Both the position numbers and the translations under genes were made by a program. The notes under the pieces were generated by a model. It saw only the letters and a list, made by a program, of their open reading frames with translations. It was not told the origin of the DNA and ran no database searches. DNA of 64,000 bases from Nocardioides marmorisolisilvae. Lineage in GTDB: Bacteria; Actinomycetota; Actinomycetes; Propionibacteriales; Nocardioidaceae. Every line of letters begins with the position of its first letter. The stretch's first letter is position 1. Of the stretch, positions 1 through 64,000 are shown one piece after another. The DNA is taken from positions 1,922,001-1,986,000 of the forward strand of contig NZ_CP134227.1 of the NCBI RefSeq assembly GCF_031656915.1, written 5' to 3'.

Positions 1-359
1 AGCAGAGCGCGGGCGTGCCGGGCGCTCAGGGTCCGGTGGTCGGTCGGACGGATCGCGTAGCCGTGGGCACGGGCGTGGCGCACCGAACGACGCAGCCTCG
101 TCATCGAGTCGGGCTTGCAGACCACCCGCACGGTGGTGTGCCGGTGCCGGGTGAGCGCGCTGGCCAGCGAGCGCGTCGCCGGGACGCGGCCGCCGGCGCA
201 CGGCGTCACCGTGCAGTCAGGCTTGGGGTCGGGCCAGTACGACGGCCGCTCGATGTGCGCGTGGGCCGCGACCGGCACCAGGAGCACGACTGCGAACGCC
301 AGCACGACGGTCAGGACGGGACCCACCCAGGGGTGTGATCGTCGGGTCGAGGGAACCAC
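1..359 (-). CDS. secreted protein, N-terminal part (runs off the window)
   Basis: The reading frame starts with GTG at 359 and is still open at the window edge, giving the first 119 residues. Residues 12-33 form a hydrophobic stretch ending in VAAHAH, a good Sec signal peptide with cleavage near Ala33. The mature start reads HIERPSYWPDP, followed by two cysteines (DCTVTPCAGG) and a basic segment. From memory this type of opening is seen in large secreted right-handed parallel beta-helix proteins of Nocardioides, but the helix repeats would lie outside the window, so this is a tentative family link. It is transcribed away from the rest of the window. The signal peptide and open frame are seen directly; the family is inference. 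Confidence 0.6.
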   Translation of the reverse strand, partial: MVPSTRRSHPWVGPVLTVVLAFAVVLLVPVAAHAHIERPSYWPDPKPDCTVTPCAGGRVPATRSLASALTRHRHTTVRVVCKPDSMTRLRRSVRHARAHGYAIRPTDHRTLSARHARAL

Positions 360-497
360 ATCGCCTCCGCACAGGCCGTGTCAACGTCCCCTCCTCGCCG
401 CCATCATGCACCGGATCGGGGCAGCCGGGAACCCCAGTGGCGCGAGAACAGTGCTGCCGACCCCGACGCTCAAGACTGCAGGGCGGGGCGAGTCGGC

Positions 498-1265
498 TCA
501 GAACTCCTCGAGATCGTCCCGGCTGATCGAGTCGAACACGGGGTCGGGAAGCGGCGGCGGCAGCTGCTTCTTGCGCAGCTGGGCCTCGGAGTGGGCGCCA
601 CAGCCGTGGTCCAGGGAGACCGCCCGGCCGTCATCGTTGGCGAACGCGTTCGCGCACACGCCGAACATGGTGGACATCGGGCCCGCAAGCCGGACCAGGA
701 AGCCGCAGTTGCCGCACCGGCCGGGCGCCGACTGGGCGAGCGGCACGGCAGGGCCGGCGTCGCCGTCGTACCAGCGCTGGACGGCCTGGTCGCGCCCCTC
801 CACCGAGAGCACCCGGCTGCGACCCAGTCCGACCTCGTCGATCAGCGCCCGGGCCTCCGCCTTGTCCAGCGGCGCCGCGCCCTCGTCCTCGGGATCGCCG
901 GCGAAGTAGCCGGGCACGAGCCGCGGGTCGTCCTCGTCGGTGGGCAGGATGTCGCCCGCCGAGAGGTCGCCGGGCCTGATCCGCTCCCGCCACGGCACCC
1001 ACGCCGGAGCGACGATCGCCTCGTCACCGGGAATCAGCACGATCTCGTCGACGGTCGGGAGGGCCTCGTCGACCTGAGCGACCGTGACGGTCCACTGCCA
1101 GCCGGGGTATCCCGCCTGGGTGCTCGCGAAGCGGTGGGTGGTGACGCCGTCCCCTTCCCGCTCGGCACCGAGGTAGTCGCCGACGACGTCGCTGCCCACC
1201 TGCTCGAGAAGGGCGGCGCGCGCGGCCACGCCCGGGTCGTGCGGGGCTTCGAGCTCGGTCTTCAC
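498..1265 (-). CDS. DUF3027 domain protein
   Basis: This 255-residue protein matches the actinobacterial DUF3027 family, whose function is unknown. The N-terminal half contains the conserved W-rich segment (GYPGWQWTVTVAQ) and AWVPWRERI. The C-terminal part has a CxxC knuckle (GRCGNCGF), a later Cys, and the HGCGAHSE motif, which together could bind a metal. I chose GTG at 1265 because GGGGGA lies about nine bases upstream; an ATG at 1283 is an alternative. It is divergent from the MFS gene at 1334, with only about 70 bases between them. Zinc binding is inference from the cysteine spacing. Confidence 0.85.
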   Translation of the reverse strand: MKTELEAPHDPGVAARAALLEQVGSDVVGDYLGAEREGDGVTTHRFASTQAGYPGWQWTVTVAQVDEALPTVDEIVLIPGDEAIVAPAWVPWRERIRPGDLSAGDILPTDEDDPRLVPGYFAGDPEDEGAAPLDKAEARALIDEVGLGRSRVLSVEGRDQAVQRWYDGDAGPAVPLAQSAPGRCGNCGFLVRLAGPMSTMFGVCANAFANDDGRAVSLDHGCGAHSEAQLRKKQLPPPLPDPVFDSISRDDLEEF

Positions 1266-1309
1266 GCCGCGATTGTCCCCCATGGGCGTGGGACCTGTCC
1301 TCCCAGGGT

Positions 1310-1322
1310 TGCCAGGTTGGCA
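1310..1322. promoter_or_regulatory. short palindrome between divergent genes
   Basis: TGCCAGGTTGGCA is a 5+3+5 inverted repeat in the gap between the divergent DUF3027 and MFS genes. Its position, 12 bases before the MFS start, would suit an operator. No regulator gene is next to it, and a short palindrome like this can occur by chance. Confidence 0.25.
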
Positions 1323-1333
1323 GGATGGGCACC

Positions 1334-2710
1334 ATGAGCGACCCGAGCACTCCCCTCCCACCGGGCGGGAGTGCCCGGTCCGGGGCTGCCAGGTTCCGTT
1401 CGGGCACCGGCCGGGGAGTGCGGGCCATCGGTCGCGGGGTACGTCGGGCCGGGTCGGCGACCGGACGGGGCGCGTCGTACACCTTCCGCCAGGCGCGCCG
1501 CGCCTCGCGTGCCGAAGGAGCCGGCGAGACCGGGCTCTACCGGCTGATCGAGATGCACGTCTTCAACACCGGCGGCGACGCCGCGGTCGCGGTCGCGCTC
1601 GCCGGCACGCTCTTCTTCGCACAGCCCGGTGAGGCTCGCGGCCACGTCGCACTGTTCCTGGGCCTGACGATGCTGCCGTTCGCCGTGGTGGCGCCGCTGC
1701 TCGGGCCGTTCCTGGACCGGTTCAGCTACGGCCGGCGCTGGGCCATCGGGGTGACCATGGCCGCGCGGGCGATCCTCTGCCTGACCATGACCGGCGCGGC
1801 GAGCCACAACTCGATCGCCCTCTATCCCGCCGCGCTCGGCTGCCTGGTCTCCTCCAAGGCGTACGGCGTGGCCCGGGCGGCATCGATCCCTCGGTTGCTG
1901 CCCGAGCGGCTGACCCTGGTGAAGGCCAACTCCCGGATCTCGCTGTCGGGCGTGATCGGTGGCGCGCTGGTCGGTGGACTGGCCGCCCTGGCCTCGACGC
2001 TCGGTGGCCCCGGGTGGGCGCTCCGGGTGGCGTTCGTGGCGTTCGCGATCGCCACCGTGCTCGCCGTACTGCTGCCACCGCAGGCTGACTCGGTCGCCGG
2101 CGAGACGCCGCAGCGGCTCCGCGACGCCCTGCGCTACAAGGTCCCGGGCCCGGTGGTCCGGGCGCTGCGGGCGAACGCCGGGCTGCGAATGCTGTCGGGC
2201 TTCTTGACCATGTTCATGGCGTTCCTGCTCCGCCAGCACCCTCTGCCGGGATGGGAGCACCACGCCAACATCTTGATGGCACTGGTCATCGGCGCGGCCG
2301 GCGTCGGCAACACCATCGGGATCGGCATCGGCAACGTCCTGCGCAACGCCGAGCCCCGCGTGGTGGTGCTGGTGGTGCTGCTCGCCGACACCGCCGCAGC
2401 GGTCGTGTGCGCGGTGCTCTACGGCCTGACCACCGCGGTCGCGCTCGGACTCACCGCTGGGATCTGCCAGGGACTGGGCAAGCTCGCCCTGGACGCCACC
2501 ATCCAGCACGAGGTCCCCGAGCGCAGTCGGACCAGTGCCTTCGCCCGGTCCGAGACCCTGCTGCAGCTGAGCTGGGTGATCGGCGGGTTCATCGGGATCG
2601 CGATGCCGATGGTCCCCCGGATCGGCCTGGGCGTGCTAGCCGGCCTGATGCTCGGTTGGGCCTGCTTCGTGGTGGTGAGCGGGCGCGGACTTTCCCAGGT
2701 TCAGAACTGA
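1334..2710 (+). CDS. MFS transporter
   Basis: A 458-residue membrane protein of the major facilitator superfamily. A basic, Gly/Arg-rich N-terminal tail of about 60 residues precedes roughly 12 hydrophobic segments, which is longer than the usual MFS N-terminus. The DRFSYGRRWAI motif after the second segment fits the conserved loop 2-3 region of the family. The substrate cannot be read from the sequence. ATG at 1334 has AGGA at a suitable distance; ATG at 1325 is possible. The last codons (encoding LSQVQN) lie inside the left arm of the inverted repeat at 2688-2821, so the repeat supplies the C-terminus. Confidence 0.85.
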   Translation: MSDPSTPLPPGGSARSGAARFRSGTGRGVRAIGRGVRRAGSATGRGASYTFRQARRASRAEGAGETGLYRLIEMHVFNTGGDAAVAVALAGTLFFAQPGEARGHVALFLGLTMLPFAVVAPLLGPFLDRFSYGRRWAIGVTMAARAILCLTMTGAASHNSIALYPAALGCLVSSKAYGVARAASIPRLLPERLTLVKANSRISLSGVIGGALVGGLAALASTLGGPGWALRVAFVAFAIATVLAVLLPPQADSVAGETPQRLRDALRYKVPGPVVRALRANAGLRMLSGFLTMFMAFLLRQHPLPGWEHHANILMALVIGAAGVGNTIGIGIGNVLRNAEPRVVVLVVLLADTAAAVVCAVLYGLTTAVALGLTAGICQGLGKLALDATIQHEVPERSRTSAFARSETLLQLSWVIGGFIGIAMPMVPRIGLGVLAGLMLGWACFVVVSGRGLSQVQN

Positions 2711-2821
2711 AAGTCCTCCTTCACACAGGAGAGTCGGTGTGTGAAGGAGGAGCTTCCTGGGTGAAGTACGGCGGACCGGCGCGCTCGCCTCGACCGATGG
2801 GTTCTGAACCTGGGAAAAGTC
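2688..2821. repeat. nested inverted repeats between convergent genes
   Basis: The left arm 2688-2707 (GACTTTCCCAGGTTCAGAAC) is matched on the other strand by 2801-2821, with one extra T in the T-run. Inside lies a perfect 14-bp hairpin, 2714-2727 (TCCTCCTTCACACA) against 2738-2751, with a 10-base loop. The outer left arm includes the stop codon of the MFS gene, and the outer right arm abuts the stop codon of dapC. The inner hairpin could end transcription from both sides. The outer pair is too long and too symmetric for a simple terminator and resembles a small miniature inverted-repeat element. Confidence 0.75.
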
Positions 2822-3938
2822 AGCCCAGCCGAGCGGCCGCCGCCGCGATCCGCTCGTCGGTCGCGGTGAAGGCCACCCGGACGTGGTTCGCGCCGAGCGG
2901 GCCGTAGAAGACGCCGGGGGCGACGAGGATGCCGCGCTCGGCGAACCATGAGACCAGCGACCAGCAGTCGCGGTCGTCGCCGGACCGCGCCCACAGATAG
3001 AGCGAGCCGGCGGACTCGTCGATGACGAAACCGGCCCCCTCCAGCGCCGTACGCAGGGTCGTACGACGGGCGGCATAGCGGGCGTGCTGCTCGTCGACGT
3101 GCGTGTCGTCGTCCAGCGCGGCGATCATCGCGCGCTGCTGCGGGCCGGGCAGCTGCAGGCCGAGGTTCTTGCGGACCTCGAGCAGCTCGGCCACGACGGA
3201 GGGGTCACCGGCTACGAACGCGCAACGGTAGCCGGCCAGGTTGGAGCGCTTGGACAGTGAGTGGACGGCGAGGATCCCGTCGGTCGAGCCGTCGCAGACG
3301 TCCGGGTGCAGCACCGAGATCGGGCGATGCTCGGGGTCCCAGCCGAGCTCGATGTAGCACTCGTCGGAGACCAGCAGCACGCCGCGGTCGCGGCACCACG
3401 AAACGACCTTGCGCAGGTGCTCGACCGGCAGCACCTTGCCGGTCGGGTTGGACGGCGAGTTGATCCACAGCAGCGCGGGGCGCTCCGGCCCGATCGCGGT
3501 CAGCGAGTCGGTGGCCAGCACCCGCGCCCCGGCGAGCACCGCGCCCACCTCGTACGTCGGGTAGGCCAGCGCGGGCTGGACGACCAGATCGCCGGGACCG
3601 ATCCCGAGATGGCTGGGCAACGAGGCGATCAGCTCCTTGGAGCCGATCACCGGCAGGACGGCGTCGAGGCCCAGGCCGGTCACGCCGAGCCGACGGGAGA
3701 GCCAGTCCAGGCAGGCCTGCCGGGTCTCGGGCAGGCCGATGGTCTGCGGGTATCCGGGTGAGTCCGCGGCAGCGGCCAGCGCGTGCCTGACCACCTCGGG
3801 CGTCGCGTCGACCGGGGTGCCGACCGACAGGTCGACGATCCCGTCGGGGTGGGCGCGCACTCGCTCGGCGTACTCGACCAGCCGATCCCAGGGGAACTCG
3901 GGCAGCCGGTCGGAGACCGCGGACCGGGAGGAGGTCAC
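2820..3938 (-). CDS. dapC: succinyldiaminopimelate transaminase
   Basis: A 372-residue fold-type I PLP aminotransferase of the actinobacterial DapC type, which transfers an amino group to N-succinyl-2-amino-6-ketopimelate in lysine and meso-diaminopimelate synthesis. The PLP lysine is Lys230 in SLSKRSNLAGYR. The substrate-binding stretch NSPSNPTGK lies at about 160-168 and SDECY, with the PLP-contacting Asp192 and Tyr195, follows. The GTG start at 3938 overlaps the fdxA stop in the four-base string GTGA, so the two genes are translationally coupled. The fdxA-dapC order is common in actinobacteria. The gene ends at the inverted repeat at 2688-2821. Confidence 0.93.
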   Translation of the reverse strand: MTSSRSAVSDRLPEFPWDRLVEYAERVRAHPDGIVDLSVGTPVDATPEVVRHALAAAADSPGYPQTIGLPETRQACLDWLSRRLGVTGLGLDAVLPVIGSKELIASLPSHLGIGPGDLVVQPALAYPTYEVGAVLAGARVLATDSLTAIGPERPALLWINSPSNPTGKVLPVEHLRKVVSWCRDRGVLLVSDECYIELGWDPEHRPISVLHPDVCDGSTDGILAVHSLSKRSNLAGYRCAFVAGDPSVVAELLEVRKNLGLQLPGPQQRAMIAALDDDTHVDEQHARYAARRTTLRTALEGAGFVIDESAGSLYLWARSGDDRDCWSLVSWFAERGILVAPGVFYGPLGANHVRVAFTATDERIAAAAARLG

Positions 3939-4258
3939 TCCTGGTTCTGCGGGGGGAGCTCCGCGATCATCGCGTGGTCGTGGTCGATCTCACCCAGCTT
4001 GGCGGCGCCGCCCGGCGAGCCCAGGTCGTCGAAGAAGTGCACGTTCGCGTCGTAGTACTCCTTCCACTCCGACGGGGTGTCGTCCTCGTAGAAGATCGCC
4101 TCGACCGGGCAGACCGGCTCGCACGCGCCGCAGTCGACGCACTCGTCAGGGTGGATGTAGAGCATCCGCTTGCCCTCGTAGATGCAGTCGACCGGACACT
4201 CATCGACACACGCACGGTCCTTGACATCGACACAGGGCTGGGCGATGACGTAGGTCAC
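3935..4258 (-). CDS. fdxA: 7Fe ferredoxin
   Basis: A 107-residue ferredoxin with the full set of ligands for one [3Fe-4S] and one [4Fe-4S] cluster. By analogy with Azotobacter FdI, Cys9, Cys17 and Cys50 hold the 3Fe cluster and Cys21, Cys40, Cys43 and Cys46 the 4Fe cluster; Cys25 is extra. The conserved tail with TPSEWKEYYDAN is typical of the actinobacterial FdxA group. GTG at 4258 follows a very strong ribosome site (GAGGAGGACCTG). It is the first gene of the fdxA-dapC pair and is divergent from the acetyltransferase at 4337. It serves as a soluble electron carrier; the partners are not visible here. Confidence 0.95.
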   Translation of the reverse strand: MTYVIAQPCVDVKDRACVDECPVDCIYEGKRMLYIHPDECVDCGACEPVCPVEAIFYEDDTPSEWKEYYDANVHFFDDLGSPGGAAKLGEIDHDHAMIAELPPQNQE

Positions 4259-4336
4259 CAGGTCCTCCTCGGGGATGATGCGCCGGATCGGGCCGACCAC
4301 ACGGGCCAGCACCGCGGCAAGCCTAGTATCCCGATC

Positions 4337-5347
4337 GTGACGCCGGATGACGGACCCGCCAAAACGGGACAGCACGGGCTGGGCCCCCACGTCGTGGGCC
4401 AGCGTGTCGTCGTACGCCGGCTGCTGCCCGGCCAGCTCGGCCCCACCGGTGGTCCGGCGTTCACCGATGTGCTCGGGATCTGCGAGTCGTGGGCCGACGG
4501 CGTCGTCGTGGTCCGCCGCGAGGACGGCACCACGGTGCCGATCAGGATCGCCGAGATCGTCTCGGGCAAGCCGGTCCCGCCACGGCCATCGCGCTTCGCG
4601 CGGTGGTCGGCCGACGAGGTGGAGGCGCGCGCCGCGCACATCGTCCGGCCCATCGAGACGGTGCACCTCGGCGACTGGCTGCTGCGCTCGACCGGCGGCT
4701 CGACCCGTCGCGCGAACTCGTTGCTGCCCGTGGGCACACCGGACCGGCCGCTGCCCGAGGCACTCGCGGCGGTGGCACGCTTCTACGGCGAGCGCGACCG
4801 TCCCGCCTGGGCCCAGGTGGTCGCCGGCTCCGAGGTCGAGGCCAGCCTGCTCGAGCACGGCTGGCGACCCGACCCCGGGAGCGACACCCACGTCATGCTC
4901 GCCGGCACGGCCGGGCTGTCCCGACGGCTGCGCGGACACGATCGCGCCGGCGTCCGCCACCAGGGTGCGGTCGACCGGGACTGGCTGGTGGGCCGGCCGG
5001 AGGCGCTGTCCGACTACGACCGCGTGGCTGCGATGTTGGAGCTGCCCGATGCGACCTTCGCCAGCATCGAGCACGACGGCCGCCAGCTTGCGCGCGGCCG
5101 GGTCAACCTCGTCGAGGACTGGGCACTGCTGGCCGACCTCGTCGTGCAGCCTGATCATCGCCTCGAGGGGCTCGCGCACCGCATCACCGCGGCTCTGACG
5201 GACTGGGCGGGCGAGCGCGGCGCCACCGCGATGCTGCTGCAGGTGCACTCGGCGAACGAACCAGCACAGCGGCTGTACGACGGTCTCGGCTTCGAGCTGC
5301 ACCACACCTACCGTTACCTGGCTCCGGCGCCCCTCGCGCAGATGTGA
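4337..5347 (+). CDS. GNAT-family acetyltransferase with N-terminal extension
   Basis: A 336-residue protein. The C-terminal third has a GNAT-like core ending in LQVHSANEPAQRLYDGLGF, the usual alpha4/beta6-beta7 signature. The first 110 residues form a separate conserved module (LGPHVVGQRVVVRRLLPG, DVLGICESW, REDGTTVPIRIAEIVSGK) that looks like a small beta-barrel ahead of two GNAT-like halves. The acceptor is unknown. The start is GTG at 4337, divergent from fdxA with a 78-base gap. The 3' end overlaps the convergent lipoprotein gene by 34 bases. Confidence 0.8.
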   Translation: MTPDDGPAKTGQHGLGPHVVGQRVVVRRLLPGQLGPTGGPAFTDVLGICESWADGVVVVRREDGTTVPIRIAEIVSGKPVPPRPSRFARWSADEVEARAAHIVRPIETVHLGDWLLRSTGGSTRRANSLLPVGTPDRPLPEALAAVARFYGERDRPAWAQVVAGSEVEASLLEHGWRPDPGSDTHVMLAGTAGLSRRLRGHDRAGVRHQGAVDRDWLVGRPEALSDYDRVAAMLELPDATFASIEHDGRQLARGRVNLVEDWALLADLVVQPDHRLEGLAHRITAALTDWAGERGATAMLLQVHSANEPAQRLYDGLGFELHHTYRYLAPAPLAQM

Positions 5348-5838
5348 TCGCGGAACCCCGACACCGACGAGGCGCGCACCAGCCGCGAGGACTCGGGGGT
5401 CGGGTTCACGTAGACCGACCCGGGCCGGATCTGCTCGAGGTCACGAGCGCGGAAGCTCACCTGGGCTGCCTCGGCGTCGACGCCGGACTGAACCGGAAGG
5501 GCGACGTAGGTGTGGGCGGGCCGGAGCCGGGCCGGCCGCTGCCGCGACCAGTCGGCTCCCGGATGGCCGAGGTCGAGTCGGACGGTGCCGTCCAGGTGAC
5601 GGATCGCGTGCCACACCTGGTTGGCCCTCGCGGACCCGCCGGCGGTCGAGTCCCACACCGTCACGGCGTCGACGTGCCCGGTGCAGACTGCGACCATCAC
5701 GACGGGGTCGCCCGAGGGTGCCATCGTGACACCCGCCGCACCGAGCGCGACGGGATCGCTGCTGCAGCCGACCAGACCGCCGACGACGGCAGCCAGCCCG
5801 GTGAGTGATACGACCGTCCTGTGTGCCCTGGGCACCAT
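5314..5838 (-). CDS. putative lipoprotein, unknown function
   Basis: A 174-residue exported protein. ATG at 5838, preceded by GAGGG, gives a signal peptide ending in a lipobox-like GGLVGC, so Cys25 or thereabouts would be lipidated. The rest shows no domain I recognise. It overlaps the preceding acetyltransferase tail by 34 bases in convergent orientation. A longer frame reaches 5898, but the added residues contain no better signal peptide. Confidence 0.65.
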   Translation of the reverse strand: MVPRAHRTVVSLTGLAAVVGGLVGCSSDPVALGAAGVTMAPSGDPVVMVAVCTGHVDAVTVWDSTAGGSARANQVWHAIRHLDGTVRLDLGHPGADWSRQRPARLRPAHTYVALPVQSGVDAEAAQVSFRARDLEQIRPGSVYVNPTPESSRLVRASSVSGFRDHICARGAGAR

Positions 5839-5925
5839 CACGTCCCTCGCCCCGACGCCCAGTTGTGGGCGAGCACCATCATGACACCATCGGAGCACCC
5901 TCAGGGCTGACTCGCGGGCCGTCCG

Positions 5926-7608
5926 CTACTGCACCAAGGTGTCGTCTCCGCTGCCGCCGTGCAGCCGGTCATGGCCGAGCCCGCCGGTCAGCAGGTCGGC
6001 GCCCGGCCCGCCGTACAGCCGATCGGCTCCGGGACCGCCACGGAGGTGGTCGCGGCCCGCGCCGCCGTACAACCGATCGGCTCCGGCTCCGCCGTGGAGG
6101 GCATCGCGTCCACGCCCCCCGCAGACCAGGTCGTCGCCGGCACGTCCGCGCACGACGTCGCTGCCTGCGCGCGCGGCGATCACGTCCCGGCCGTTGGTGC
6201 CGACCAGCCTGTCGTCGCCCGAGGTGCCGACGATCGTGGCGGGCCAGCCGTGGCACATCGCTGCCCGCAGTGGCGTCAGCGCATTGCCCCGGCCAACGCT
6301 GGCGCAGTTGTCCGTCGGTGGCGCCCCGGCGAAGAGCTGCTCGAGATAGGCCTCCCCGAGCACGAAGAACCGCTCACCGGCCTCGGTGTGCTTGGCACCC
6401 TGAACCACCTGGAAGTCCACCGGCACGCCCTGCCGGCAGTACTCGTGAGCGAGCGCTTCGACGTCCTTGTGGACCATCACGCCGTCGCCGGTGCCGTCAG
6501 CGTCGCCGACGAGAAGCATCATCGGCATCGGCGGGTGGCCCGGGGTGCTGCCCATCTGCAGCCGATTGATGATCCGAGCCACGGCGGGAATGCCGAGGAA
6601 GTTCTGATAGCGCGGCTTCAGCAGCCTCTGGATCGTCAGCCCGGGATACGCGCCATTGAACGAGCCGATGCACTCGTCGCTCACCTTGTTGGCCAGCGTG
6701 CGGCCGTACGCCGACTCATAGTGGCTCATCGGTACGCCGAAGGCTCGGCTCAGCGAGACCAGGACTGCAGGGATCACGCCCGACCAGTCTGCGCTGCCGT
6801 TCACGTAGGGCAGGTTGTGCGCCAGATCGACGGGGATGCCGCCGATCGCAGTGCCGATGATGTTCAGCTCCGGCGCATAGCGGGGAGCCAGCTCACTGGC
6901 CCACTCCCCCGCGATCGATCCGCCGGAATAGCCGAACAGTCCCACCTTGGTCGACGGGGCCGAGCCGAGGTAGGACTCGGTGGCGCGGATGGAGTCCAGG
7001 GTGCTCCACCCGGACTCCTGGCCGGCCACCCAGTGCAGGCCCTCGCCCTCGAAGTCCGGGACCGTGACCGCGTAGCCCTGCCCCATCAGTGAGGCCACCA
7101 GCGCCTCCTCGGCATCGGCCTCCTCGGCGTTGGCAGAGCTGCCGGGGTCGCCCCCGCGCAGTGTGTAGCTCGGGTCGCACTCGTCCCCGAGCGCATCGTA
7201 GAAGCTCAGGTAGCCCACGACCCCGCGTGCGGCGCCGGCCGGGGCGAGCACGGTGGTCACCGTCACCGCCGGGCGCCCACGCTCGTCCTGAGTGCGATAG
7301 AGCAACTGCTCGGCCGGCACGGGGGTGGCAACCTTGCCCGCGACGCTGAGCGTGATCGCACGCTTCTTGAGCACGGTGCCGCGCGACACCTGCGACAGCG
7401 GCGTCGCGCCGGTGTAGGCATAGAACGGGTCGTTGTGCGGACGCGGGATGGTCGTCGCTGCCTGCAGCAGGTCCTCAGCGTCGGCCCGTGCGCCCCGGTC
7501 GGCGCTCACCGCCGGACCGATCGAGCAGGCGAGTACGACGAGCAGCACGCAGGCCGTGAAGGCGAGCAGACGTCGTAGCGGATCCCGGCCCTGCGCTGAT
7601 GTACTCAT
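5926..7608 (-). CDS. secreted lipase with C-terminal RTX-like calcium repeats
   Basis: A 560-residue secreted protein. A signal peptide covers about residues 14-36 (LLAFTACVLLVVLACS). The central part is a secretory-lipase (LIP) type alpha/beta hydrolase: the nucleophile elbow is FGYSGGS, the acid is in LVGDADG and the base His is in GAKHTEAG. The last 100 residues are about nine glycine/aspartate nonapeptides of the GGxGxDxLx kind, for example GGAGADRLYGG. These fold as a calcium-binding beta-roll in RTX proteins. In Gram-negative bacteria such repeats go with type I secretion, but here a Sec signal is present, so they probably aid folding outside the cell. The catalytic residues are assigned from motifs only. 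Confidence 0.85.
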   Translation of the reverse strand: MSTSAQGRDPLRRLLAFTACVLLVVLACSIGPAVSADRGARADAEDLLQAATTIPRPHNDPFYAYTGATPLSQVSRGTVLKKRAITLSVAGKVATPVPAEQLLYRTQDERGRPAVTVTTVLAPAGAARGVVGYLSFYDALGDECDPSYTLRGGDPGSSANAEEADAEEALVASLMGQGYAVTVPDFEGEGLHWVAGQESGWSTLDSIRATESYLGSAPSTKVGLFGYSGGSIAGEWASELAPRYAPELNIIGTAIGGIPVDLAHNLPYVNGSADWSGVIPAVLVSLSRAFGVPMSHYESAYGRTLANKVSDECIGSFNGAYPGLTIQRLLKPRYQNFLGIPAVARIINRLQMGSTPGHPPMPMMLLVGDADGTGDGVMVHKDVEALAHEYCRQGVPVDFQVVQGAKHTEAGERFFVLGEAYLEQLFAGAPPTDNCASVGRGNALTPLRAAMCHGWPATIVGTSGDDRLVGTNGRDVIAARAGSDVVRGRAGDDLVCGGRGRDALHGGAGADRLYGGAGRDHLRGGPGADRLYGGPGADLLTGGLGHDRLHGGSGDDTLVQ

Positions 7609-7672
7609 CGCCTGGCTCAACGACCTCGATCCGGCGAGGGTCACGCTGCGCGGCGCTCGGGCCGGATGCGGC

Positions 7673-9310
7673 TCAGCCCGACGATGCGGTCGAGGTGGAC
7701 GGCGGCCTCGGCACGCAGCGGATGGTGCTCACCGGTGCGTACGTGCTCACGTACTTCTCCGGGGCGAGCCGGTTGTCGCGCTCGACGACCACTCGACGGT
7801 GCACGGTGACGATGAACCCGGGCACGCCCCTGCGCGGGACGCACGAGCGCTTGTGCGACTCCACCACCGACGGCGCGGACACCTGTCGGCGAGCGCCCAC
7901 GCCGAGCGTGACTCGCCGTACCGGGGTGGACCAGATGCTCACGGTCACCCGGTCAGCACCGTGCTGCCGGGCGTCGACCAGGAGCGCACCCCGTCCCGGC
8001 TGCGGCGCGACGGTCACGTCGGTCGCCTGCATGCCCACTGGCAGCGAGTCGTCGAAGGCGCTGCTCGCGGTCCAGGACGGGATCGCGACTCCGGCCCGGA
8101 GCGCGGCAGCGAAGAGCGCCGTCCCGAGGGGTCGGCTGCTCGTGCCGAGGCGGTCGGCCAGGTGCAGCGAGTCGCCGGGACGGATCAGCACGTTCTCCAG
8201 CCGTGGCAGCAGGGCGGTGCCGCCGGTGACGGTGAAGCTGCCGACCCGCTGGCGGATCCCGAGGGCACGCACGTCCGCGGTCGTCCGGCGCGGCGCGGTG
8301 ATGGCGGCGTGCAGCCGCACAACCCGGTCGTCCCCGGACCTCAGCGCCTTCGAGAACAGGCTGGCCAGCTCGTCGATGTCGTAGCTGGCGCCGTAGACCG
8401 CGGGGGTCACGTGTGGTCGCCCGTCACGGATCTCCACCGATGCGTCCCGGGGCCTGGGTCCCAGAGTCCGCATCACCGGACGCAGGTCCTGGACCAGCTC
8501 GCTGCCGTTGACCAGCGGGACCAGTCGGCCGCGCTGCGGGATCATGCTGATCGCGTCGCCGAAGAGCCGAGGCGATGCCATCACCGCGTGGCCACCGATG
8601 ACCAGACGCACCGGGGCCGCCATCGCGGGTCGGGCGAACTGCGTCATCGCCCGGCGCACCTCCGCACGAGAGATGTAGGGGTGGCGCACCGCGATCGGCA
8701 GCTCGGCACGGTGGTGGTCGAAGGCCAGTCGTTGGACGATCGCCTGTGCCTTGGCGTGGTTCACCGCGAGGCCGGTGCGTCCGAAGACCGGTCGCGCGGT
8801 GCCGTCGTGGAACTCGACGGTTCCCTCGATCGCCGTCCGGCCGATCTGGCGGGTGAGGCCGTCGAGCGCGTTCGCGAAGCGCTGAGGGTCGATGTCGAAG
8901 CGTGCGGTCAGGTCCCGGCCGCCGGTGTAGAAGTCCCACAGGTCCTTGGGTGACCAACGGTCGGCGCCCGCGCCTGCGGCTGCCACCGTCCCTGCCCAGT
9001 CGGCGGCCACGCCGGCCCTCGCCGGCACGAGAGGCAGCGTGCGGTCGCCGTGCACGAAGGTGATCGGCGTCTCCAGAGCCGGGTCGAGCCTGCCGGCCAG
9101 CCGATGCACGGCAGCGTCCGCGGTCAGGCCACCGACGGGCACCCCCTCGACGGTGGTGCCCAGTGGCACCCGGTCGACCGCGTGCCGGTGCAGTGCGACG
9201 TACGCCGCGGCGGCGAGCAGCACCAGCAGCCCCAGCACCAGCCAGACGCGCCGCCGGGCGGACCTCTCACGACCGGGGTCCTCGGGAACGACCTCGTCGA
9301 AGAAGCTCAC
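7673..9310 (-). CDS. VanW-like peptidoglycan-binding membrane protein
   Basis: A 545-residue protein with one N-terminal membrane anchor (about residues 21-40) after an acidic start. Two YoaR-type putative peptidoglycan-binding modules follow (PLGTTVEGVPVGGLTADAA is the entry motif of the first). The C-terminal third is a divergent VanW domain, seen in ENVLIRPGDSLHLADRLG and the LFAAALRAGV segment. The cell-wall role is known only by family; no enzyme activity is established. It lies six bases downstream of the mshB stop on the same strand, so it is expected to be cotranscribed with mshB. The C-terminal 100 residues are basic with two cysteines and are not part of a family I recognise. Confidence 0.8.
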   Translation of the reverse strand: MSFFDEVVPEDPGRERSARRRVWLVLGLLVLLAAAAYVALHRHAVDRVPLGTTVEGVPVGGLTADAAVHRLAGRLDPALETPITFVHGDRTLPLVPARAGVAADWAGTVAAAGAGADRWSPKDLWDFYTGGRDLTARFDIDPQRFANALDGLTRQIGRTAIEGTVEFHDGTARPVFGRTGLAVNHAKAQAIVQRLAFDHHRAELPIAVRHPYISRAEVRRAMTQFARPAMAAPVRLVIGGHAVMASPRLFGDAISMIPQRGRLVPLVNGSELVQDLRPVMRTLGPRPRDASVEIRDGRPHVTPAVYGASYDIDELASLFSKALRSGDDRVVRLHAAITAPRRTTADVRALGIRQRVGSFTVTGGTALLPRLENVLIRPGDSLHLADRLGTSSRPLGTALFAAALRAGVAIPSWTASSAFDDSLPVGMQATDVTVAPQPGRGALLVDARQHGADRVTVSIWSTPVRRVTLGVGARRQVSAPSVVESHKRSCVPRRGVPGFIVTVHRRVVVERDNRLAPEKYVSTYAPVSTIRCVPRPPSTSTASSG

Positions 9311-9315
9311 CGGCG

Positions 9316-10242
9316 CTACTGACCGGCGAGGCCGGCGAAGAGATCCGTCTCGAGACCGTCGTCGTTCAGCGGCCCCTGCTTGCCCTTGGCGATCCTGAAG
9401 AACTCACTGCCCCAGACCTGGCTGCCGATGTTGTTGGACAGCGCGAAGAACGGGCCGTCGACCGCGATCTGGGTGGCATGCGCCCGCATCGCCGCGAGCT
9501 TGCGGTCGACGTAGTCGCCGGCGTCGACCACCGCCGCGAGGTCAGCGTCGTCGGCGATGAACGGCGGCAGCGGACCGTCGGGGTCCATCCCCTCGAACGT
9601 CGTCGTGTCGCCGGCCTCGCGGAGCCGACGCAGCCCCTCGCGCATCCGGCTCGCGGACATCGCGCCCCAGTAGACCTTGGCGATCTCGTGGGGCTCCCCC
9701 AGGTCGCGCCGGTACGACGGCACCGCGGCCAGCGCGGCGGCGTACGTCGCCACGCGGTGCGCCTGGATGTGATCGGGGTGCCCGTAGCCGCCGAACTGGT
9801 CGTAGGTGACCAGCACCTGCGGACGCACCTCGCGGATCACCGCAACCAGGTCGTCCGCGGCCTCGGTCAGGTCGGCGTTCCAGAACGCGTTGTCGTGGAT
9901 GTCGTCCGCCGGGACCGCGTGGCCGTCCTCATGCCACTTCATGCCGGAGTCGCGGTACTTCCCGAAGCCACCGAGGTAGCGGTGGTCGATGCTCTGCCCT
10001 TCCCCAGGGGCGAGCTCCTTCATCGCGTTGGTGAGCTCGATCCGACGCTGGTCGGCAAGCGTGTCGTCACGGTCCGCGGCCATGTGCGCCATCTCGGGCA
10101 CCAGGATCTCGCCCATCTCGCCACCGGTGCAGGTGACCAGGGTGACCCCGACTCCCTCGGCGGCGTACCTGGCCATCGTCGCCCCCTGACCGATGCTCTC
10201 GTCGTCGGGGTGGGCGTGCACGAGCAGCAGACGCTTGTCCAT
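9316..10242 (-). CDS. mshB: mycothiol synthesis deacetylase
   Basis: A 308-residue zinc deacetylase that converts N-acetylglucosaminyl-inositol to glucosaminyl-inositol, the second committed step of mycothiol synthesis. The metal-binding HAHPDDE motif is at residues 9-15 and the third histidine is in the GHPDHIQAH stretch in mid-protein. Length and ending match the MshB family; the related Mca has a different C-terminus. Mycothiol supports an actinobacterial host. It is divergent from the gene at 10313 with a 70-base gap and leads the mshB-VanW-like pair. Confidence 0.93.
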   Translation of the reverse strand: MDKRLLLVHAHPDDESIGQGATMARYAAEGVGVTLVTCTGGEMGEILVPEMAHMAADRDDTLADQRRIELTNAMKELAPGEGQSIDHRYLGGFGKYRDSGMKWHEDGHAVPADDIHDNAFWNADLTEAADDLVAVIREVRPQVLVTYDQFGGYGHPDHIQAHRVATYAAALAAVPSYRRDLGEPHEIAKVYWGAMSASRMREGLRRLREAGDTTTFEGMDPDGPLPPFIADDADLAAVVDAGDYVDRKLAAMRAHATQIAVDGPFFALSNNIGSQVWGSEFFRIAKGKQGPLNDDGLETDLFAGLAGQ

Positions 10243-10312
10243 GCGGCCGATCCTAGGAGATGGTGCCGTGGGTGGCCGTCACCGCCGTGGGCGGCCCACG
10301 TACCGTGACGAG

Positions 10313-11356
10313 GTGAGTTCGTCGAGCACGGTGCCCGTCCAGCTGCACCGCACCGAGGAGAACACCGACGAGGTCGAGCGGCTGACCGACAGGTTCGGCG
10401 GAGCGACCGGTCTCGCGTCGGTGCTGGCGTCGATGAACCGTCAGGCCAGGCGTGCCAAGGTGCCCGGGTCGCGCGTCGACTCCGGCTTCGCCTGGAACGA
10501 CTCCGACCAGGCCAGCAAGCGTTGGTGGCCGCAGGGGATCAGCAGCTCGGCGGACGCCGGCACCGACGAGGACGACCGGGTGGCGGGACGCCGTCTACTG
10601 GTCACCAGCTGGTGCTCGCGGCAGCTGGCCGGCGAGAGCCACGGCAGCAGAGTCACCTTCGTCGACGTCGACACCCTCGAGTACCGACACGTGCTGCTGG
10701 TGACCCCCGAGGAGAGCTTCGGCGAGATCCGGATGAAGGCGGTGACCGTGCACGCCGGCGGCCTGGTCTGGTACGGCCCCTACCTGCACGTCGCCGGAAC
10801 CCGTCGGGGCCTGCTCAGCTGCCGTCTCGACGACATCGTCGAGGTGCCGCCGGGTCCGGAGTCGTTCGGGCACCGCTTCGTGCTGCCGGTCCGATTCGGC
10901 TACCGCGCCACCGCCGACGACGGTGTCGAGAAGCTGCGCTACAGCTTCGTCTCCCTCGACCGCGGCAACGCGCCGCCCGAGATGGTCGCCGGTGAGTACG
11001 GCGTCGCCGACCAGACCCGTCGACTGGCCCGGTTCGCGCTGGACCCCCGGACACACGACCTGGTCGCGGGCGCGGACGGGGCGGCGGTGCCGCTCTCCCT
11101 GGACGAGGGCGCTCCGACGAACCTCCAGGGGGCGGCGATCATCGACGGGACCTACTACCTGACCAGCAGCCGGGGACGAAGGCGGCTGGGGCGGCTGCAC
11201 GTGGGAAAGCCCGGCGCACTGAAGACGATCGCCCGGGCGCTGCCGCCGGGACCCGAGGACCTCACCTACTGGCCGTCGACCGACATGCTCTGGTCGCTCA
11301 GCGAGCACCCTGGCAGGAGATTCGTGTTCTGCATGGCGCGGCAGTCACTCGCCTGA
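10313..11356 (+). CDS. conserved hypothetical protein
   Basis: A 347-residue soluble protein with no signal peptide or membrane segment. It contains repeated short beta-rich stretches (VTFVDVDTLEYRHVLL, IIDGTYYLTSSRGRRRLGRL, YWPSTDMLWSLSEHPGRR) that suggest a beta-propeller-like fold acting on a bound ligand, but I cannot name a family. Starts at GTG 10313; no strong ribosome site is visible. It is divergent from mshB, and its last 12 bases overlap the convergent thioesterase gene. Confidence 0.7.
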   Translation: MSSSSTVPVQLHRTEENTDEVERLTDRFGGATGLASVLASMNRQARRAKVPGSRVDSGFAWNDSDQASKRWWPQGISSSADAGTDEDDRVAGRRLLVTSWCSRQLAGESHGSRVTFVDVDTLEYRHVLLVTPEESFGEIRMKAVTVHAGGLVWYGPYLHVAGTRRGLLSCRLDDIVEVPPGPESFGHRFVLPVRFGYRATADDGVEKLRYSFVSLDRGNAPPEMVAGEYGVADQTRRLARFALDPRTHDLVAGADGAAVPLSLDEGAPTNLQGAAIIDGTYYLTSSRGRRRLGRLHVGKPGALKTIARALPPGPEDLTYWPSTDMLWSLSEHPGRRFVFCMARQSLA

Positions 11357-12193
11357 GCCGGCGCTCTCCAGGGGCCGAGGGGCGAGGGCGAGCTGGCGGG
11401 ACTGGGCCACCAGCCGGTCGGCGCTGTCCCACACCTCGCAGTCCTCCTCGAAGAAGCCCCCGGCGAAGTTCCTGGTCTCATGCCGGATCCGCAGCAGCCC
11501 CGGGGCCGGCGTACAGCGCACGTGCGCGGTCAGCTCCAGGGTGGGCGCCCATCCGGGCATGCCCATCTCGAAGGTGGTCGGCGGCAGTGTGTCGACCACG
11601 GTGAGCAGCGCCACCGGGTCGATCGGTCGACCGTCGACGAGCGCGAACCAGCCTTGCAAGAAGTTGTTCCCGCTCGGCTCACCGGCCGTCCACGCCCCGC
11701 AGGCGGGATCGAGCCGCATCGCGAACCGGTCGAGCATCGGCACGAACCGCTTCATCTCCGGCGAGGCATCCGAGGTCAGCAGGCACTCCTCGACCGGCGG
11801 CAGGACGGGGGGCTTGGCGATGGTGCGGACGTCGCCGCTCATTCGCGCGAGGTCGCCGTACGTCGCCAGGGTGCTGATTCGCTCGACCTCGGCACCGTCC
11901 TGCACCTGGCTCAGGGTCGCGGTGACCGTGGAGGACCCGCGTCCGCCGCGGAGCACTCGCACCCGGACGATGCCCGGCCCCGGACGTGACGGCGAGAGGT
12001 AGTAGGCACTGATCGTGTACGGGTCGGGGTGTCCCGCGCGGTCCAGTTCGGCACGGATCCCGTTGCCGATCACCGCCAGCAGATAGCCGCCGTTCAGGCC
12101 CCCGCCGACGATCCAGCCCGCGTCGAGGTCGACGTCATACTCGCCCTCCGCGCGACGCTGCACAGCGATCGCCCGGTCGTACTCGTATGCCAT
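11345..12193 (-). CDS. acyl-CoA thioesterase family protein
   Basis: A 282-residue protein of the TesB-like double hot-dog type. The first hot-dog half has the central-helix motif GGGLNGGYLLAVIGNG and YYLSPSRPGP. The second half contains TFEMGMPGWAPTLELTAHV and ends in a beta-strand with LVAQSRQLAL. Such proteins hydrolyse acyl-CoA; chain-length preference cannot be told. ATG at 12193 is used. It lies 11 bases downstream of the oxidoreductase at 12205 on the same strand, so both probably share a transcript. Confidence 0.85.
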   Translation of the reverse strand: MAYEYDRAIAVQRRAEGEYDVDLDAGWIVGGGLNGGYLLAVIGNGIRAELDRAGHPDPYTISAYYLSPSRPGPGIVRVRVLRGGRGSSTVTATLSQVQDGAEVERISTLATYGDLARMSGDVRTIAKPPVLPPVEECLLTSDASPEMKRFVPMLDRFAMRLDPACGAWTAGEPSGNNFLQGWFALVDGRPIDPVALLTVVDTLPPTTFEMGMPGWAPTLELTAHVRCTPAPGLLRIRHETRNFAGGFFEEDCEVWDSADRLVAQSRQLALAPRPLESAGSGE

Positions 12194-12204
12194 GGGACAG
12201 CAGC

Positions 12205-13422
12205 CTATGCGTAGCCGGCAGCCGTCCCCCATGTGGTGCTGCGCGAGGTGTGATCGCTGACGACCGGGCAGTGCGTCCCGGTGAAATTGGTCGGCATGCA
12301 CTGGTTGCAGTGGATGCACAGCGAGGGCGTACTGCGCTCACGGCTGATCCGGTTCACCAGGTCGGGCTCGCGCAGCAGCGCCCGTGCCATCGCGACGAAT
12401 GCGAACCCCTCCCGCATCGCGGTCTCCATCCCAGCCGCGTCGACCACGCCCCCGAGCAGGATCATCGGCAGGCTCACCTCCGCGCGCACCTTCCGGGACA
12501 TCTCCAAGAGGTAGAGGTCGTGGTAGGGGTACTCGCGGATGAAGCGCTTGCCCATCAGGCGTACGCCGGTGCGGATCGGCTGCGGCATCACCGCGGCGAA
12601 CTCACGCACGGGAGCGTCGCCGCGGAAGAGGAACATCGGGTTGAGCAGGGATGAGCCGGCCGTCATCTCCAGTGCATCGAGGGTGCCGTCCTGCTCCAGC
12701 CAGCACGCGGTCCGGATGGACTCCTCGAGGGTGATCCCACCGCGGACGCCGTCGGTCATGTTGAGCTTGGCGATGATCGCGACCCGGTCGCCCACCTCGT
12801 CGCGGACGGCGCGCATGATCCCGCGGGCCACCTTCGCGCGGTTCGCCAGCGAGCCGCCGTACCCGTCCTTGCGGTGGTTGACCTTCGGGCTGAGGAACGC
12901 GCTGGCCAGGTAGCTGTGGCCCAGGTGGATCTCGACGGCGTCGAACCCGACCTCGACGGCACGTCGGGCGGCGTCGGCATGCGCCGCGACGATCCGCTCG
13001 AGGTCGGCACTGCTGGCGGGCCGAGTGATCCCGGCGCCCTGGTTGGGAAACGCCCAGCCGGGCCCGATGGCGGGCAGGCCGGTGCCCTTCGGGTCCGCGA
13101 CCGGACCGGCGTGCCCGATCTGCGCCGACACCGCCGCGCCCTCGGCATGCACCGCCTCGGTCAGCGCACGCAGCCCCGGCATCGCTTCGTCGCGCCAGTG
13201 CACCTGGTGACCGGACGTGCGCCCCTCCGGCGAGACGGCGAGATAGGCCACGGTGGTCATCCCCACACCGCCGGCGGCGTACCTGCGGTGGAAGTCGACG
13301 AGGTCGGTGGTCACCAGTCCGTCGTGGCTGAGCCCTTCGAACGTCGCGGCCTTGATCACCCGGTTGCGTAGCCGGACCGGCCCGAGGACGGCGGGAGCGA
13401 GCGGATCTGGAACCTGTTCCAT
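12205..13422 (-). CDS. old yellow enzyme family flavin oxidoreductase
   Basis: A 405-residue NADH:flavin oxidoreductase. The FMN TIM-barrel starts with LGPVRLRNRVIKAATFEG; the active-site region reads VEIHLGHSYLASAFLSPKVN and is followed by DGYGGSLANRAK, the family signature. Near the C-terminus LCIHCNQCMP and a further Cys resemble the iron-sulfur loop of dienoyl-CoA-reductase-type members, although this protein ends soon after and lacks the extra NAD(FAD) domains. The substrate is unknown; enoate or enone reduction is typical. The ATG at 13422 is divergent from the hemerythrin gene, 31 bases away. Confidence 0.87.
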   Translation of the reverse strand: MEQVPDPLAPAVLGPVRLRNRVIKAATFEGLSHDGLVTTDLVDFHRRYAAGGVGMTTVAYLAVSPEGRTSGHQVHWRDEAMPGLRALTEAVHAEGAAVSAQIGHAGPVADPKGTGLPAIGPGWAFPNQGAGITRPASSADLERIVAAHADAARRAVEVGFDAVEIHLGHSYLASAFLSPKVNHRKDGYGGSLANRAKVARGIMRAVRDEVGDRVAIIAKLNMTDGVRGGITLEESIRTACWLEQDGTLDALEMTAGSSLLNPMFLFRGDAPVREFAAVMPQPIRTGVRLMGKRFIREYPYHDLYLLEMSRKVRAEVSLPMILLGGVVDAAGMETAMREGFAFVAMARALLREPDLVNRISRERSTPSLCIHCNQCMPTNFTGTHCPVVSDHTSRSTTWGTAAGYA

Positions 13423-13453
13423 TTTCCGAAGTGTAGTGAGCGCCCCGGCGGGT

Positions 13454-13981
13454 ATGTCCGTGCACATGGACATCACCGACGTGATCCTGCACCAGCACGC
13501 CGAGCAGCGCCGCATGTTCGCGATGCTCGACGAGGTCCCCGCCGACGACACCGAGACGCTGGCTGCGCTGTGGCGGCGGCTCGAGATCCTCCTGGAGACC
13601 CATGCGGAGGCCGAGGAGCGCTACTTCTATCCGCATCTGCTGGCGATCGGCCGCGGTGCGGCAGACGCCGACGACGCCGAGGACGAGGTCGAGGACGCGA
13701 TCAAGGACCACAACGAGATCCGCGACGCGATCCGCAAGGTCCGCGACCACGACGCCGGCAGCAAGGGCTGGTGGGACGCGGTGATCGAGTCCCGGATCGC
13801 CAACAGCGACCACATGGCCGAGGAGGAGCGGCAGGACCTCGCCGACTTCCGACGGCACACCGACCTGAGGGTGCGACACGAGATCGCGGTGCAGTTCCTG
13901 CGCTACGAGTCGCTCAAGGCCGCCACCGGCGTGCCCCCGGAGGACAAGGATCCCGACCAGTACATCGAGGAGAACAGCTGA
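13454..13981 (+). CDS. hemerythrin HHE-domain protein
   Basis: A 175-residue, mostly helical protein with the iron-ligand pattern of hemerythrin: H in VILHQHAEQRR, H and E in ETHAEAEERYFYPHLL, a later DHNEIRD, and HMAEEE. These should coordinate a di-iron site that binds oxygen or senses redox conditions. The start is ATG 13454 or ATG 13466; neither has a strong ribosome site, so the first four residues are uncertain. It ends eight bases before the convergent nitronate monooxygenase gene. Confidence 0.85.
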   Translation: MSVHMDITDVILHQHAEQRRMFAMLDEVPADDTETLAALWRRLEILLETHAEAEERYFYPHLLAIGRGAADADDAEDEVEDAIKDHNEIRDAIRKVRDHDAGSKGWWDAVIESRIANSDHMAEEERQDLADFRRHTDLRVRHEIAVQFLRYESLKAATGVPPEDKDPDQYIEENS

Positions 13982-13989
13982 CCGGCCCC

Positions 13990-14994
13990 TCAGGGCTCCA
14001 GCGCGGCGAGCACGTCGGCTGCCGGACCTGAGGTGGCGTGCCGGTGTCCGGTGCCGGCCCACAGGTGCAGGACATCGGGATCACCGGTGGCCGCCGCACG
14101 AGACCGGATCGGCCGGGTCAGGTGATGCACTGCCGGATAGCCGACCGGCGCCTCGTGGTCGTGCCGGTCGATGAACCCGTTGCGCAGGGCCCGTGCCGGC
14201 CGGCCGGTGAACGCCCGGGTCACCACCGTCTCGTCGTACGCCGGGTCCTGCAGCGCACTTCGGTGCGTCGCGCCGGTGCCGGCCTCGTCGGTCAACAGCA
14301 GAGCCGTCCCGACCTGGACGGCCAGGGCGCCGGCCCCGAGGACCGTGCGGACGTCGTGCGCCGTACCCACACCGCCGGCGGCGACGAGCGGAAGGCTGGT
14401 CACGGCACGCACCGACCGGACCAGATCGGGCAGGGCTAGGTCGCTGGGCGCAGCGGACTGATCGAAGCTGCCGCGGTGGCCGCCGGCCGCGGCTGACTGC
14501 ACCACGAGCAGCTCGACGCCCTGTGCGTCGGCGGCCCGCGCCTCGTCGGCATCGGTGACCGTCACCGCGACCTGGGTGCCCGCCTCCTGCAGTCGATCGA
14601 CCAGGCCCGTCCCCGGGAGGCCGAAGGTGAAGCTGACCCAGGGAACCGGCTCGGAGAGCAGCAGCTCGACCTTGTCCCTCCACCCGTCGTCGTCTGTCCA
14701 CGGCGGCTCCGGCAGCTCGACGCCCAGCCGCTGCGCCTCAGGGCTCAGTCGCTCGCGGTAGTCGAGCACCGGGCGTCGGTCGAAGCCCCCCGGGTCCGGC
14801 ACGAAGAGGTTGACCCCGAACGACTCCGTTCGGGCGCGCACCGTCTCGATGTCGACGACCAGCTGGTCAGGGGACCGGTAGCCGGCGGCCAGGAACCCGA
14901 AGGCGCCGGCGGCGGACGCAGCGACGACGAGGTCCGGCGTGCTGGGTCCGCCGGCCATCGGCGCCGCCACCAGGGGGCTGTCCGAGAGCTGCAT
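13990..14994 (-). CDS. nitronate monooxygenase
   Basis: A 334-residue FMN TIM-barrel protein of the 2-nitropropane dioxygenase family, which oxidises alkyl nitronates. The entry motif is PLVAAPMAGGPSTPDLV. The FMN phosphate site is the glycine-rich PLVAAGGVGTAHDVRTVL, and VQSAAAGGHRG holds the family His that acts as base. ATG at 14994 is chosen, 49 bases from the helicase stop. Some members of the family are enoyl-ACP reductases, but those are distinguishable by size and this one fits nitronate monooxygenase better. Confidence 0.88.
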   Translation of the reverse strand: MQLSDSPLVAAPMAGGPSTPDLVVAASAAGAFGFLAAGYRSPDQLVVDIETVRARTESFGVNLFVPDPGGFDRRPVLDYRERLSPEAQRLGVELPEPPWTDDDGWRDKVELLLSEPVPWVSFTFGLPGTGLVDRLQEAGTQVAVTVTDADEARAADAQGVELLVVQSAAAGGHRGSFDQSAAPSDLALPDLVRSVRAVTSLPLVAAGGVGTAHDVRTVLGAGALAVQVGTALLLTDEAGTGATHRSALQDPAYDETVVTRAFTGRPARALRNGFIDRHDHEAPVGYPAVHHLTRPIRSRAAATGDPDVLHLWAGTGHRHATSGPAADVLAALEP

Positions 14995-15043
14995 GGGAGA
15001 CACGGTGCCACGCGGCCCCCAGGGATGCCCGCCGGATCGGCGG

Positions 15044-17167
15044 TCATCTGCTCTCGAGTGCCTCGGTGAGGAGGGCGACCAACGCCTCGAGCTGGACGTC
15101 GAAGGAGGACGAGATCTCCTCGTCGGAGCCGTCGAGCGCACGCGCGGCCAGGCCGGCCTTGCTGTCGATCAGGTCGGCGATCTTGGTGTCGATCGTCTGT
15201 GCGGCGATGATCCGCCAGGCGGTCACCGGCTCGGACTGGCCGATCCGGTGCACGCGGTCGATCGCCTGGGTCTGCTCGGCATCGGTCCACGACAGCTCGG
15301 CGAGCACCACGTTGGAGGCGACCTGGAGGTTGATGCCCACGCCGGCAGCGGTCAGCGAGCAGACGACGATGGCGACGTCCGGGTCGTCGGTGAAGGCGTC
15401 GACGTTGCGCTGCCGTACGGCGGTGGTCTGATTGCCCCGGATCGAGGCGTAGCGGATCCCGCGCTGGGCGAAGGTCTCCTCGGCGAGGTCCATCACGTCG
15501 ATGTGCTTGGCGAAGAACACCAGCTTGCCGACGTTGCGGGCCAGCTGCGCGGCGTAGTCCGCGGCCAGCTCGGCCTTCGCCTGGCCGATCCGACGCACCA
15601 TGCTGAAGACGTTCTCACCACCGGAGGAGTCGCTGGTGTCGTCCAGCTCCCAGGTGGCGACCTGGCGAACCAGGTCGTGGTCGATGCCGTCGACCCTCGC
15701 GCCCGCGGACCGGGTCGCGATCGCGGTGTCGTAGCGCGCCACCAAGCGGCGCGCGAGCTCGCGCTCGGCCTCCCGGATCGAGCGGCCGACCTGGTCGTCG
15801 AGCTCGACCGGCACGTCGGCGATCCGCCGCGCGGGGATGTCCGCGGCGACGTCGACCTTGCGCCGGCGCACGATGCCGAGGTCGATCACACTGGTCCGGG
15901 CCGCGGCGTAGAAGCCGGGGTCGAGCGGGGTCAGCCCGTTGTCCTCCAGCGCGTCCATCAGCTCGGCGCGCGGCGCCTTGTCGTTGATCCAGCCCAAGAA
16001 CTGCCAGATCGCTCGGAAGTCCTCGATGTCGTTGATCAGCGGGGTGCCGGTGAGCGCCATCAGCAGTGGTCGGGCGGTGCGATGCTGGATCCGCTCGGAC
16101 AGCTGGAGCACGTGCTGGGAGCGCTTGGAGGTCTTGTTCTTGATGAAGTGCGCCTCGTCGACGACCATGCCGCGGAAGCCGAGGTCACCGAGCCAGCCGA
16201 CGTGCCGGTCCAGCACCTCGTAGTTGACGATGATGATGTCGGCGAACCCGTCGATGTCCTCGCCGTCACCGTGGATGACCGTCGCGGTGCGCTTGGGCGT
16301 CCACAGCTCGGCCTCATGCGCCCAGTTGGTCTTGACCACGTTGGGTGCGACCACCAGCAGCGGGTAGGCGTCGGCTGCCCGGGCTGCGAGGAGCGCCTGG
16401 GCGGTCTTTCCCAGACCGGGCTCGTCGGCGAGCAGGAAGGTCCGGTGGCCCTCCGCTGCGGCCGCGACGACCTGGGCCTGGTGACGCATCAGCTCCCGAC
16501 CGCCAGGCGTCTGCAGGGACTCGGGCTCCGGCAGGGGCATGCAGGAGGAGGCGCCGCCGTACTCGAAGGCACGGAAGAGCGGGCCGAGCAGCTCCCAGGT
16601 GGCCAGCATCCGCGGACCTGTTCGAGGCTTGCGAGCGGCGCTGAAGTCCGGCACCAGGAAGGGGTTCGCGAGCTGACGCGAGATCACCGACTGCGGCACC
16701 ACCTTGCGCTCGGTGCTGGTCGGCTGCGCCTCCTGGACGACGACCTCCTCCGGGGGCGGATCGATGCCGGCGGCGGTGAGCATCTCGCGCTTGAGTGACC
16801 GCGCGGAGTCGGAGACCACGGCGTCCTCGGCGAGCAGCGCGAGCAGGGACGTGTCCCGGGCGGCGGTCTTGGCGAGGATCGTGGCGATGCCGTCGAGGCG
16901 CTTGAGCTCGGCCGTCCGGTGGGCCTCCGAGAGGCCGGGGTCGGCCTTCACCCGGTCGCGCTCCTCACGCACGAGAAGCGCGATCACCTGGTAGCGGGTG
17001 CGCGTGGAGCGCTCGACACGGCCACGCTCGACCGCCGCCTCGACCTCGCGCACGGCGCGGGCGAGCACAGGGATGATCCCCACGTCGTCCGCGTTGCGTG
17101 TGCGCCGTCGGTTCGAGGTGGCGGTGCGGGTTGCACCCCCGTGCTGCTGCTGGCCTCGTCTGGCCAA
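15044..17167 (-). CDS. SNF2-type DEAD/DEAH-box helicase
   Basis: A 707-residue superfamily 2 helicase. The N-terminal 180 residues are a basic, helical extension (start MARRGQQQHGG) without a known domain. Motif I is LADEPGLGKTAQ, motif II is VVDEAHFIKN, motif III is MALTGTPLIND. The C-terminal RecA lobe has CSLTAAGVGINLQ (motif V) and AIDRVHRIGQ (motif VI). This arrangement is typical of SNF2/HepA DNA translocases that remodel protein-DNA complexes. A ribosome site (AGGAGG) precedes the ATG at 17167. It is transcribed away from the IS at 17410, with 242 bases between. Confidence 0.9.
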   Translation of the reverse strand: MARRGQQQHGGATRTATSNRRRTRNADDVGIIPVLARAVREVEAAVERGRVERSTRTRYQVIALLVREERDRVKADPGLSEAHRTAELKRLDGIATILAKTAARDTSLLALLAEDAVVSDSARSLKREMLTAAGIDPPPEEVVVQEAQPTSTERKVVPQSVISRQLANPFLVPDFSAARKPRTGPRMLATWELLGPLFRAFEYGGASSCMPLPEPESLQTPGGRELMRHQAQVVAAAAEGHRTFLLADEPGLGKTAQALLAARAADAYPLLVVAPNVVKTNWAHEAELWTPKRTATVIHGDGEDIDGFADIIIVNYEVLDRHVGWLGDLGFRGMVVDEAHFIKNKTSKRSQHVLQLSERIQHRTARPLLMALTGTPLINDIEDFRAIWQFLGWINDKAPRAELMDALEDNGLTPLDPGFYAAARTSVIDLGIVRRRKVDVAADIPARRIADVPVELDDQVGRSIREAERELARRLVARYDTAIATRSAGARVDGIDHDLVRQVATWELDDTSDSSGGENVFSMVRRIGQAKAELAADYAAQLARNVGKLVFFAKHIDVMDLAEETFAQRGIRYASIRGNQTTAVRQRNVDAFTDDPDVAIVVCSLTAAGVGINLQVASNVVLAELSWTDAEQTQAIDRVHRIGQSEPVTAWRIIAAQTIDTKIADLIDSKAGLAARALDGSDEEISSSFDVQLEALVALLTEALESR

Positions 17168-17409
17168 TGTGTCCTCCTACGGACTTGTCCGGCGGTACGC
17201 CGTCACGGCTGTGCGAGCACCGAAGCCGCCCGACGGCCGGAACGTCGACGATGCGACTGACATCGCCGCCCCACTGGCCCGCACGAACGTGCGAGAGCCG
17301 GACGCCATCGCACTCGCACCGTGCCCGAACGAGTCGGATCCGCCGGTGAGGGCGGTCGGTGCTGAGTTCATCATAACGCCCGACCGGGGGCTCGTCCCAC
17401 ATTGCGACT
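17168..17409. other. intergenic region upstream of the helicase
   Basis: These 242 bases between the helicase start and the left end of the IS hold the helicase promoter. The ribosome site of the helicase is visible at about 17172-17178 on the minus strand. I see no gene, no repeat and no clear -10/-35 pair. Confidence 0.4.
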
Positions 17410-18764
17410 TGACTCACCAAAAATGTCCGGGAACGGCAGCACGTGCCTCATCTAAGGATGTCCGCGTAGCGCGAGCGGTTCCCTGGCCTGGTGAACAGGG
17501 AGTTGTCGATGGCGACGCGGCATGAGATCACCAAGAAGTTCGCTCGTGAGTACGCCCGTGCGAACAGGGCCGAGAAGGGCGCGATGCTCGATGCGCTGGT
17601 CGAGACGACCGGGTGGACCCGCGATCACGCCCGGCGTGCGATCCGTGTGGCAGCAGCGCGCAAGGGCGCAGCCCGTGATGTCCAGCGCAGACCACGGCCG
17701 AAGAAGTACTCCTATGACGCCCTGATCGTGCTCCAGGAGGTCTGGCGGCTATCGGGCCAGCCGTCGGGCAAGTACCTGGCCGCGGTCATGGACGACACCC
17801 TCGAACGCCTGGTCCGGTTCGGTGAGCTCGGTAAGGTCGCTCCGCGCGTCAGACCCGAAGTACTCGACGAGCTGCGCTCGATGTCCGCAGCGACGATCGA
17901 CCGCTACCTCAAGCCCCACAAGGACGCCGCCTACCCGAGCGCGCTCTCGGGCACCAAGCCCTCCCACATCCTGCGCTCCTCGATCCCGACGCGCACAAGC
18001 ATGGACGAGCCGATCACGGTGCCTGGGTTCTTGGAGCTGGACACCGTCGCGCACTGCGGGCACACCCTCAAGGGGGAGTTCCTGCGCACCTTGACCGCGA
18101 CGGACCCGCTCACCGGGTGGACGATGCTGCGCAGCATCCGCAACAACGCGTTCCTGCACGTCCACGGCGCCCTGGAGTGGATCACCGCGCAAGCACCAGT
18201 GCCAGTGGCCGGGGTGGACTTCGACAACGGCAGCGAGTTCATCAACTGGGGCGTGATCGCCTGGTGCGACGACCACGACATCCCTGTCACCCGCGCCCGT
18301 CCCTACCAGCACAACGACAACGCCCACGTCGAGCAGCGCAACGGCGACTGGGTCCGCAAGCACGCCTTCCGCTACCGCTACGAGACCGAAGCCGAACTGG
18401 CGCTACTCAACGACCTGTGGGCCCTCGTCATGGCCCGCAAGAACCACCTGCTGCCCTGCGTCAAGGCGACCGGGTGGACAACCACGAAAGCGGGCCGCAA
18501 GAAGCGCATCTACGACCCGCCACGCACCCCTTACCAGCGGCTGCTCGACGCCGGCGTCCTCGACGAAAAGATCCGAAGCAGGCTCGAGACCGAGCACGCC
18601 GCACTGAACCCGGCCAAGGTCACCAGAGCGATCAACAAGATCCAGAACCAACTCATCGACCTCGCCGCCGCCCGCACCCGAGGCACCCGCCCCGCAGCCT
18701 GACCTACGCGGACATTTCACGTGAGGCAACCGATGAACCCACGCGGACATCTTGACGTGAGGCA
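17410..18764 (+). mobile_element. integrase-type insertion sequence with doubled end repeats
   Basis: A 1.36-kb element carrying one transposase gene. Each end has two copies of a 20-21-bp repeat of the form TGcCTCAC..AAgATGTCCG. On the left they are at 17410-17429 and 17444-17464, on the right (inverted) at about 18709-18728 and 18744-18764. The element begins TG and ends CA. No exact flanking target duplication was found. The doubled ends look like two transposase-binding sites per end, as in IS21 or Mu-type elements. The family is close to the unclassified (ISNCY-like) integrase-core transposases; I could not assign it firmly. Confidence 0.8.
17509..18702 (+). CDS. integrase-core (DDE) transposase
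   Basis: A 397-residue transposase. The N-terminal 80 residues are a helix-turn-helix region (TTGWTRDHARRAIRV). The retroviral-integrase core has all three acidic residues: Asp in FLELDTVAHCG, Asp in GVDFDNGSEF, and Glu in NAHVEQRNGDWVR. A C-terminal basic domain follows. ATG 17509 has GGGAG six bases upstream; a GTG at 17491 is also open. The gene fills the element at 17410-18764 and appears intact. Confidence 0.88.
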   Translation: MATRHEITKKFAREYARANRAEKGAMLDALVETTGWTRDHARRAIRVAAARKGAARDVQRRPRPKKYSYDALIVLQEVWRLSGQPSGKYLAAVMDDTLERLVRFGELGKVAPRVRPEVLDELRSMSAATIDRYLKPHKDAAYPSALSGTKPSHILRSSIPTRTSMDEPITVPGFLELDTVAHCGHTLKGEFLRTLTATDPLTGWTMLRSIRNNAFLHVHGALEWITAQAPVPVAGVDFDNGSEFINWGVIAWCDDHDIPVTRARPYQHNDNAHVEQRNGDWVRKHAFRYRYETEAELALLNDLWALVMARKNHLLPCVKATGWTTTKAGRKKRIYDPPRTPYQRLLDAGVLDEKIRSRLETEHAALNPAKVTRAINKIQNQLIDLAAARTRGTRPAA

Positions 18765-18816
18765 AGACGCATTGTGCAGGTCAGGCGCGGGAGTCGCCAG
18801 CCCTCCCCGGTGCGGC

Positions 18817-19065
18817 TCAGCCCCTCGCAGCCCGCCACCCGTCGATCCGCTGGGCCACCAAGCCCGCGACGAGACCGAGCAGCCCCCCGACGCATCCAGC
18901 CGGCACACCCACCTCGAACACCGCCGCCCACGCCGTCGGCGGATAGGCGCGCAGTCCGAGGACCAGTCCGACGACGCAGCCGACAAGGCCGACGGCGACC
19001 GTGCCCACGACGCACCACCGCACCGGCCTCGGCAGCGCCGCCACGTTCCGGCCGAGCGAGGTCAT
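18817..19065 (-). CDS. small membrane protein
   Basis: An 82-residue protein with two hydrophobic segments (about 17-37 and 45-68) separated by a short loop that contains AYPPTAWAAVFEVG. Both ends are basic. No family is recognised. It lies just outside the right end of the IS and is divergent from the acetyltransferase at 19148. Confidence rests on the two clean membrane spans and the absence of a better frame. Confidence 0.55.
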   Translation of the reverse strand: MTSLGRNVAALPRPVRWCVVGTVAVGLVGCVVGLVLGLRAYPPTAWAAVFEVGVPAGCVGGLLGLVAGLVAQRIDGWRAARG

Positions 19066-19147
19066 CCCCCACTATCGCAGAGGGCACAGCGTCCGTCCCG
19101 GTGACACGGGGGCCGGCGCCGTGCCGCCGATCGCCTACCCTCGGCCA

Positions 19148-19657
19148 GTGCCCGAACTGCAGTTGTTGCGTGCCGACCATGGCCCGGCGATCTTGGCGTT
19201 CGAGAGGGCGAACCGGGCCTACTTCGCCGCGTCGATCTCCGACCGCGGCGACGACTACTTCTCGCACTTCGCCGAACACCACGAGGCACGGCTGGCCGAG
19301 CAGGAGGCCGGGACCGGCGCATACTACGTGCTCGTCGCCGATGACGGATCGGTGCTCGGCCGGTTCAACCTGATCATCGACGAGGACGGGATCGCCACGG
19401 TGGGCTACCGCGTCGCGGAGGCCGTCGCCGGCCGCGGCGTCGCGACCGCGACCGTGCGTGAGCTCTGCGCGCTCGCCGCGGCCCGCCACGGGATCCGCAT
19501 CCTCCGGGCCGCAACCTCCCACGCCAATGTGGCCTCCCAGCGCGTGCTGCTCAACGCCGGCTTCGTCGTGACTGGTCCGGCCGGGCCCGACGACCTGGGC
19601 GGGAAGCAGGGCATCTGGCTCCAGCGGGACCTGGCTCCCGCCATCGCCGATCGGTGA
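19148..19657 (+). CDS. GNAT acetyltransferase, RimJ/RimL type
   Basis: A 169-residue N-acetyltransferase. The acetyl-CoA loop is seen in GYRVAEAVAGRGVATATV, a variant of the Q/RxxGxG/A signature. The C-terminal part has ATSHANVASQRVLLNAGFV, typical of the RimJ/RimL-like group that modifies protein N-termini or small molecules. GTG at 19148 is the preferred start because it begins just before the first strand (PELQLLRAD). It is convergent with the SRPBCC gene at 19680. Confidence 0.85.
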   Translation: MPELQLLRADHGPAILAFERANRAYFAASISDRGDDYFSHFAEHHEARLAEQEAGTGAYYVLVADDGSVLGRFNLIIDEDGIATVGYRVAEAVAGRGVATATVRELCALAAARHGIRILRAATSHANVASQRVLLNAGFVVTGPAGPDDLGGKQGIWLQRDLAPAIADR

Positions 19658-19679
19658 CCGGGCGCCTGGCGCGAAGCCG

Positions 19680-20168
19680 TCAGGAGCCCGACGCCTCGAC
19701 GTGGTCCGCAAGGTTCTGCAGCGACGAGGCCATGCCGCCCTCGTGATCCTCGGCCGAGATGCCCGCCGGGACGCCGTCGGCACACACCTCCACCCGGGCG
19801 CCGCCCTCAGCCGGCTGGACGCTCCAGGTCATCGTCATCGTGCCGGCGAGTTCGGGGTCGTCGCTGACGAAGTCGACGGCCTGGACGACACGCTCCCCCT
19901 GCCGGACGTCGATGAATCGGACGTCGACCACGTCGGTGCCCCCGGCCGTCTTCCCGATCGCCTGCGGATCGTCGTACTCCAGAACCATCCGGTAGGAGCC
20001 GCCGGGCCGAGCGTCGAAGTGCTCGAGCCGGCCCGTCATCCCGGCGGGCGGCAACCACCGCTCCAGTGCATCGCGGTCGACGAGTGCGGCGAAGACGCGC
20101 GCGGGGTCTGCGTGCACGATCCGGGAGGCGCGATCGACCCTGACCGATGCGGCCTCCGACCCGGTCAT
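19680..20168 (-). CDS. SRPBCC (AHSA1-like) protein
   Basis: A 162-residue START/Bet v1-like single-domain protein. The opening strand-helix is VDRASRIVHADPARVFAALVD, followed by LERWLPPAGM, the characteristic AHSA1 segment. The central strands (VVDVRFIDVRQGERVVQAVDF, TMTMTWSVQP) and the last helix (GGMASSLQNLADHVEA) complete the fold, which encloses a hydrophobic ligand pocket. The ligand is unknown. The ATG is at 20168, and the gene is divergent from the acetyltransferase at 20312. Confidence 0.87.
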   Translation of the reverse strand: MTGSEAASVRVDRASRIVHADPARVFAALVDRDALERWLPPAGMTGRLEHFDARPGGSYRMVLEYDDPQAIGKTAGGTDVVDVRFIDVRQGERVVQAVDFVSDDPELAGTMTMTWSVQPAEGGARVEVCADGVPAGISAEDHEGGMASSLQNLADHVEASGS

Positions 20169-20311
20169 GGCGCTCCTCTCGTCCAGGCCCCAGCATGGCA
20201 GCGCGAGTGGGCGCCCGGAGCCGACGTGTGGGGTGATCGCGATCGAGCCGGCCAACGGCACGCCGACGAAAACCAGATGCACCGCCGCGGAGGGTGGCGT
20301 TGGATCGCCCC

Positions 20312-21172
20312 ATGGCGATCACGCTGGAGGTCGCGGAGCCGAACGCCCTCGACGAGATCGTCGAGGCGGTGGCGTGCTGGCAGCACGACGGCGCGCCGGT
20401 CCAGATCCATCCGGGCGACCTTGGCTGGCAGTGGCGGCTGGGCGCCGAGGAGCTGGCCCGGTCCCTGCGGGTGTGGCGTCGTGACGGGCAGGTCCTCGCC
20501 GTCGGAATGGCGGACGACGCGGTGATTCGGATGGCTCTTGCGCCCGGTGTCGACCACGACGCCGCGTTCGCCGCCCGGTTGGTGGCCGACCTGTCTGAGC
20601 CGGCGCGGGGCGCGCGTCGAGTCTCCGGGACGGTCGAGGCCCGGTTCGGTGCGGCGTTCCGGGAGCTTTTGCGGGCCAATGGCTGGATCGCCGACGAGCC
20701 GTGGACGCCGCTGTGTCGTGACCTCACCGCACCGGTGGAGGGCTGCGGCCTGAGGATCGAGGTGGTCGACGAGCACCGCGCGCCGGACCGGGTCGCGGTG
20801 CACCGGGCGGTGTTCCCGAACACCACGTTCACCCTGGAACGCTGGCACACGATGGCCGCGGCCCCGCCGTACCGCCGGGCCCGATGCCTGGTGGCGTACG
20901 ACGCCCACGACGCTGCGGTCGCCATCGTGACCGTGTGGTCGGCCGGGCGCGGCCGCCCGGGCCTGCTCGAGCCGCTGGGTGTCCATCGCGACCACCGCGG
21001 CCGCGGGCACGGCACCGCCATCGGCCTCGCAGCGGCCGCAGCGCTGCAGGAGCTGGGTTCATCCACGGCGACGGTGTGCACACCGAGCGCCAACGTCGCG
21101 GGCGTGGCGGCGTACGTCTCGGCGGGTTTCGAGAGGCTCCCGGACGTCACCGACTTCCGTCCGCCAGGATGA
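20312..21172 (+). CDS. GNAT acetyltransferase
   Basis: A 286-residue protein made of an N-terminal part and a C-terminal GNAT domain. The coenzyme A loop is in GVHRDHRGRGHGTAIGLAAA, a canonical R/QxxGxG/A motif, and the last helix-strand reads TPSANVAGVAAYVSAGF. The N-terminal half resembles a degenerate GNAT fold, so the protein may be a tandem-GNAT type such as those related to mycothiol synthase; no product can be assigned. ATG 20312 is the start. Confidence 0.82.
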   Translation: MAITLEVAEPNALDEIVEAVACWQHDGAPVQIHPGDLGWQWRLGAEELARSLRVWRRDGQVLAVGMADDAVIRMALAPGVDHDAAFAARLVADLSEPARGARRVSGTVEARFGAAFRELLRANGWIADEPWTPLCRDLTAPVEGCGLRIEVVDEHRAPDRVAVHRAVFPNTTFTLERWHTMAAAPPYRRARCLVAYDAHDAAVAIVTVWSAGRGRPGLLEPLGVHRDHRGRGHGTAIGLAAAAALQELGSSTATVCTPSANVAGVAAYVSAGFERLPDVTDFRPPG

Positions 21173-21378
21173 CGGGCCCGCAAGGCAACCCGTGCCGGCG
21201 GCCATGGATATCACCCCAGCGCGATCGCGTGAGCCTGCAGAGTCGTGAGCCAGCACAGTCAGGTGAGCGATCGCCTGTCCAAGGCTGCGCGTTGCCGGCG
21301 GACGGGACACACGCACACATCGCGACCGCTGAGCGGGTGGTCGGGACAGTGCCTCCTCCGAGGGATAGCGTCGAAGCC

Positions 21379-22008
21379 ATGTACACTCCGCCGTTCAACC
21401 GTGAGGATGACGAGGCCGAGCTCCGCCGGTTCGTGGCTCACGTGCGGGCCGGATGGGTGATCACCAGCCGCCCGGACAACGCCCCGTCTGCCACGTATCT
21501 GCCCATCATGTGGCGAGACGACAGGGTCATTGCCCACTTCGCCAAGGCGAACCCGCATTGGCGAGAGATCCAAGACGAGATGCCGGCACTCGTCATCGTC
21601 ACCGGCCCTGACGCCTACGTGACGCCCACGTGGTATGCCGCCAAGGCCGAGCACGGCAGAGTCGTACCCACGTGGAACTACAGCGCGGTCCATCTCACCG
21701 GTCAGGCCCGCACGCATCACGACCCTGAGTGGCTGCGCCATGCGGTCGAGGACCTGACCGAGGAGCACGAGCGCTTCCGCGACGAGCCCTGGGGCATCAC
21801 CGACGCTCCAGCCTCATATATCGAGGGCCAGCTGCTCGGGATCGTGGGTCTCGAAATCTCTGTCACGAGAGTCGAGGGGAAGGCGAAGCTGAGCCAGAAC
21901 CGCTCGCTGGCCGACCGTGCGGGTGTGGTCGCGGGGCTGCGTCACAGCACGCGGCCGGGCGAACAGGAGGTCGCCGAGCAGATGGCAGGGACGCTCGAAG
22001 ACACCTGA
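21379..22008 (+). CDS. PaiB-like FMN-binding protein
   Basis: A 209-residue protein of the PaiB family, FMN-binding split-barrel proteins annotated as negative transcriptional regulators. The start MYTPPFNR and the following block RFVAHVRAGWVITSR are family-typical; the FMN-barrel core includes HFAKANPHWRE and TPTWYAAKAEHGRVVPTWNY. A function in degradative-enzyme control is known only for the Bacillus relative. The preceding 206 bases hold no gene. The 3' end is convergent with the TetR gene at 22028. Confidence 0.9.
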   Translation: MYTPPFNREDDEAELRRFVAHVRAGWVITSRPDNAPSATYLPIMWRDDRVIAHFAKANPHWREIQDEMPALVIVTGPDAYVTPTWYAAKAEHGRVVPTWNYSAVHLTGQARTHHDPEWLRHAVEDLTEEHERFRDEPWGITDAPASYIEGQLLGIVGLEISVTRVEGKAKLSQNRSLADRAGVVAGLRHSTRPGEQEVAEQMAGTLEDT

Positions 22009-22027
22009 GCTGCGTGCGACAACGAGC

Positions 22028-22609
22028 TCATCCGTGGCTCTCGCCGCCCGCCGCGACCTCGCGCATCCGCGAGAACGAATCGCCGATACAGCTGGTCAGC
22101 GGGCGCGCGGTCGTCGCAGTGGCCCACTGCGCCACGGCGGCCTGGAACGCCACGAATGCCATTCCGGTGGCGAGCTCCGCGGTCGGCCCATCGACGCCAC
22201 GGCGTCCCAGCGCCTCCGCCGTCGCAGCGACAACCAGCTGCTGTTTCCTCAACCCGCGCTCCTGCAGGGCAGGCTCACCACTCACGATCTCCCGCCATCG
22301 ACGCATCCACTCCCGACGGGGCTCGAAGGCCTTCTCAGCAGCCGCCTTGAGTGCGTGCTCGAGCGTGGCCATCGCGGAGAGCTCGGGCGGCGCAGCACCG
22401 ATGAGCTCGGCGAACAGCGTCACCAGCCCATCCTCACCCGCGAACAGCACCTCGCGCTTGTCGGCGAAATACCGGAAGAAGGTACGAGTCGTGACCCCGG
22501 CACGCGCGGCGATCTGCGGGACGGTCGTCTCAGCGAAGCCGTGCTGCGCGAACAGCTCGATCGCGGCACGCTCCAGGCGCCCGCTCGCATCCGGATCCCA
22601 CCTCGCCAT
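22028..22609 (-). CDS. TetR-family regulator
   Basis: A 193-residue repressor. The helix-turn-helix is at about residues 9-53: AAIELFAQHGFAETTVPQIA, then GVTTRTFFRYFADKREVL. The C-terminal ligand domain has no recognised relative. It is divergent from the NAD(P)-binding oxidoreductase at 22694, and two palindromes that fit its operators lie between them (22628-22646 and 22660-22676). It probably represses both itself and the neighbouring gene, which is now broken by IS21. Confidence 0.92.
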   Translation of the reverse strand: MARWDPDASGRLERAAIELFAQHGFAETTVPQIAARAGVTTRTFFRYFADKREVLFAGEDGLVTLFAELIGAAPPELSAMATLEHALKAAAEKAFEPRREWMRRWREIVSGEPALQERGLRKQQLVVAATAEALGRRGVDGPTAELATGMAFVAFQAAVAQWATATTARPLTSCIGDSFSRMREVAAGGESHG

Positions 22610-22627
22610 GCCTCCAGCCTAACTGAT

Positions 22628-22646
22628 GATGACACGCCGTGTCATC
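22628..22646. promoter_or_regulatory. TetR operator 1 (predicted)
   Basis: GATGACACGCCGTGTCATC is a perfect 8+3+8 palindrome in the gap between the divergent TetR and oxidoreductase genes, 19 bases upstream of the TetR start. A second, closely similar palindrome is centred 31 bases further right. The shared half-site is ATGACA. Confidence 0.75.
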
Positions 22647-22659
22647 GCGTGGTACCGTC

Positions 22660-22676
22660 ATGACATGGCGTGTCAT
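22660..22676. promoter_or_regulatory. TetR operator 2 (predicted)
   Basis: ATGACATGGCGTGTCAT has 6-bp perfect arms (ATGACA/TGTCAT) and shares its half-sites with the palindrome at 22628-22646. The 31-base centre distance, about three helical turns, places both sites on the same face of the DNA. It lies just before the ribosome site (AGGAGGAG) of the gene at 22694. Confidence 0.7.
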
Positions 22677-23588
22677 CACAGGAGGAGAGCAGCATGACCG
22701 ACGATGTCTGGATACTGGGTGCCACCGGCAGAACCGGCGAGGGAATCGCCCGGCAGCTGACCGAACGCGGGATCGAGCCCGTGCTTGTCGGACGCAGCCG
22801 CACAAAGCTGGAGGCACTGTCGCGGACGCCGGGCTCACGAATCGTCGTCGCCGAGACACCCACCCAGATGGCAGCAGCGATCCGCCGCGAGCGTCCAGCC
22901 GTCGTCGTCAACACCGTCGGCCCGTTCCGACAGACCGCCGATGAGCTCGCCGGTGCTGCCCTGTCGGTAGGGCACTACCTCGACCTGGCGAATGACCTGC
23001 CCACGATCTTGGCGCACCGTCAGCGCGATGCCGCGGCTCGACGAGCCGAAAGGACCATCGTCACGGGTGCGGGATTTGGCGTCACGGCGACCGAGAGCGT
23101 CCTCACGTGGATCACAGCCGAACGTTCCGCGCCGCGGAAGGTGCGAGTCGACATGATCCCGTCCTTCGCACTCACAGCCGGTCGCGTCGGGGAAGCCCTC
23201 GCCGGATCGCTGCTCGACGGCATCCCCGACACGCCAGGAGGCGGCCGGTTCCAGGGCCGCATCATCTCCGGGGCAGAGCTCGCGGGTGCGCCCCTGGCTG
23301 GCAGCCCGATGTCGCTGGTCACACCCGACGGCGACATGATGACAACTGCTGTGATGCCGCTGGGCGAGCTGCTGGCTGCCCAGAGGGCTTCCGGTGCCCC
23401 GTACGTCGAATCAGCCTCGAGCGAAGCGCCGTCCGGCGTCACCCGGGTTGCCGTGCGAGGCGTGCTGCCATTGATGCACCTGGCACCTCTGCGCCGCTTC
23501 GCGGTCCGACTGCTTGCGGGCGTCAAGACTCCCGAGCGCCCAGCCCCGCGACGCCACTCGTGGGCACATGCGTTCGCCGAGTGGCCGG

Positions 23589-23594
23589 ACGGCA
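23589..23594. repeat. IS21 target duplication, left copy
   Basis: ACGGCA at 23589-23594 is repeated at 26230-26235, directly flanking the IS21 element on both sides. It is a 6-bp duplication, within the range known for IS21 transposition, and confirms the element ends. Confidence 0.88.
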
Positions 23595-23728
23595 TGTCGG
23601 CGGCCACGAGAAACTGCCCGGAGACGGCCACGAAGCTGCCCGGTGGCGGACATGAGAACTGCCCACTGACGGTCATGGGATCTGCCCGACACGACGTCGT
23701 CTGCCTCACCGGTTCCCACGGTTGAGGC

Positions 23729-23781
23729 CCCTCCTCAGGTGCGGTTGGCGGTGCTGATGCGCCGTTCGCCCCTGAGGAGGG
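23729..23781 (+). promoter_or_regulatory. hairpin sequestering the istA ribosome site
   Basis: CCCTCCTCAGG at 23729-23739 pairs perfectly with CCTGAGGAGGG at 23771-23781, an 11-bp stem with a 31-base loop. The right arm contains the GAGGAGGG ribosome site of istA. A transcript entering from outside would fold this stem and keep istA untranslated, whereas one initiated inside the loop would not. Such protection is known for other insertion sequences; for this element it is inference. Confidence 0.6.
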
Positions 23782-23785
23782 ACAT

Positions 23786-25321
23786 GTGAAGTCTGCCGAG
23801 GAGATCATGGAAATCTTGGATGCCTACGACCTGACTGGGTCGTTTCGTGATGCCGGTGAGTTGGCCGGCTGTTCGCACCACACGGTGAAGCACTACGTGG
23901 ACCGCCGCGCTGCCGGCGGGGAGCTGGACCAGACCGCAGCCCGGCTGCAGTTGATCGATGAGTACCTGCCCAAGGTCGAGGAGTGGGTCGAGCGGTCGTT
24001 CGGGAAGGTCCGTGCCGATGTCGCCCACGAGAAGCTCGTGGCGTTGGGCTACAAGGGTTCGGAACGCACCACACGCCGCGCGGTCGCTAAAGTCAAGGCG
24101 TCCTATCGCTCTGGTCGGGTGCGGGTGCACCGGCCCTGGGTCACCGAGCCGGGGATGTGGCTGCAGTACGACTACGGCGACGGCCCGGTCGTCGACGGCG
24201 TCAAGACGGTGCTGTTCGTGGCGTGGCTGGCGTGGTCGCGGTTCCGGGTCGTGCTGCCGTTGCGTGACAAGACGATGCCGTCCGTGTTCGCCGCGCTGGA
24301 CGTCACGTTCCGCCGACTCGGTGGAGTGCCGACCTACGTGCTGACCGACAACGAGAAGACCGTCACGGTCGAGCACATCGCCGGGATCCCGGTCAGGAAC
24401 CAGCAGTTGGTCACCTTCGCCGAGCACTACTCGGTCGTGGTGCACACCTGTGTGCCCGCGGATCCGGCGTCCAAGGGCGGCACCGAGGCGTCGGTGAAGA
24501 TCAGCAAGGCCGACCTCGTCCCCAAGGACACCAACCTGCGGGAGGAGTACGCGAGTTTCGCTGAGCTCGAGGCGGCCTGCGAGGCGTTCTGCGAGAAGGT
24601 CAACACCCGTGCCCACCGGACGACGAAGCGGCCGCCGATCGAGATGCTCGCCGAGGAACGAGCTCGGCTGCACCCCGTTCCGGCGCGAGCGCACACGGTC
24701 GCGTTCGGCACCACCCGCATGGTGCCGGCGAACACCCCGATGGTGATGTTCGAGTCCGGCCAGTACTCGGTCCCACACACCCTGCTCGGTGCAACAGTGT
24801 GGGTCCGCACCCACGGGGTCGGTGAGGACGAGTGGGTCGTCATCGTTCATGTCGGCGACGACGGTCCGATCGAGGTCGCCCGCCACCGTCGCGCCACGCC
24901 GGGAACGCCGAAGATCGATGACGGGCACTTCCCGCCCCAGCCGTCCGGCCCGCTGGACCGCCAGCCCCGAGCGAAGAACGCCGCGGAGTCGGAGTTCCTC
25001 GACCTGGGTGAGGGGGCCCGGCTGTGGTTGGTCGAGGCGGCTGCCGCGGGCACGCCGCGGATGCGGGTCAAGATGACCGAGGCGCTCGCGTTGGCCAAGT
25101 TGTTCGACCCCGTCGAGGTCGACTGGGCACTGGGCCACGCCGCGGTCCATGGCCGGTTCGCCGAGGCCGACCTCTCTTCGATCCTGGACCACCACGCCCG
25201 GCAGCCCGGCACAGGTGAGCATCGTGCCAGCGAGGACTCCTCGCTGACCCAGGGCACCGCCGCGTGGGCACGGCTCGGCCAGCGGTCCACCGCGGACGGC
25301 GACGGCGAGGTGACCCGATGA
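23786..25321 (+). CDS. istA: IS21 transposase IstA
   Basis: A 511-residue transposase. The N-terminal helix-turn-helix covers LTGSFRDAGELAGCSHHTVK. The integrase core begins at about residue 125 with the three acidic residues in WLQYDYGDG, VLTDNEKT and SKGGTEASV. GTG at 23786 follows GAGGAGGG. The stop overlaps the istB start in ATGA, giving the coupled istAB arrangement typical of the family. No interruption is visible. Confidence 0.94.
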   Translation: MKSAEEIMEILDAYDLTGSFRDAGELAGCSHHTVKHYVDRRAAGGELDQTAARLQLIDEYLPKVEEWVERSFGKVRADVAHEKLVALGYKGSERTTRRAVAKVKASYRSGRVRVHRPWVTEPGMWLQYDYGDGPVVDGVKTVLFVAWLAWSRFRVVLPLRDKTMPSVFAALDVTFRRLGGVPTYVLTDNEKTVTVEHIAGIPVRNQQLVTFAEHYSVVVHTCVPADPASKGGTEASVKISKADLVPKDTNLREEYASFAELEAACEAFCEKVNTRAHRTTKRPPIEMLAEERARLHPVPARAHTVAFGTTRMVPANTPMVMFESGQYSVPHTLLGATVWVRTHGVGEDEWVVIVHVGDDGPIEVARHRRATPGTPKIDDGHFPPQPSGPLDRQPRAKNAAESEFLDLGEGARLWLVEAAAAGTPRMRVKMTEALALAKLFDPVEVDWALGHAAVHGRFAEADLSSILDHHARQPGTGEHRASEDSSLTQGTAAWARLGQRSTADGDGEVTR

Positions 25322-26103
25322 CGACGAGGAGCCCCATCAGCACCGCGCCGCCGTTGCCGGTCGAGTTGGAGGAGCTGCTGCGCAAGCTGCGGCTGCCGCA
25401 CATCCGTCGCCACGCGCCCGAGGTGGTCGCGACCGCGAAGGCCCAACGCTGGGAGCCCGCCGAGGTCCTCAAGGCCCTGTTCGCTGAGGAGGTCGCCGGC
25501 CGGGAACGCTCCGCCTTGGCCACGAGGCGGGCGGCCGCAGGGTTCCCGACCGGCAAGACGTTCGATGCGTGGCAGCCCGAGATCTCCTCGATCCCGGCCC
25601 CGACCCAGCAGGCGCTGCGGACCTTGGAGTGGGTCCACCGGCGAGAGAACCTCGTGGTCTGCGGGCCATCCGGGACCGGGAAGACGTTCCTGCTCGAAGC
25701 GCTCGGACAACAAGCCGTCGAGCAGGGACTCAAGGTCGCCTGGTTCACCCTGGAAGACCTCGGCGTCCTGCTGCGCCGGCACCGTGCGGACGACACCGTC
25801 ACCAAGGCCATCGCCCGAATCCTGCGGGCCGACCTGGTCATCGTCGATGACATCGGGCTCCTGGCCGTCGCCGCCGACGCCGCCGAAGGCCTCTACCGCC
25901 TCGTCGACGCCGCCTATGAGAAGCGCTCGGTCGCGATCAGCTCGAACCTGCACCCGTCCGGGTTCGACGAGCTCATGCCCAAGACGCTGGCCACCGCCAC
26001 AGTCGACCGGCTGCTCCACCACGCCCACGTCTGCCAGACCAGCGGCGACAGCGTGCGCCTGACCCAGGCACTCGCCGGCCAGGGGGTGAGCCCGTTGAGC
26101 TGA
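25318..26103 (+). CDS. istB: IS21 helper ATPase IstB
   Basis: A 261-residue AAA+ ATPase related to DnaC that helps IstA choose the target. Walker A is CGPSGTGKTFLLEAL, Walker B is LVIVDDIGLLAV, and SSNLHPSGFDEL marks the sensor region. The ATG overlaps the istA stop by four bases. The gene ends about 125 bases before the right end of the element. Confidence 0.94.
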   Translation: MTTRSPISTAPPLPVELEELLRKLRLPHIRRHAPEVVATAKAQRWEPAEVLKALFAEEVAGRERSALATRRAAAGFPTGKTFDAWQPEISSIPAPTQQALRTLEWVHRRENLVVCGPSGTGKTFLLEALGQQAVEQGLKVAWFTLEDLGVLLRRHRADDTVTKAIARILRADLVIVDDIGLLAVAADAAEGLYRLVDAAYEKRSVAISSNLHPSGFDELMPKTLATATVDRLLHHAHVCQTSGDSVRLTQALAGQGVSPLS

Positions 26104-26229
26104 GCACCCCGGTCGGTGGTGGCCACCGCCCCCTTGGGCAGATCCCGTGGCCACCACCGGGCAGTTCTCGTGGCCGTCAGCGGGCAGGTTTCATGTCCGC
26201 CCCTGGGCAGTTCCTACTGTCCCTTGACA

Positions 26230-26235
26230 ACGGCA
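26230..26235. repeat. IS21 target duplication, right copy
   Basis: ACGGCA directly after the right end of IS21 (TTGACA) duplicates 23589-23594. The original gene frame resumes after it. Confidence 0.88.
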
Positions 26236-26427
26236 CAACTCGCGAAGGTTGGCTGCGCTTCGGAGATGCGAACGACGTGACCGCCTCCTTGGCTGCCGAA
26301 GTGGCGTCGCGGCTGGCCGCCGGCCGCGGCAGACCCGGCGTCTACACGCCCGCCGAGTTGTTCGGAACAGACCTCGCGGAGTCCTGCGGCGGCGTCTACT
26401 CACTCGTCACCGAGGACTCCTGACCAG

Positions 26428-26444
26428 CTGGCCGGACCGGCCAG
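26428..26444 (+). terminator. hairpin after the split oxidoreductase gene
   Basis: CTGGCCGG-A-CCGGCCAG is a perfect 8-bp stem with a one-base centre, starting four bases after the stop codon at 26423. It could end transcription of the gene; no T-run follows. Confidence 0.45.
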
Positions 26445-26450
26445 GCGTGC

Positions 26451-26620
26451 TCATGCGGACCTCAGCGGCGTGATGGCCTCAATCTGCTCGGATACACGAT
26501 CCTCAGCGGTTGTCCAGGTCGTGTTGGGTCTGCAGGTTGGGCCAGAACCGCGGACCCCACCTGCCGAGGCTTGCGGAGCGCGACACGCTCAGTTCGCGAA
26601 TCCAGCGAGCGCATCCGCTC
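26451..26620 (-). pseudogene. degraded HigA-type antitoxin remnant
   Basis: On the minus strand one frame reads PRFWPNLQTQHDLDN, the hallmark C-terminal stretch of HigA (XRE-type) antitoxins. The next frame continues AEDRVSEQIEAITPLRSA, the expected HigA ending, so a frameshift separates the two. A further frame upstream gives ERVALR, matching the ALRLAR block of the same family. No start codon, DNA-binding part or HigB toxin partner is present. The identification is by recalled family pattern and needs an alignment. Confidence 0.55.
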
Positions 26621-26807
26621 GCGCCGCCACAGCGCTAGACAGTGAAGCGGAACGATCACGCGGGATATCGGTGGTTGTTGGTCATCGCCGGTTGAGCCGG
26701 AAAACACGGTCTGACCTACGCAAACGCGTTCGCGAGACCGTTGGACGTCGTCGGCGATCGCCGGCCTCGGCTGGACTTCTTGCGGACTATTTGCGGACCG
26801 CTGGCCC
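26621..26807. other. non-coding stretch beside the island genes
   Basis: No gene is supported here. It contains the 11-base string TGAAGCGGAAC at 26643-26653, identical to part of the ychF attachment core, and two copies of TTGCGGAC near 26777-26800. The rest looks like decayed sequence. Confidence 0.35.
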
Positions 26808-27587
26808 TCAGTCATCGCCGTCCAGGTCGAGGATCTCGTTGGCGACCTCGGATGGGAAAAGCGTCGACCAGATGATCTCGCCCGAGCCAGGGTTCATCTC
26901 GGCCAGGGGTGACGGTTCGGGCTGCCAGTCTTCAGCCGCAACTCCGGGCACACAGTCGAGCAGCAACGCGAACATCCGCGGGTCCGGCACTCCCTCTGCA
27001 ATGATGGCCAGGTAGGCCTCGTGCCCGTTCTCTGCCCGGACGAGTGCCTTGATCCGATGGTCCCGGAACTCGGCGACCGCGAGCTGGCCCCTCTTCAGCG
27101 ACATCGCGACGAGCCGGATCACCATCCGCTTCATCTCGCGCCGCCACGCGACGGCCTGCTCTGCAGCGAGGCGCTTCCAGTCCCACTCGCCCGGGAGCAG
27201 GTGATCCGAGGAGACGGTCCTTCCCGTCGTGCACTCCCGCTGCACCGTGGCGTAGAAGTCGCGCTGGGCGCTGTCCGCTTGGCGCCTGCCAGCGGCGCCG
27301 ATCCACCACGCCCCTCGGCTCGGGCGGACCCATTCCGGGATGTCAGTGCCGCGGAGTTCGGTCACGGCGGCGCGATGGTCTCTGGTCTTGACCTTGAACC
27401 AGACGCGGTCGGTGAGCGCGACGACGCGCTCCGCTCCGCCTGCGGCCCGCTGTTCAGGGACCGCCTGGGCGCTAACGATGACCGGCTGGTCGATCTCTTC
27501 CAGGCAGACCCCGAGGTCCGGCGGCTCGAGCCCAAGATCACCGAGGCAGCGCTTCGTTGGGCGTACGCCGACCGGTTCCGAGATCAT
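26808..27587 (-). CDS. hypothetical protein of the accessory region
   Basis: A 259-residue soluble protein of unknown family. It contains the tryptophan-rich stretch GAWWIGAAGRRQADSAQRDFY and a helical basic block (WRREMKRMVIRLVAMSLKRG), and ends in an acidic tail. The true start may be later than 27587, since the first 55 residues look less protein-like than the rest and there is no clear ribosome site. It lies on the same strand as the toxin-antitoxin genes upstream, 52 bases after the next stop. Confidence 0.6.
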   Translation of the reverse strand: MISEPVGVRPTKRCLGDLGLEPPDLGVCLEEIDQPVIVSAQAVPEQRAAGGAERVVALTDRVWFKVKTRDHRAAVTELRGTDIPEWVRPSRGAWWIGAAGRRQADSAQRDFYATVQRECTTGRTVSSDHLLPGEWDWKRLAAEQAVAWRREMKRMVIRLVAMSLKRGQLAVAEFRDHRIKALVRAENGHEAYLAIIAEGVPDPRMFALLLDCVPGVAAEDWQPEPSPLAEMNPGSGEIIWSTLFPSEVANEILDLDGDD

Positions 27588-27639
27588 GCGGCGAATCTAG
27601 TGGCCGGGTCCGACGCTCCAACGGACGGCGATGTGTCGG

Positions 27640-27900
27640 CTACTTGGGCAGGCCGCCGAGGTCGTCGAGCTCTTCGGCGCTGAGGCCGGTCATGAGCGAC
27701 ACAGCAGCGGCGTCAGTGCCGTTGAGTTGGCCGAGTGCAGCCTTGATGCCGGCGTTGATCTCGTCGCGGTGGGCATCGATGTACTCACGCACGGCAGCAT
27801 CGACGACGTCCTTCTTCGAGCGGGACATGAAGTGAGCTGCATGCGAGACGAGTTCGTCGGTTGCAGCGTCGACCTTGATAGGGGCCGTAGCGGTAGCCAT
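27640..27900 (-). CDS. antitoxin-like small protein
   Basis: An 86-residue protein that starts MATATAPIKVDAATDELV and has a helix-rich middle (SRSKKDVVDAAVREYID), the pattern of ribbon-helix-helix-type antitoxins of the VapB/type II group. The acidic C-terminus (LSAEELDDLGGLPK) would be the toxin-binding arm. No toxin gene adjoins it downstream. Two inverted repeats just upstream of the ATG at 27900 (27919-27945 and 27944-27957) look like autoregulatory operators. Family assignment is by pattern. Confidence 0.65.
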   Translation of the reverse strand: MATATAPIKVDAATDELVSHAAHFMSRSKKDVVDAAVREYIDAHRDEINAGIKAALGQLNGTDAAAVSLMTGLSAEELDDLGGLPK

Positions 27901-27918
27901 GGCAGGGAAGCTCCTTGA

Positions 27919-27957
27919 CCTGAGGTGCCGGGTTTGAACCTCAGGTACCAAAGTACC
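27919..27957. promoter_or_regulatory. operator-like inverted repeats before the antitoxin-like gene
   Basis: CCTGAGGT (27919-27926) pairs with ACCTCAGG (27938-27945), and GGTAC (27944-27948) pairs with GTACC (27953-27957). The two repeats touch and lie 19-57 bases upstream of the ATG at 27900. Antitoxins of this size usually repress their own promoter through such sites. Confidence 0.5.
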
Positions 27958-27976
27958 AACCGACACAAGTTCCGGT

Positions 27977-28477
27977 CTACTTCGAATAGGGTTCGGCGAC
28001 CTGCGAAGACACGAACTCGGGCAACGTCATCCACGGAACGCCCACACTTATGCAGGCGTCGGGGATCCTGGGCTTCCGGTCGCTGTTTGCCGGTGTCTCT
28101 TGGGTGACGACGGTGCCGCCACGAGCAAGGGCGAGGCCGACGACGAACGGGTCGGCTGAGTTCCGGTTCGCGCCGTGCTGGGCCATCAGCCGTGGGCAGG
28201 CCGCCAGCACCTCCTTGGTGCCCTTCTGGATGTCGTGCGCCAGTGCCACGAACAGCCCTCGGTGGACACGGATCCACTTCGCGACATCGTCGTCCTTCCT
28301 CCGGATCTCCCTCTTGACCTCGTCGACGGCGAGGATCATTCCGTCGTCGATCAACTGGCCGATCCTGTCCCAGAGGGCCTCGAAGGTCGGCAGCCGGTAG
28401 AGGTCGCGACGGCCGTTGATGAACGCGCTGGTGTCGAAGGAGTAGAACGGAAACGGTAGGAGACCCGGTTCAGTCAC
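27977..28477 (-). CDS. DUF4411 PIN-like toxin
   Basis: A 166-residue protein of the DUF4411 family, predicted PIN-domain ribonucleases. The first acidic residue is in FYSFDTSAFINGRRD, the second in AVDEVKREI, and NSADPFVVGLALA carries the third. PIN enzymes cut RNA with bound magnesium. The ATG overlaps the stop of the upstream gene in ATGA. In typical loci DUF4411 sits behind an XRE/ImmA metallopeptidase gene; here that partner is only a C-terminal remnant (28474-28881). Confidence 0.83.
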   Translation of the reverse strand: MTEPGLLPFPFYSFDTSAFINGRRDLYRLPTFEALWDRIGQLIDDGMILAVDEVKREIRRKDDDVAKWIRVHRGLFVALAHDIQKGTKEVLAACPRLMAQHGANRNSADPFVVGLALARGGTVVTQETPANSDRKPRIPDACISVGVPWMTLPEFVSSQVAEPYSK

Positions 28478-28881
28478 AGCCTGGCCTTCTCAGCCAGGCG
28501 GGAGATCTGGTTGACCTTGACGTCGCGGTAGGCCGCGGCGGTCGTCGAGTCGATGACGTTCCGGCTGTGAGCGTTGGTGACGGTCCGGACATAGCCCCTG
28601 CCGAGGTCACGAGCCTTGGTCACGTAGAAGTTGCCGCCACTGGACCGGTTGCCGCGCAGGTCGCGCTCGGAACGGCCCTCACGGAAGTCGCGGTAGAACT
28701 CGATCGGGACGCGGTCGAGGGTCACCAGGCGACGCAGGAACGATTCGACGCTCACGCCGAACGGTCGGGCCGCGTCGATCAACTCCTGCATGCTCCACTC
28801 GTGGCCCGGCGGCCGTTTGGCGACCAACGTGTTGTCGAGGACGTCCGCTGCGGGCATCAGGATCTCGGCGGCGAGAGCCAT
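28474..28881 (-). CDS. ImmA/IrrE-like protein, C-terminal part only
   Basis: The 135 residues begin MALAAEILMPAADVLDN, which matches the segment immediately after the HExxH helices in ImmA/IrrE metallopeptidases, and continue with the usual C-terminal domain. The helix-turn-helix and the HExxH zinc motif are missing. The frame can be extended back to a GTG at 28908, which lies inside the attachment repeat. ATG 28881 is preferred because GGAGG lies four to five bases upstream. The truncation point coincides with the attachment repeat at 28904, so DNA exchange there probably removed the 5' half. It still overlaps the DUF4411 gene in the normal way. Confidence 0.7.
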   Translation of the reverse strand: MALAAEILMPAADVLDNTLVAKRPPGHEWSMQELIDAARPFGVSVESFLRRLVTLDRVPIEFYRDFREGRSERDLRGNRSSGGNFYVTKARDLGRGYVRTVTNAHSRNVIDSTTAAAYRDVKVNQISRLAEKARL

Positions 28882-28903
28882 CTGACCTCCGGAAGCGTCT
28901 CGA

Positions 28904-28923
28904 TTCACACGTTGAAGCGGAAC
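28904..28923. repeat. attachment repeat, distal copy (att)
   Basis: TTCACACGTTGAAGCGGAAC is identical to 32891-32910, where it is the 3' end of ychF. The two copies enclose a region with an integrase remnant next to the ychF copy. This is the expected att pair of an integrative element. Confidence 0.82.
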
Positions 28924-29264
28924 CTGTCCCGCGTGAACGGTAGGAGATGGTGAGAGTTGGCACTAGGCGATCTACCTGCGGTTATGCGGATCATGACGTT
29001 GGCGGCAATCGATTCGCTACGAATGTAGCGGGGCATTCCTGGGGCAAACGCCCCAGTTCATCGTGACTGAGAAGCGATCACCCCGACCGGCATCAACCGT
29101 GACCGTCACCCCGGTGCGCACGCGCCTGCTGGCCTTCACCACTCTGGAGCTGGACCGCATAGGAAACGAAACGCATCCAGGCCCGCGACGTTGCCCCCTC
29201 CCACACGCCGATCCGCCATCGGATCACTGTGGCACCGATCGGGCGACCGTGGCATAATTGACTT
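28924..29264. other. intergenic region between att repeat and vapBC
   Basis: No gene is supported in these 341 bases. A 7-bp hairpin with AAAC loop (CTGGGGC/GCCCCAG, 29039-29056) is present. A promoter-like CATAAT lies at 29253-29258, seven to twelve bases before the vapB start. The rest shows no clear repeats. Confidence 0.4.
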
Positions 29265-29265
29265 A
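29253..29265 (+). promoter_or_regulatory. -10 element for leaderless vapB
   Basis: CATAAT at 29253-29258 is close to the TATAAT consensus and ends six bases before the ATG at 29265. No ribosome site is visible, so transcription would start at or near the ATG. Leaderless messages are common in actinobacteria. A -35 element is not obvious. Confidence 0.45.
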
Positions 29266-29510
29266 TGGATGCCATGTTGACGCTGGGACAGCAAGGGCGG
29301 CTGGTGATCCCCGCCGAGGTTCGCAGCGCTTTGGGACTTTCCACTGGAGAGCAGTTGCACCTACGGATCGTCGGTCACAGCCTTGTCCTCGAGCGCCAGC
29401 AGGACGCCGCCGCGGAGCTTCGAGGTCTGGCCTCCGGGGTGCCGAGGACACGGTCACTTGTCAATGAGCTTCTCCATGAACGCCGCCTCGCAGCTGCTGC
29501 CGGCGAATGA
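29265..29510 (+). CDS. vapB: VapB-like antitoxin, AbrB/MazE fold
   Basis: An 81-residue antitoxin. The swapped-hairpin DNA-binding motif is [20 protein letters not shown] followed by [10 protein letters not shown], the SpoVT/AbrB signature. The C-terminal helical tail should cover the toxin active site. A later ATG at 29274 is possible. It overlaps vapC by four bases (ATGA), so the pair is coupled. It probably represses its own promoter. Confidence 0.87.
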
Positions 29511-29887
29511 CGGTTCTGGACGCCTCGGCGGTGTTGGCCCTCGTCCACGACGAACCCGGCGCGGAGATCGTCGCAGAGGCGCTGCCGTCTGCATCGTTGG
29601 GAGCGGCGAACCTTGCCGAGGTGATCGGCAAGCTGATTGATGCCGAGGTTGAGGTCGGCCACGTCCGGGGGCTGCTCACCGCCGCAGGTGTGGTCATCGA
29701 ACCCGTCACCGAAGCAGACGCAGAGCTGGCAGGTGCGATGCGGTCGCTCGACGGAGGCAAACTTCTGTCCCTGGGCGATCGCTGCTGCTTGGCGCTGACT
29801 GCACGCAGCTCGCCTGCCGACGTGCTGACCGCCGACCGCGCTTGGGCAGATCTGGACCTGCCAGTGCGGGTACGCCTGATCCGGTAG
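29507..29887 (+). CDS. vapC: VapC toxin, PIN-domain ribonuclease
   Basis: A 126-residue PIN toxin. The acidic residues are Asp5 ([19 protein letters not shown]), Glu in NLAEVIGKL, Asp in [13 protein letters not shown] and Asp in VLTADRAW, a complete set. VapC proteins cleave tRNA or rRNA when not bound by VapB. The gene appears intact and is the second of the vapBC pair. Confidence 0.9.
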
Positions 29888-29989
29888 GCGATCCTGCTGT
29901 GGTCTAGCGACAGCGAGGATCGCGGCAGATCTGGTTGGCCACAGCGCACGCCATCTGTTCGTCGCCCGCATGATCGCGCAGTCTGCGAG

Positions 29990-31196
29990 TCATGTAACGC
30001 AAACGGTCCGCATGGGTGACAGGCCAACGATCATCGCCGAAACCGCGGACAAAGCCGCCACCCCGATCAGAGTCAGACCCTCGTCGAACAGGGTCAGCGC
30101 TAGCCCGCCGAGGACGGCGCCGAGTGCTCCCGCCGAACGGTTCGCCGAGCGTCTCGTGGCATTCGCCCGGCCGAGCAATCGATCGGGAGTGACCATCTGC
30201 CAATAGCCCGTGTCGTTGGCGTTCTCGACGCCCATCGCGAGGCCCTGGAGCACTAACGCTCCGCCAAGCAGCACCACACCGTTTGGTACGTGGGGTGCCG
30301 CGGCGACCAAGATCCATGCAACCGGGTGGATCGATCGCGTCGCGATGATCGCCGGTCCGGTGCCGAGACGGCGTCCGACCATGAGCGCGACGGTTGCGCC
30401 GACGAGGCTGGCGACCCCACTGGACGCGACCAGCAGTCCGAAAACCAACCCCGACAGACCCATCTGGCGCAGTACGACGACTGTGAGCGCCGTGAACCCT
30501 GCCGCGTTGGCGACGAACCAGACGTGGGTCGACACTGCCAATGGAGCCAGGGTGGGGTGCCGGTAGGTCCATCGCACCCCCTCACTGATCTCGCGTCGTA
30601 GGCGCCGCTCACCGGCGTGGTCGGGAGGTGACTCGTCAACGCGAAGTCCGGTGTTCAGCACGGCATCCACGAGATAGCTGACCGCATCGACCGCGATGGC
30701 GACGGGCGCACCGAGCAGACCCACCAGGCCGCCACCGAGTGCAGGGCCGAGGGTCTGCGCCGCAGCGTCGCTCTGGTCGAGCCGGGCGTTGGCCACGACC
30801 AGTCGATCGCGAGGGACCAGGTGCGGCAGCAGCGACTGCGTGGCAGCGAATGCGAAGACCGAGAACGCGCCAAACGCCAACAGCAGCACGACGAGCGTCC
30901 ATACCTCCAGCGCCCCGAATGCCCACAGCACCGGTAACGCCCCCCAGCGTGGTCGCCCGTCCGAGGCTGCTCCACACCAGGATCCGCTGCCGCCGCCAGC
31001 GATCGGCGTAGACGCCGGCAACGAGTCCAAGGACCGCGTAGGGCACGAACTGGGCGGCGTTGACGACACCAACGGAGAACGACGATGCGTGCAGTTTCTG
31101 GATGACCAGGACCGGCATTGCCACAGTCGTGACCGAGGTGCCGAACGAACTGATCGTCGCGGCCGCCCAGTAGCGGCCGAACGGGGCGTCCGCCAC
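29990..31196 (-). pseudogene. MFS transporter gene with one frameshift
   Basis: The first part (from GTG 31196, with GGAG six bases upstream) encodes FGRYWAAATISSFGTSVTTV and the first membrane helices up to YADRWRRQRILVWSSLGRAT. The protein then continues in another frame (ALPVLWAFGALEVWTLVVLL) to the stop at 29990. The break lies in a run of six C (30940-30945, plus strand); one base fewer would restore a continuous frame of about 400 residues. The family is the EntS-like group of drug or siderophore exporters. A sequencing error in the run cannot be excluded. Confidence 0.8.
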
Positions 31197-31204
31197 TGTC
31201 ATCT

Positions 31205-31449
31205 CCTGCCGCCGGTGGTTGGCTCTCATCCCATCACAGTCATTGACAGCACCGGGCTCCGGTGCGCTGCGAGTCGACCCGCCATCAGCCTGAGGTGACG
31301 TCCCGCAAGGCGAACGACGTACGGGGACGTCGCATCCAGTTCGCTGACGTCCGGCTGGAACGCCCGAAGTTTCCGGAAGGGGATCCGCTTGCGGCAACTG
31401 ACCAAATCGGCGCAGCAGGGGCGTGCAGGTGCTGGCTTGGCTCAACGGC
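31205..31449. other. gap between MFS pseudogene and methyltransferase remnant
   Basis: No gene is supported. It contains an inverted repeat GACGTCCC (31297-31304) and GGGACGTC (31324-31331), which lies upstream of the MFS gene and might be an operator. Otherwise nothing recognisable. Confidence 0.35.
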
Positions 31450-32016
31450 CTACTGGTTGGCCTTCACCGCTGAGACGACCACGAAGGGCGGCAAGTGTTG
31501 CAGCAGTGCAGCGTGTGGCGGTGCGTCGGAATCTGCAAGGGCCTCGGAGGGCAACGTGGGTTCTTCGATGCGTTCGAACCAGAGACCGTGCCGGCGGAGC
31601 GCATTCAAGTAGTCGCTGAGGCGCCGGTGAAAGTCAGTGGCCACGGGCCTTGGAACCGGTCGAATCTGGATGTAGTTGCTGATGCACAGTCGGCCTTCGC
31701 TTCGCCACTCGTTGTGGGCAGCGCTAACGATGGGATGGTCGATCGAGAAGATCAACCGCCCTCCGGGACGAAGCGCGCTCGCGCAGACCTCGAACGCCGA
31801 CTCCCAGTCGTCGATCGACAACAGCACCATATTGGCCACGACGGCGTCGAACTGGCGGTCAAGCCGCGCGGTGGTCAGGTCCGCCTGGATCAACTCGATC
31901 CCCTGCTGCAATTGCTCTTCCATACGAACGGAGTGACCGAAGAGCGGTTCGGCCGGCTCGATCGACGTCACCAGTGCGCCCCGGCGCGCCAACAGTCGGC
32001 TCACCCTGAAGGCCAT
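31450..32016 (-). pseudogene. class I SAM methyltransferase, 5' truncated
   Basis: From Met at 32016 the 188 residues read MAFRVSRLLARRGALVTSIE, then EQGIELIQADLTTA-like and FDAVVANMVLLSIDDW, GGRLIFSIDHPI, which are motifs post-I to III of class I methyltransferases. The first motif with its GxGxG is absent, because the gene is cut at about 32020-32045 where integrase sequence begins on the other strand. The open frame continues upstream only through foreign sequence. Catalysis is unlikely without the SAM-binding loop. Confidence 0.7.
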
Positions 32017-32874
32017 GTCACTCGCGGCACGCGACGCGACGTTTAGGGATCTCGAGTTGCGGAAGGTTCGGCCCTCCCACGTCGAGGCCTGGGTGAAAGA
32101 GATGTCCATGAGGGGCCTCGCCCCCGGGACAGTCAAGACTCGGTTCGTCAACGTCCGATCCGTATTCCGGGCCGCGATCCGCGACAAGGTGATCGCCGGC
32201 GACCCGACCACCGGCATCCGGCTCCCCGCCAGCGCAAGCGTGAAGCCTCGATGGAGATACCGACACCGGCACAGGTGCGGACGATCATCGATGCCGCCGA
32301 TGAGCGGTTCGTTGCGTTCATCGCTGTCTGTGCGTTCGCGGGGCTGCGGCTCGGCGAGGCCGCCGCCTTGAAGCTCGATGACGTCGACTTCCTGCGTCGT
32401 CATCTCCGCGTCCGGCGTCAGGCCCAACGCGCAGGGGCCGGCAAGGTGGAGATCCGACTCCCGAAGTACGGGTCCGAGCGTGACGTTCCGCCCCCAGATG
32501 ACCTGTTAGCGGTACTTTCGCGCCACCTCGAGCTCGGCCATCGCGGCGACTGGTTGTTCGCAGGCGGCGAGGAGAACCCGCCGCACCAGAACACGATCGG
32601 CTACTGGTGGCGCAAGACACTCGTCGCGGCAGGCCAAGAAGGCATCCGTCTGCACGATCTCCGGCACTTCTACGCTTCTGGACTGATCGCAGCCGGGTGT
32701 GACGTCGTGACCGTCCAGCGGGCACTCGGGCACGCGAAGGCGAGCACCACCTTGGAGACGTACAGCCATCTCTGGCCCTCTGCTGAGGACAAGACCAGGA
32801 AGGCCGCGGCCACGCTCGCCCAGGAGGTCCTGGCCCCTGGCGGGGGCAAGAACGGGGCAACAGGAGACAATTAG
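32015..32874 (+). pseudogene. tyrosine integrase, 5' truncated and frameshifted
   Basis: The first frame gives the core-binding domain end (RPSHVEAWVKEMSMRGLAPG, NVRSVFRAAIRDKVIAGDP). At about 32226-32250 the frame is lost by one base, and the catalytic domain continues in the next frame from MEIPTPAQVRTIIDAAD. It has the catalytic Arg in AGLRLGEAAAL, LHDLRHFYASGL, GHAKASTTLETYSH, with the Tyr nucleophile in TLETYSHLW. The N-terminal arm-binding domain is missing. The stop at 32874 is 17 bases from the ychF att copy, the usual place for an integrase. Confidence 0.85.
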
Positions 32875-32890
32875 GCGTCTGAACTGGGCT

Positions 32891-32910
32891 TTCACACGTT
32901 GAAGCGGAAC
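32891..32910. repeat. attachment repeat, ychF copy (att)
   Basis: Identical to 28904-28923. On the minus strand it encodes the last residues (FRFNV) and stop codon of ychF, so integration at this point preserves the gene. Confidence 0.82.
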
Positions 32911-33968
32911 TCCACGACGTCACCGTCGGCCATCACGTAGTCCTTGCCCTCCATCCGGACCCGGCCAGCCTCTTTGGCCTTCTGCATGGAGCCGGCGGCG
33001 ACCAGATCGTCGAAGGAGACGATCTCAGCCTTGATGAAGCCCTTCTGGAAGTCGGTGTGGATCACGCCGGCGGCCTCGGGGGCGGTCGCGCCCTTGCGGA
33101 TGGTCCAGGCGCGGGACTCCTTGGGGCCCGCGGTCAGATAGGTCTGCAGCCCGAGGGTCTCGAAGCCGACGCGGGCAAGCACGTCCAGGCCGGGCTCGTC
33201 GACGCCCATCTCGTGAAGCATCTCCCGCGCCTCGTCCTCGTCGTCCAGCTCGACCAGCTCGGACTCGAACTTGGCGTCGAGGAAGATCGCCTCCGCCGGC
33301 GCGACGATGTCGCGCATCCGCTGCTTGAGCTCCTCGTCGGCCAGCTCGTCGGCGTCGCAGTTGAAGACGTAGAGGTACGGCTTCGCGGTGAGCAGCGAGA
33401 GCTCCCGGATCAGGTCCCGGTCGATCGACGTAGCGATGATCGGCGTACCGGCCTCCAACGTCTCCTTGGCCTCGCGTACGGCGGCCGCCTTGGCCTGCGT
33501 CTCCTTCTTGATCTTCGCCTCCTTCTCCAGCCGGGGAAGCGCATTGTCGACCGTCTGCAGGTCGGCGAGGATCATCTCGGTCTGGATCGTGGAGATGTCC
33601 GAGGCTGGGTCGACCTTGCCGTCGACGTGGGTGACGTCCTCGTCGCGGAACACCCGGGTCACCTGGCAGATCGCGGCGGACTCGCGGATATGGGCGAGGA
33701 ACTTGTTGCCCAGGCCCTCGCCCTTGGATGCGCCGGCGACGATGCCGGCGATGTCGACGAACTCGACGGTCGCCGGGATCACCTTCGCGGACCCGAAGAT
33801 GCCGGCGAGGGTGGTGAGCCGCTCGTCGGGGACGCCGACGACGCCGACGTTCGGCTCGATCGTCGCGAACGGGTAGTTCGCTGCGAGCACGTCGTTCTTG
33901 GTCAGGGCGTTGAAGAGCGTCGACTTGCCCGCATTGGGGAGTCCCACGATTCCGATGGTGAGGGCCAC
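32892..33968 (-). CDS. ychF: redox-regulated ATPase YchF (Obg family)
   Basis: A 358-residue GTPase-fold protein that hydrolyses ATP and binds ribosomes. The P-loop is GIVGLPNAGKSTLFNAL; the altered specificity motif reads VFNCDADE in place of NKxD; a TGS domain follows at the C-terminus, ending in VVEFRFNV. Start is GTG at 33968. The gene end is the attachment site for the element at 28904-32910. It belongs to the conserved core. Confidence 0.96.
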   Translation of the reverse strand: MALTIGIVGLPNAGKSTLFNALTKNDVLAANYPFATIEPNVGVVGVPDERLTTLAGIFGSAKVIPATVEFVDIAGIVAGASKGEGLGNKFLAHIRESAAICQVTRVFRDEDVTHVDGKVDPASDISTIQTEMILADLQTVDNALPRLEKEAKIKKETQAKAAAVREAKETLEAGTPIIATSIDRDLIRELSLLTAKPYLYVFNCDADELADEELKQRMRDIVAPAEAIFLDAKFESELVELDDEDEAREMLHEMGVDEPGLDVLARVGFETLGLQTYLTAGPKESRAWTIRKGATAPEAAGVIHTDFQKGFIKAEIVSFDDLVAAGSMQKAKEAGRVRMEGKDYVMADGDVVEFRFNV

Positions 33969-34019
33969 GTGGGCGAAGTCTAGGTGCCGCAGGCGACCGC
34001 GCTCGAACCGGCCGCCCGC

Positions 34020-35117
34020 TCAGGCCGGGATGCCGGCCCGCCCCGGGTCGAGGGAGCCCAGCTGCGACTCGGACTCGACCAGGCCCTCATCGCTGGGGGC
34101 CTCACCGGACCCAAAGACGCGCTGCTCCTGGCGAGCGCGGAGGTCGAGGTGGGCACGGGCCGGGACGTCGTACCCGTAGCGGGCCTGGGCCTCGCGCGGC
34201 GTCATCGTGACCTGCGAGCGGGCCGGGATGCCCAACAGCGGTACGGCGGCGATCGGCACCGTCGACGGAGAGATGATCCGCATGATGGTCAGTTGCACCC
34301 GCGGCAGCCGGTGCACGACGCGGTACGCCGGCCGCGACAGTACGGTGACCACCCAGTCGACGATCCGGGGCTGGCGCAGTCCGAACATTCGACGCATCCA
34401 CCCGGGATAGGTCGCGATCGTCTGCATCCGCACGGCGCGCGCGAGCAGCCGACCGGCGGGCCGCTGCCACCACGGCATGTCCTCGGGGAAGATCACGTCA
34501 CCGCGCAGCAAAAACGCCGTCATGGACTGGGCTGCCTCGGAGCCCGCCAGCCGCGGCCGCCACTGCTCGAAGTAGGCACGGACCTCCTCGCGGCTGCGCG
34601 GCACGTCGGCGGGGTCGATCGTCTGCAGCTCGGCCGACCGCGCGCACTCGAGCCAGTACTGCGCCTCCTCCTCGGGCGGGAGCGGTCCCGGCCCGAACCT
34701 CTCGTAGCAGTAGAGGATCGAGTGCCACGCGGTCATGTGGATCCACAGCTGCGAGTCCGACGCGTTCGCGTCGTACCGCCGGCCGGTCACCGGATCCGTG
34801 CCGATCGCCTTCGAGTGCACCTTGACCAGGACGTCCGCGGCCTTGGCCGTGGTCGCGGTGTCACCGAAGACCATCAGGGCGAAGTAGCGCAGGGTGCGGT
34901 CGTAGCGCGAGCGCGGACGCTCCCGGACTCCCCCCGACGCCTCGACCGCCGCGATCAGGTGCGGGTCGAGCTCCTCGACGGTCACCGAGCGCTGGAAGCC
35001 GGTGAGCACCGAGGTCGGGTAGCCCCAGACCTTCCACGTGACCGATCCGGGCCCGAAGAACCCGTTGTCGGCGGGCGCCTCGAACTGCTCGGCGGACCTG
35101 CGTCGGACCTTCGCCAT
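34020..35117 (-). CDS. oxygenase MpaB family protein
   Basis: A 365-residue helical protein of the MpaB/Lcp (DUF2236) group, haem or di-iron oxygenases. The typical blocks are GPGSVTWKVWGYPTSVLTGF near the start, HSKAIGTDPVTGRRYDANAS and QLWIHMTAWHSIL, where His and Trp are conserved. The substrate is unknown. ATG 35117 is divergent from the TetR gene at 35185; two palindromic operators lie between. The same arrangement is repeated by the pair at 35825-37307. Confidence 0.85.
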   Translation of the reverse strand: MAKVRRRSAEQFEAPADNGFFGPGSVTWKVWGYPTSVLTGFQRSVTVEELDPHLIAAVEASGGVRERPRSRYDRTLRYFALMVFGDTATTAKAADVLVKVHSKAIGTDPVTGRRYDANASDSQLWIHMTAWHSILYCYERFGPGPLPPEEEAQYWLECARSAELQTIDPADVPRSREEVRAYFEQWRPRLAGSEAAQSMTAFLLRGDVIFPEDMPWWQRPAGRLLARAVRMQTIATYPGWMRRMFGLRQPRIVDWVVTVLSRPAYRVVHRLPRVQLTIMRIISPSTVPIAAVPLLGIPARSQVTMTPREAQARYGYDVPARAHLDLRARQEQRVFGSGEAPSDEGLVESESQLGSLDPGRAGIPA

Positions 35118-35128
35118 GACGTCACTTC

Positions 35129-35142
35129 CTACAGTCGTGTAG
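35129..35142. promoter_or_regulatory. predicted TetR operator (copy 1)
   Basis: CTACAGTCGTGTAG matches the perfect palindrome at 35159-35172 at 12 of 14 bases. It lies 12 bases upstream of the MpaB gene start at 35117 and should control it. Confidence 0.7.
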
Positions 35143-35158
35143 TAATGTGAGAGCGAAT

Positions 35159-35172
35159 CTACACATGTGTAG
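35159..35172. promoter_or_regulatory. predicted TetR operator (copy 2)
   Basis: CTACACATGTGTAG is a perfect 14-bp palindrome centred 30 bases from the first copy, on the same face of the DNA. It overlaps a -10-like TAGTAAT and lies 13 bases before the TetR gene start at 35185, so it probably mediates autorepression. Confidence 0.78.
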
Positions 35173-35184
35173 TAATCTTGGGAA

Positions 35185-35832
35185 GTGCCCACCTCGACGA
35201 GCCCGGCCCGGCGCCCCTACGCCAAGCGGATGCCGTTGGAGGAGCGTCGCGAGCAACTCCTCGACGCCGCGATCCGGCTGATCGCCCGCGACGGGTACGA
35301 CGCCGTCTCTGTCGACGCGATCGCCCGCGAGGCCGGTGTCACCCGGCCGGTGGTCTATGCGGCGTACGGCGGCCTCGGCACGCTGCTGCACACCCTCCTC
35401 GACCGATCGCAGCAGCGCGCCCTCGCCCAGCTCGACGAGGTGCTCTCGACGGGCACCGACCTCGCCGACCCCGAGGCGCTCCTCGTCGACGTGGTGCGTG
35501 GGCTGATCGCGATGGTGCAGCGCGATCCCGACCTATGGCGCCCCATCCTCGCCGCGCCGAGCGGGACGCCGCGCGAGGTCCGCGAGCGGGTGGAGGCGGA
35601 CCGGGAGCGGATCCGCGCCCGGATCGCCCAACTGGTCGACCTCGGGACGGCCGTCTGGGGCGGTCCGGTCGTCGACAGCGAGGTGGTCTCCCACCTGCTG
35701 CTGGCCACCGCCGAGCACTTCGGCCGGATCCTGCTCGACGAGCCGCAGCGCTTCGAGCCCGAGCGCATCATCGAGGCGGTGCGACTGCTGGTGGTGGGGC
35801 TGCGGCCGCGCCGGGTCAGAGGAGTCAGATGA
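35185..35832 (+). CDS. TetR-family regulator
   Basis: A 215-residue repressor with the DNA-binding domain at about residues 18-64 (REQLLDAAIRLIARDGYDAV, AREAGVTRPVVYAAYGG). The C-terminal domain is of the common TetR type with no ligand known. GTG at 35185 is the start. It is divergent from an MpaB-type oxygenase gene, with two palindromes in the gap, and ends eight bases inside the convergent second MpaB gene. Confidence 0.93.
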   Translation: MPTSTSPARRPYAKRMPLEERREQLLDAAIRLIARDGYDAVSVDAIAREAGVTRPVVYAAYGGLGTLLHTLLDRSQQRALAQLDEVLSTGTDLADPEALLVDVVRGLIAMVQRDPDLWRPILAAPSGTPREVRERVEADRERIRARIAQLVDLGTAVWGGPVVDSEVVSHLLLATAEHFGRILLDEPQRFEPERIIEAVRLLVVGLRPRRVRGVR

Positions 35833-36655
35833 CCCGTCGGCCGCTGCGGATCCGCCAGCGCACCTCGGCCATCGCGACGCGGGCGGGCAGCCGACGCATC
35901 GCCCGCGGCATCCGCGGGTAGACGGCGCGAACGATCCTCCAGACGAGGTCGTAGCGGCGCTGGTCGCGGGCCGACCAGGTGAACCCGAGGACGTCGCGGG
36001 CATGCGGCGACAGGTTGCCGCGCGTGATCAGGCTCATCAGCGGGAGCACCGGCCGCACGAGCCACGTGGCCTCCCTGGTGGAGAGCAGGCCGGCGGCGTA
36101 GCGGCGGATCTGCTCGTCGGAGCGGAAGCCGGCCTCCTTCCGAGCCCACCACTGCTCGAACTCGGCGCGGGTCGGCGGCCACATGTCCTCGCGCACCTGC
36201 AGCGCCGTGCCGTAGATCCAGCCCTCGCGGTAGAGCCGCTCCGCGGTGTCAGGGTCCAGCGGGCCGAAGACCTTCTCGTACATCTGCAGGCCCACCTCAG
36301 CGAGCGTGGCGGCCACCCACAGCTGGAGCTCTGGGTCGAAGGCCGAGTAGCCCTCACCGCGGATCGGCACGTGCGCCCGGTTGACCATCCGGGCGATCGC
36401 CTGCCTCTCGGCGTCCGTGCCCAGGCCCATCACGTAGACGTAGCTCAGCGTGGTCCGCAGCCTGTCGAAGGGACGATCCATCGTCGTGGAGTGCTCGGCG
36501 ACCCCCTTGCCGACTCCCCACTCCGCGAGCTGGAGCATCACCGCCGACCCGGAGCCGAGCAGCAGCGCCGGCTCGTGCAGCAGGTCAGCGATGCCGAGCC
36601 GCCCCCGCGCCGGGTCGGGAGCAGCCTGGGGCGCGGGCTCGGTCGTCGCGGTCAT
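35825..36655 (-). CDS. oxygenase MpaB family protein, second copy
   Basis: A 276-residue relative of the MpaB group. Conserved blocks include LLHEPALLLGSGSAVMLQLA near the start, VNRAHVPIRGEGYSAFDPEL, and QLWVAATLAEVGLQMY. It is shorter than the first copy and differs clearly, so it is not a recent duplicate. ATG 36655 is divergent from the TetR gene at 36702. The substrate is unknown. Confidence 0.85.
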   Translation of the reverse strand: MTATTEPAPQAAPDPARGRLGIADLLHEPALLLGSGSAVMLQLAEWGVGKGVAEHSTTMDRPFDRLRTTLSYVYVMGLGTDAERQAIARMVNRAHVPIRGEGYSAFDPELQLWVAATLAEVGLQMYEKVFGPLDPDTAERLYREGWIYGTALQVREDMWPPTRAEFEQWWARKEAGFRSDEQIRRYAAGLLSTREATWLVRPVLPLMSLITRGNLSPHARDVLGFTWSARDQRRYDLVWRIVRAVYPRMPRAMRRLPARVAMAEVRWRIRSGRRVI

Positions 36656-36677
36656 TGCGACATTGAAACAGTCTTTG

Positions 36678-36691
36678 TTGCAATCGTGCAA
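36678..36691. promoter_or_regulatory. predicted operator before the second TetR gene
   Basis: TTGCAATCGTGCAA has 5-bp perfect arms (TTGCA/TGCAA). It sits in the 46-base gap between the divergent MpaB and TetR genes, 10 bases upstream of the TetR start. It also overlaps a longer imperfect repeat (ATTG...CAAT). Confidence 0.6.
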
Positions 36692-36701
36692 TACTTCGCG
36701 G

Positions 36702-37307
36702 ATGCAGGAGCACCCGGTCGAGGCGATCCTGGACGCCGCCCGCGACCAGTTCGTCGCCGCCGGCGTACGCCGCAGCAGTGCCGACGACATCGCCCGGCGG
36801 GCAGGGGTCAACCGGGCCACGATCTATCGCCGGGTCGGCACCAAGGAGGAGATCGTCCGCGCGACGTACGTCCACGAGGCGCAGCGGGTGCTGGCCGCGA
36901 TCGAGCAGGCGATCGGGCCGGTGCCCGACCCGGGGCCGGCGTCCGCTGACTTCGACGCCGCCGAGTACGTCGCCGCCTTCTTCACCGTCACCATCACCGC
37001 GTTGCGCGAGAACAAGCTGCTGCGGCAGCTGCTCGACGTCGACCCCGACGAGACCCTGGCCGGGCTGACCCTGCGCGCCGGCGACGTGATCGCGCTGGCC
37101 AGCACGCTCGCCGCGGATCGGATGCGCCGGCTGCGGGCGTACGTCGGCAACACCCACGTCGACGACATCGACGACCTCGCCGGCACCTTCGCCCGGATCG
37201 CCCAGTCGCTGCTGCTCACCCCGGACGCACCACCACGGCTGACCACCGAGGCCAGCATGCGCGACTACGCCCGCCGGGTGATCGCACCGATGGTGCTGGG
37301 CCGGTAG
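36702..37307 (+). CDS. TetR-family regulator
   Basis: A 201-residue repressor. The helix-turn-helix spans AILDAARDQFVAAGVRRSSA and RRAGVNRATIYRRVGTKEEI. It forms a divergon with the MpaB-type gene at 35825-36655. Its closeness to the first pair suggests that two related regulatory modules have been placed side by side. It ends 22 bases before xthA. Confidence 0.93.
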   Translation: MQEHPVEAILDAARDQFVAAGVRRSSADDIARRAGVNRATIYRRVGTKEEIVRATYVHEAQRVLAAIEQAIGPVPDPGPASADFDAAEYVAAFFTVTITALRENKLLRQLLDVDPDETLAGLTLRAGDVIALASTLAADRMRRLRAYVGNTHVDDIDDLAGTFARIAQSLLLTPDAPPRLTTEASMRDYARRVIAPMVLGR

Positions 37308-37329
37308 TCGTCGCCGATACCCTCGCCGA

Positions 37330-38121
37330 ATGCGCATCGCGACCTGGAACGTCAACTCGCTCCGCTCCCGGATCGGACGCGTCGAGGAGTTCCTGCAGCG
37401 CCAGGACGTCGACGTGCTGGCCGTCCAGGAGACCAAGGCCCGCGACGATCAGCTCCCGCTGATGGGTCTCCAGTCGCTGGGCTACGAGGTCGCTGCCAGC
37501 GGGTTCAACCAATGGAACGGCGTGGCGCTGATCAGCAGGGTCGGCCTCGAGGGGGTCACCGCCGGCTTCGAGGGGGCACCGGGCTGGGGCGACCCGCTGG
37601 TGACCGAGGCCAGGGCGATCGGTGCGCGCTGCGCCGGCGTACTCCTGTGGTCGCTGTACGTGCCCAACGGCCGCAAGCCCGACGACCCGCACTACGTCTA
37701 CAAGCTCGACTGGCTGGGGCGGCTGCGCGAGGCGGCCGCAGGCTGGCTCGACGGGCCGACCGCACTGGTCGGCGACTGGAACGTCGCGCCCCACGACGAC
37801 GACGTCTTCGACATCACCCGGTTCGCGAAGTCGACCCACGTCACCCCTCCCGAGCGCGCCGCCGTGCAGCGCTTCCTCGACGACGGGTACGTCGACGTCG
37901 TCCGCCCGCACACCCCCGGGCCCGAGGGGTTCACCTACTGGGACTACTACCGGCAGAGGTTCGAGCGGAACCGCGGCATGCGCATCGACCTAGTGCTCGG
38001 CTCGCCCGCGTTGGCCGAGCGGGTGACGGGCGCGTTCGTCGACCGTGACGAGCGCGACCCGAGCCGAGGCGCCGGCAGCCCCTCGGACCACGCACCGGTC
38101 GTCGTCGACCTGGCCGACTGA
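37330..38121 (+). CDS. xthA: exodeoxyribonuclease III
   Basis: A 263-residue AP endonuclease and 3'-5' exonuclease of the Exo III family, acting in base excision repair. The metal site and active residues are in MRIATWNVNSLRSR (Asn7), LAVQETKA (Glu34 region), LVGDWNVAP (Asp/Asn) and the end motif SPSDHAPVVVDL (Asp/His). ATG 37330 is the start. A degraded copy of part of its 3' end occurs at 38636-38686. Confidence 0.94.
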   Translation: MRIATWNVNSLRSRIGRVEEFLQRQDVDVLAVQETKARDDQLPLMGLQSLGYEVAASGFNQWNGVALISRVGLEGVTAGFEGAPGWGDPLVTEARAIGARCAGVLLWSLYVPNGRKPDDPHYVYKLDWLGRLREAAAGWLDGPTALVGDWNVAPHDDDVFDITRFAKSTHVTPPERAAVQRFLDDGYVDVVRPHTPGPEGFTYWDYYRQRFERNRGMRIDLVLGSPALAERVTGAFVDRDERDPSRGAGSPSDHAPVVVDLAD

Positions 38122-38160
38122 GGCTCACGCTTTCCTGACCCTGGGGACTACCGTGAGGTT

Positions 38161-38355
38161 GTGAGGGAGGACGACGACCGACACTGGCTGGCCGGGACCA
38201 TCTACTTCAACCGCGACGATCCGCGCATCTTGGTGCCCAAGAAGCTCGGACTCGGGATCGGCCGCACCCTGAACCTCGGCCACCCCGTGTCGTGGCTGTT
38301 TCTCGCAGCGGTCTGCGTGTTCGTCGTTGTCATGGCGGTCACCGGAAACCGCTGA
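38161..38355 (+). CDS. DUF5808 small membrane protein
   Basis: A 64-residue protein with GTIYFNRDDPRILVPKKLGL, the conserved DUF5808 segment, then one membrane span (HPVSWLFLAAVCVFVVVMAV). Function unknown. The start is GTG 38161. The stop codon overlaps the outer arm of the inverted repeat that controls the next gene. Confidence 0.75.
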   Translation: MREDDDRHWLAGTIYFNRDDPRILVPKKLGLGIGRTLNLGHPVSWLFLAAVCVFVVVMAVTGNR

Positions 38356-38394
38356 CAACCAGTGGTTGACATGGCAACCCCAGGTTGTCATCCT
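38353..38394 (+). promoter_or_regulatory. promoter and nested operators of the HTH gene
   Basis: TGACAACC (38353-38360) pairs with GGTTGTCA (38383-38390), and inside it GGTTG (38364-38368) pairs with CAACC (38375-38379). A -35 box TTGACA lies at 38366-38371 and, 17 bases on, CATCCT at 38389-38394 could be the -10. The start codon at 38402 follows within eight bases, so the message would be leaderless. The operator overlap suggests autoregulation by the encoded HTH protein. Confidence 0.5.
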
Positions 38395-38401
38395 CGTATC
38401 C

Positions 38402-38614
38402 ATGACGAACTCGCCGGACCATATGGCGATAATCGAGCAGATCAAGGACGTGCGCGCGCAGGCTATCGAGCACGCCCGGCAGGCCCGACGACTCTCAGCG
38501 ATGCGGCGCGACCTGATGCAGAGCCTCCTCGATGACGGCTTCTCGCAGGCCGACATCGCCCGAGAGCTGGGAGTCTCGCGCCAAGCCATCCAGAAGATGA
38601 TGTCCGTGGGGTGA
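38402..38614 (+). CDS. small helix-turn-helix protein
   Basis: A 70-residue protein. The C-terminal half contains the helix-turn-helix LLDDGFSQADIARELGVSRQ followed by AIQKMM. The N-terminal part is a helix that could dimerise (IEQIKDVRAQAIEHARQARR). It looks like a minimal XRE or Trp-repressor-like regulator and is probably autoregulated through the palindromes upstream. Its targets are unknown. Confidence 0.7.
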   Translation: MTNSPDHMAIIEQIKDVRAQAIEHARQARRLSAMRRDLMQSLLDDGFSQADIARELGVSRQAIQKMMSVG

Positions 38615-38635
38615 CCCGCCTGCGCGCTGTTGTCG

Positions 38636-38686
38636 CTGGGACCACTACGGGCAGAGGTTCGAGCGGAACCGCGGCACGCGTGTCGG
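38636..38686 (+). repeat. degenerate copy of the xthA 3' region
   Basis: The stretch repeats 37938-37987 of xthA with about seven differences; AGGTTCGAGCGGAACCGCGG is identical in both. In xthA it encodes YYRQRFERNRGMR. No frame continues, so this is a decayed fragment left by a local duplication. Confidence 0.7.
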
Positions 38687-38719
38687 CTGGCCGACGAGAC
38701 GGAGCCGAGAGCGGCGACC

Positions 38720-39625
38720 TCAGCAGACCCCGAGGCCGCGCAGCCAGTCGACGACCACGCCGGCGAGCTGGGGGCCCTGGTCCTCCTGCAGGAAGTGGGC
38801 GGCGCCGGTGATCGTGGTGTGCGGCTGGCCCGCGGCACCGGGAACCTGCCCGGTGAACAGCGCGTCGGCACCGCGGGTGATCGGGTCGCCATCGCTGAAC
38901 GCGCACAGGAAGGGCTTGTCGAACCTCCGCAGCACCTCCCAGGCAGCCGCCGCGGGCGCGGCCGCGACGTCGTCCGGCTCCTGGGGGATCAGGTCTGGCA
39001 TCGCCTGAGGGCCGGCCTTGAAGGTGACGTCGGGGAACGGCGCGTCGTACGCCGCGACCACCTCGGGAGCCAGCTCGGTGCCGGAGCCGAACTGCACCAG
39101 CAGCCCGACCGGCAGGTCCTCGGTGCGCACCACGAAGTCACGGAAGCTCCACCACTCCTCGCCCAACCGGTAGCTGCCGTCGGGGAGGCCGGTGTTGGCC
39201 GCGACGACGCGCGCGAACCGGTCCGGGTGCTCGCCGACCAGCCGCAGCCCGAGGAGGCCACCCCAGTCCTGGCAGACCAGCGTCACCTCGCGCAGGTCGA
39301 GGTCGTCGAACAGCGCGGAGCGCAGCCATTCGACGTGGCGGGCGTAGGTGTGATCGTCGACCGCGGCGGGCTTGTCGCTGCGGCCGAATCCGACCAGGTC
39401 GGGAGCGACCACGCGCAGGCCGGCGTCGAGGAACACCGGGATCATCCGACGGTAGAGGTAGGACCACGACGGCTCGCCGTGCAGCAGCAGCACGACCGGC
39501 GCGTCCCGTGGCCCCTCGTCCACGGCGGCGACGCGCAACCCGTCGGACGTGGTGAGGTACGTCGGCTGGTAGGGCCAGTCCGGTAGGTCGGCGAATCGCT
39601 CGTCCGGGGTCCGCAGGATGTCCAT
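38720..39625 (-). CDS. haloalkane dehalogenase
   Basis: A 301-residue alpha/beta hydrolase of the haloalkane dehalogenase subfamily I (DhlA/DmbB-like) type. The nucleophile Asp is in LVCQDWGGLLGL; the oxyanion and halide region starts with LLLHGEPSWSYLYRRM; the base His is in GAAHFLQEDQGP. Such enzymes replace a halogen on an alkyl chain by water. The halide-binding Trp after the nucleophile Asp is present. ATG 39625. Divergent from rmuC. Confidence 0.88.
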   Translation of the reverse strand: MDILRTPDERFADLPDWPYQPTYLTTSDGLRVAAVDEGPRDAPVVLLLHGEPSWSYLYRRMIPVFLDAGLRVVAPDLVGFGRSDKPAAVDDHTYARHVEWLRSALFDDLDLREVTLVCQDWGGLLGLRLVGEHPDRFARVVAANTGLPDGSYRLGEEWWSFRDFVVRTEDLPVGLLVQFGSGTELAPEVVAAYDAPFPDVTFKAGPQAMPDLIPQEPDDVAAAPAAAAWEVLRRFDKPFLCAFSDGDPITRGADALFTGQVPGAAGQPHTTITGAAHFLQEDQGPQLAGVVVDWLRGLGVC

Positions 39626-39696
39626 CCGGGGACCGTACCGCTGCCGACGGGCTCCGGGTCCCGATCAATGTCGGTGGCTCGTGCCAGCCTGACCGC

Positions 39697-40758
39697 ATGG
39701 AGATCCTGCTGCTCGTCCTGGGTGTCGCGATCGGCGTCGTGGTCGGCCTGGTCCTGGGCCTGCTGCTCGGCCAGCGGTCCGGTCGAGACGCCGGGCTGGT
39801 CGGCGCCCTGTCGGCGCGCGGCGAGGACCAGGCCGTGATCCGCGATGGGCTCGACCGCCTCGACGAGCGAATGCGCGACCTGGAGCACCAGCGGGTCTCC
39901 TGGCAGAGCCAGCTGCGCCAACAGGTCGACGACGTGCGCCACACCACCGACTCTCTGCGGCGCGAGACCGGGGCCCTCGCGACCGCGCTGCGGCGACCAC
40001 ACGTGCGCGGGCAGTGGGGCGAGCTGCACCTGCGCCGCTGCGTGGAGGCGGCGGGCATGGTCGCGCACTGCGACTTCGAGGAGCAGGTGCACCTCGTCGG
40101 CAGCGAGCGCTCCCTGCGTCCCGACCTGGTCGTGCGTCTCGCCGGCGGCCGGTCGGTCGTGGTGGACGCCAAGACCCCCCTCGAGGCCTACCTCGACGCC
40201 TTGAGCGCACCCGACGACGAGCAGGTCGTGCCGCTGCAGCGGCACGCGCGACAGGTGCGCAACCACGTCGACGCGCTGTCGTCCAAGGCCTACTGGTCCG
40301 CGCTGCCGAGCACCCCCGAGTTCGTGGTGATGTTCGTGCCCTCGGAGTCCTGCCTGTCCGCCGCTCTCGGTGCCGACCCGACCCTCATCGAGTACGCCGC
40401 GACCCACAAGGTGGTGCTGGCCTCTCCGACGACCCTGATCGCGCTGCTGCGCACGGTCGCGCACGGCTGGACGACCGAGACCGTGCTGCAGTCGACCCGG
40501 GAGATCCACGAGCTCGGTCGCGAGCTGCACGACCGGCTGTCCACGATGGGCGGCCACTTCGCCCGCCTCGGCAAGGCGCTGTCCGGCGCGGTCGACGCCT
40601 ACAACGGCACGGTCGGCTCCTTGGAGTCCCGAGTGCTCGTCACCGCCCGCCAGTTCGAGGACATCGGAGTCACGGACGCCCCGCTGTCGCCCGTCCCCCC
40701 GGTCGATCGCGCCGCCCGGCCGCTCACCGCCATCGAGCTGTGCGAACACCGCCGGTAG
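39697..40758 (+). CDS. rmuC: DNA recombination protein RmuC
   Basis: A 353-residue protein: one N-terminal membrane span (LLLVLGVAIGVVVGLVLGLL), a coiled coil (about residues 45-95), then the RmuC nuclease-like domain with RGQWGELHLRRCVEAAGM, LVVDAKTPLEAYL-like and FVPSESCLSAAL. RmuC limits inversions between repeats in E. coli. Followed by the HIT gene nine bases after the stop, so the two are probably one transcript. Confidence 0.9.
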   Translation: MEILLLVLGVAIGVVVGLVLGLLLGQRSGRDAGLVGALSARGEDQAVIRDGLDRLDERMRDLEHQRVSWQSQLRQQVDDVRHTTDSLRRETGALATALRRPHVRGQWGELHLRRCVEAAGMVAHCDFEEQVHLVGSERSLRPDLVVRLAGGRSVVVDAKTPLEAYLDALSAPDDEQVVPLQRHARQVRNHVDALSSKAYWSALPSTPEFVVMFVPSESCLSAALGADPTLIEYAATHKVVLASPTTLIALLRTVAHGWTTETVLQSTREIHELGRELHDRLSTMGGHFARLGKALSGAVDAYNGTVGSLESRVLVTARQFEDIGVTDAPLSPVPPVDRAARPLTAIELCEHRR

Positions 40759-40767
40759 CCTGCGGCA

Positions 40768-41190
40768 ATGACCGACTGCATCTTCTGCAAGATCATCGCC
40801 GGCGACTTGCCCGCCACCAAGGTCATCGAGGACGAGCAGACCCTGGCCTTCATGGACATCAACCCCGGCAGCCACGGCCACGCCCTGGTGATCCCCAAGG
40901 CCCACTCCAAGGATCTCACCGCGATCGGTCCCGATGACCTCGCCGCGTGCCTCTCGACGGCCCAGGAGCTGGCCCGGCGGGCGATGGAGAACCTCGGCGC
41001 CGACGGGGTCAACCTGATCAACTGCTGCGGGGCGGCTGCCTGGCAGACGGTCTTCCACTTCCACCTGCACGTGGTTCCCCGGTACGCCGACGGTCCGCAT
41101 CGCGACGGACTCCAGCTGCCCTGGGTGCCCGCGCCCGGCGACCCCGGCGAGATCGCCGACGCCGCACGCGCCCTGTCCAACGGCGACTGA
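40768..41190 (+). CDS. HIT-family hydrolase
   Basis: A 140-residue histidine-triad protein. The opening DCIFCKIIAGDLPATKV carries the family CxxC, and the triad is VFHFHLHVVPRY. Most members hydrolyse AMP-linked nucleotides or aminoacyl-AMP. It follows rmuC closely, and a hairpin at 41205-41229 may end the transcript. Confidence 0.93.
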   Translation: MTDCIFCKIIAGDLPATKVIEDEQTLAFMDINPGSHGHALVIPKAHSKDLTAIGPDDLAACLSTAQELARRAMENLGADGVNLINCCGAAAWQTVFHFHLHVVPRYADGPHRDGLQLPWVPAPGDPGEIADAARALSNGD

Positions 41191-41204
41191 CCCGTGGCGC
41201 GGTG

Positions 41205-41229
41205 CGGCGTGGCGCCCACCGCCACGCCG
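41205..41229 (+). terminator. putative terminator after the HIT gene
   Basis: CGGCGTGG (41205-41212) pairs perfectly with CCACGCCG (41222-41229), a stem of eight bases and a nine-base loop, 15 bases after the HIT stop. No T-run follows. Confidence 0.45.
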
Positions 41230-41250
41230 TGACCGCCCTACCGTGGAGAC

Positions 41251-41802
41251 GTGAACGCACCCACGTTGTGGGAGGAGGGGCGGTGGTCCGGTAGCCGGGT
41301 CACCCGCTTCTCGGTGCTGCTGTGTGTCCTGCTCGCCGGGCTCGACCTCCTGGTCACCCAGCGGATCAGTCTCGTCTTCGACATCGGCTTCGCGCTGGTC
41401 TGCCTGCTGGCGGCGCTCGCCGTTCGCCCCCAGGACTTCTTCCGGGTGGGCGTGCTGCCTCCGCTGCTCCTCCTGGGCTGTGCCGTGGTGCTGTCCCTGG
41501 TGGCTCGTGGCGCCGTGGCCGACCAGGGCAATGGCTATGTCCAGGGCGTCATCTCCGCGCTGGCGCACAGTGCCTCGGGCCTGATGGCCGGCTACGTGCT
41601 CGTCCTGCTCGTCCTTGCCATCCGGCACCACGTCATCGGGCGCCGTGCGCTGGCCGGATCGTCGCCCGGGTCAGATCACTCGAACCGCGAAGCGTCACCC
41701 GCGCCGTACCGGGTGATCTCGGGAGCGCCGCCGGAGAAGTCGACGACCGTGGTCGGCGACGGCACCACGTCGCCGGCGTCGATCACCGCGTCCAACCAGT
41801 GA
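41251..41802 (+). CDS. DUF6542 membrane protein
   Basis: A 183-residue protein with four hydrophobic segments between residues 18 and 130 (for example FSVLLCVLLAGLDLLVTQRI). The DUF6542 family is actinobacterial and often stands next to ispH, as here. The C-terminal 42 residues overlap the convergent Sua5/YciO gene by 127 bases; since that gene is well supported, the tail may be a reading continued over antisense sequence, but no earlier in-frame stop exists. Function unknown. Confidence 0.65.
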   Translation: MNAPTLWEEGRWSGSRVTRFSVLLCVLLAGLDLLVTQRISLVFDIGFALVCLLAALAVRPQDFFRVGVLPPLLLLGCAVVLSLVARGAVADQGNGYVQGVISALAHSASGLMAGYVLVLLVLAIRHHVIGRRALAGSSPGSDHSNREASPAPYRVISGAPPEKSTTVVGDGTTSPASITASNQ

Positions 41803-42296
41803 TCCAGCTCCTCCTTGATCAGCCAGCCCTCGGTCATCGGCTCCTGCTCGCCGGGGAGGATCAGCGTCGATGACAGCAACGGCTCGCCGAGCTGCTCCAG
41901 CATGGCCCGCACGACCCGGTGCTCGGGGATCCGCACACCGACCGTGCGCTTCTTCGGGTGCATCAGCCTCCTGGGCACCTCGGCGGTCGCCGGCAGGATG
42001 AAGGTGTACGGGCCGGGCGTGGCGGCCTTGATCGCGCGGAACGCGGCGTTGTCGATGTGCACCAGCTGACCGAGTTGGGCGAAGTCCCGGCACACCAGGG
42101 TGAAGTGGTGCTTGTCGTCGAGGTCGCGGACCCGCCTGATCCGGTCGAGCCCCTCCCGGTTGCCGAGCTGGATGCCCAGCGCGTAGCCCGAGTCGGTGGG
42201 GTAGGCGATCAGCTTGTCGTCGCGGAGCATCGCGACGACCTGGTCGATGGCGCGCGGCTGCGGGTCGACGGGATGGACGTCGAAGTACCGCGCCAC
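41676..42296 (-). CDS. Sua5/YciO/YrdC-type threonylcarbamoyl-AMP synthase-like protein
   Basis: A 206-residue protein of the YrdC fold. Typical blocks are LIAYPTDSGYALGIQLGN, LVCRDFAQLGQ, TPGPYTFILPAT and KKRTVGVRIPEH. TsaC/Sua5 makes threonylcarbamoyl-AMP for tRNA t6A; this short YciO-like version lacks the C-terminal Sua5 domain and may have another role. GTG at 42296 starts in-frame just before RYFDVHP, five bases beyond the ispH stop, so the two are cotranscribed. Confidence 0.85.
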   Translation of the reverse strand: MARYFDVHPVDPQPRAIDQVVAMLRDDKLIAYPTDSGYALGIQLGNREGLDRIRRVRDLDDKHHFTLVCRDFAQLGQLVHIDNAAFRAIKAATPGPYTFILPATAEVPRRLMHPKKRTVGVRIPEHRVVRAMLEQLGEPLLSSTLILPGEQEPMTEGWLIKEELDHWLDAVIDAGDVVPSPTTVVDFSGGAPEITRYGAGDASRFE

Positions 42297-42301
42297 GGCC
42301 G

Positions 42302-43315
42302 TCAGGCCCGGTCGGCGGCCTGGGCGGCCGCACGCATGTCGCGCCGCAGCTCCGGGGGCAGCGCGAAGATCAACGACTCCTCGGCGGTGTGCACGGCGCG
42401 TGCATCGGGGTAGCCGCGGTCGGCGAGGAAGCCGAGCACGCCGTCGACCAGGTCGTCGGGCACCGACGCCCCAGAGGTCACGCTCACGTTGCGTACGCCG
42501 TCGAGCCACTCCTCGCGGATCTCGGCGGCGTCATCGACGCGGTACGCCGCTCCGGCACCGGCCTCCAGCGCCACCTCGGCCAGCCGCACCGAGTTCGAGG
42601 AGTTCGCCGACCCGACGACGATCACCAGGTCCGCGTCGGTGCTGATCTCCTTGATCGCGGACTGGCGGTTCTGGGTGGCGTAGCAGATGTCGTCGCTGGG
42701 CGGGTCCAGCAGATGCGGGAACCGGGCCCGGATCGCGTCGACCGTGGCCATCGTCTCGTCGACCGACAAGGTGGTCTGGGAGAGCCAGGCCACCTTCTCG
42801 GGGTCGCGCACGACGATGCCCGGCACGTCCTCGGGACCCTGCACCAGCTGGATGTGGTCGGGCGCCTCACCCGACGTCCCCTCCACCTCCTCGTGCCCGG
42901 CGTGGCCGATCAGCAGGATGTCGTAGTCGTCGCCGGCGAATCGCTTCGCCTCGTGGTGGACCTTGGTGACCAACGGGCAGGTCGCGTCGATGGTCTTCAG
43001 GCCGCGGGCCTTCGCCTGCTCGTGCACCACCGGCGAGACGCCGTGGGCGGAGAACACGACCGTCTGCCCCTCGGGAACCTCGTCGAGCTCCTCCACGAAG
43101 ACCGCGCCGCGGGACTCCAGACCGGCCACGACATGCTTGTTGTGCACGATCTGCTTGCGCACGTAGACGGGCGCGCCGTACAGCTCCAGGGCCTTCTCCA
43201 CCGTGATGACCGCACGGTCCACGCCCGCGCAGTACCCGCGCGGCGCGGCCAGGAGCACGGCGCGATCGGCCTCCTCGGGGCTGAGGACGGCCGGGGTGCC
43301 CAGGTCGGTGGTCAT
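42302..43315 (-). CDS. ispH: 4-hydroxy-3-methylbut-2-enyl diphosphate reductase
   Basis: A 337-residue iron-sulfur enzyme, last step of the MEP isoprenoid pathway. The three cluster cysteines are in [22 protein letters not shown] and [11 protein letters not shown], with the active-site [10 protein letters not shown] and TSGASVPD blocks also present. ATG 43315. It is divergent from xseA, with a 151-base gap that holds no other gene. Confidence 0.96.
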
Positions 43316-43466
43316 GGGCCCAAGTCTAGGTGCCGCCCTCCACGTCGACCCCGGGTCCCGGCAAGACGCCGCCCCCGGTCGATCGACACACGGGCGGCCA
43401 GGACTCGCCGCCGCCGGGGCGACGGGCTACACGGCCTGTCGGCCGGCGCGTCTACAGTCACATCTC

Positions 43467-44726
43467 GTGGCACTCGAGACCTCCCCCGAGCACCCCGCTC
43501 CGGTCCGCCAGATCAACCAGGCGATCGGGGGCTGGGTCGAGCGACTGGGTGCCGTCTGGGTGGAGGGCCAGCTCACCCAAGTGTCCCGACGCGGCGGCAG
43601 TGGCACGGTCTTCATGACCCTGCGCGACAAGCTGGCCGATATCTCGGTCACCCTCACCTGCCCACGCGCGGTGGTCGACTCGCTGCCCACAGCGCTGGCG
43701 GACGGCGCGCAGATCGTGGTCCACGCAAAGCCGTCGTTCTACCCGAACCGCGGCACCCTCTCGCTCGCCGTGCGCGAGATCCGGCTGGTCGGCGAGGGCG
43801 AGCTGCTCGCCCGGCTGGAGCGCCGCCGCCGGCTGCTGGCCGAGGAGGGTCTCTTCGCCGCCGCACTCAAACGGCCGCTCCCGTTCCTTCCGGCCGCGGT
43901 CGGCCTGGTCACCGCGCACGCGTCCGCGGCCGAGCGGGACGTGCTCGAGAACGCCCGCCGGCGCTGGCCGGGCGTCCGGTTCGAGGTGAAGTACGCCGCG
44001 ATGCAGGGGGTGAACTGCGCTCGCGAGGTGATGGAGGCACTCGCCGCCCTCGACCGGGACCAGCGCGTGGACGTCGTCATCGTCGCCCGGGGCGGCGGGT
44101 CGGTCGAGGACCTGCTGCCGTTCTCCGACGAGGCGCTCATCCGGTGCGTGCACTCCATGACGACGCCCGTGGTCTCGGCGATCGGCCACGAGCAGGACAC
44201 CCCGATCCTGGACCTCGTCGCCGACCTCCGTGCCTCCACGCCGACCGACGCGGCCAAGCGGGTCGTCCCAGACGTGGCGGAGGAGGCCCAGCGCGTCGCT
44301 CAGGCCCGGGAGCGGATCAGGCACGCCCTCCGCACCCGCGTGGACCGCGAGCGCGCCGCCCTCGACCAGCTGCGCAGCCGACCCGTGCTGGCCGACCCCC
44401 GCACCGGCCTGCTCGACCGCACGGCCGAGGTCGGCGCGCTGCGCGACCGCGCCCGTCGCTGCGTCGAGCACCGGCTCGACCGCGCCAACGACGACCTCAG
44501 TCACCAGCTCGCACGCGTCCGCGCGCTCTCCCCGCTGGCCACGCTGCGGCGCGGCTACGCGGTCCTCTCCGACGCGGACGGCCGGGCGCTGTCCAGCGTC
44601 GAGGCGGTCGCGGCCGGCCAGACCATCCACGTGCGCCTGGCCGACGGCCGGATCGGCGCCACCACCACGAGCGTCGAGCCGGTGCCGCTCGTCGTACCCG
44701 ATCAGCAGGAGGACCTCGATGAGTGA
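43467..44726 (+). CDS. xseA: exodeoxyribonuclease VII large subunit
   Basis: A 419-residue protein. The N-terminal OB fold includes [16 protein letters not shown] and [15 protein letters not shown]; the catalytic domain has [36 protein letters not shown] and [17 protein letters not shown]; the coiled-coil region follows. It acts with XseB as a single-strand exonuclease. GTG 43467. Its last codons overlap xseB by eight bases. Confidence 0.95.
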
Positions 44727-44922
44727 GCAGGACCTGTCCTACGAGGAGGCCCGCGACCAGCTGATCGAGGTGGTGCGCACCCTGGAGCAGGGCGGCACCA
44801 GCCTCGCGGAGTCGCTCGCGCTGTGGGAGAAGGGCGAGGAGCTGGCCCGGACCTGCCAGACCGCGCTCGACGGCGCCCGCGCCCGCCTCGACGAGGTGCT
44901 CGGCGCCGAGCCGGAGAACTGA
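44719..44922 (+). CDS. xseB: exodeoxyribonuclease VII small subunit
   Basis: A 67-residue helical protein with [20 protein letters not shown] and [16 protein letters not shown], the complete XseB fold. Several copies bind the coiled coil of XseA. It overlaps xseA by eight bases and is translationally coupled. Confidence 0.95.
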
Positions 44923-44934
44923 CGGCGCGGGAGA

Positions 44935-45486
44935 TCAGCGCAGCGAGGCGGCGTACGAGCGGACCTGCGCGGGTGCGGCCGAGCCGACCACGAGCAGGGT
45001 CTCGGGGTAGGTGCCCTTCGGCGCCTTCAGGTGCCGCACCACGGCGTAGTCGCCGCCCGAGTCGGTCCAGGTCTGCCAGCGCACGCCGTGGATGGTCACC
45101 GGCTTCCCGTGCTGCGCATTCGGGTCGACGTACTGGTGCACCATCGAGCCGACCGAGGCGATGCCCTCCTCGATCCCGACGTACTCGTTGCCGGAGGTGA
45201 GCACGCCCAGATGCCAGTGCGGGCTCACGCCCGCGGTGTACGACGCGCTGGTCGCGCGCCACCCCTTCGGCATCGGGGTCGGTACGACGATCTGCAGCCG
45301 ACCGTCGGTGCGGCCGGCCCGGACCCATCCCGAGTAGTCGACCGTCGGCGTCCGAACGCCCTCGTTGTCACGGTTGAGCGCCCGCCATGCGACGAACGCA
45401 CCGATGACCGCGAGCACGACCAGCATCGCGCCGACCATGCTGGACACGGGCAGCTCGTAGCGGTTCGGCTTCGCGGGTTCGGGCAT
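44935..45486 (-). CDS. DUF4245 membrane-anchored protein
   Basis: A 183-residue protein with one N-terminal membrane span (VGAMLVVLAVIGAFVAWRAL) and an extracytoplasmic beta-rich domain containing VVPTPMPKGWRATSASY and WHLGVLTSGNEYVGIEE. The family is actinobacterial with no known role. ATG 45486; divergent from the transporter gene at 45537. Confidence 0.85.
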   Translation of the reverse strand: MPEPAKPNRYELPVSSMVGAMLVVLAVIGAFVAWRALNRDNEGVRTPTVDYSGWVRAGRTDGRLQIVVPTPMPKGWRATSASYTAGVSPHWHLGVLTSGNEYVGIEEGIASVGSMVHQYVDPNAQHGKPVTIHGVRWQTWTDSGGDYAVVRHLKAPKGTYPETLLVVGSAAPAQVRSYAASLR

Positions 45487-45536
45487 GCGCCCAGTCTGCC
45501 AACACCCCTGCGGCCGTCCGCCCGTAGGCTCACGTC

Positions 45537-46760
45537 GTGCTCGCCGACCTGGTGCCCCTGATCGCACTGGTCGTGCTCCTCGCGGTGGCCTACGCGCATC
45601 CTCGGGGCTGGGTCGAGGCGGGCGCAGGGCTGCTGGCCGCCGGCGCGACCGTCGCCACCGGCATCCTCCCCCGGGCTCCGCTCGAGTCCGAGCTGCGCCA
45701 CCTCGCCCCGGTGGTGGGCTTCCTGGTCGCGATCCTCGTGGTGGCGAACTCGTGCCGGGTCAACGGCGTCTTCGCCGCCGTCGGCGCCCGGGTCGGCGCT
45801 GCGGGCGACCGGGACCGGATGCTGCTGCTGGTCTTCGTCACGGCGACGGCGGTCACGGTCGCGCTCAGTCTGGACGCCACGGTCGTGCTGCTCACCCCGG
45901 TGGTGCTGGCCGCGACCACCACCCGCTTCGTCGCCGCCGAGCTCGCCTGTGTGCGGCTGGCCAACTCCGCCTCGCTGCTGGTCCCGGTCGCCAACCTGAC
46001 CAACCTGCTGGCGATGGCGCAACTGCACCTGACCTTCGGTCGGTTCGCGGTGCTGATGGCGCCGTCCTGGCTGGTCGTGCTGGCCATCGAGTACGCCGCG
46101 CTCCGGACACGACACCGGGCCGCGACCCGAGCGGAGCAGCCGGCGGCCCCGGGCCGGACGCCGCTGGCCCGGTTCCCGGTGGCCGTCGTGGCTCTGATGC
46201 TGGCGGGCTTCGTGGTCACCTCGCCGCTGCACGTCGCCCCGGCGTGGGTGGCCGCCGTCGCCGCCGTCGTCCTGTTCGTCCACGATCTGGTTCGGGGACG
46301 TGGCGGCGCCGGGTCCGCGATGCGCAGTGCGCAGGTGCCGTTCGCGGTCTACGTGCTCTGCCTCGGCGTGGTGGTGGCGGGGCTCGGCGCGGGCTGGTTC
46401 GGAGACGTGCTCGGGCACCTGGTGCCCGGCCGCAACGACCTCGTCGGGCTGCTCCTTGTCGCGGCGCTCGGGGCAGTGCTGGCCAACGTGGTGAACAACC
46501 TGCCGGCCACGCTGCTGCTGGTTCCGCTGGTCGCGCCGTTGGGTACGACGGCCCTGCTGGCGCTGCTGATCGGCATCAACGTGGGGTCCACACTGACCTG
46601 GACGGGCTCGCTGGCCAACCTGCTGTGGCGCCGTACCCTCGTCGCGGAGCGGGTGAGGGTGCCGAGCCGCGAGTTCCACGCGACTGCCTGGCTGACCAGC
46701 CCGCCCGCGATCGTCGCCGGTGTCGTCGTGCTCGCCGGCTGGAGCAGGCTGATCTCCTGA
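45537..46760 (+). CDS. ArsB/SLC13-type anion transporter
   Basis: A 407-residue membrane protein with about ten spans. It has two related halves, each with a loop of the NLTNLLAM or [11 protein letters not shown] kind, the signature of the ion-transporter superfamily (ArsB, CitM, DASS). The substrate is not predictable; arsenite, citrate or sulfate transport are all possible, and no arsenic genes are nearby. GTG 45537 is the start. Confidence 0.8.
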
Positions 46761-46794
46761 GCGGCGCCCCCGTGAGCCCGATACGATCGGGCAC

Positions 46795-47820
46795 ATGTCC
46801 GAGAGCCTGCTGCCTGATTCACTCGCCGTCGACCGGGCTGCGCCGGACCGGAACCTGGCCCTCGAGCTGGTCCGGGTGACCGAGGCCGCCGCGATGGCGG
46901 CCGGTCGCTGGGTCGGCCGGGGCGACAAGAACGGCGCCGACGGGGTCGCCGTGAACGCGATGAGGGTGATGATCGCGACCGTCGGGATGCGCGGCACCGT
47001 GGTGATCGGCGAGGGCGAGAAGGACCACGCCCCGATGCTGTTCAACGGCGAGGAGGTCGGCGACGGCACCGGCCCCGAGTGCGACGTCGCGGTGGACCCG
47101 ATCGACGGCACGACCCTCACGGCCAAGGGGATGGCCAACGCCGTCTCGGTGCTCGCCGTGTCCCCCCGGGGCTCGATGTACGACCCCTCTGCGGTCTTCT
47201 ATATGGAGAAGCTGGTCACCGGGCCCGAGGCCGCCGATGTGGTCGACATCCGCAACCCCATCGGGGAGAACATCCACAACGTCGCCAAGGCCAAGGGCAC
47301 CCGTCCCGAGGACGTCACCGTGGTCCTCCTCGACCGGCCGCGGCACGCGCAGATGGCCGAGGAGATCCGCGCGACGGGGGCACGGATCAAGTTCATCACC
47401 GATGGCGACGTCGCCGGCGCGATCATGGCCGCGCGGCCCGACACCGGCATCGATCTGCTGCTCGGCGTGGGCGGCACCCCCGAGGGCATCATCGCTGCAT
47501 GCGCGATGAAGTGCCTCGACGGCGTCATCCAGGGACGGCTGTGGCCCACCGACGACGACGAGCGCCAGCGCGCGATCGATGCCGGCCACGATCTCGACCG
47601 GGTGCTCGCCACCGACGACCTGGTCTCCGGCGACGACTGCTTCTTCGTCGCCACCGGGATCACCGACGGCGAGCTGATGAAGGGCGTGCGCTACAAGCCG
47701 CGGGGCGCCGAGACCCACTCCCTGGTGATGCGCTCGCGCAGCGGGACGATCCGCGCGATCCACTCCGACCACAAGCTCGAGAAGCTGTCCGCCTACTCCC
47801 ACGTCGACTTCGAGCACTGA
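46795..47820 (+). CDS. glpX: class II fructose-1,6-bisphosphatase
   Basis: A 341-residue GlpX enzyme of gluconeogenesis. Metal-binding motifs are [13 protein letters not shown] and VDPIDGTTL; the C-terminal part includes [20 protein letters not shown]. In mycobacteria GlpX is the main FBPase. ATG 46795. The PfkB kinase gene starts 14 bases downstream, so the two are probably cotranscribed. Confidence 0.96.
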
Positions 47821-47833
47821 GCCGGCCGGCGTC

Positions 47834-48739
47834 GTGATCGTCGTCGTCGGCGAGTCCCTGATCGACGTCGTCGTCGACCCCGATGGCGACGTCCACGAGG
47901 CGGTGGGCGGCTCAGCACTCAACGTCGCCGTCGGTCTGGGCAGGCTCGACACCCCCACGGTGCTGATCACCCAGCTCGGCAACGACGACCGCGGCGGGCG
48001 GATCATCGAGCACGCCACGACCAGCGGCGTCGAGCTGGTGGTGGCGCCCGCGTCCCACACGGCCACTGCGGCGGCCCGGCTCGACGAGCACGGCGGCGCC
48101 GTCTACGAGTTCGACCTGGTGTGGAACCTGCCCACCCAGGAGCTCCCGGCGTGCGACGCGTTGCACGTGGGCGCCCTCGGGGCTCTGCTCGAGCCGGGGC
48201 GGACGACCGTGCTCGACCTGGTCGACCAGGCCTACGCCCGTGGCGTACCGGTCAGCTACGACCCCAACGTGCGGGAGGCCCTGATCGAGGACCGCGACCT
48301 GGTCTGGCGCGATGTCGAGGCGCTCGCCGACCGCTCCAGCGTGGTGAAACTCAGCGACCAGGACGTCGAGGTGCTCCACCCCGGCGCCGACCCGGCCGAC
48401 ATCGCCCGCTCACTGCTCCGTGGCGAGCGCACCGATCTGGTGCTGCTGACCCGAGGTGCCAACGGCTCCACGGCGTACGTCGAAGGCCTCGAGGTGACCG
48501 TCCCCGCGCCCCCCACGGAGGTCGTGGACACGGTGGGCGCCGGTGACTCGTTCGTGGCGGCGACGCTGACGGTGCTGCTCGAGACCAGCGCCCTGGGCAG
48601 CTACGGCGCCGGACTCCCCCGCAGCGAGCAGGAGCTGCGCCGGCTGCTGGCCGCGGCCGGCACCGCGGCGTCCCTCACCTGCGAGCGGCGAGGGGCACAG
48701 CCCCCGACGCGTCCGGAGCTTCCTGCCGACTGGCCCTGA
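47834..48739 (+). CDS. PfkB-family carbohydrate kinase
   Basis: A 301-residue ribokinase-fold sugar kinase. The start VVVGESLIDVVVD and GGSALNVAVGLGRLD are the sugar-binding signature, and DTVGAGDSFVAATL carries the catalytic Asp and anion hole. Fructokinase is the usual annotation for this length; the position behind glpX fits carbon metabolism. GTG start; the last 65 bases overlap the convergent hydrolase. Confidence 0.87.
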   Translation: MIVVVGESLIDVVVDPDGDVHEAVGGSALNVAVGLGRLDTPTVLITQLGNDDRGGRIIEHATTSGVELVVAPASHTATAAARLDEHGGAVYEFDLVWNLPTQELPACDALHVGALGALLEPGRTTVLDLVDQAYARGVPVSYDPNVREALIEDRDLVWRDVEALADRSSVVKLSDQDVEVLHPGADPADIARSLLRGERTDLVLLTRGANGSTAYVEGLEVTVPAPPTEVVDTVGAGDSFVAATLTVLLETSALGSYGAGLPRSEQELRRLLAAAGTAASLTCERRGAQPPTRPELPADWP

Positions 48740-49595
48740 CCAGCGCGGCGTCCCGCAGCGCCCGGAGCACCTCGTCCATCACCCGCGGGTCGACGGCCAT
48801 CCCGCAATGGCTGCTGGTCACCTCGACGTGCGTCGCGAGGGGGTCGAGGCAGGCCCGCCAGTCGACGATCCCGTCGCGTCGGGAGTGGATGGCGGTGAAG
48901 GCGATGTCCGGGTCCAGCGGTGCCTGTGACTCCTCGAAGCTGAGCCGTGCGCACTCCCCGCTGGTGCAGTCCTCGGCCATCAGGCCACCGAAGCCGGCAC
49001 GAGTCAGCCTGTTGAGGACGCCGACGTTGAACACCAGGAGCTCGTGCACGGCGGCGGGCGCCAGCACCGGACTCCCCATGGTGACGATCCCGTCGATGAG
49101 ATCCGGCCGACGTGCCGCCAGCCCCCGAGCGAGCATGCCACCCAGGCTGTGTCCGACCACGGTGACCTTGCGTCCGCGCCGCATCGCGATCGCCTCGACA
49201 CGCCGCTCGAGCCGATCGGCGGCCTCGCGGGTGCACCCGACGTTCACGTGGATCTCGGAGCGGAACGTGCGGAAGCTCTCGGCCCGCAGGAACCGCGACA
49301 TCGCTCGCAGCGTCCAGTCGCCGGCCATGAATCCCGGCACCAGCAGCACCGGGTCGACGGCCGCCCGACGGTGCGGACCGGCGTACGGCCGGGCAGTCCG
49401 CCGGCGACGGTCCGTTCGGGCTCGCCGTACCATCCGGAGGCCCTCAGCCACCACGCTGCCCTCGCGGGACAGCGCGACCAGGCCGCGCGGGCCTTCATAT
49501 CCGTCAGGCTGCAGGAATGCGCCGAGTGCCGGGCTCACCGGGCGAACGTAGCGGTTCCGCACCCCCGTGGCCCGGATTTCGCGTTCAACTTCCAT
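48675..49595 (-). CDS. alpha/beta hydrolase, lipase-like
   Basis: A 306-residue esterase/lipase. The opening strand-loop is VDPVLLVPGFMAGDWTLR; the nucleophile elbow is VVGHSLGGMLARG; the Asp is in SRRDGIVDW and the base His in SSHCGMAVDP. The first 90 residues are basic without a known fold. ATG 49595 is used; it is divergent from the hydrolase gene at 49636. No signal peptide is visible. Confidence 0.8.
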   Translation of the reverse strand: MEVEREIRATGVRNRYVRPVSPALGAFLQPDGYEGPRGLVALSREGSVVAEGLRMVRRARTDRRRRTARPYAGPHRRAAVDPVLLVPGFMAGDWTLRAMSRFLRAESFRTFRSEIHVNVGCTREAADRLERRVEAIAMRRGRKVTVVGHSLGGMLARGLAARRPDLIDGIVTMGSPVLAPAAVHELLVFNVGVLNRLTRAGFGGLMAEDCTSGECARLSFEESQAPLDPDIAFTAIHSRRDGIVDWRACLDPLATHVEVTSSHCGMAVDPRVMDEVLRALRDAALVRASRQEAPDASGAVPLAARR

Positions 49596-49635
49596 AGACT
49601 GCACGTGCCCGATCCGCTGTGAAAGGACACCTCCC

Positions 49636-50562
49636 GTGGCCCCATCCCGGCCCTCATCGAAGGACGTCGTCGTCTCCGAGGAGCTCCGCGCGCCCGTGGC
49701 GACGGGCATCGAGCTGTGCTACCAGACGTACGGCGTCCCCACCGATGACCCGCTGCTGCTGGTGATGGGGCTCAGCGCGCCGATGACCTGGTGGGACGAC
49801 AGGCTGTGCCGGCTGCTGGCCGGAAGCGGCTTCTACGTGGTGCGCTTCGACAACCGTGACACCGGGCGTTCGGGACGAGGCGAGGGCCGGGTCACCCGCG
49901 CCGACCTGGTCAAGGCCTTCCTCGGCCTGCCCGGCCGACCGCCGTATCCGCTGAGCGCGATGGCCGATGACGCTGTCGGCCTGCTGGACCACCTCGGCAT
50001 CGACCGTGCCCATGTGGTCGGTGCGTCGATGGGCGGGATGATCGTGCAGACCATGGCGATCGAGCATCCGGACCGGGTGGCCAGCATGGTGTCGATCATG
50101 TCCACCACGGGACGTCGGACCGTCGGCTGGCAGCACCCGGCACTGCTCCCCCGGATGATCGCCCCGCGTGCCCGCAGCCGCGAGGCCTACATCGAGAACG
50201 CGCTGGCGATGGGGACGCTGATCGGCTCACCGGGATACCCCGAGGACCCTGAGGAGGCGAGCGCCCGCGCGGGCGAGACGTTCGACCGTGGGGTCAGCGC
50301 CAGCGGCGTGCTGCGGCAGATGGTCGCGATCCTGCGGCAGCCGAACCGCAGCCGCGCACTGCGCTCGGTGCGGGTCCCGGCCGCGGTCATCCACGGGAGT
50401 GCCGACCGGATGGTGCACGTTTCCGGCGGGCGCGCGACCGCCGCGGCCATCCCGGAGGCGGAGCTGGTGGTGCTCGACGGGATGGGGCACGACCTCCCCC
50501 CGGCCCTGTACGACACCTACGTCGAGGTGATCCGGCGCACCGCGGACCGCGCGCGGGCCTGA
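49636..50562 (+). CDS. alpha/beta hydrolase
   Basis: A 308-residue hydrolase. The cap-type core begins with PLLLVMGLSAPMTWWD; the nucleophile is in VVGASMGGMIVQTMA, the acid in HGSADRMVH and the His in DGMGHDLPP. The NRDTGRSG block is typical of the mini-group close to proline iminopeptidase and aclacinomycin methylesterase RdmC. GTG 49636 follows AAAGGA. The substrate is unknown. Confidence 0.85.
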   Translation: MAPSRPSSKDVVVSEELRAPVATGIELCYQTYGVPTDDPLLLVMGLSAPMTWWDDRLCRLLAGSGFYVVRFDNRDTGRSGRGEGRVTRADLVKAFLGLPGRPPYPLSAMADDAVGLLDHLGIDRAHVVGASMGGMIVQTMAIEHPDRVASMVSIMSTTGRRTVGWQHPALLPRMIAPRARSREAYIENALAMGTLIGSPGYPEDPEEASARAGETFDRGVSASGVLRQMVAILRQPNRSRALRSVRVPAAVIHGSADRMVHVSGGRATAAAIPEAELVVLDGMGHDLPPALYDTYVEVIRRTADRARA

Positions 50563-50611
50563 CGAGGCCCAGCGAGGGCTCAGCGAAGAGCCGCCGATCG
50601 ATCCGGTCGGG

Positions 50612-51379
50612 TCAGGCGATCCGCCGGTCCAGCAGCCAGCTCACCACGTCGACCGCCTGCGCCTCGGTCCAGGCCGTGTCGGCGGGATGGGCGACGTTCT
50701 TCCGACCGTCCTTGCTCAGGAACCGATAGACCCGCTTGGGGATCTGAGCCTTGTCGGGCACCACCGGAGCACCCTCGAGGATGAACCGCTCGCGCTGCCG
50801 GCCGTCGAGGAAGAAGACCTCGTCGGAGTGCTGGACGTCATAGGTGAGCACCTTGCCGGTGCGCCAGTTGTGCGGCGGCGGTTGGTCGGCGGGAACCTTC
50901 TTGCGGTAGACGCCGAAGTACTTCCACAGCTCGTCGACGACCTGCGGCCGACCGGTGAGGGTGAGCCAGTTCGAGGGGCCGGCGTACAGCCGCCGGTAGG
51001 CGCGCAACTGCGGCACGGTGTCCCGCTGGGGGTCGACCGTGATGGTCAGGAACTCGACCCGCGAGGAGTCGCTGGCGGCGGCCACGCGTCGCGCCGTGTG
51101 CACCACCGAGGCCGTGTCCAGCGGACAGGTCTCCTGGCAGAGCGTCATCGAGTCGGAGATGACCAGGACCTTGCCGGCGAAGTCCGACAGGTGCCGAACA
51201 CGACCGGCGGAGTCCCGCAACGGCAGGTCCAGGATCGCCTTCGGGATGGCGCCGTCGAGGGCAGTGCCGACGTTGGGTCCGGGCGCGGGCACCGGGGAGG
51301 ATCCGCACCCACTGGCGACCAGCAGCAGGGCGAGCACGGCCACGGCGAGCGCAGGACGTCGGAAACGGGGAAGTCTCAC
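50612..51379 (-). CDS. SCO1/SenC family copper chaperone lipoprotein
   Basis: A 255-residue exported protein. The signal peptide ends with the lipobox LLVASGCGSS, so it is a lipoprotein. The thioredoxin-like domain has SDSMTLCQETCPLDT, the CxxxCP copper motif, and a copper-ligand His is expected near the C-terminus (HSDEVFF). SCO proteins help insert copper in the CuA site of cytochrome oxidase. Start GTG 51379. It is divergent from CtaG, which shares the same purpose. Confidence 0.9.
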   Translation of the reverse strand: MRLPRFRRPALAVAVLALLLVASGCGSSPVPAPGPNVGTALDGAIPKAILDLPLRDSAGRVRHLSDFAGKVLVISDSMTLCQETCPLDTASVVHTARRVAAASDSSRVEFLTITVDPQRDTVPQLRAYRRLYAGPSNWLTLTGRPQVVDELWKYFGVYRKKVPADQPPPHNWRTGKVLTYDVQHSDEVFFLDGRQRERFILEGAPVVPDKAQIPKRVYRFLSKDGRKNVAHPADTAWTEAQAVDVVSWLLDRRIA

Positions 51380-51448
51380 GGCTCTCGACGTTAGCCCACG
51401 GCCCGCCCCGGCTGGTCGGCGGCGTCGGCCACCGCGTACCTTCGGTAC

Positions 51449-52447
51449 GTGGACGACATGCCCTCCATGACCGGACTTCCGCCGTTCGGCTGGCACGCCG
51501 TGCTGACCAGCTGGCACCTGCGACCGGGCTGGCTGGTCGCCGGTCTGATCCTCCTCGTGGTGTACGGCGCCGCCGTACGCGCCGCCCGTCGACGTGGCCG
51601 GCCGGTCCACCCGGTGCGGGCGGTGTGCTGGGTCGTCGGCGTGGTGCTGATGGTGCTCACGGTCAGCTCCGCCTTCGACATCTACGCGATGTCGGTCTTC
51701 TGGGTGCACATGATCGAGCACCTGCTGCTGATCATGTTGGTGCCTGCCTTCCTGGTGCTGGGAAGCCCGCTCGCCACGATCGGCGCCGCTCTTGGCGACG
51801 GCGCCCGGGCGCGCTACCTCGCTGCCCTCCGGTCGTCCCCGGTCGCGGGGCTGACCAGCCCGCTCACCGGCCTGGCCGTATACACGATGGTGATCGTCGG
51901 CACCCACCTGACCTCCTTCATGGACCAGATGGTGATGCACACCTGGCTGATGAGCGCCGAGCAGATCCTCTACGTCGTGGCGGGCTGGCTGCTGATGCTC
52001 ACCCTGATCGGCGGGGAGCCGATCCGCTGGGAGCTGCCCTACCTCTTCCGGATCGGGCTGATCCTGGTCGGGATGACCCCGGACACCATCGTCGGCATCG
52101 TGCTGATGCAGACCGAGTCCAACCCGTGGCCGATGATGTTCAGCATGCATCCGGCGTGGGCGCCGGATCCCATCTCCGACGTGCAGACCGGTGGCGCGCT
52201 GATGTGGGCCGCCGGCGACGGACTGATGATGTGCCTGGCCCTCGGTGTGATGGTGGCGCTGCTCTCGGGCGACGGCCGACGGGCGCAGTTCCTGGGCCCG
52301 TGGCTGGAGAACGTCCGGCGCAGCACGCTCGCCGAGCACGTGGCCAGCGGCGGCGGCGAGCAGGTCGCGGCCGACATCGATCCCGACGGCGAGGACGCCC
52401 TGGCGGCGTACAACCGGATGCTCGGCCGGCTCAACGACCACGGCTGA
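51449..52447 (+). CDS. ctaG: cytochrome c oxidase assembly protein, CtaG type
   Basis: A 332-residue membrane protein with about seven spans and many conserved His and Met residues (MSVFWVHMIEHLLLIML, HLTSFMDQMVMHTWLMSAEQ), the pattern of the caa3-type CtaG family (DUF1404-like). It is thought to handle copper for oxidase assembly. The start is GTG 51449. The SCO gene lies on the other strand, 69 bases away. Confidence 0.88.
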   Translation: MDDMPSMTGLPPFGWHAVLTSWHLRPGWLVAGLILLVVYGAAVRAARRRGRPVHPVRAVCWVVGVVLMVLTVSSAFDIYAMSVFWVHMIEHLLLIMLVPAFLVLGSPLATIGAALGDGARARYLAALRSSPVAGLTSPLTGLAVYTMVIVGTHLTSFMDQMVMHTWLMSAEQILYVVAGWLLMLTLIGGEPIRWELPYLFRIGLILVGMTPDTIVGIVLMQTESNPWPMMFSMHPAWAPDPISDVQTGGALMWAAGDGLMMCLALGVMVALLSGDGRRAQFLGPWLENVRRSTLAEHVASGGGEQVAADIDPDGEDALAAYNRMLGRLNDHG

Positions 52448-52602
52448 CGGGCCTCCTCCACACCGTCCCACGGGGTGCCAGCGCACCGCGATTTCCACGC
52501 CGGACTCCCGCCGCGCGATACCGAACTGGCCCCGTTCCGTCAAGCCTTGCGGAATTCCGGGATCAGTGGAGTATGTGATGCAGCACACGTTGGGAGGAGC
52601 GC
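52448..52602. promoter_or_regulatory. promoter region of the sugar ABC operon
   Basis: A TTGCGG at 52547-52552 followed by a TATGTG near 52572 could form a weak -35/-10 pair, 20-30 bases before the ribosome site GGGAGGAG at about 52592-52599. I see no LacI-type operator palindrome. Confidence 0.35.
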
Positions 52603-53916
52603 ATGTCACCTCAGGAGCCTCACCCGTCACGCCGGATCCGTAGGACGCTCGCGGTCGCTGCGGCGCTGGCCATGGCGGGAGGTGTTCTCACCGCGTGTGG
52701 CGGAAGCTCCGGCAAGCCGACCCTGACGTGGTACATCAACCCGGACCCGAGCCAGCCGGCGAACTTCAAGGGCCCGTTCGGTCAGGCCGGCATCGCCGCG
52801 CGTTGCAGCACGTCCAAGTACACGATCCAGGTGCAGGAGCTGCCCGGGGACGCCACCCAGCAGCGCATCCAGTTGGCCCGGCGCCTGGCGGCCGGCGACA
52901 CCGGCATCGACCTGATGAGCCTCGACCCGGTCTTCACCGGCGAGTTCGCCAATGCCGGGTTCCTGGCCCCGCTGCCCGACTCGCTGCAGTCGAGCCTGAA
53001 GTCGGTGACGCTGCCTGGAGCGGTCAGCGGCGCCACCTGGGGCGGCCGGCTCGCGGTCGCACCGCTGTGGGCGAACACCCAGCTGCTGTGGTACCGCAAG
53101 TCGTTCGCCCAGAAGGCCGGCCTCGACATGAGCAAGCCGGTGACCTGGGACCAGATCATCAAGGCCGCCAGCCAGAACGGCGGCACGGTCGGGGTGCAGG
53201 CCAACAAGTACGAGGGCTACTCGGTCTGGATCAACGCGCTGGTCGCCGGGGCCGGCGGCTCGATCATCCAGAACGCCGCGAAGGGCGACAACGCCACGAT
53301 CACGATCGACTCCACCGCCGGCAAGCAGGCGGCCGCGGTGATCGACGAGCTGTCCCACTCCAAGGCGGCCGAGGGTGACCTCTCGGTGTCCAACGAGGGC
53401 ACCGTGCTCGGCCCGTTCGCCACGCCGCAGGGAGCGTTCCAGGTCAACTGGACGTTCATCTACGCCAACTACAAGGCAGACAAGGCGACGTTCAACGACC
53501 TCGGCTGGACGCGCTACCCGGAGACCGTCGCCGGCAAGCCGTCCCGACCGCCGCTGGGTGGGATCAACATCGGCATCAACAAGGCCACCACCCACCGCGC
53601 CGACGCGTACGCCGCCACCCGGTGCATCACCTCGGAGGCCAATCAGGTGCGCTATGCGATCGAGACCGGGAACATGCCGGCGCGGACCTCGGCGTACAAC
53701 GCGCCGGATCTTCGCAAGGCCTACCCGGCCAATCTGCTGGCAGCGTTCCGGAGCAGCCTGCAGGCAGCAGCGCCACGGCCGGTGTCGCCGTACTGGAGCG
53801 ACATCTCCAGCGCCATCCAGTCGACCTGGCACCCACCGACATCGGTGAACTCCTCCACCCCCCAGAAGTCGGCGAGCTTCATCTCCGACGTGCTCAAGGG
53901 AAGGAAGCTGCTATGA
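52603..53916 (+). CDS. ABC sugar-binding lipoprotein
   Basis: A 437-residue extracellular solute-binding protein of family 1. The signal peptide with lipobox GGVLTACGGS gives a lipidated Cys near residue 32. The fold is seen in LTWYINPDPSQPANFKGPFG, ATQQRIQLARRLAAGDTGID and NTQLLWYRKSFAQKAGL. It resembles the trehalose-maltose group (LpqY-like) of actinobacteria. It is the first gene of a four-gene importer operon with two permeases and an ATPase; the permease gene overlaps the stop by four bases (ATGA). Confidence 0.9.
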   Translation: MSPQEPHPSRRIRRTLAVAAALAMAGGVLTACGGSSGKPTLTWYINPDPSQPANFKGPFGQAGIAARCSTSKYTIQVQELPGDATQQRIQLARRLAAGDTGIDLMSLDPVFTGEFANAGFLAPLPDSLQSSLKSVTLPGAVSGATWGGRLAVAPLWANTQLLWYRKSFAQKAGLDMSKPVTWDQIIKAASQNGGTVGVQANKYEGYSVWINALVAGAGGSIIQNAAKGDNATITIDSTAGKQAAAVIDELSHSKAAEGDLSVSNEGTVLGPFATPQGAFQVNWTFIYANYKADKATFNDLGWTRYPETVAGKPSRPPLGGINIGINKATTHRADAYAATRCITSEANQVRYAIETGNMPARTSAYNAPDLRKAYPANLLAAFRSSLQAAAPRPVSPYWSDISSAIQSTWHPPTSVNSSTPQKSASFISDVLKGRKLL

Positions 53917-54848
53917 CGACCATGGTGGCCACCGCTCAGGTGAAGGCCAAGGCCAGTGACCGGACCATCGCGGAGAATCGGCTCGGGCTGAAGCTGGTCG
54001 CACCCGCGGTCGTGGTCATGGTGCTGGTGACCGCGTGGCCGATGATCCAGGCGCTCTACCTGTCGCTGTTCAAGTACCGGCTGACAGTGCCGGACGACCG
54101 TGCCTTCACCGGCCTGGGCAACTACGCGACGATCCTGAGCGACTCGCTGTTCTGGAAGGACACGCTGAACACCATCATCATCATGATCGTCACCGTGGCG
54201 ATCGAGCTGGTGATCGGGTTCGCCTTCGCGATGGTGATGCACCGCATCGTCTTCGCGCGAGGCCTGATGCGCACCGCGATCCTGATCCCCTACGGGATCA
54301 TCACGGTCGTCTCGGCCTTCGCGTGGCAGTTCGCGTTCAGCCTCAACAACGGGTTCGTGGACGGCTGGTTCCACTGGTTGCCCTGGATCGGCACCGACAC
54401 CAACTGGTACGGCGACCACTGGCACGCGATGTTCGCGATCATGGTCTCCGAGATCTGGAAGACCACCCCGTTCATGTCGCTGCTGCTGCTCGCGGGGCTC
54501 TCGCAGGTCAGCGAGGACATGATCGAGGCCGCCAAGGTCGACGGAGCCACCTGGACCCAGCGCCTGGTGAAGGTGATCCTGCCGAACATGCGTGCGGCGA
54601 TCATGGTCGCCGTGCTGTTCCGGGCCCTGGACGCCTACCGGATCTTCGACAACATCTTCATCATGACCAAGGGCGCGCAGGACACTGAGTCCTCGTCGTT
54701 CCTGACCTACAGACAGGTGATCGAGCAGTTCCAGCTCGGCATGGGCTCGGCGCTGTCGGTGCTGCTGTTCTTGTCGGTGCTGCTGATCGCGTTCATCCTC
54801 GTCAAGCTGTTCAAGGTCGATCTGGCCGCGGCCCGAGGGGAGGCCTGA
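53913..54848 (+). CDS. ABC sugar permease, first subunit
   Basis: A 311-residue CUT1 permease with six to seven spans. The EAA loop is EAAKVDGATWTQRLVKVILP, the point of contact with the ATPase. The N-terminal span starts with LKLVAPAVVVMVLVTAWPM. It is MalF/SugA-like. It starts inside the end of the binding-protein gene, and its stop shares a base with the next start. Confidence 0.93.
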   Translation: MTTMVATAQVKAKASDRTIAENRLGLKLVAPAVVVMVLVTAWPMIQALYLSLFKYRLTVPDDRAFTGLGNYATILSDSLFWKDTLNTIIIMIVTVAIELVIGFAFAMVMHRIVFARGLMRTAILIPYGIITVVSAFAWQFAFSLNNGFVDGWFHWLPWIGTDTNWYGDHWHAMFAIMVSEIWKTTPFMSLLLLAGLSQVSEDMIEAAKVDGATWTQRLVKVILPNMRAAIMVAVLFRALDAYRIFDNIFIMTKGAQDTESSSFLTYRQVIEQFQLGMGSALSVLLFLSVLLIAFILVKLFKVDLAAARGEA

Positions 54849-55693
54849 TGGCCGGCAAAGGCAACGCCTCGAAGATGGGGCCGGGCCACTGGCTCGGGTT
54901 CGTGCTGATCCTGGTGTGGTGTCTGCTGCCCGTGGTGTGGATCCTGATGGTGTCGCTGAAGCCGGTCGCGGAGACCACGACCGGGAGTCCGCAGTTCCTG
55001 CCGAAGACGTGGACGATCCAGAACTACAAGGACATCTTGAAGAACCACGACTTCCTGCACGCCCTGGGCAACTCGTTCGGCATCGCGATCATCGCGACTC
55101 TGCTCGCGGTCATCTTCGCCACCCTGGCGGCGTACGCCATCGCGCGGCTCGAGTTCAAGGGCAAGCGGGTAGTGCTCTCGATCGCACTCGCGATCGCGAT
55201 GTTCCCGGTCGTCTCGCTGGTCGGCCCGCTGTTCGACATGTGGCGCGTCGCCCACCTCTTCAACACCTGGCCGGGGCTGATCATCCCCTACCTGACGTTC
55301 ACGCTGCCGCTGGCGATCTGGACCCTGTCGGCGTTCTTCCGCGAGATCCCGTGGGAGATGGAGCAGGCGGCCCAGGTGGACGGCGCCACCTCATGGCAGG
55401 CGTTCCGCAAGGTGATCGTGCCGTTGGCGGCGCCCGGCGTGTTCACCGCGGCGATCCTGACCTTCTTCTTCGCCTGGAACGAGTTCGTGCTCGCCATCTC
55501 GCTCACGTCCACGACCGCAGCGCGCACCGTTCCCGCCCAGATGTCGTTCTTCGTCGGGTCCGACCCGTTCAACCCGCCGTACTCACAGCTGGCCGCTGCC
55601 GCCGTCGTCGTGACGGTTCCGGTGGTCATCATCGTCCTGTTGTTCCAGCGCAAGATCGTCGCCGGTCTGACCTCCGGCGCAGTGAAGGGTTGA
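54848..55693 (+). CDS. ABC sugar permease, second subunit
   Basis: A 281-residue MalG/SugB-like permease. The EAA loop is EQAAQVDGATSWQAFRKVIV, and the C-terminal span ends with VAGLTSGAVKG, characteristic of CUT1 second permeases. The start ATG overlaps the previous stop (TGATG). It forms the heterodimeric channel with the preceding subunit. Confidence 0.93.
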   Translation: MAGKGNASKMGPGHWLGFVLILVWCLLPVVWILMVSLKPVAETTTGSPQFLPKTWTIQNYKDILKNHDFLHALGNSFGIAIIATLLAVIFATLAAYAIARLEFKGKRVVLSIALAIAMFPVVSLVGPLFDMWRVAHLFNTWPGLIIPYLTFTLPLAIWTLSAFFREIPWEMEQAAQVDGATSWQAFRKVIVPLAAPGVFTAAILTFFFAWNEFVLAISLTSTTAARTVPAQMSFFVGSDPFNPPYSQLAAAAVVVTVPVVIIVLLFQRKIVAGLTSGAVKG

Positions 55694-55699
55694 TTCGCC

Positions 55700-56866
55700 A
55701 TGGCAGCAATCGACATGAAGAACATCGTCAAGAAGTACGGCGACGGCTTCCCGGCCGTGAACGACGTGAGCATCGACGTCGAGGACGGGGAGTTCATGAT
55801 CCTCGTCGGGCCGTCCGGCTGCGGCAAGTCGACCCTGCTGCGGATGATCGTCGGCCTCGAGGACATCACCTCGGGCGACATGATGATCGGCGACAAGCGG
55901 GTCAACGACCTCGCCCCCCGCGACCGGAACCTCGCGATGGTCTTCCAGAACTACGCGCTCTACCCGCACCTGACCGTCTACGAGAACATCGCCTTCCCGC
56001 TGCGCCTGCAGGGCCACATCCCTGAGGCGGAGATCGACGCCAAGGTACGGGAGGCCAGCCGGACCCTGGAGCTCGACGAGCACCTGGAGCGCAAGCCGGG
56101 CAACCTCTCCGGCGGCCAGCGCCAGCGGGTGGCGATGGGCCGGGCGATCGTCCGCAACGCCGACGCGTTCCTCTTCGACGAGCCGCTGTCCAACCTCGAC
56201 GCCAAGCTGCGCGGCCAGATGCGCACCGAGATCTCACGGCTGCAACGACGGCTGGGCATCACCACCGTCTATGTCACCCACGACCAGACCGAGGCGATGA
56301 CCCTCGGAGACCGGGTCGCGGTGCTCAAGCGTGGCGTGCTCCAGCAGCTGGCCACGCCGCGCGAGCTCTACACCCAGCCGGTCAACCTGTTCGTGGCCGG
56401 TTTCATCGGGTCTCCCCCGATGAACTTCCTGCCGGCGACCGTCGAGGGCACCTCGGTCAAGCTGCCCTTCGGCACCGTCACCATCCCGCAGGCGAAGGCG
56501 GAGAAGGCCCAGGACCGGGGCCTGCTGATCGCCGGGATCCGTCCCGAGCACTTCGAGGACGCCTCGGTCGTCGACCCGCAGAAGTCGTCCTCGGGCTCGG
56601 CCTTCGAGGCGACGGTGGACGTCGTGGAGTGGCTCGGCAACGAGGCCTACGCCTACATCCCCTTCGAGGCCCCTCCCGAGGTCCAGCAACAGCTCGACCA
56701 GCTCGAGAAGGATCTCGACGGCGAGGCGATGCGCACCCAGCTGGTCGTGTCGCTGGACGGCAGCAGCCAGATCCAGAAGGGCGAGGAGGCGAAGATCTGG
56801 ATGGACGCCGCCAAGATGCACCTCTTCGACCCGGGCACCGGCGAGAACCTCACCGTCGGGCTCTGA
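55700..56866 (+). CDS. ABC sugar transporter ATPase, UgpC/SugC type
   Basis: A 388-residue ATP-binding subunit. Walker A is VGPSGCGKSTLLRMI, the signature LSGGQRQRVAMGRAIV, Walker B AFLFDEPLSNLDAK, and the C-terminal TOBE/MalK-like regulatory domain has TLGDRVAVLKRGVL and GIRPEHFEDASVVD. It serves the operon 52603-56866. It has a paralogous, orphan copy on the other strand at 58512, with an IS1380 between. Confidence 0.94.
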   Translation: MAAIDMKNIVKKYGDGFPAVNDVSIDVEDGEFMILVGPSGCGKSTLLRMIVGLEDITSGDMMIGDKRVNDLAPRDRNLAMVFQNYALYPHLTVYENIAFPLRLQGHIPEAEIDAKVREASRTLELDEHLERKPGNLSGGQRQRVAMGRAIVRNADAFLFDEPLSNLDAKLRGQMRTEISRLQRRLGITTVYVTHDQTEAMTLGDRVAVLKRGVLQQLATPRELYTQPVNLFVAGFIGSPPMNFLPATVEGTSVKLPFGTVTIPQAKAEKAQDRGLLIAGIRPEHFEDASVVDPQKSSSGSAFEATVDVVEWLGNEAYAYIPFEAPPEVQQQLDQLEKDLDGEAMRTQLVVSLDGSSQIQKGEEAKIWMDAAKMHLFDPGTGENLTVGL

Positions 56867-56881
56867 GCCGGGCCGGCCGGG

Positions 56882-56886
56882 CTCAG
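56882..56886. repeat. IS1380 target duplication, left copy
   Basis: CTCAG here is repeated at 58511-58515. The two copies border the terminal inverted repeats of the element. Confidence 0.75.
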
Positions 56887-58510
56887 CCTGAATCCACCGG
56901 TCGGTTGAGGGCTCCGCGGCGCGTCTGAACCAAGAGGGTGCTCTTGACCTGCACGATCACGGTTACCACGCCGATGAACGTTCAGAGTCAAAGGAGCACC
57001 CTCTTGGTGTCGAAGTCTTGCACGCTCGATCGTGTCGATGTCCGTGCTGATGATGAGAACGGCGTGTCTGATGCCGGTCTGCTGGTCGCGGCCACGCTGG
57101 GGCAGCGACTTGGGCTGCCTGAGTTGTTGCGCGAGCGGGTCACGGTGCCCGGAAGCGTGGGCGCCAATGCTGATGAGAAATGCCTGACCGTGATCCACTC
57201 CCTGCTCGCCGGCGCAGACTGCATCGACGACCTCGACGCGCTGCGTGCCGGGTCGACCGGTGCGGTGCTGGGTCATCGGGTCGCGGCGCCCTCGACGGTG
57301 GGCTCGTTCCTACGTGCCTTCGGGTTCAACCACGCCCGCCAACTCGACGCCGTCTCACGTGAGCTGCTCGCCCGATCGGTCACGGCCGGGGCGCATCGCG
57401 GCATCGCTGAATCGGTCACCGTCGATATCGACTCGACGCTGTGTGAGACCTACGGACTGGGCAAGGACGGCGCCAGGGAGGTGATGCGCACCGGCCGCCG
57501 CGGCTATCACCCACTGCTGGCGGTCATCGCCGGCACCGGCGACGTCGCTCACGCCCGGCTGCGGCGGGGCCGGTCCAACGACGCCACCGCGGCGCCGGTG
57601 TTCATCAAGGAGACCATCTCTCGGCTGCGCGGTGCTGGCGCAGCCGGGGAGGTTGTGCTCCGCGCCGACTCCGGGTTCTACATGCACGGCGTGGTGGCGG
57701 CCTGTCGGGCCGCTGACGTCCGGTTCTCGGTGACTGCTCGGATGATCGGACGGCTGCGCGGCGCGATCGAAGCGATCCCCGAGCAGGCCTGGACGCCGAT
57801 CGACTACTTCCTGCCCGGTGCCGGGGTCGCCGAGATCAGCTGGACACCCTTCACCCAAGACGGCCGCGGCCACGACCGGACCGATGCGGTCCCGGTGCGG
57901 CTAATCGTGCGCCGCACCCCGCCCACCGACGCACTGGCCAGAAACCGCGGCCAGGACCCGCTGTTCCCGATCTTCGACTACCACCCGATCATCACCGACC
58001 GGCCCGGCCAGATGCTCGAGCTCGAGGCCGACCACCGTCGCCACGCCGAAGTTGAGCTGACCATCCGCGACCTCAAATACGACATGGGCATGAGCCACTT
58101 CCCGACCAAGAGCTTCGGTGGCAACGCCGCCTGGCTGATCCTCAACACCATCGCCCACAACCTCACCCGATGGACCACCCGGCTCGGCCTGGAGCTTGGA
58201 CATGTGATGACCAAGAAGATCCGCCGACGCATCTACAACGTCACCGGCCGCCTGGTCCGCACCGGACGACGCGTGATCCTCCGCCTTCCTCGCCGCTGGC
58301 CATGGGCCCGCCAGATCACCGCCGCCCTCGAACGACTCCGAGCCATCCCGGCCGCCAGCGGCTGACCAGAGCGAAACCGCCCCGACGACCCGAGGAACAG
58401 GAGAAGCCGGCAGACCGGCAGAACAACCGCGCCCTCAACACCAACCACGACGACAGCCTGCCGATTCAGCACACGAAAGCTGAATCCGCATCCCCATCGG
58501 TGGATTCAGG
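56887..58510 (+). mobile_element. IS1380-family insertion sequence
   Basis: A 1,624-bp element with one transposase. The ends are inverted: left CCTGAATCCACCGGT and right, read from outside, CCTGAATCCACCGATG. It is flanked by CTCAG duplications. It is inserted between two convergent ATPase genes, and the right copy of the duplication carries the stop codon of the gene at 58512. The transposase is open, so the copy may be active. Confidence 0.88.
57007..58365 (+). CDS. IS1380 transposase
   Basis: A 452-residue DDE transposase. The catalytic residues are in VTVDIDSTLCETYG (first Asp), LRADSGFYMHGVV (second Asp) and the C1 domain VELTIRDLKYDMGMSHF (Glu), the pattern YREK-like for IS4/IS1380 relatives. 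The N-terminal DNA-binding region is LPELLRERV onwards. GTG at 57007 starts just after the AGGAGC ribosome site; an upstream ATG is open but weak. The gene looks intact. Confidence 0.9.
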   Translation: MSKSCTLDRVDVRADDENGVSDAGLLVAATLGQRLGLPELLRERVTVPGSVGANADEKCLTVIHSLLAGADCIDDLDALRAGSTGAVLGHRVAAPSTVGSFLRAFGFNHARQLDAVSRELLARSVTAGAHRGIAESVTVDIDSTLCETYGLGKDGAREVMRTGRRGYHPLLAVIAGTGDVAHARLRRGRSNDATAAPVFIKETISRLRGAGAAGEVVLRADSGFYMHGVVAACRAADVRFSVTARMIGRLRGAIEAIPEQAWTPIDYFLPGAGVAEISWTPFTQDGRGHDRTDAVPVRLIVRRTPPTDALARNRGQDPLFPIFDYHPIITDRPGQMLELEADHRRHAEVELTIRDLKYDMGMSHFPTKSFGGNAAWLILNTIAHNLTRWTTRLGLELGHVMTKKIRRRIYNVTGRLVRTGRRVILRLPRRWPWARQITAALERLRAIPAASG

Positions 58511-58511
58511 C

Positions 58512-59582
<1,071 letters not shown>

Positions 59583-59661
59583 GGTGCTTCCTCGCCTTCA
59601 CCGGCAGGTACGTGCCGGACGATCCGTAGTGAAGTGACGGGGGTCACAGTAGCCCACCTCG

Positions 59662-59682
59662 GCGCGAGCGGCCGGCTCGCGC
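59662..59682 (-). terminator. hairpin after the DUF1707 gene
   Basis: GCGCGAGC and GCTCGCGC pair perfectly with the five-base loop GGCCG, starting six bases after the DUF1707 stop in its direction. It could end that transcript before the ATPase gene. No T-run. Confidence 0.5.
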
Positions 59683-59687
59683 GATCG

Positions 59688-60281
59688 TCAGCGCCGGTGC
59701 TTGCGGGCGACGCTGACTCCGCCCCAGAAGGCGAATCCGCGCACCCGCACCGTCGGCGAGTCCGCCGTCAGCTCGAGCGGGATGCGCGAGGTCGGTCCGC
59801 TGAAGCCGCCCATGATCCCGGTGCCCTCGATCACCACGTTGGTGCCGGGATTCACCACGATCTCGGCGCCACCCATCACCACGTGCAGGTCGACGACCAC
59901 CTCGCGTGCGGAGAACTGAGCGTCGCGCATGTCGATCTGGGTGCCACCCATCACCGCCACCACGGACATCTGCGCGGGGACCACCCATCGGCCGCCCCGG
60001 TCGAAGCCACCAAGGATCGCCAGGTGCCGCTCGCTGGAGGCTGCGGCGCCGGACGGCACCGGGTCGGTGGACCCGGACGACTGCGTAGGCAGGTCGCCGG
60101 TGATCGGGACCAGCTCGGCGTACGTCTTGGCGGCGTACGTCGCCTCCAGCCGCTCATCGAGCTCGGTCAGGTCGATGCGCCCGTCCCCGGCCGCCACTCG
60201 GAGCAGCTCGGCCACCCGGTTCCGGTCCGCATCCGAGATGCGCTGTTGCGACGGCTCCAACGGCTCCAGGGGTCCGGCCAT
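59688..60281 (-). CDS. DUF1707 (SHOCT-like) domain protein
   Basis: A 197-residue cytosolic protein. The N-terminal DUF1707 segment is ISDADRNRVAELLRVAAGDG followed by LDERLEATYAAKTYAELV, common in actinobacteria. The C-terminal part has repeated beta-helix-like strands (VVAVMGGTQIDMRDAQF, VVMGGAEIVVNPG), as in cell-wall-active antibiotics response proteins (LiaF/YvqF-like). Function is unknown. ATG 60281; a longer start to 60305 exists. It is divergent from fumarase. Confidence 0.83.
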   Translation of the reverse strand: MAGPLEPLEPSQQRISDADRNRVAELLRVAAGDGRIDLTELDERLEATYAAKTYAELVPITGDLPTQSSGSTDPVPSGAAASSERHLAILGGFDRGGRWVVPAQMSVVAVMGGTQIDMRDAQFSAREVVVDLHVVMGGAEIVVNPGTNVVIEGTGIMGGFSGPTSRIPLELTADSPTVRVRGFAFWGGVSVARKHRR

Positions 60282-60324
60282 GGTCGACAGACTATGTCCA
60301 CTCACGGTGGACTAACCTGCCGTC

Positions 60325-62025
<1,701 letters not shown>

Positions 62026-62077
62026 CCCCGTACCGCCCGCGCCGCAAGACCCGAGAGGCCCGGGAGGCCCACCAGCC

Positions 62078-62764
62078 ATGGAGTACGTCGAGATAGCCCG
62101 CGCGACCAGCTCGCGGGGCGACGTACTGCTCCGCGAGCGTCGTACGCCGGGGGCACCGGCCGTGCTCGAGCTTCGGGTCAACGGGGTCTTCGTGATGGAC
62201 ACCCGCGAGACCGGGAGCGAGCGGGCGCTCGCCACCGAGTCGCTCGCCCTGGTTGCGGACCCGCGCAACGTCCTCGTCGGGGGTCTCGGGCTGGGCTTCA
62301 CCGCACGCGAGGTGCTGGCCGACCGACGCGTCGAGCGGCTGGTGGTGGTCGAGATCGAGGAGCCCCTGATCGAGTGGATGCGCGACGGCACCGTCCCCGG
62401 CGGGCCCGAGCTGCTGGCCGACAGACGGCTGCGCATCGTGCCCGGCGACATCCGGCTGCTGGTCGAGGAGATCGTCACCACGGCCTACGACCTGGTGCTG
62501 TTGGACGTGGACAACGGCCCCGGCTACCTGGTGCACGACACGAACGCCGAGGTCTACCGGCCCGGCTTCCTCCAGCGGGTCCGCGGGCTGCTCGCCCCGG
62601 ACGGCGTGCTGGTCGTGTGGTCGGCCGCGCAGGCGCCGGACCTCGAGGCCGCCATGCGAGCGACATTCGGGAGTTGCCGCCGGCAGGCGCACCCGGTCCG
62701 GCTGGGCGAGCGGGACGAGGACTACTTCCTCTACCTCTCGCGCGGCGGAACCGCCGCTGGGTAA
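62078..62764 (+). CDS. spermidine-synthase-like methyltransferase-fold protein
   Basis: A 228-residue protein with the Rossmann-like fold of spermidine synthase: [17 protein letters not shown] is the AdoMet-type glycine loop, [13 protein letters not shown] the acidic residue after strand 2, [17 protein letters not shown] the active-site stretch. The N-terminal beta-hairpin domain ([20 protein letters not shown]) fits too. Such stand-alone proteins are often annotated spermidine synthase without proof. It lies between the two fumarase genes on the same strand. Confidence 0.82.
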
Positions 62765-62774
62765 CGTCGAGGCC

Positions 62775-64000
62775 ATGAGTGAGCATGAGGGCAGTCCCGG
62801 GACAGGCTTCCGGATCGAGCACGACAGCATGGGCGAGGTCCGGGTGCCCGAGGGCGCCCTCTGGCGCGCACAGACCCAGCGGGCCGTGGAGAACTTTCCG
62901 ATCTCCGGGAGCACCATCGAGCCGGCCCTGGTCGTGGCGATGGCCCGCGTCAAGAAGGCGGCGGCGCACACCAACGTCGACCTCGGCGTCCTCGACGAGG
63001 CCAGAGGCGCGGCGATCGTGCACGCGGCTGACGAGGTCATCGCCGGCGAGCATCGCGACGCGTTCCCGGTCGATGTGTTCCAGACGGGCTCGGGCACCAG
63101 CTCGAACATGAACATGAACGAGGTGCTGGCCACTCTGGCCAGCCGTGCCGGGACCGACGTACATCCCAATGACCACGTCAACGCGAGCCAGTCCAGCAAC
63201 GACACCTTCCCCACCAGCATCCATGTCGCGGCCGCCGAGTCGACCACGACCGACCTCGTCCCGGCCGTGGAGCACCTCGGCGAGGCCTTCGGCCGCAAGG
63301 CGGAGGAGTTCGCCGGCCTGGTGAAGTCCGGTCGCACCCACCTGATGGACGCCACCCCGGTGATGCTCGGCCAGGAGTTCGGCGGCTACGCGGCGATCTG
63401 CCGGATGGCGGTCGAGCGGCTGCAGGCCAGCTTGCCGAGGGTGCTGGAGCTCCCGCTGGGCGGCACCGCCGTCGGCACCGGCATCAACACCCCGCCGGGC
63501 TTCGCCGCGCAGGTGATCGAGGAGCTCGGTCGCGACACCGGCCTGCCCTTCACCGAGGCACGCGACCACTTCGAGGCCCAGGGCGGCCAGGACGCGCTCG
63601 TGGAGCTGTCCGGGCAGCTGCGCACCATCGCCGTCGGGCTCACGAAGGCCTGCAACGACCTGCGCTGGATGAGCTCCGGGCCGACGGCGGGGCTCGCCGA
63701 GATCCACCTGCCCGACCTGCAGCCGGGATCGAGCATCATGCCCGGGAAGGTCAACCCGGTGCTCCCCGAGGCCACGCTGATGGTCTGCGCGCAGGTCATC
63801 GGCAACGATGCGGCCGTCACGGTCGCCGGCGCCAGCGGCAACTTCGAGCTCAACGTGATGATGCCGGTCCTCGCCCGCAACCTGCTCGAGTCGATCCGGC
63901 TCCTGGCCAGCGCGACCCGCGTCCTCGCCGACCGATGCGTCGACGGCATCACCGCGGACGCCGACCGGATGCGGGGGTACGCCGAGTCCTCGCCCTCGGT
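62775..64000 (+). CDS. fumC: fumarate hydratase, class II (3' end outside)
   Basis: The frame from ATG 62775 stays open to the window edge (408 residues seen; the family has about 465). It is a class II, iron-free fumarase: [45 protein letters not shown] and the superfamily signature [12 protein letters not shown] are all present. It starts ten bases after the preceding stop, so the two genes are coupled. Confidence 0.95.

Follow-up and report, generated by a model that had tools for sequence, protein, structure and literature searches.

Small units that lie between short recombination sites, often carry toxin-antitoxin genes and have no recombinase of their own are known as pdif modules, and these use XerC/XerD. 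In the excerpts used here, PMC12907356 describes pdif modules of Acinetobacter, PMC5704250 and PMC7563491 describe accretion of CIMEs at the 3' ends of protein genes among streptococcal ICEs, IMEs and CIMEs, with 'CIME-IME-target gene' at the head of their table of streptococcal composites, and PMC8637289 and PMC10383233 place the pneumococcal prophages PPH005 and phiBM6001.4 beside ychF. The initial annotation of the present locus regarded protein-gene 3' ends as a target described less often, but such genes are no rare target in general, as 43.4% of the islands in the TIGER/Islander resource, where an integrase and at least 2 kb are required, lie in coding sequences vs. 33.8% in tRNA/tmRNA genes (PMC12424338). 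An attB in a protein gene combined with CIME accretion is a known kind of arrangement, and the literature that we searched held no report of such use of ychF in actinobacteria.

The window, i.e. the whole stretch of 64,000 nucleotides analyzed here, holds two worn mobile islands in tandem at the end of ychF, element A outside and element B adjoining the gene. In actinobacteria the ychF end is a docking site that is reused by one integrase family, and the cargo often consists of toxin-antitoxin and defence genes. We consider it very probable that the ychF 3' end is the attB of a clade of tyrosine integrases and that the window contains at least two insertions, A on the outside and B on the inside.

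A probable attachment site at the end of ychF

The perfect 20-bp repeat TTCACACGTTGAAGCGGAAC is present at 28904-28923 and 32891-32910, both on the + strand, and from repeat search and sequence reading the latter copy (core 1) is the attachment site at the ychF 3' end, as it contains the last codons and stop of the gene (...EFRFNV*). ychF itself (32892-33968, - strand; YchF-GTPase_C E 3.9e-39, Pfam) is intact, so the repeat keeps the reading frame whole, as was initially proposed. No further match with up to three mismatches was found in the window, nor in 100 shuffles, and the whole genome of 4,228,226 bp has two copies, both in the window, rather than copies at many unrelated places. Direct repeats from a host attB with the target gene left whole, as found here, are one mark of a site-specific integrative element with a tyrosine integrase. 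An integrase remnant does lie beside the ychF copy of the repeat, at a distance of 16 bases and not 17 as first given, because the integrase stop ends at 32874.

The core is widespread, being present with up to two mismatches in 261 of 341 family genomes. When 319 family genomes were inspected by eye, 49 had two cores on the same strand within 60 kb and none had an opposite-strand pair; the ychF end was the inner core in 44 of these 49. The inner core was 12-13 kb past ychF in G043 and G214 and 0.8 kb past it in G022. The assumption that every core pair sits at ychF was wrong, the exception being G041 with cores and integrase 1 Mb from the gene.

The integrases followed the same pattern. Convergent ychF ends were found at most 400 bp from the integrase in 47 of the best 80 named relatives, and in the other loci of these 80 ychF was 1.5-4.7 kb away (8 loci) or absent from the fetched stretch (25 loci). 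A same-strand core within 60 kb accompanied 41 of 52 integrases with at least 60% identity vs. 2 of 33 with 50-60% identity, the line at 60% having been drawn after the data were seen; these 85 rows (at least 50% identity) do not include seven others that were listed, five being further parts of genes that are in the count and two being short fragments (G272:C516 and G065:C24) on contigs without a listed core. A tree was made from the loci with usable sequence, 29 of the 31 linked ones and 18 of the 20 unlinked ones. A single branch (97/88; present in 98% of bootstrap trees) separated the 30 core-linked integrases, that of the window included, from the others. No tRNA gene was seen near named integrase relatives in the 52 loci given. 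A tRNA-Tyr gene was present in the same 3.3-3.4-kb stretch in 4 of 20 fetched loci, and all four belong to sister integrases of the same family, related to the ychF-linked clade and outside it. These integrases and core pairs of relatives, together with the repeat, strongly support the original suggestion that the ychF 3' end is used for attachment.

We also compared the locus with genus mates, as the genes in question could be ancestral content of the relatives. This was not seen, since 22.7-32.8 kb of the window was unmatched in 18 fetched genus-mate regions (ORFs of at least 80 aa, E 1e-12), and the variable stretch had matches only at 12.2-13.5 kb, at 14.0-15.0 kb and, in a TetR-like gene, at 22.0-22.6 kb. 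The outer flank (26130-26633) was found in 0 of 23 genus mates and matched its own genome only, so that no empty site for the window itself turned up there. A near-empty site was found in G009, where ychF is followed by the flank situated in G046 on the far side of a 16.8-kb element (95% over 1,395 bp, the last 77-105 bp before the core aligning poorly). G005 complicates this comparison, as its copy of the flank is inside the two perfect cores, beside a degenerate core.

Element A and the integrase-less units

Element A (26634-28903, or 26654-28903 without its outer core) is an integrase-less, CIME-like unit flanked by attachment sites, as judged from its type-I left arm, its right-end motif and the lack of an integrase match. 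The outer (left) attachment site is a degenerate third core, GCTAGACAGTGAAGCGGAAC (26634-26653, + strand; two mismatches in the 15-bp core), placed with respect to the arm just where relatives have their distal cores. The 157-bp left arm (26651-26807, + strand) was recognised by an HMM made from 42 stretches right of relatives' non-ychF cores, with the window kept out of training (E 6.7e-35, 114.6 bits; 143 bits with the type-I model), and, including TCTGACCT and TTGCGGACTATTTGCGGACCGC, it probably represents integrase arm sites. In the right end, CTGACCTCCGGAAGCGTCTCGA (28882-28903, + strand), the motif CTGACCTC is at position -27 with respect to the 15-bp core, a spacing that is the same in 18 of 43 other units. 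The right-end HMM gave a weak score here (E 0.1), yet at the exact expected place, and 28878-28923 is 80-85% identical to the right end plus core of relatives.

A Pfam scan of three ORFs of A, all on the - strand, gave no transfer genes. The first (26808-27587, 259 aa) has no Pfam or NCBIfam match, and the second is a DUF4411 gene (27977-28477; PF14367 E 2.5e-34, Pfam), the product of which we take to be a toxin by its relation to PIN-like families. The adjoining ORF (28474-28908; no family match) probably encodes the antitoxin partner; as listed it overlaps the core, and a start near 28882 is likelier. With both ends recognised and no integrase, A agrees with a CIME, in which attachment sites are kept while integration and transfer genes are gone. 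A CIME also originates from an ICE or IME through deletion and is mobilised in cis with one, which may hold for A. DUF4411 relatives at E 1e-15 occurred in only 2 of 340 other family genomes, and the DUF4411 gene as a ychF-bound cassette was rejected, both relatives' 3.5-kb loci being without core or type-I arm.

Integrase-less units recur in relatives. The clade integrase was absent from 31 of 45 delimited units, a share that is not a frequency, as the fetched regions favoured genus mates and paired genomes, partly short pairs, and thereby short units. Elements fetched in two stretches (G041, G043, G128 and G133) are outside this set of units, of which one (L107) may be two. Family scans of the cargo covered 32 ORFs out of a listed 59 and 83 out of a listed 224 and give the first 25 families; PADLOC was applied to the 83. 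An AbiE cassette, mostly integrase-less, was found beside ychF in 16 genomes from five genus groups; that it never occurs with an integrase proved wrong, as in G310 the AbiE genes are inside a unit with the clade integrase.

Rather likely, integrase-less units such as A are decayed leftovers (CIMEs) that are fixed in place and do not move on their own ends. This is consistent with the degenerate outer core and right end of A, with the DUF4411 gene of A being found at no other core, with the AbiE genes of G310 in a unit that has its integrase, and with the lack of a clade integrase at E 1e-20 in 16 of the 18 genomes that have armed units without integrase. The distribution of the AbiE unit over 16 genomes in five genus groups speaks against it, as do the outer flanks, unrelated where compared, and the identity between AbiE units, which was mostly above that of ychF (26 of 28 pairs with a ychF value, taken from the 70 comparison rows listed). 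Tentatively, these units could instead be a system of small cassettes with toxin-antitoxin and defence cargo and conserved ends, moved in trans by passing integrases of the ychF clade. Such a system might possibly build arrays at one housekeeping gene across actinobacteria, similar to pdif modules with a gene end as the site. A itself may be what a deletion has left of an element, or it may be a passenger whose movement depended on an integrase from another source.

Element B and the tandem order

Element B (28904-32890, or 28924-32890 without core 2) is decayed, as judged from ORFs, Pfam and end models. It carries a VapBC-like pair on the + strand, i.e. an AbrB/MazE-type antitoxin (29265-29510; PF04014 E 1.2e-6, TIGR01439 E 3.3e-8) and a PIN-domain, VapC-like toxin (29507-29887; PF01850 E 2.9e-9). 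On the - strand there is an MFS transporter gene (29990-31072; PF07690 E 1.1e-19, the match beginning at profile position 77), which from the sequence and ORF list is apparently split over two frames with its 5' part reaching ~31200, and a methyltransferase remnant (31450-32040; Pfam/NCBIfam scans) that apparently misses its N-terminus. The tyrosine integrase remnant of the ychF-linked clade (32003-32874, + strand; PF00589 E 1.2e-23, tree, mapping on relatives) has lost residues 1-77, in the numbering of its relatives, and residues 78-158 and 158-364 are in two frames with the change near 32225. R, HxxR, H and Y, presumably the catalytic residues, are conserved, and the score against the integron model TIGR02249 was 48 bits, far under the 265-bit cut-off. 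B thus has an integrase gene inside it, though a broken one, and A has none. The right end of B is of subtype IIb, CTGAACTG (32879-32890, + strand), with the motif at -17 from the 15-bp core, a spacing that recurs in 6 of 43 other units; with up to one mismatch the motif occurs at 58 of 64,000 + strand window positions. No left arm of B was recognised with general, type-I or type-II models, and a degenerate CTACCTGC near the expected offset is matched equally well at 84 of 6,390 window positions. A Pfam scan of six ORFs of B, itself decayed, gave no conjugation, relaxase or phage structural gene.

The third core with its element end shows that there are two elements in tandem. The repeat copy at 28904-28923 (core 2, + strand; repeat search and core comparison with relatives) is both the right attachment site of A and the left one of B, and the outer end of the array is 26634 and not 28904. 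The order in G148 is AbiE unit, 5.3-kb type-II element and ychF, and in G206 AbiE unit and ychF; the window order, with an integrase-less unit outside and a second element inside, matches that of G148.

A single composite from 26634 to 32890, with the middle core made by internal duplication instead of two insertions, would fit the presence of just one integrase remnant and the missing left arm of B. We find this unlikely, since the right-end spacings differ (-27 vs. -17) and G272 likewise has a type-I unit on the outer side of a type-II unit, as does G148, judged by right end and AbiE genes. The initial reading of one element between the 20-bp repeats (28904-32910), with ordinary chromosome to the left, is very unlikely and was dropped once the third core and left arm were found; the perfect repeat pair with an integrase at one end agrees with it, but a full type-I end at 26634-26807 together with a type-I-like right end abutting 28904 means that two elements, which differ in end type, meet at 28904. 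Least credible of all is duplication of ychF ends by homologous exchange or end duplication with no integrase, which would suit the 11 of 45 units with neither recognisable arms nor integrase (in 8 of these the distal copy keeps ~6-40 bp more of ychF) but not the 34, A and B among them, with arms, clade integrase or both.

In the two-insertion model, the last ychF codons plus stop would be attB for one clade of tyrosine integrases and recombination would occur inside the 15-bp core ACGTTGAAGCGGAAC. The incoming element would bring along a copy of the stop and of the wobble base in the last codon, and ychF would thereby stay whole. Insertion at ychF would have happened at least twice in this genome, with A (type-I ends, DUF4411 toxin-antitoxin-like pair, CIME-like) as the outside unit. 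B, with an integrase of a second subclade, may then have entered between A and ychF and decayed afterwards, the integrase becoming truncated and frameshifted and the left arm being lost. The repeat, the arms of A, the integrase clade, the tandem order and the recurrence in relatives were observed directly, and from these we infer the insertion order, the recombination chemistry and the place of crossover.

Comparison with known systems

With ychF conserved widely and little variation in its 3' end, very many actinobacteria offer the same short site. Searches for defence and toxin-antitoxin genes can be aimed at this predictable place, and the ychF-linked integrases are candidate tools for gene-sparing site-specific insertion. 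A pipeline that requires an integrase and at least 2 kb is blind to many of the small ychF units found here.

The pneumococcal prophages resemble the present case in having a phage attachment site adjoining ychF. According to the excerpts, the PPH005 site lies between the DUF951 and YchF genes and its core is unrelated to the ychF-end core described here, and for phiBM6001.4 a position upstream of ychF is given, unlike the 3'-end site. The likeness to pdif modules is in small units between short sites, often with toxin-antitoxin genes and without their own recombinase; the difference is in a separate integrase clade and a gene-end core, the ends seen being a ychF-derived core plus arms. As to the streptococcal elements, the scanned ORFs of A and B include neither conjugation nor relaxase genes, and the targets named in the excerpted texts (rpmG, rpsI, fda and rplL) are different and in another phylum. 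CIME accretion as described there has the same layout as here, in which a decayed unit flanked by attachment sites adjoins a second element, and the 3' end of a housekeeping gene is the site of both.

The ychF end and two tandem elements

The 20-bp repeat TTCACACGTTGAAGCGGAAC was found at 28904-28923 and 32891-32910, as the initial annotation had claimed, with the right-hand copy forming the end of ychF (Pfam; minus strand, 32892-33968). The window held no further copy with up to 3 mismatches allowed, shuffled sequences likewise gave none (0/100), and the whole genome (4,228,226 bp) has only these two copies, so the repeat is not scattered at unrelated places. The integrase gene beside the ychF copy is indeed a remnant, although 16 bases rather than the 17 first reported separate its stop codon (last base 32874) from the repeat. 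Its catalytic part is clear (PF00589, E 1.2e-23), the preceding SAM-like part lies in a separate frame (Pfam), and compared to intact relatives of 371-372 aa it lacks residues 1-77 and changes frame near 32225. On the far side of ychF (34020-36820), reading of the sequence gave two similar-looking genes with TetR-like neighbours.

A single element between the two repeats, as first proposed, was not upheld. When the window was compared with the neighbourhood of ychF in relatives, a degenerate copy of the 15-bp core of the repeat emerged at 26634, and the ~170 bp following it are 84-86% identical to the stretch just inside the core in three family genomes (G102, G123 and G133). When 42 such stretches, none of them from the window, were made into a profile, it matched 26651-26807 at E 6.7e-35 (next-best E 0.063). 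The core at 28904 and the 26 bp to its left are 80-85% identical to element ends abutting the ychF-side core in several relatives. Counted with at most 1 mismatch in 43 units of relatives, the right-end motif CTGACCTG stands at -27 from the core in 18, at -28 in 3 and at -17 in 6, and 16 are without it; the window has CTGACCTC at -27 of core 28904 and CTGAACTG at -17 of core 32891. Taken together, the third core with its arm and the right ends at unlike spacings show that two differently ended elements lie in tandem, A (26634-28903, no integrase) and then B (28904-32890, with the integrase remnant), 28904 being their junction and 26634 the outer end. The left arm of B was not recognised in profile searches, and its sole trace is a degenerate CTACCTGC at +48, which is equalled by 84 of 6,390 window positions.

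The cargo of A is a DUF4411 protein gene and an adjacent ORF, which we take to be a toxin-antitoxin pair. Only 2 of the 340 other genomes of the family have a relative of the DUF4411 protein, and the fetched loci show neither core nor arm; spread of A itself is therefore unsupported. B carries an AbrB/MazE and PIN pair, a broken MFS gene and a methyltransferase remnant. Reading of the sequence at 23786-26103 gave an IS21-type istA/istB-like pair, preceded by an oxidoreductase gene that looks cut short. A probable second copy of this DNA lies at G000:C1:1076927 in the same genome, where the 100 bp beginning at 26130 are repeated without a difference. The outer flank (26130-26633) had no match in 23 genus mates.

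Integrase clade and proposed crossover

Integrase relatives are present in 128 of 341 family genomes (E 1e-20). Identity was compared with core position for 52 + 33 matches, some of those listed being left out. At ≥60% identity, 41 of 52 share contig and strand with a core at most 60 kb away, 20 of them having it 0-300 bp beyond the integrase, and the other 11 are on contigs without a listed core (8) or far from one (3); at 50-60% identity, 2 of 33 are within 60 kb of a same-strand core. In G143 the listed core is the distal one, which has a type-II left arm (one of two arm classes), and ychF with a 1-mismatch core follows directly past the integrase. In a tree of 48 integrases all 30 core-linked sequences, including that of the window, fall beyond one branch (97/88; 98% of bootstrap trees). 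Other elements with this core at ychF, which the initial annotation had proposed to look for, thus exist, and their integrases form one clade, split into two subclades of 15 each with the window integrase in subclade 1. Type-II arms (103-122 bits) were found in 8/8 delimited units with a subclade-1 integrase, window excluded, and all four subclade-2 units score type I (20-123 bits, three weakly). A tRNA-Tyr gene lies in the same stretch for 4 of 20 unlinked relatives (L153, L160, L161, L165), which suggests that the target changed between tRNA and protein gene.

The two copies agree over the 15-bp core in 31 of 38 ychF-proximal units; they differ in the four bases beyond it, last-codon wobble and stop, in 22 and in the stop codon itself in 14. 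The simplest reading would have the crossover fall within these 15 bp and the element bring the stop codon. TAA at ychF and TGA in the distal copy were observed in all 6 -17 units of relatives and in L126 (L118, L126, L130, L132, L135, L143, L146); B, with its motif at -17, has TGA in both copies. Judged from these sequences, the incoming element seems to replace the ychF stop codon.

Occupancy of the site and units without integrase

At least two same-strand cores ≤60 kb apart on one contig were present in 49 of 319 genomes (22/159, 13/80 and 14/80), counted by eye from listed positions with the 159-genome set scanned at ≤2 mismatches; this is a lower bound, as pairs in G074, G076 and G094 appear solely at looser matching. 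No opposite-strand pairs within 60 kb were seen by eye in the same 319 genomes. The inner core is the ychF end in 44 of the 49. It lies past ychF by 0.8 kb in G022 and by 12-13 kb in G043 and G214, where further units perhaps intervene, and in G133 the pair and ychF are on different contigs. G041 (L297, L110-L111) is a genuine exception: a clade integrase is enclosed by a pair of same-strand cores separated by 40 kb, and ychF is 1 Mb away, a layout reflecting either rearrangement or a second attachment site. A near-copy, TCCACACGTTGAGGCGGAAC, recurs in G004, G006, G010, G011, G013, G033, G034 and G061.

About 105 bp past ychF, G009 matches the outer flank of the 16.8-kb element of G046 with 95% identity across 1,395 bp. 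G009 thus looks like a near-empty site, resolved to the gene and not to the base, as alignment is poor in the final 77-105 bp next to the core. G005 complicates this reading: there the same flank (95%, 1,403 bp) lies inside two perfect cores and 423 bp outside a degenerate one (3 mismatches, weak arm signal of 12.8 bits), and there may be two units. G206 has an AbiE unit (a small unit with AbiEi/AbiEii genes) directly at ychF; G148 has a related one (92.6%, 1,244 bp), then a 5.3-kb type-II element and then ychF, which is the order in the window. A whole 7.96-kb type-II element is common to G118 and G211 at 97.9% identity, compared to 93.0% for ychF.

In a sample of 45 delimited units from 38 sites, biased to short pairs, 14 have a clade integrase (one a 69-residue piece), 20, including A, have recognisable ends and no integrase, and 11 have neither. 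Among the families that scans of 32 and 83 chosen ORFs gave for the integrase-less cargo are PIN, Phd, Fic/Doc, ParE, AbiEii/AbiEi, type I restriction and helicase-type proteins, together with ordinary enzymes such as an aldehyde dehydrogenase. Armed units without integrase are present in 18 genomes, and 16 of these show no clade integrase at E 1e-20; G022 and G338 have 59-61% relatives placed outside the clade in the tree. Eight ychF-adjacent units of 0.43-2.95 kb (L134, L105, L100, L109, L138, L139, L128, L102) are without recognisable integrase arms; their distal core keeps ~6-40 bp of extra ychF, and they often hold a single gene or a single toxin-antitoxin pair.

One AbiEii protein is found in 23 of 341 genomes (E 1e-30), in 16 of them 0.7 to ~15 kb from the ychF 3' end on the same contig and in a single orientation; in six it is away from ychF (G076, G126, G198, G219, G242, G335) and in G284 contigs leave this undecided. 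A type-I arm, whole or partial, is present at 13 of 15 fetched ychF-side loci versus 0 of 4 fetched elsewhere. Six AbiE loci are 87-94% identical to one another over the initial 1.4-1.5 kb inward of the distal core, with a seventh (L140) matching in two short parts, and their outer 3 kb are mutually dissimilar (plus strand, pieces >150 bp). Identity is higher for the cassette than for ychF in 26 of 28 pairs. With unrelated outer flanks and cassettes more alike than ychF, we read the AbiE units as having arrived at ychF horizontally and repeatedly. Since the AbiE genes of G310 lie within a 16.1-kb unit with an integrase, the integrase-less forms may be deletion derivatives. The small integrase-less units could conceivably be moved in trans.

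The site beyond the family and in known systems

Searching named genomes with the integrase alignment yielded 255 relatives; the 80 best were retained. A convergent ychF with its 3' end ≤400 bp from the integrase was found for 47 of these best 80; in the remainder ychF is 1.5-4.7 kb off (8) or absent from the fetched stretch (25). By their record titles, the 47 comprise among others Terrabacter, Pedococcus, Phycicoccus, Paenarthrobacter, Arthrobacter, Kocuria, Microtetraspora, Nocardiopsis, Actinomadura, Geodermatophilus, Blastococcus, Modestobacter, Amycolatopsis, Saccharopolyspora, Micromonospora, Rhodococcus, Microbacterium, Cellulomonas and an Acidimicrobiaceae MAG. Among 22 viral-contig loci one has ychF, a 45-kb IMG/VR contig (L247) in which ychF and the core come 0.9 kb after an integrase of 57% identity; it may be a prophage that uses the site.

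No published treatment of the ychF 3' end as an actinobacterial attachment site was found in the literature covered, mostly non-subscription and seen in part. Pneumococcal prophages are reported to insert upstream of ychF (PMC8637289, PMC10383233, PMC6375853). It is established that protein genes can offer attachment sites at their 3' ends and that CIMEs (att-flanked units without integration and transfer genes) accrete in tandem with other elements (PMC5704250, PMC7563491). Islands in coding sequences are common, at 43.4% of all islands (PMC12424338); the initial annotation had called protein-gene targets less often described. The arrangement seen here is of a kind already known, with a single protein-gene site used unusually widely.
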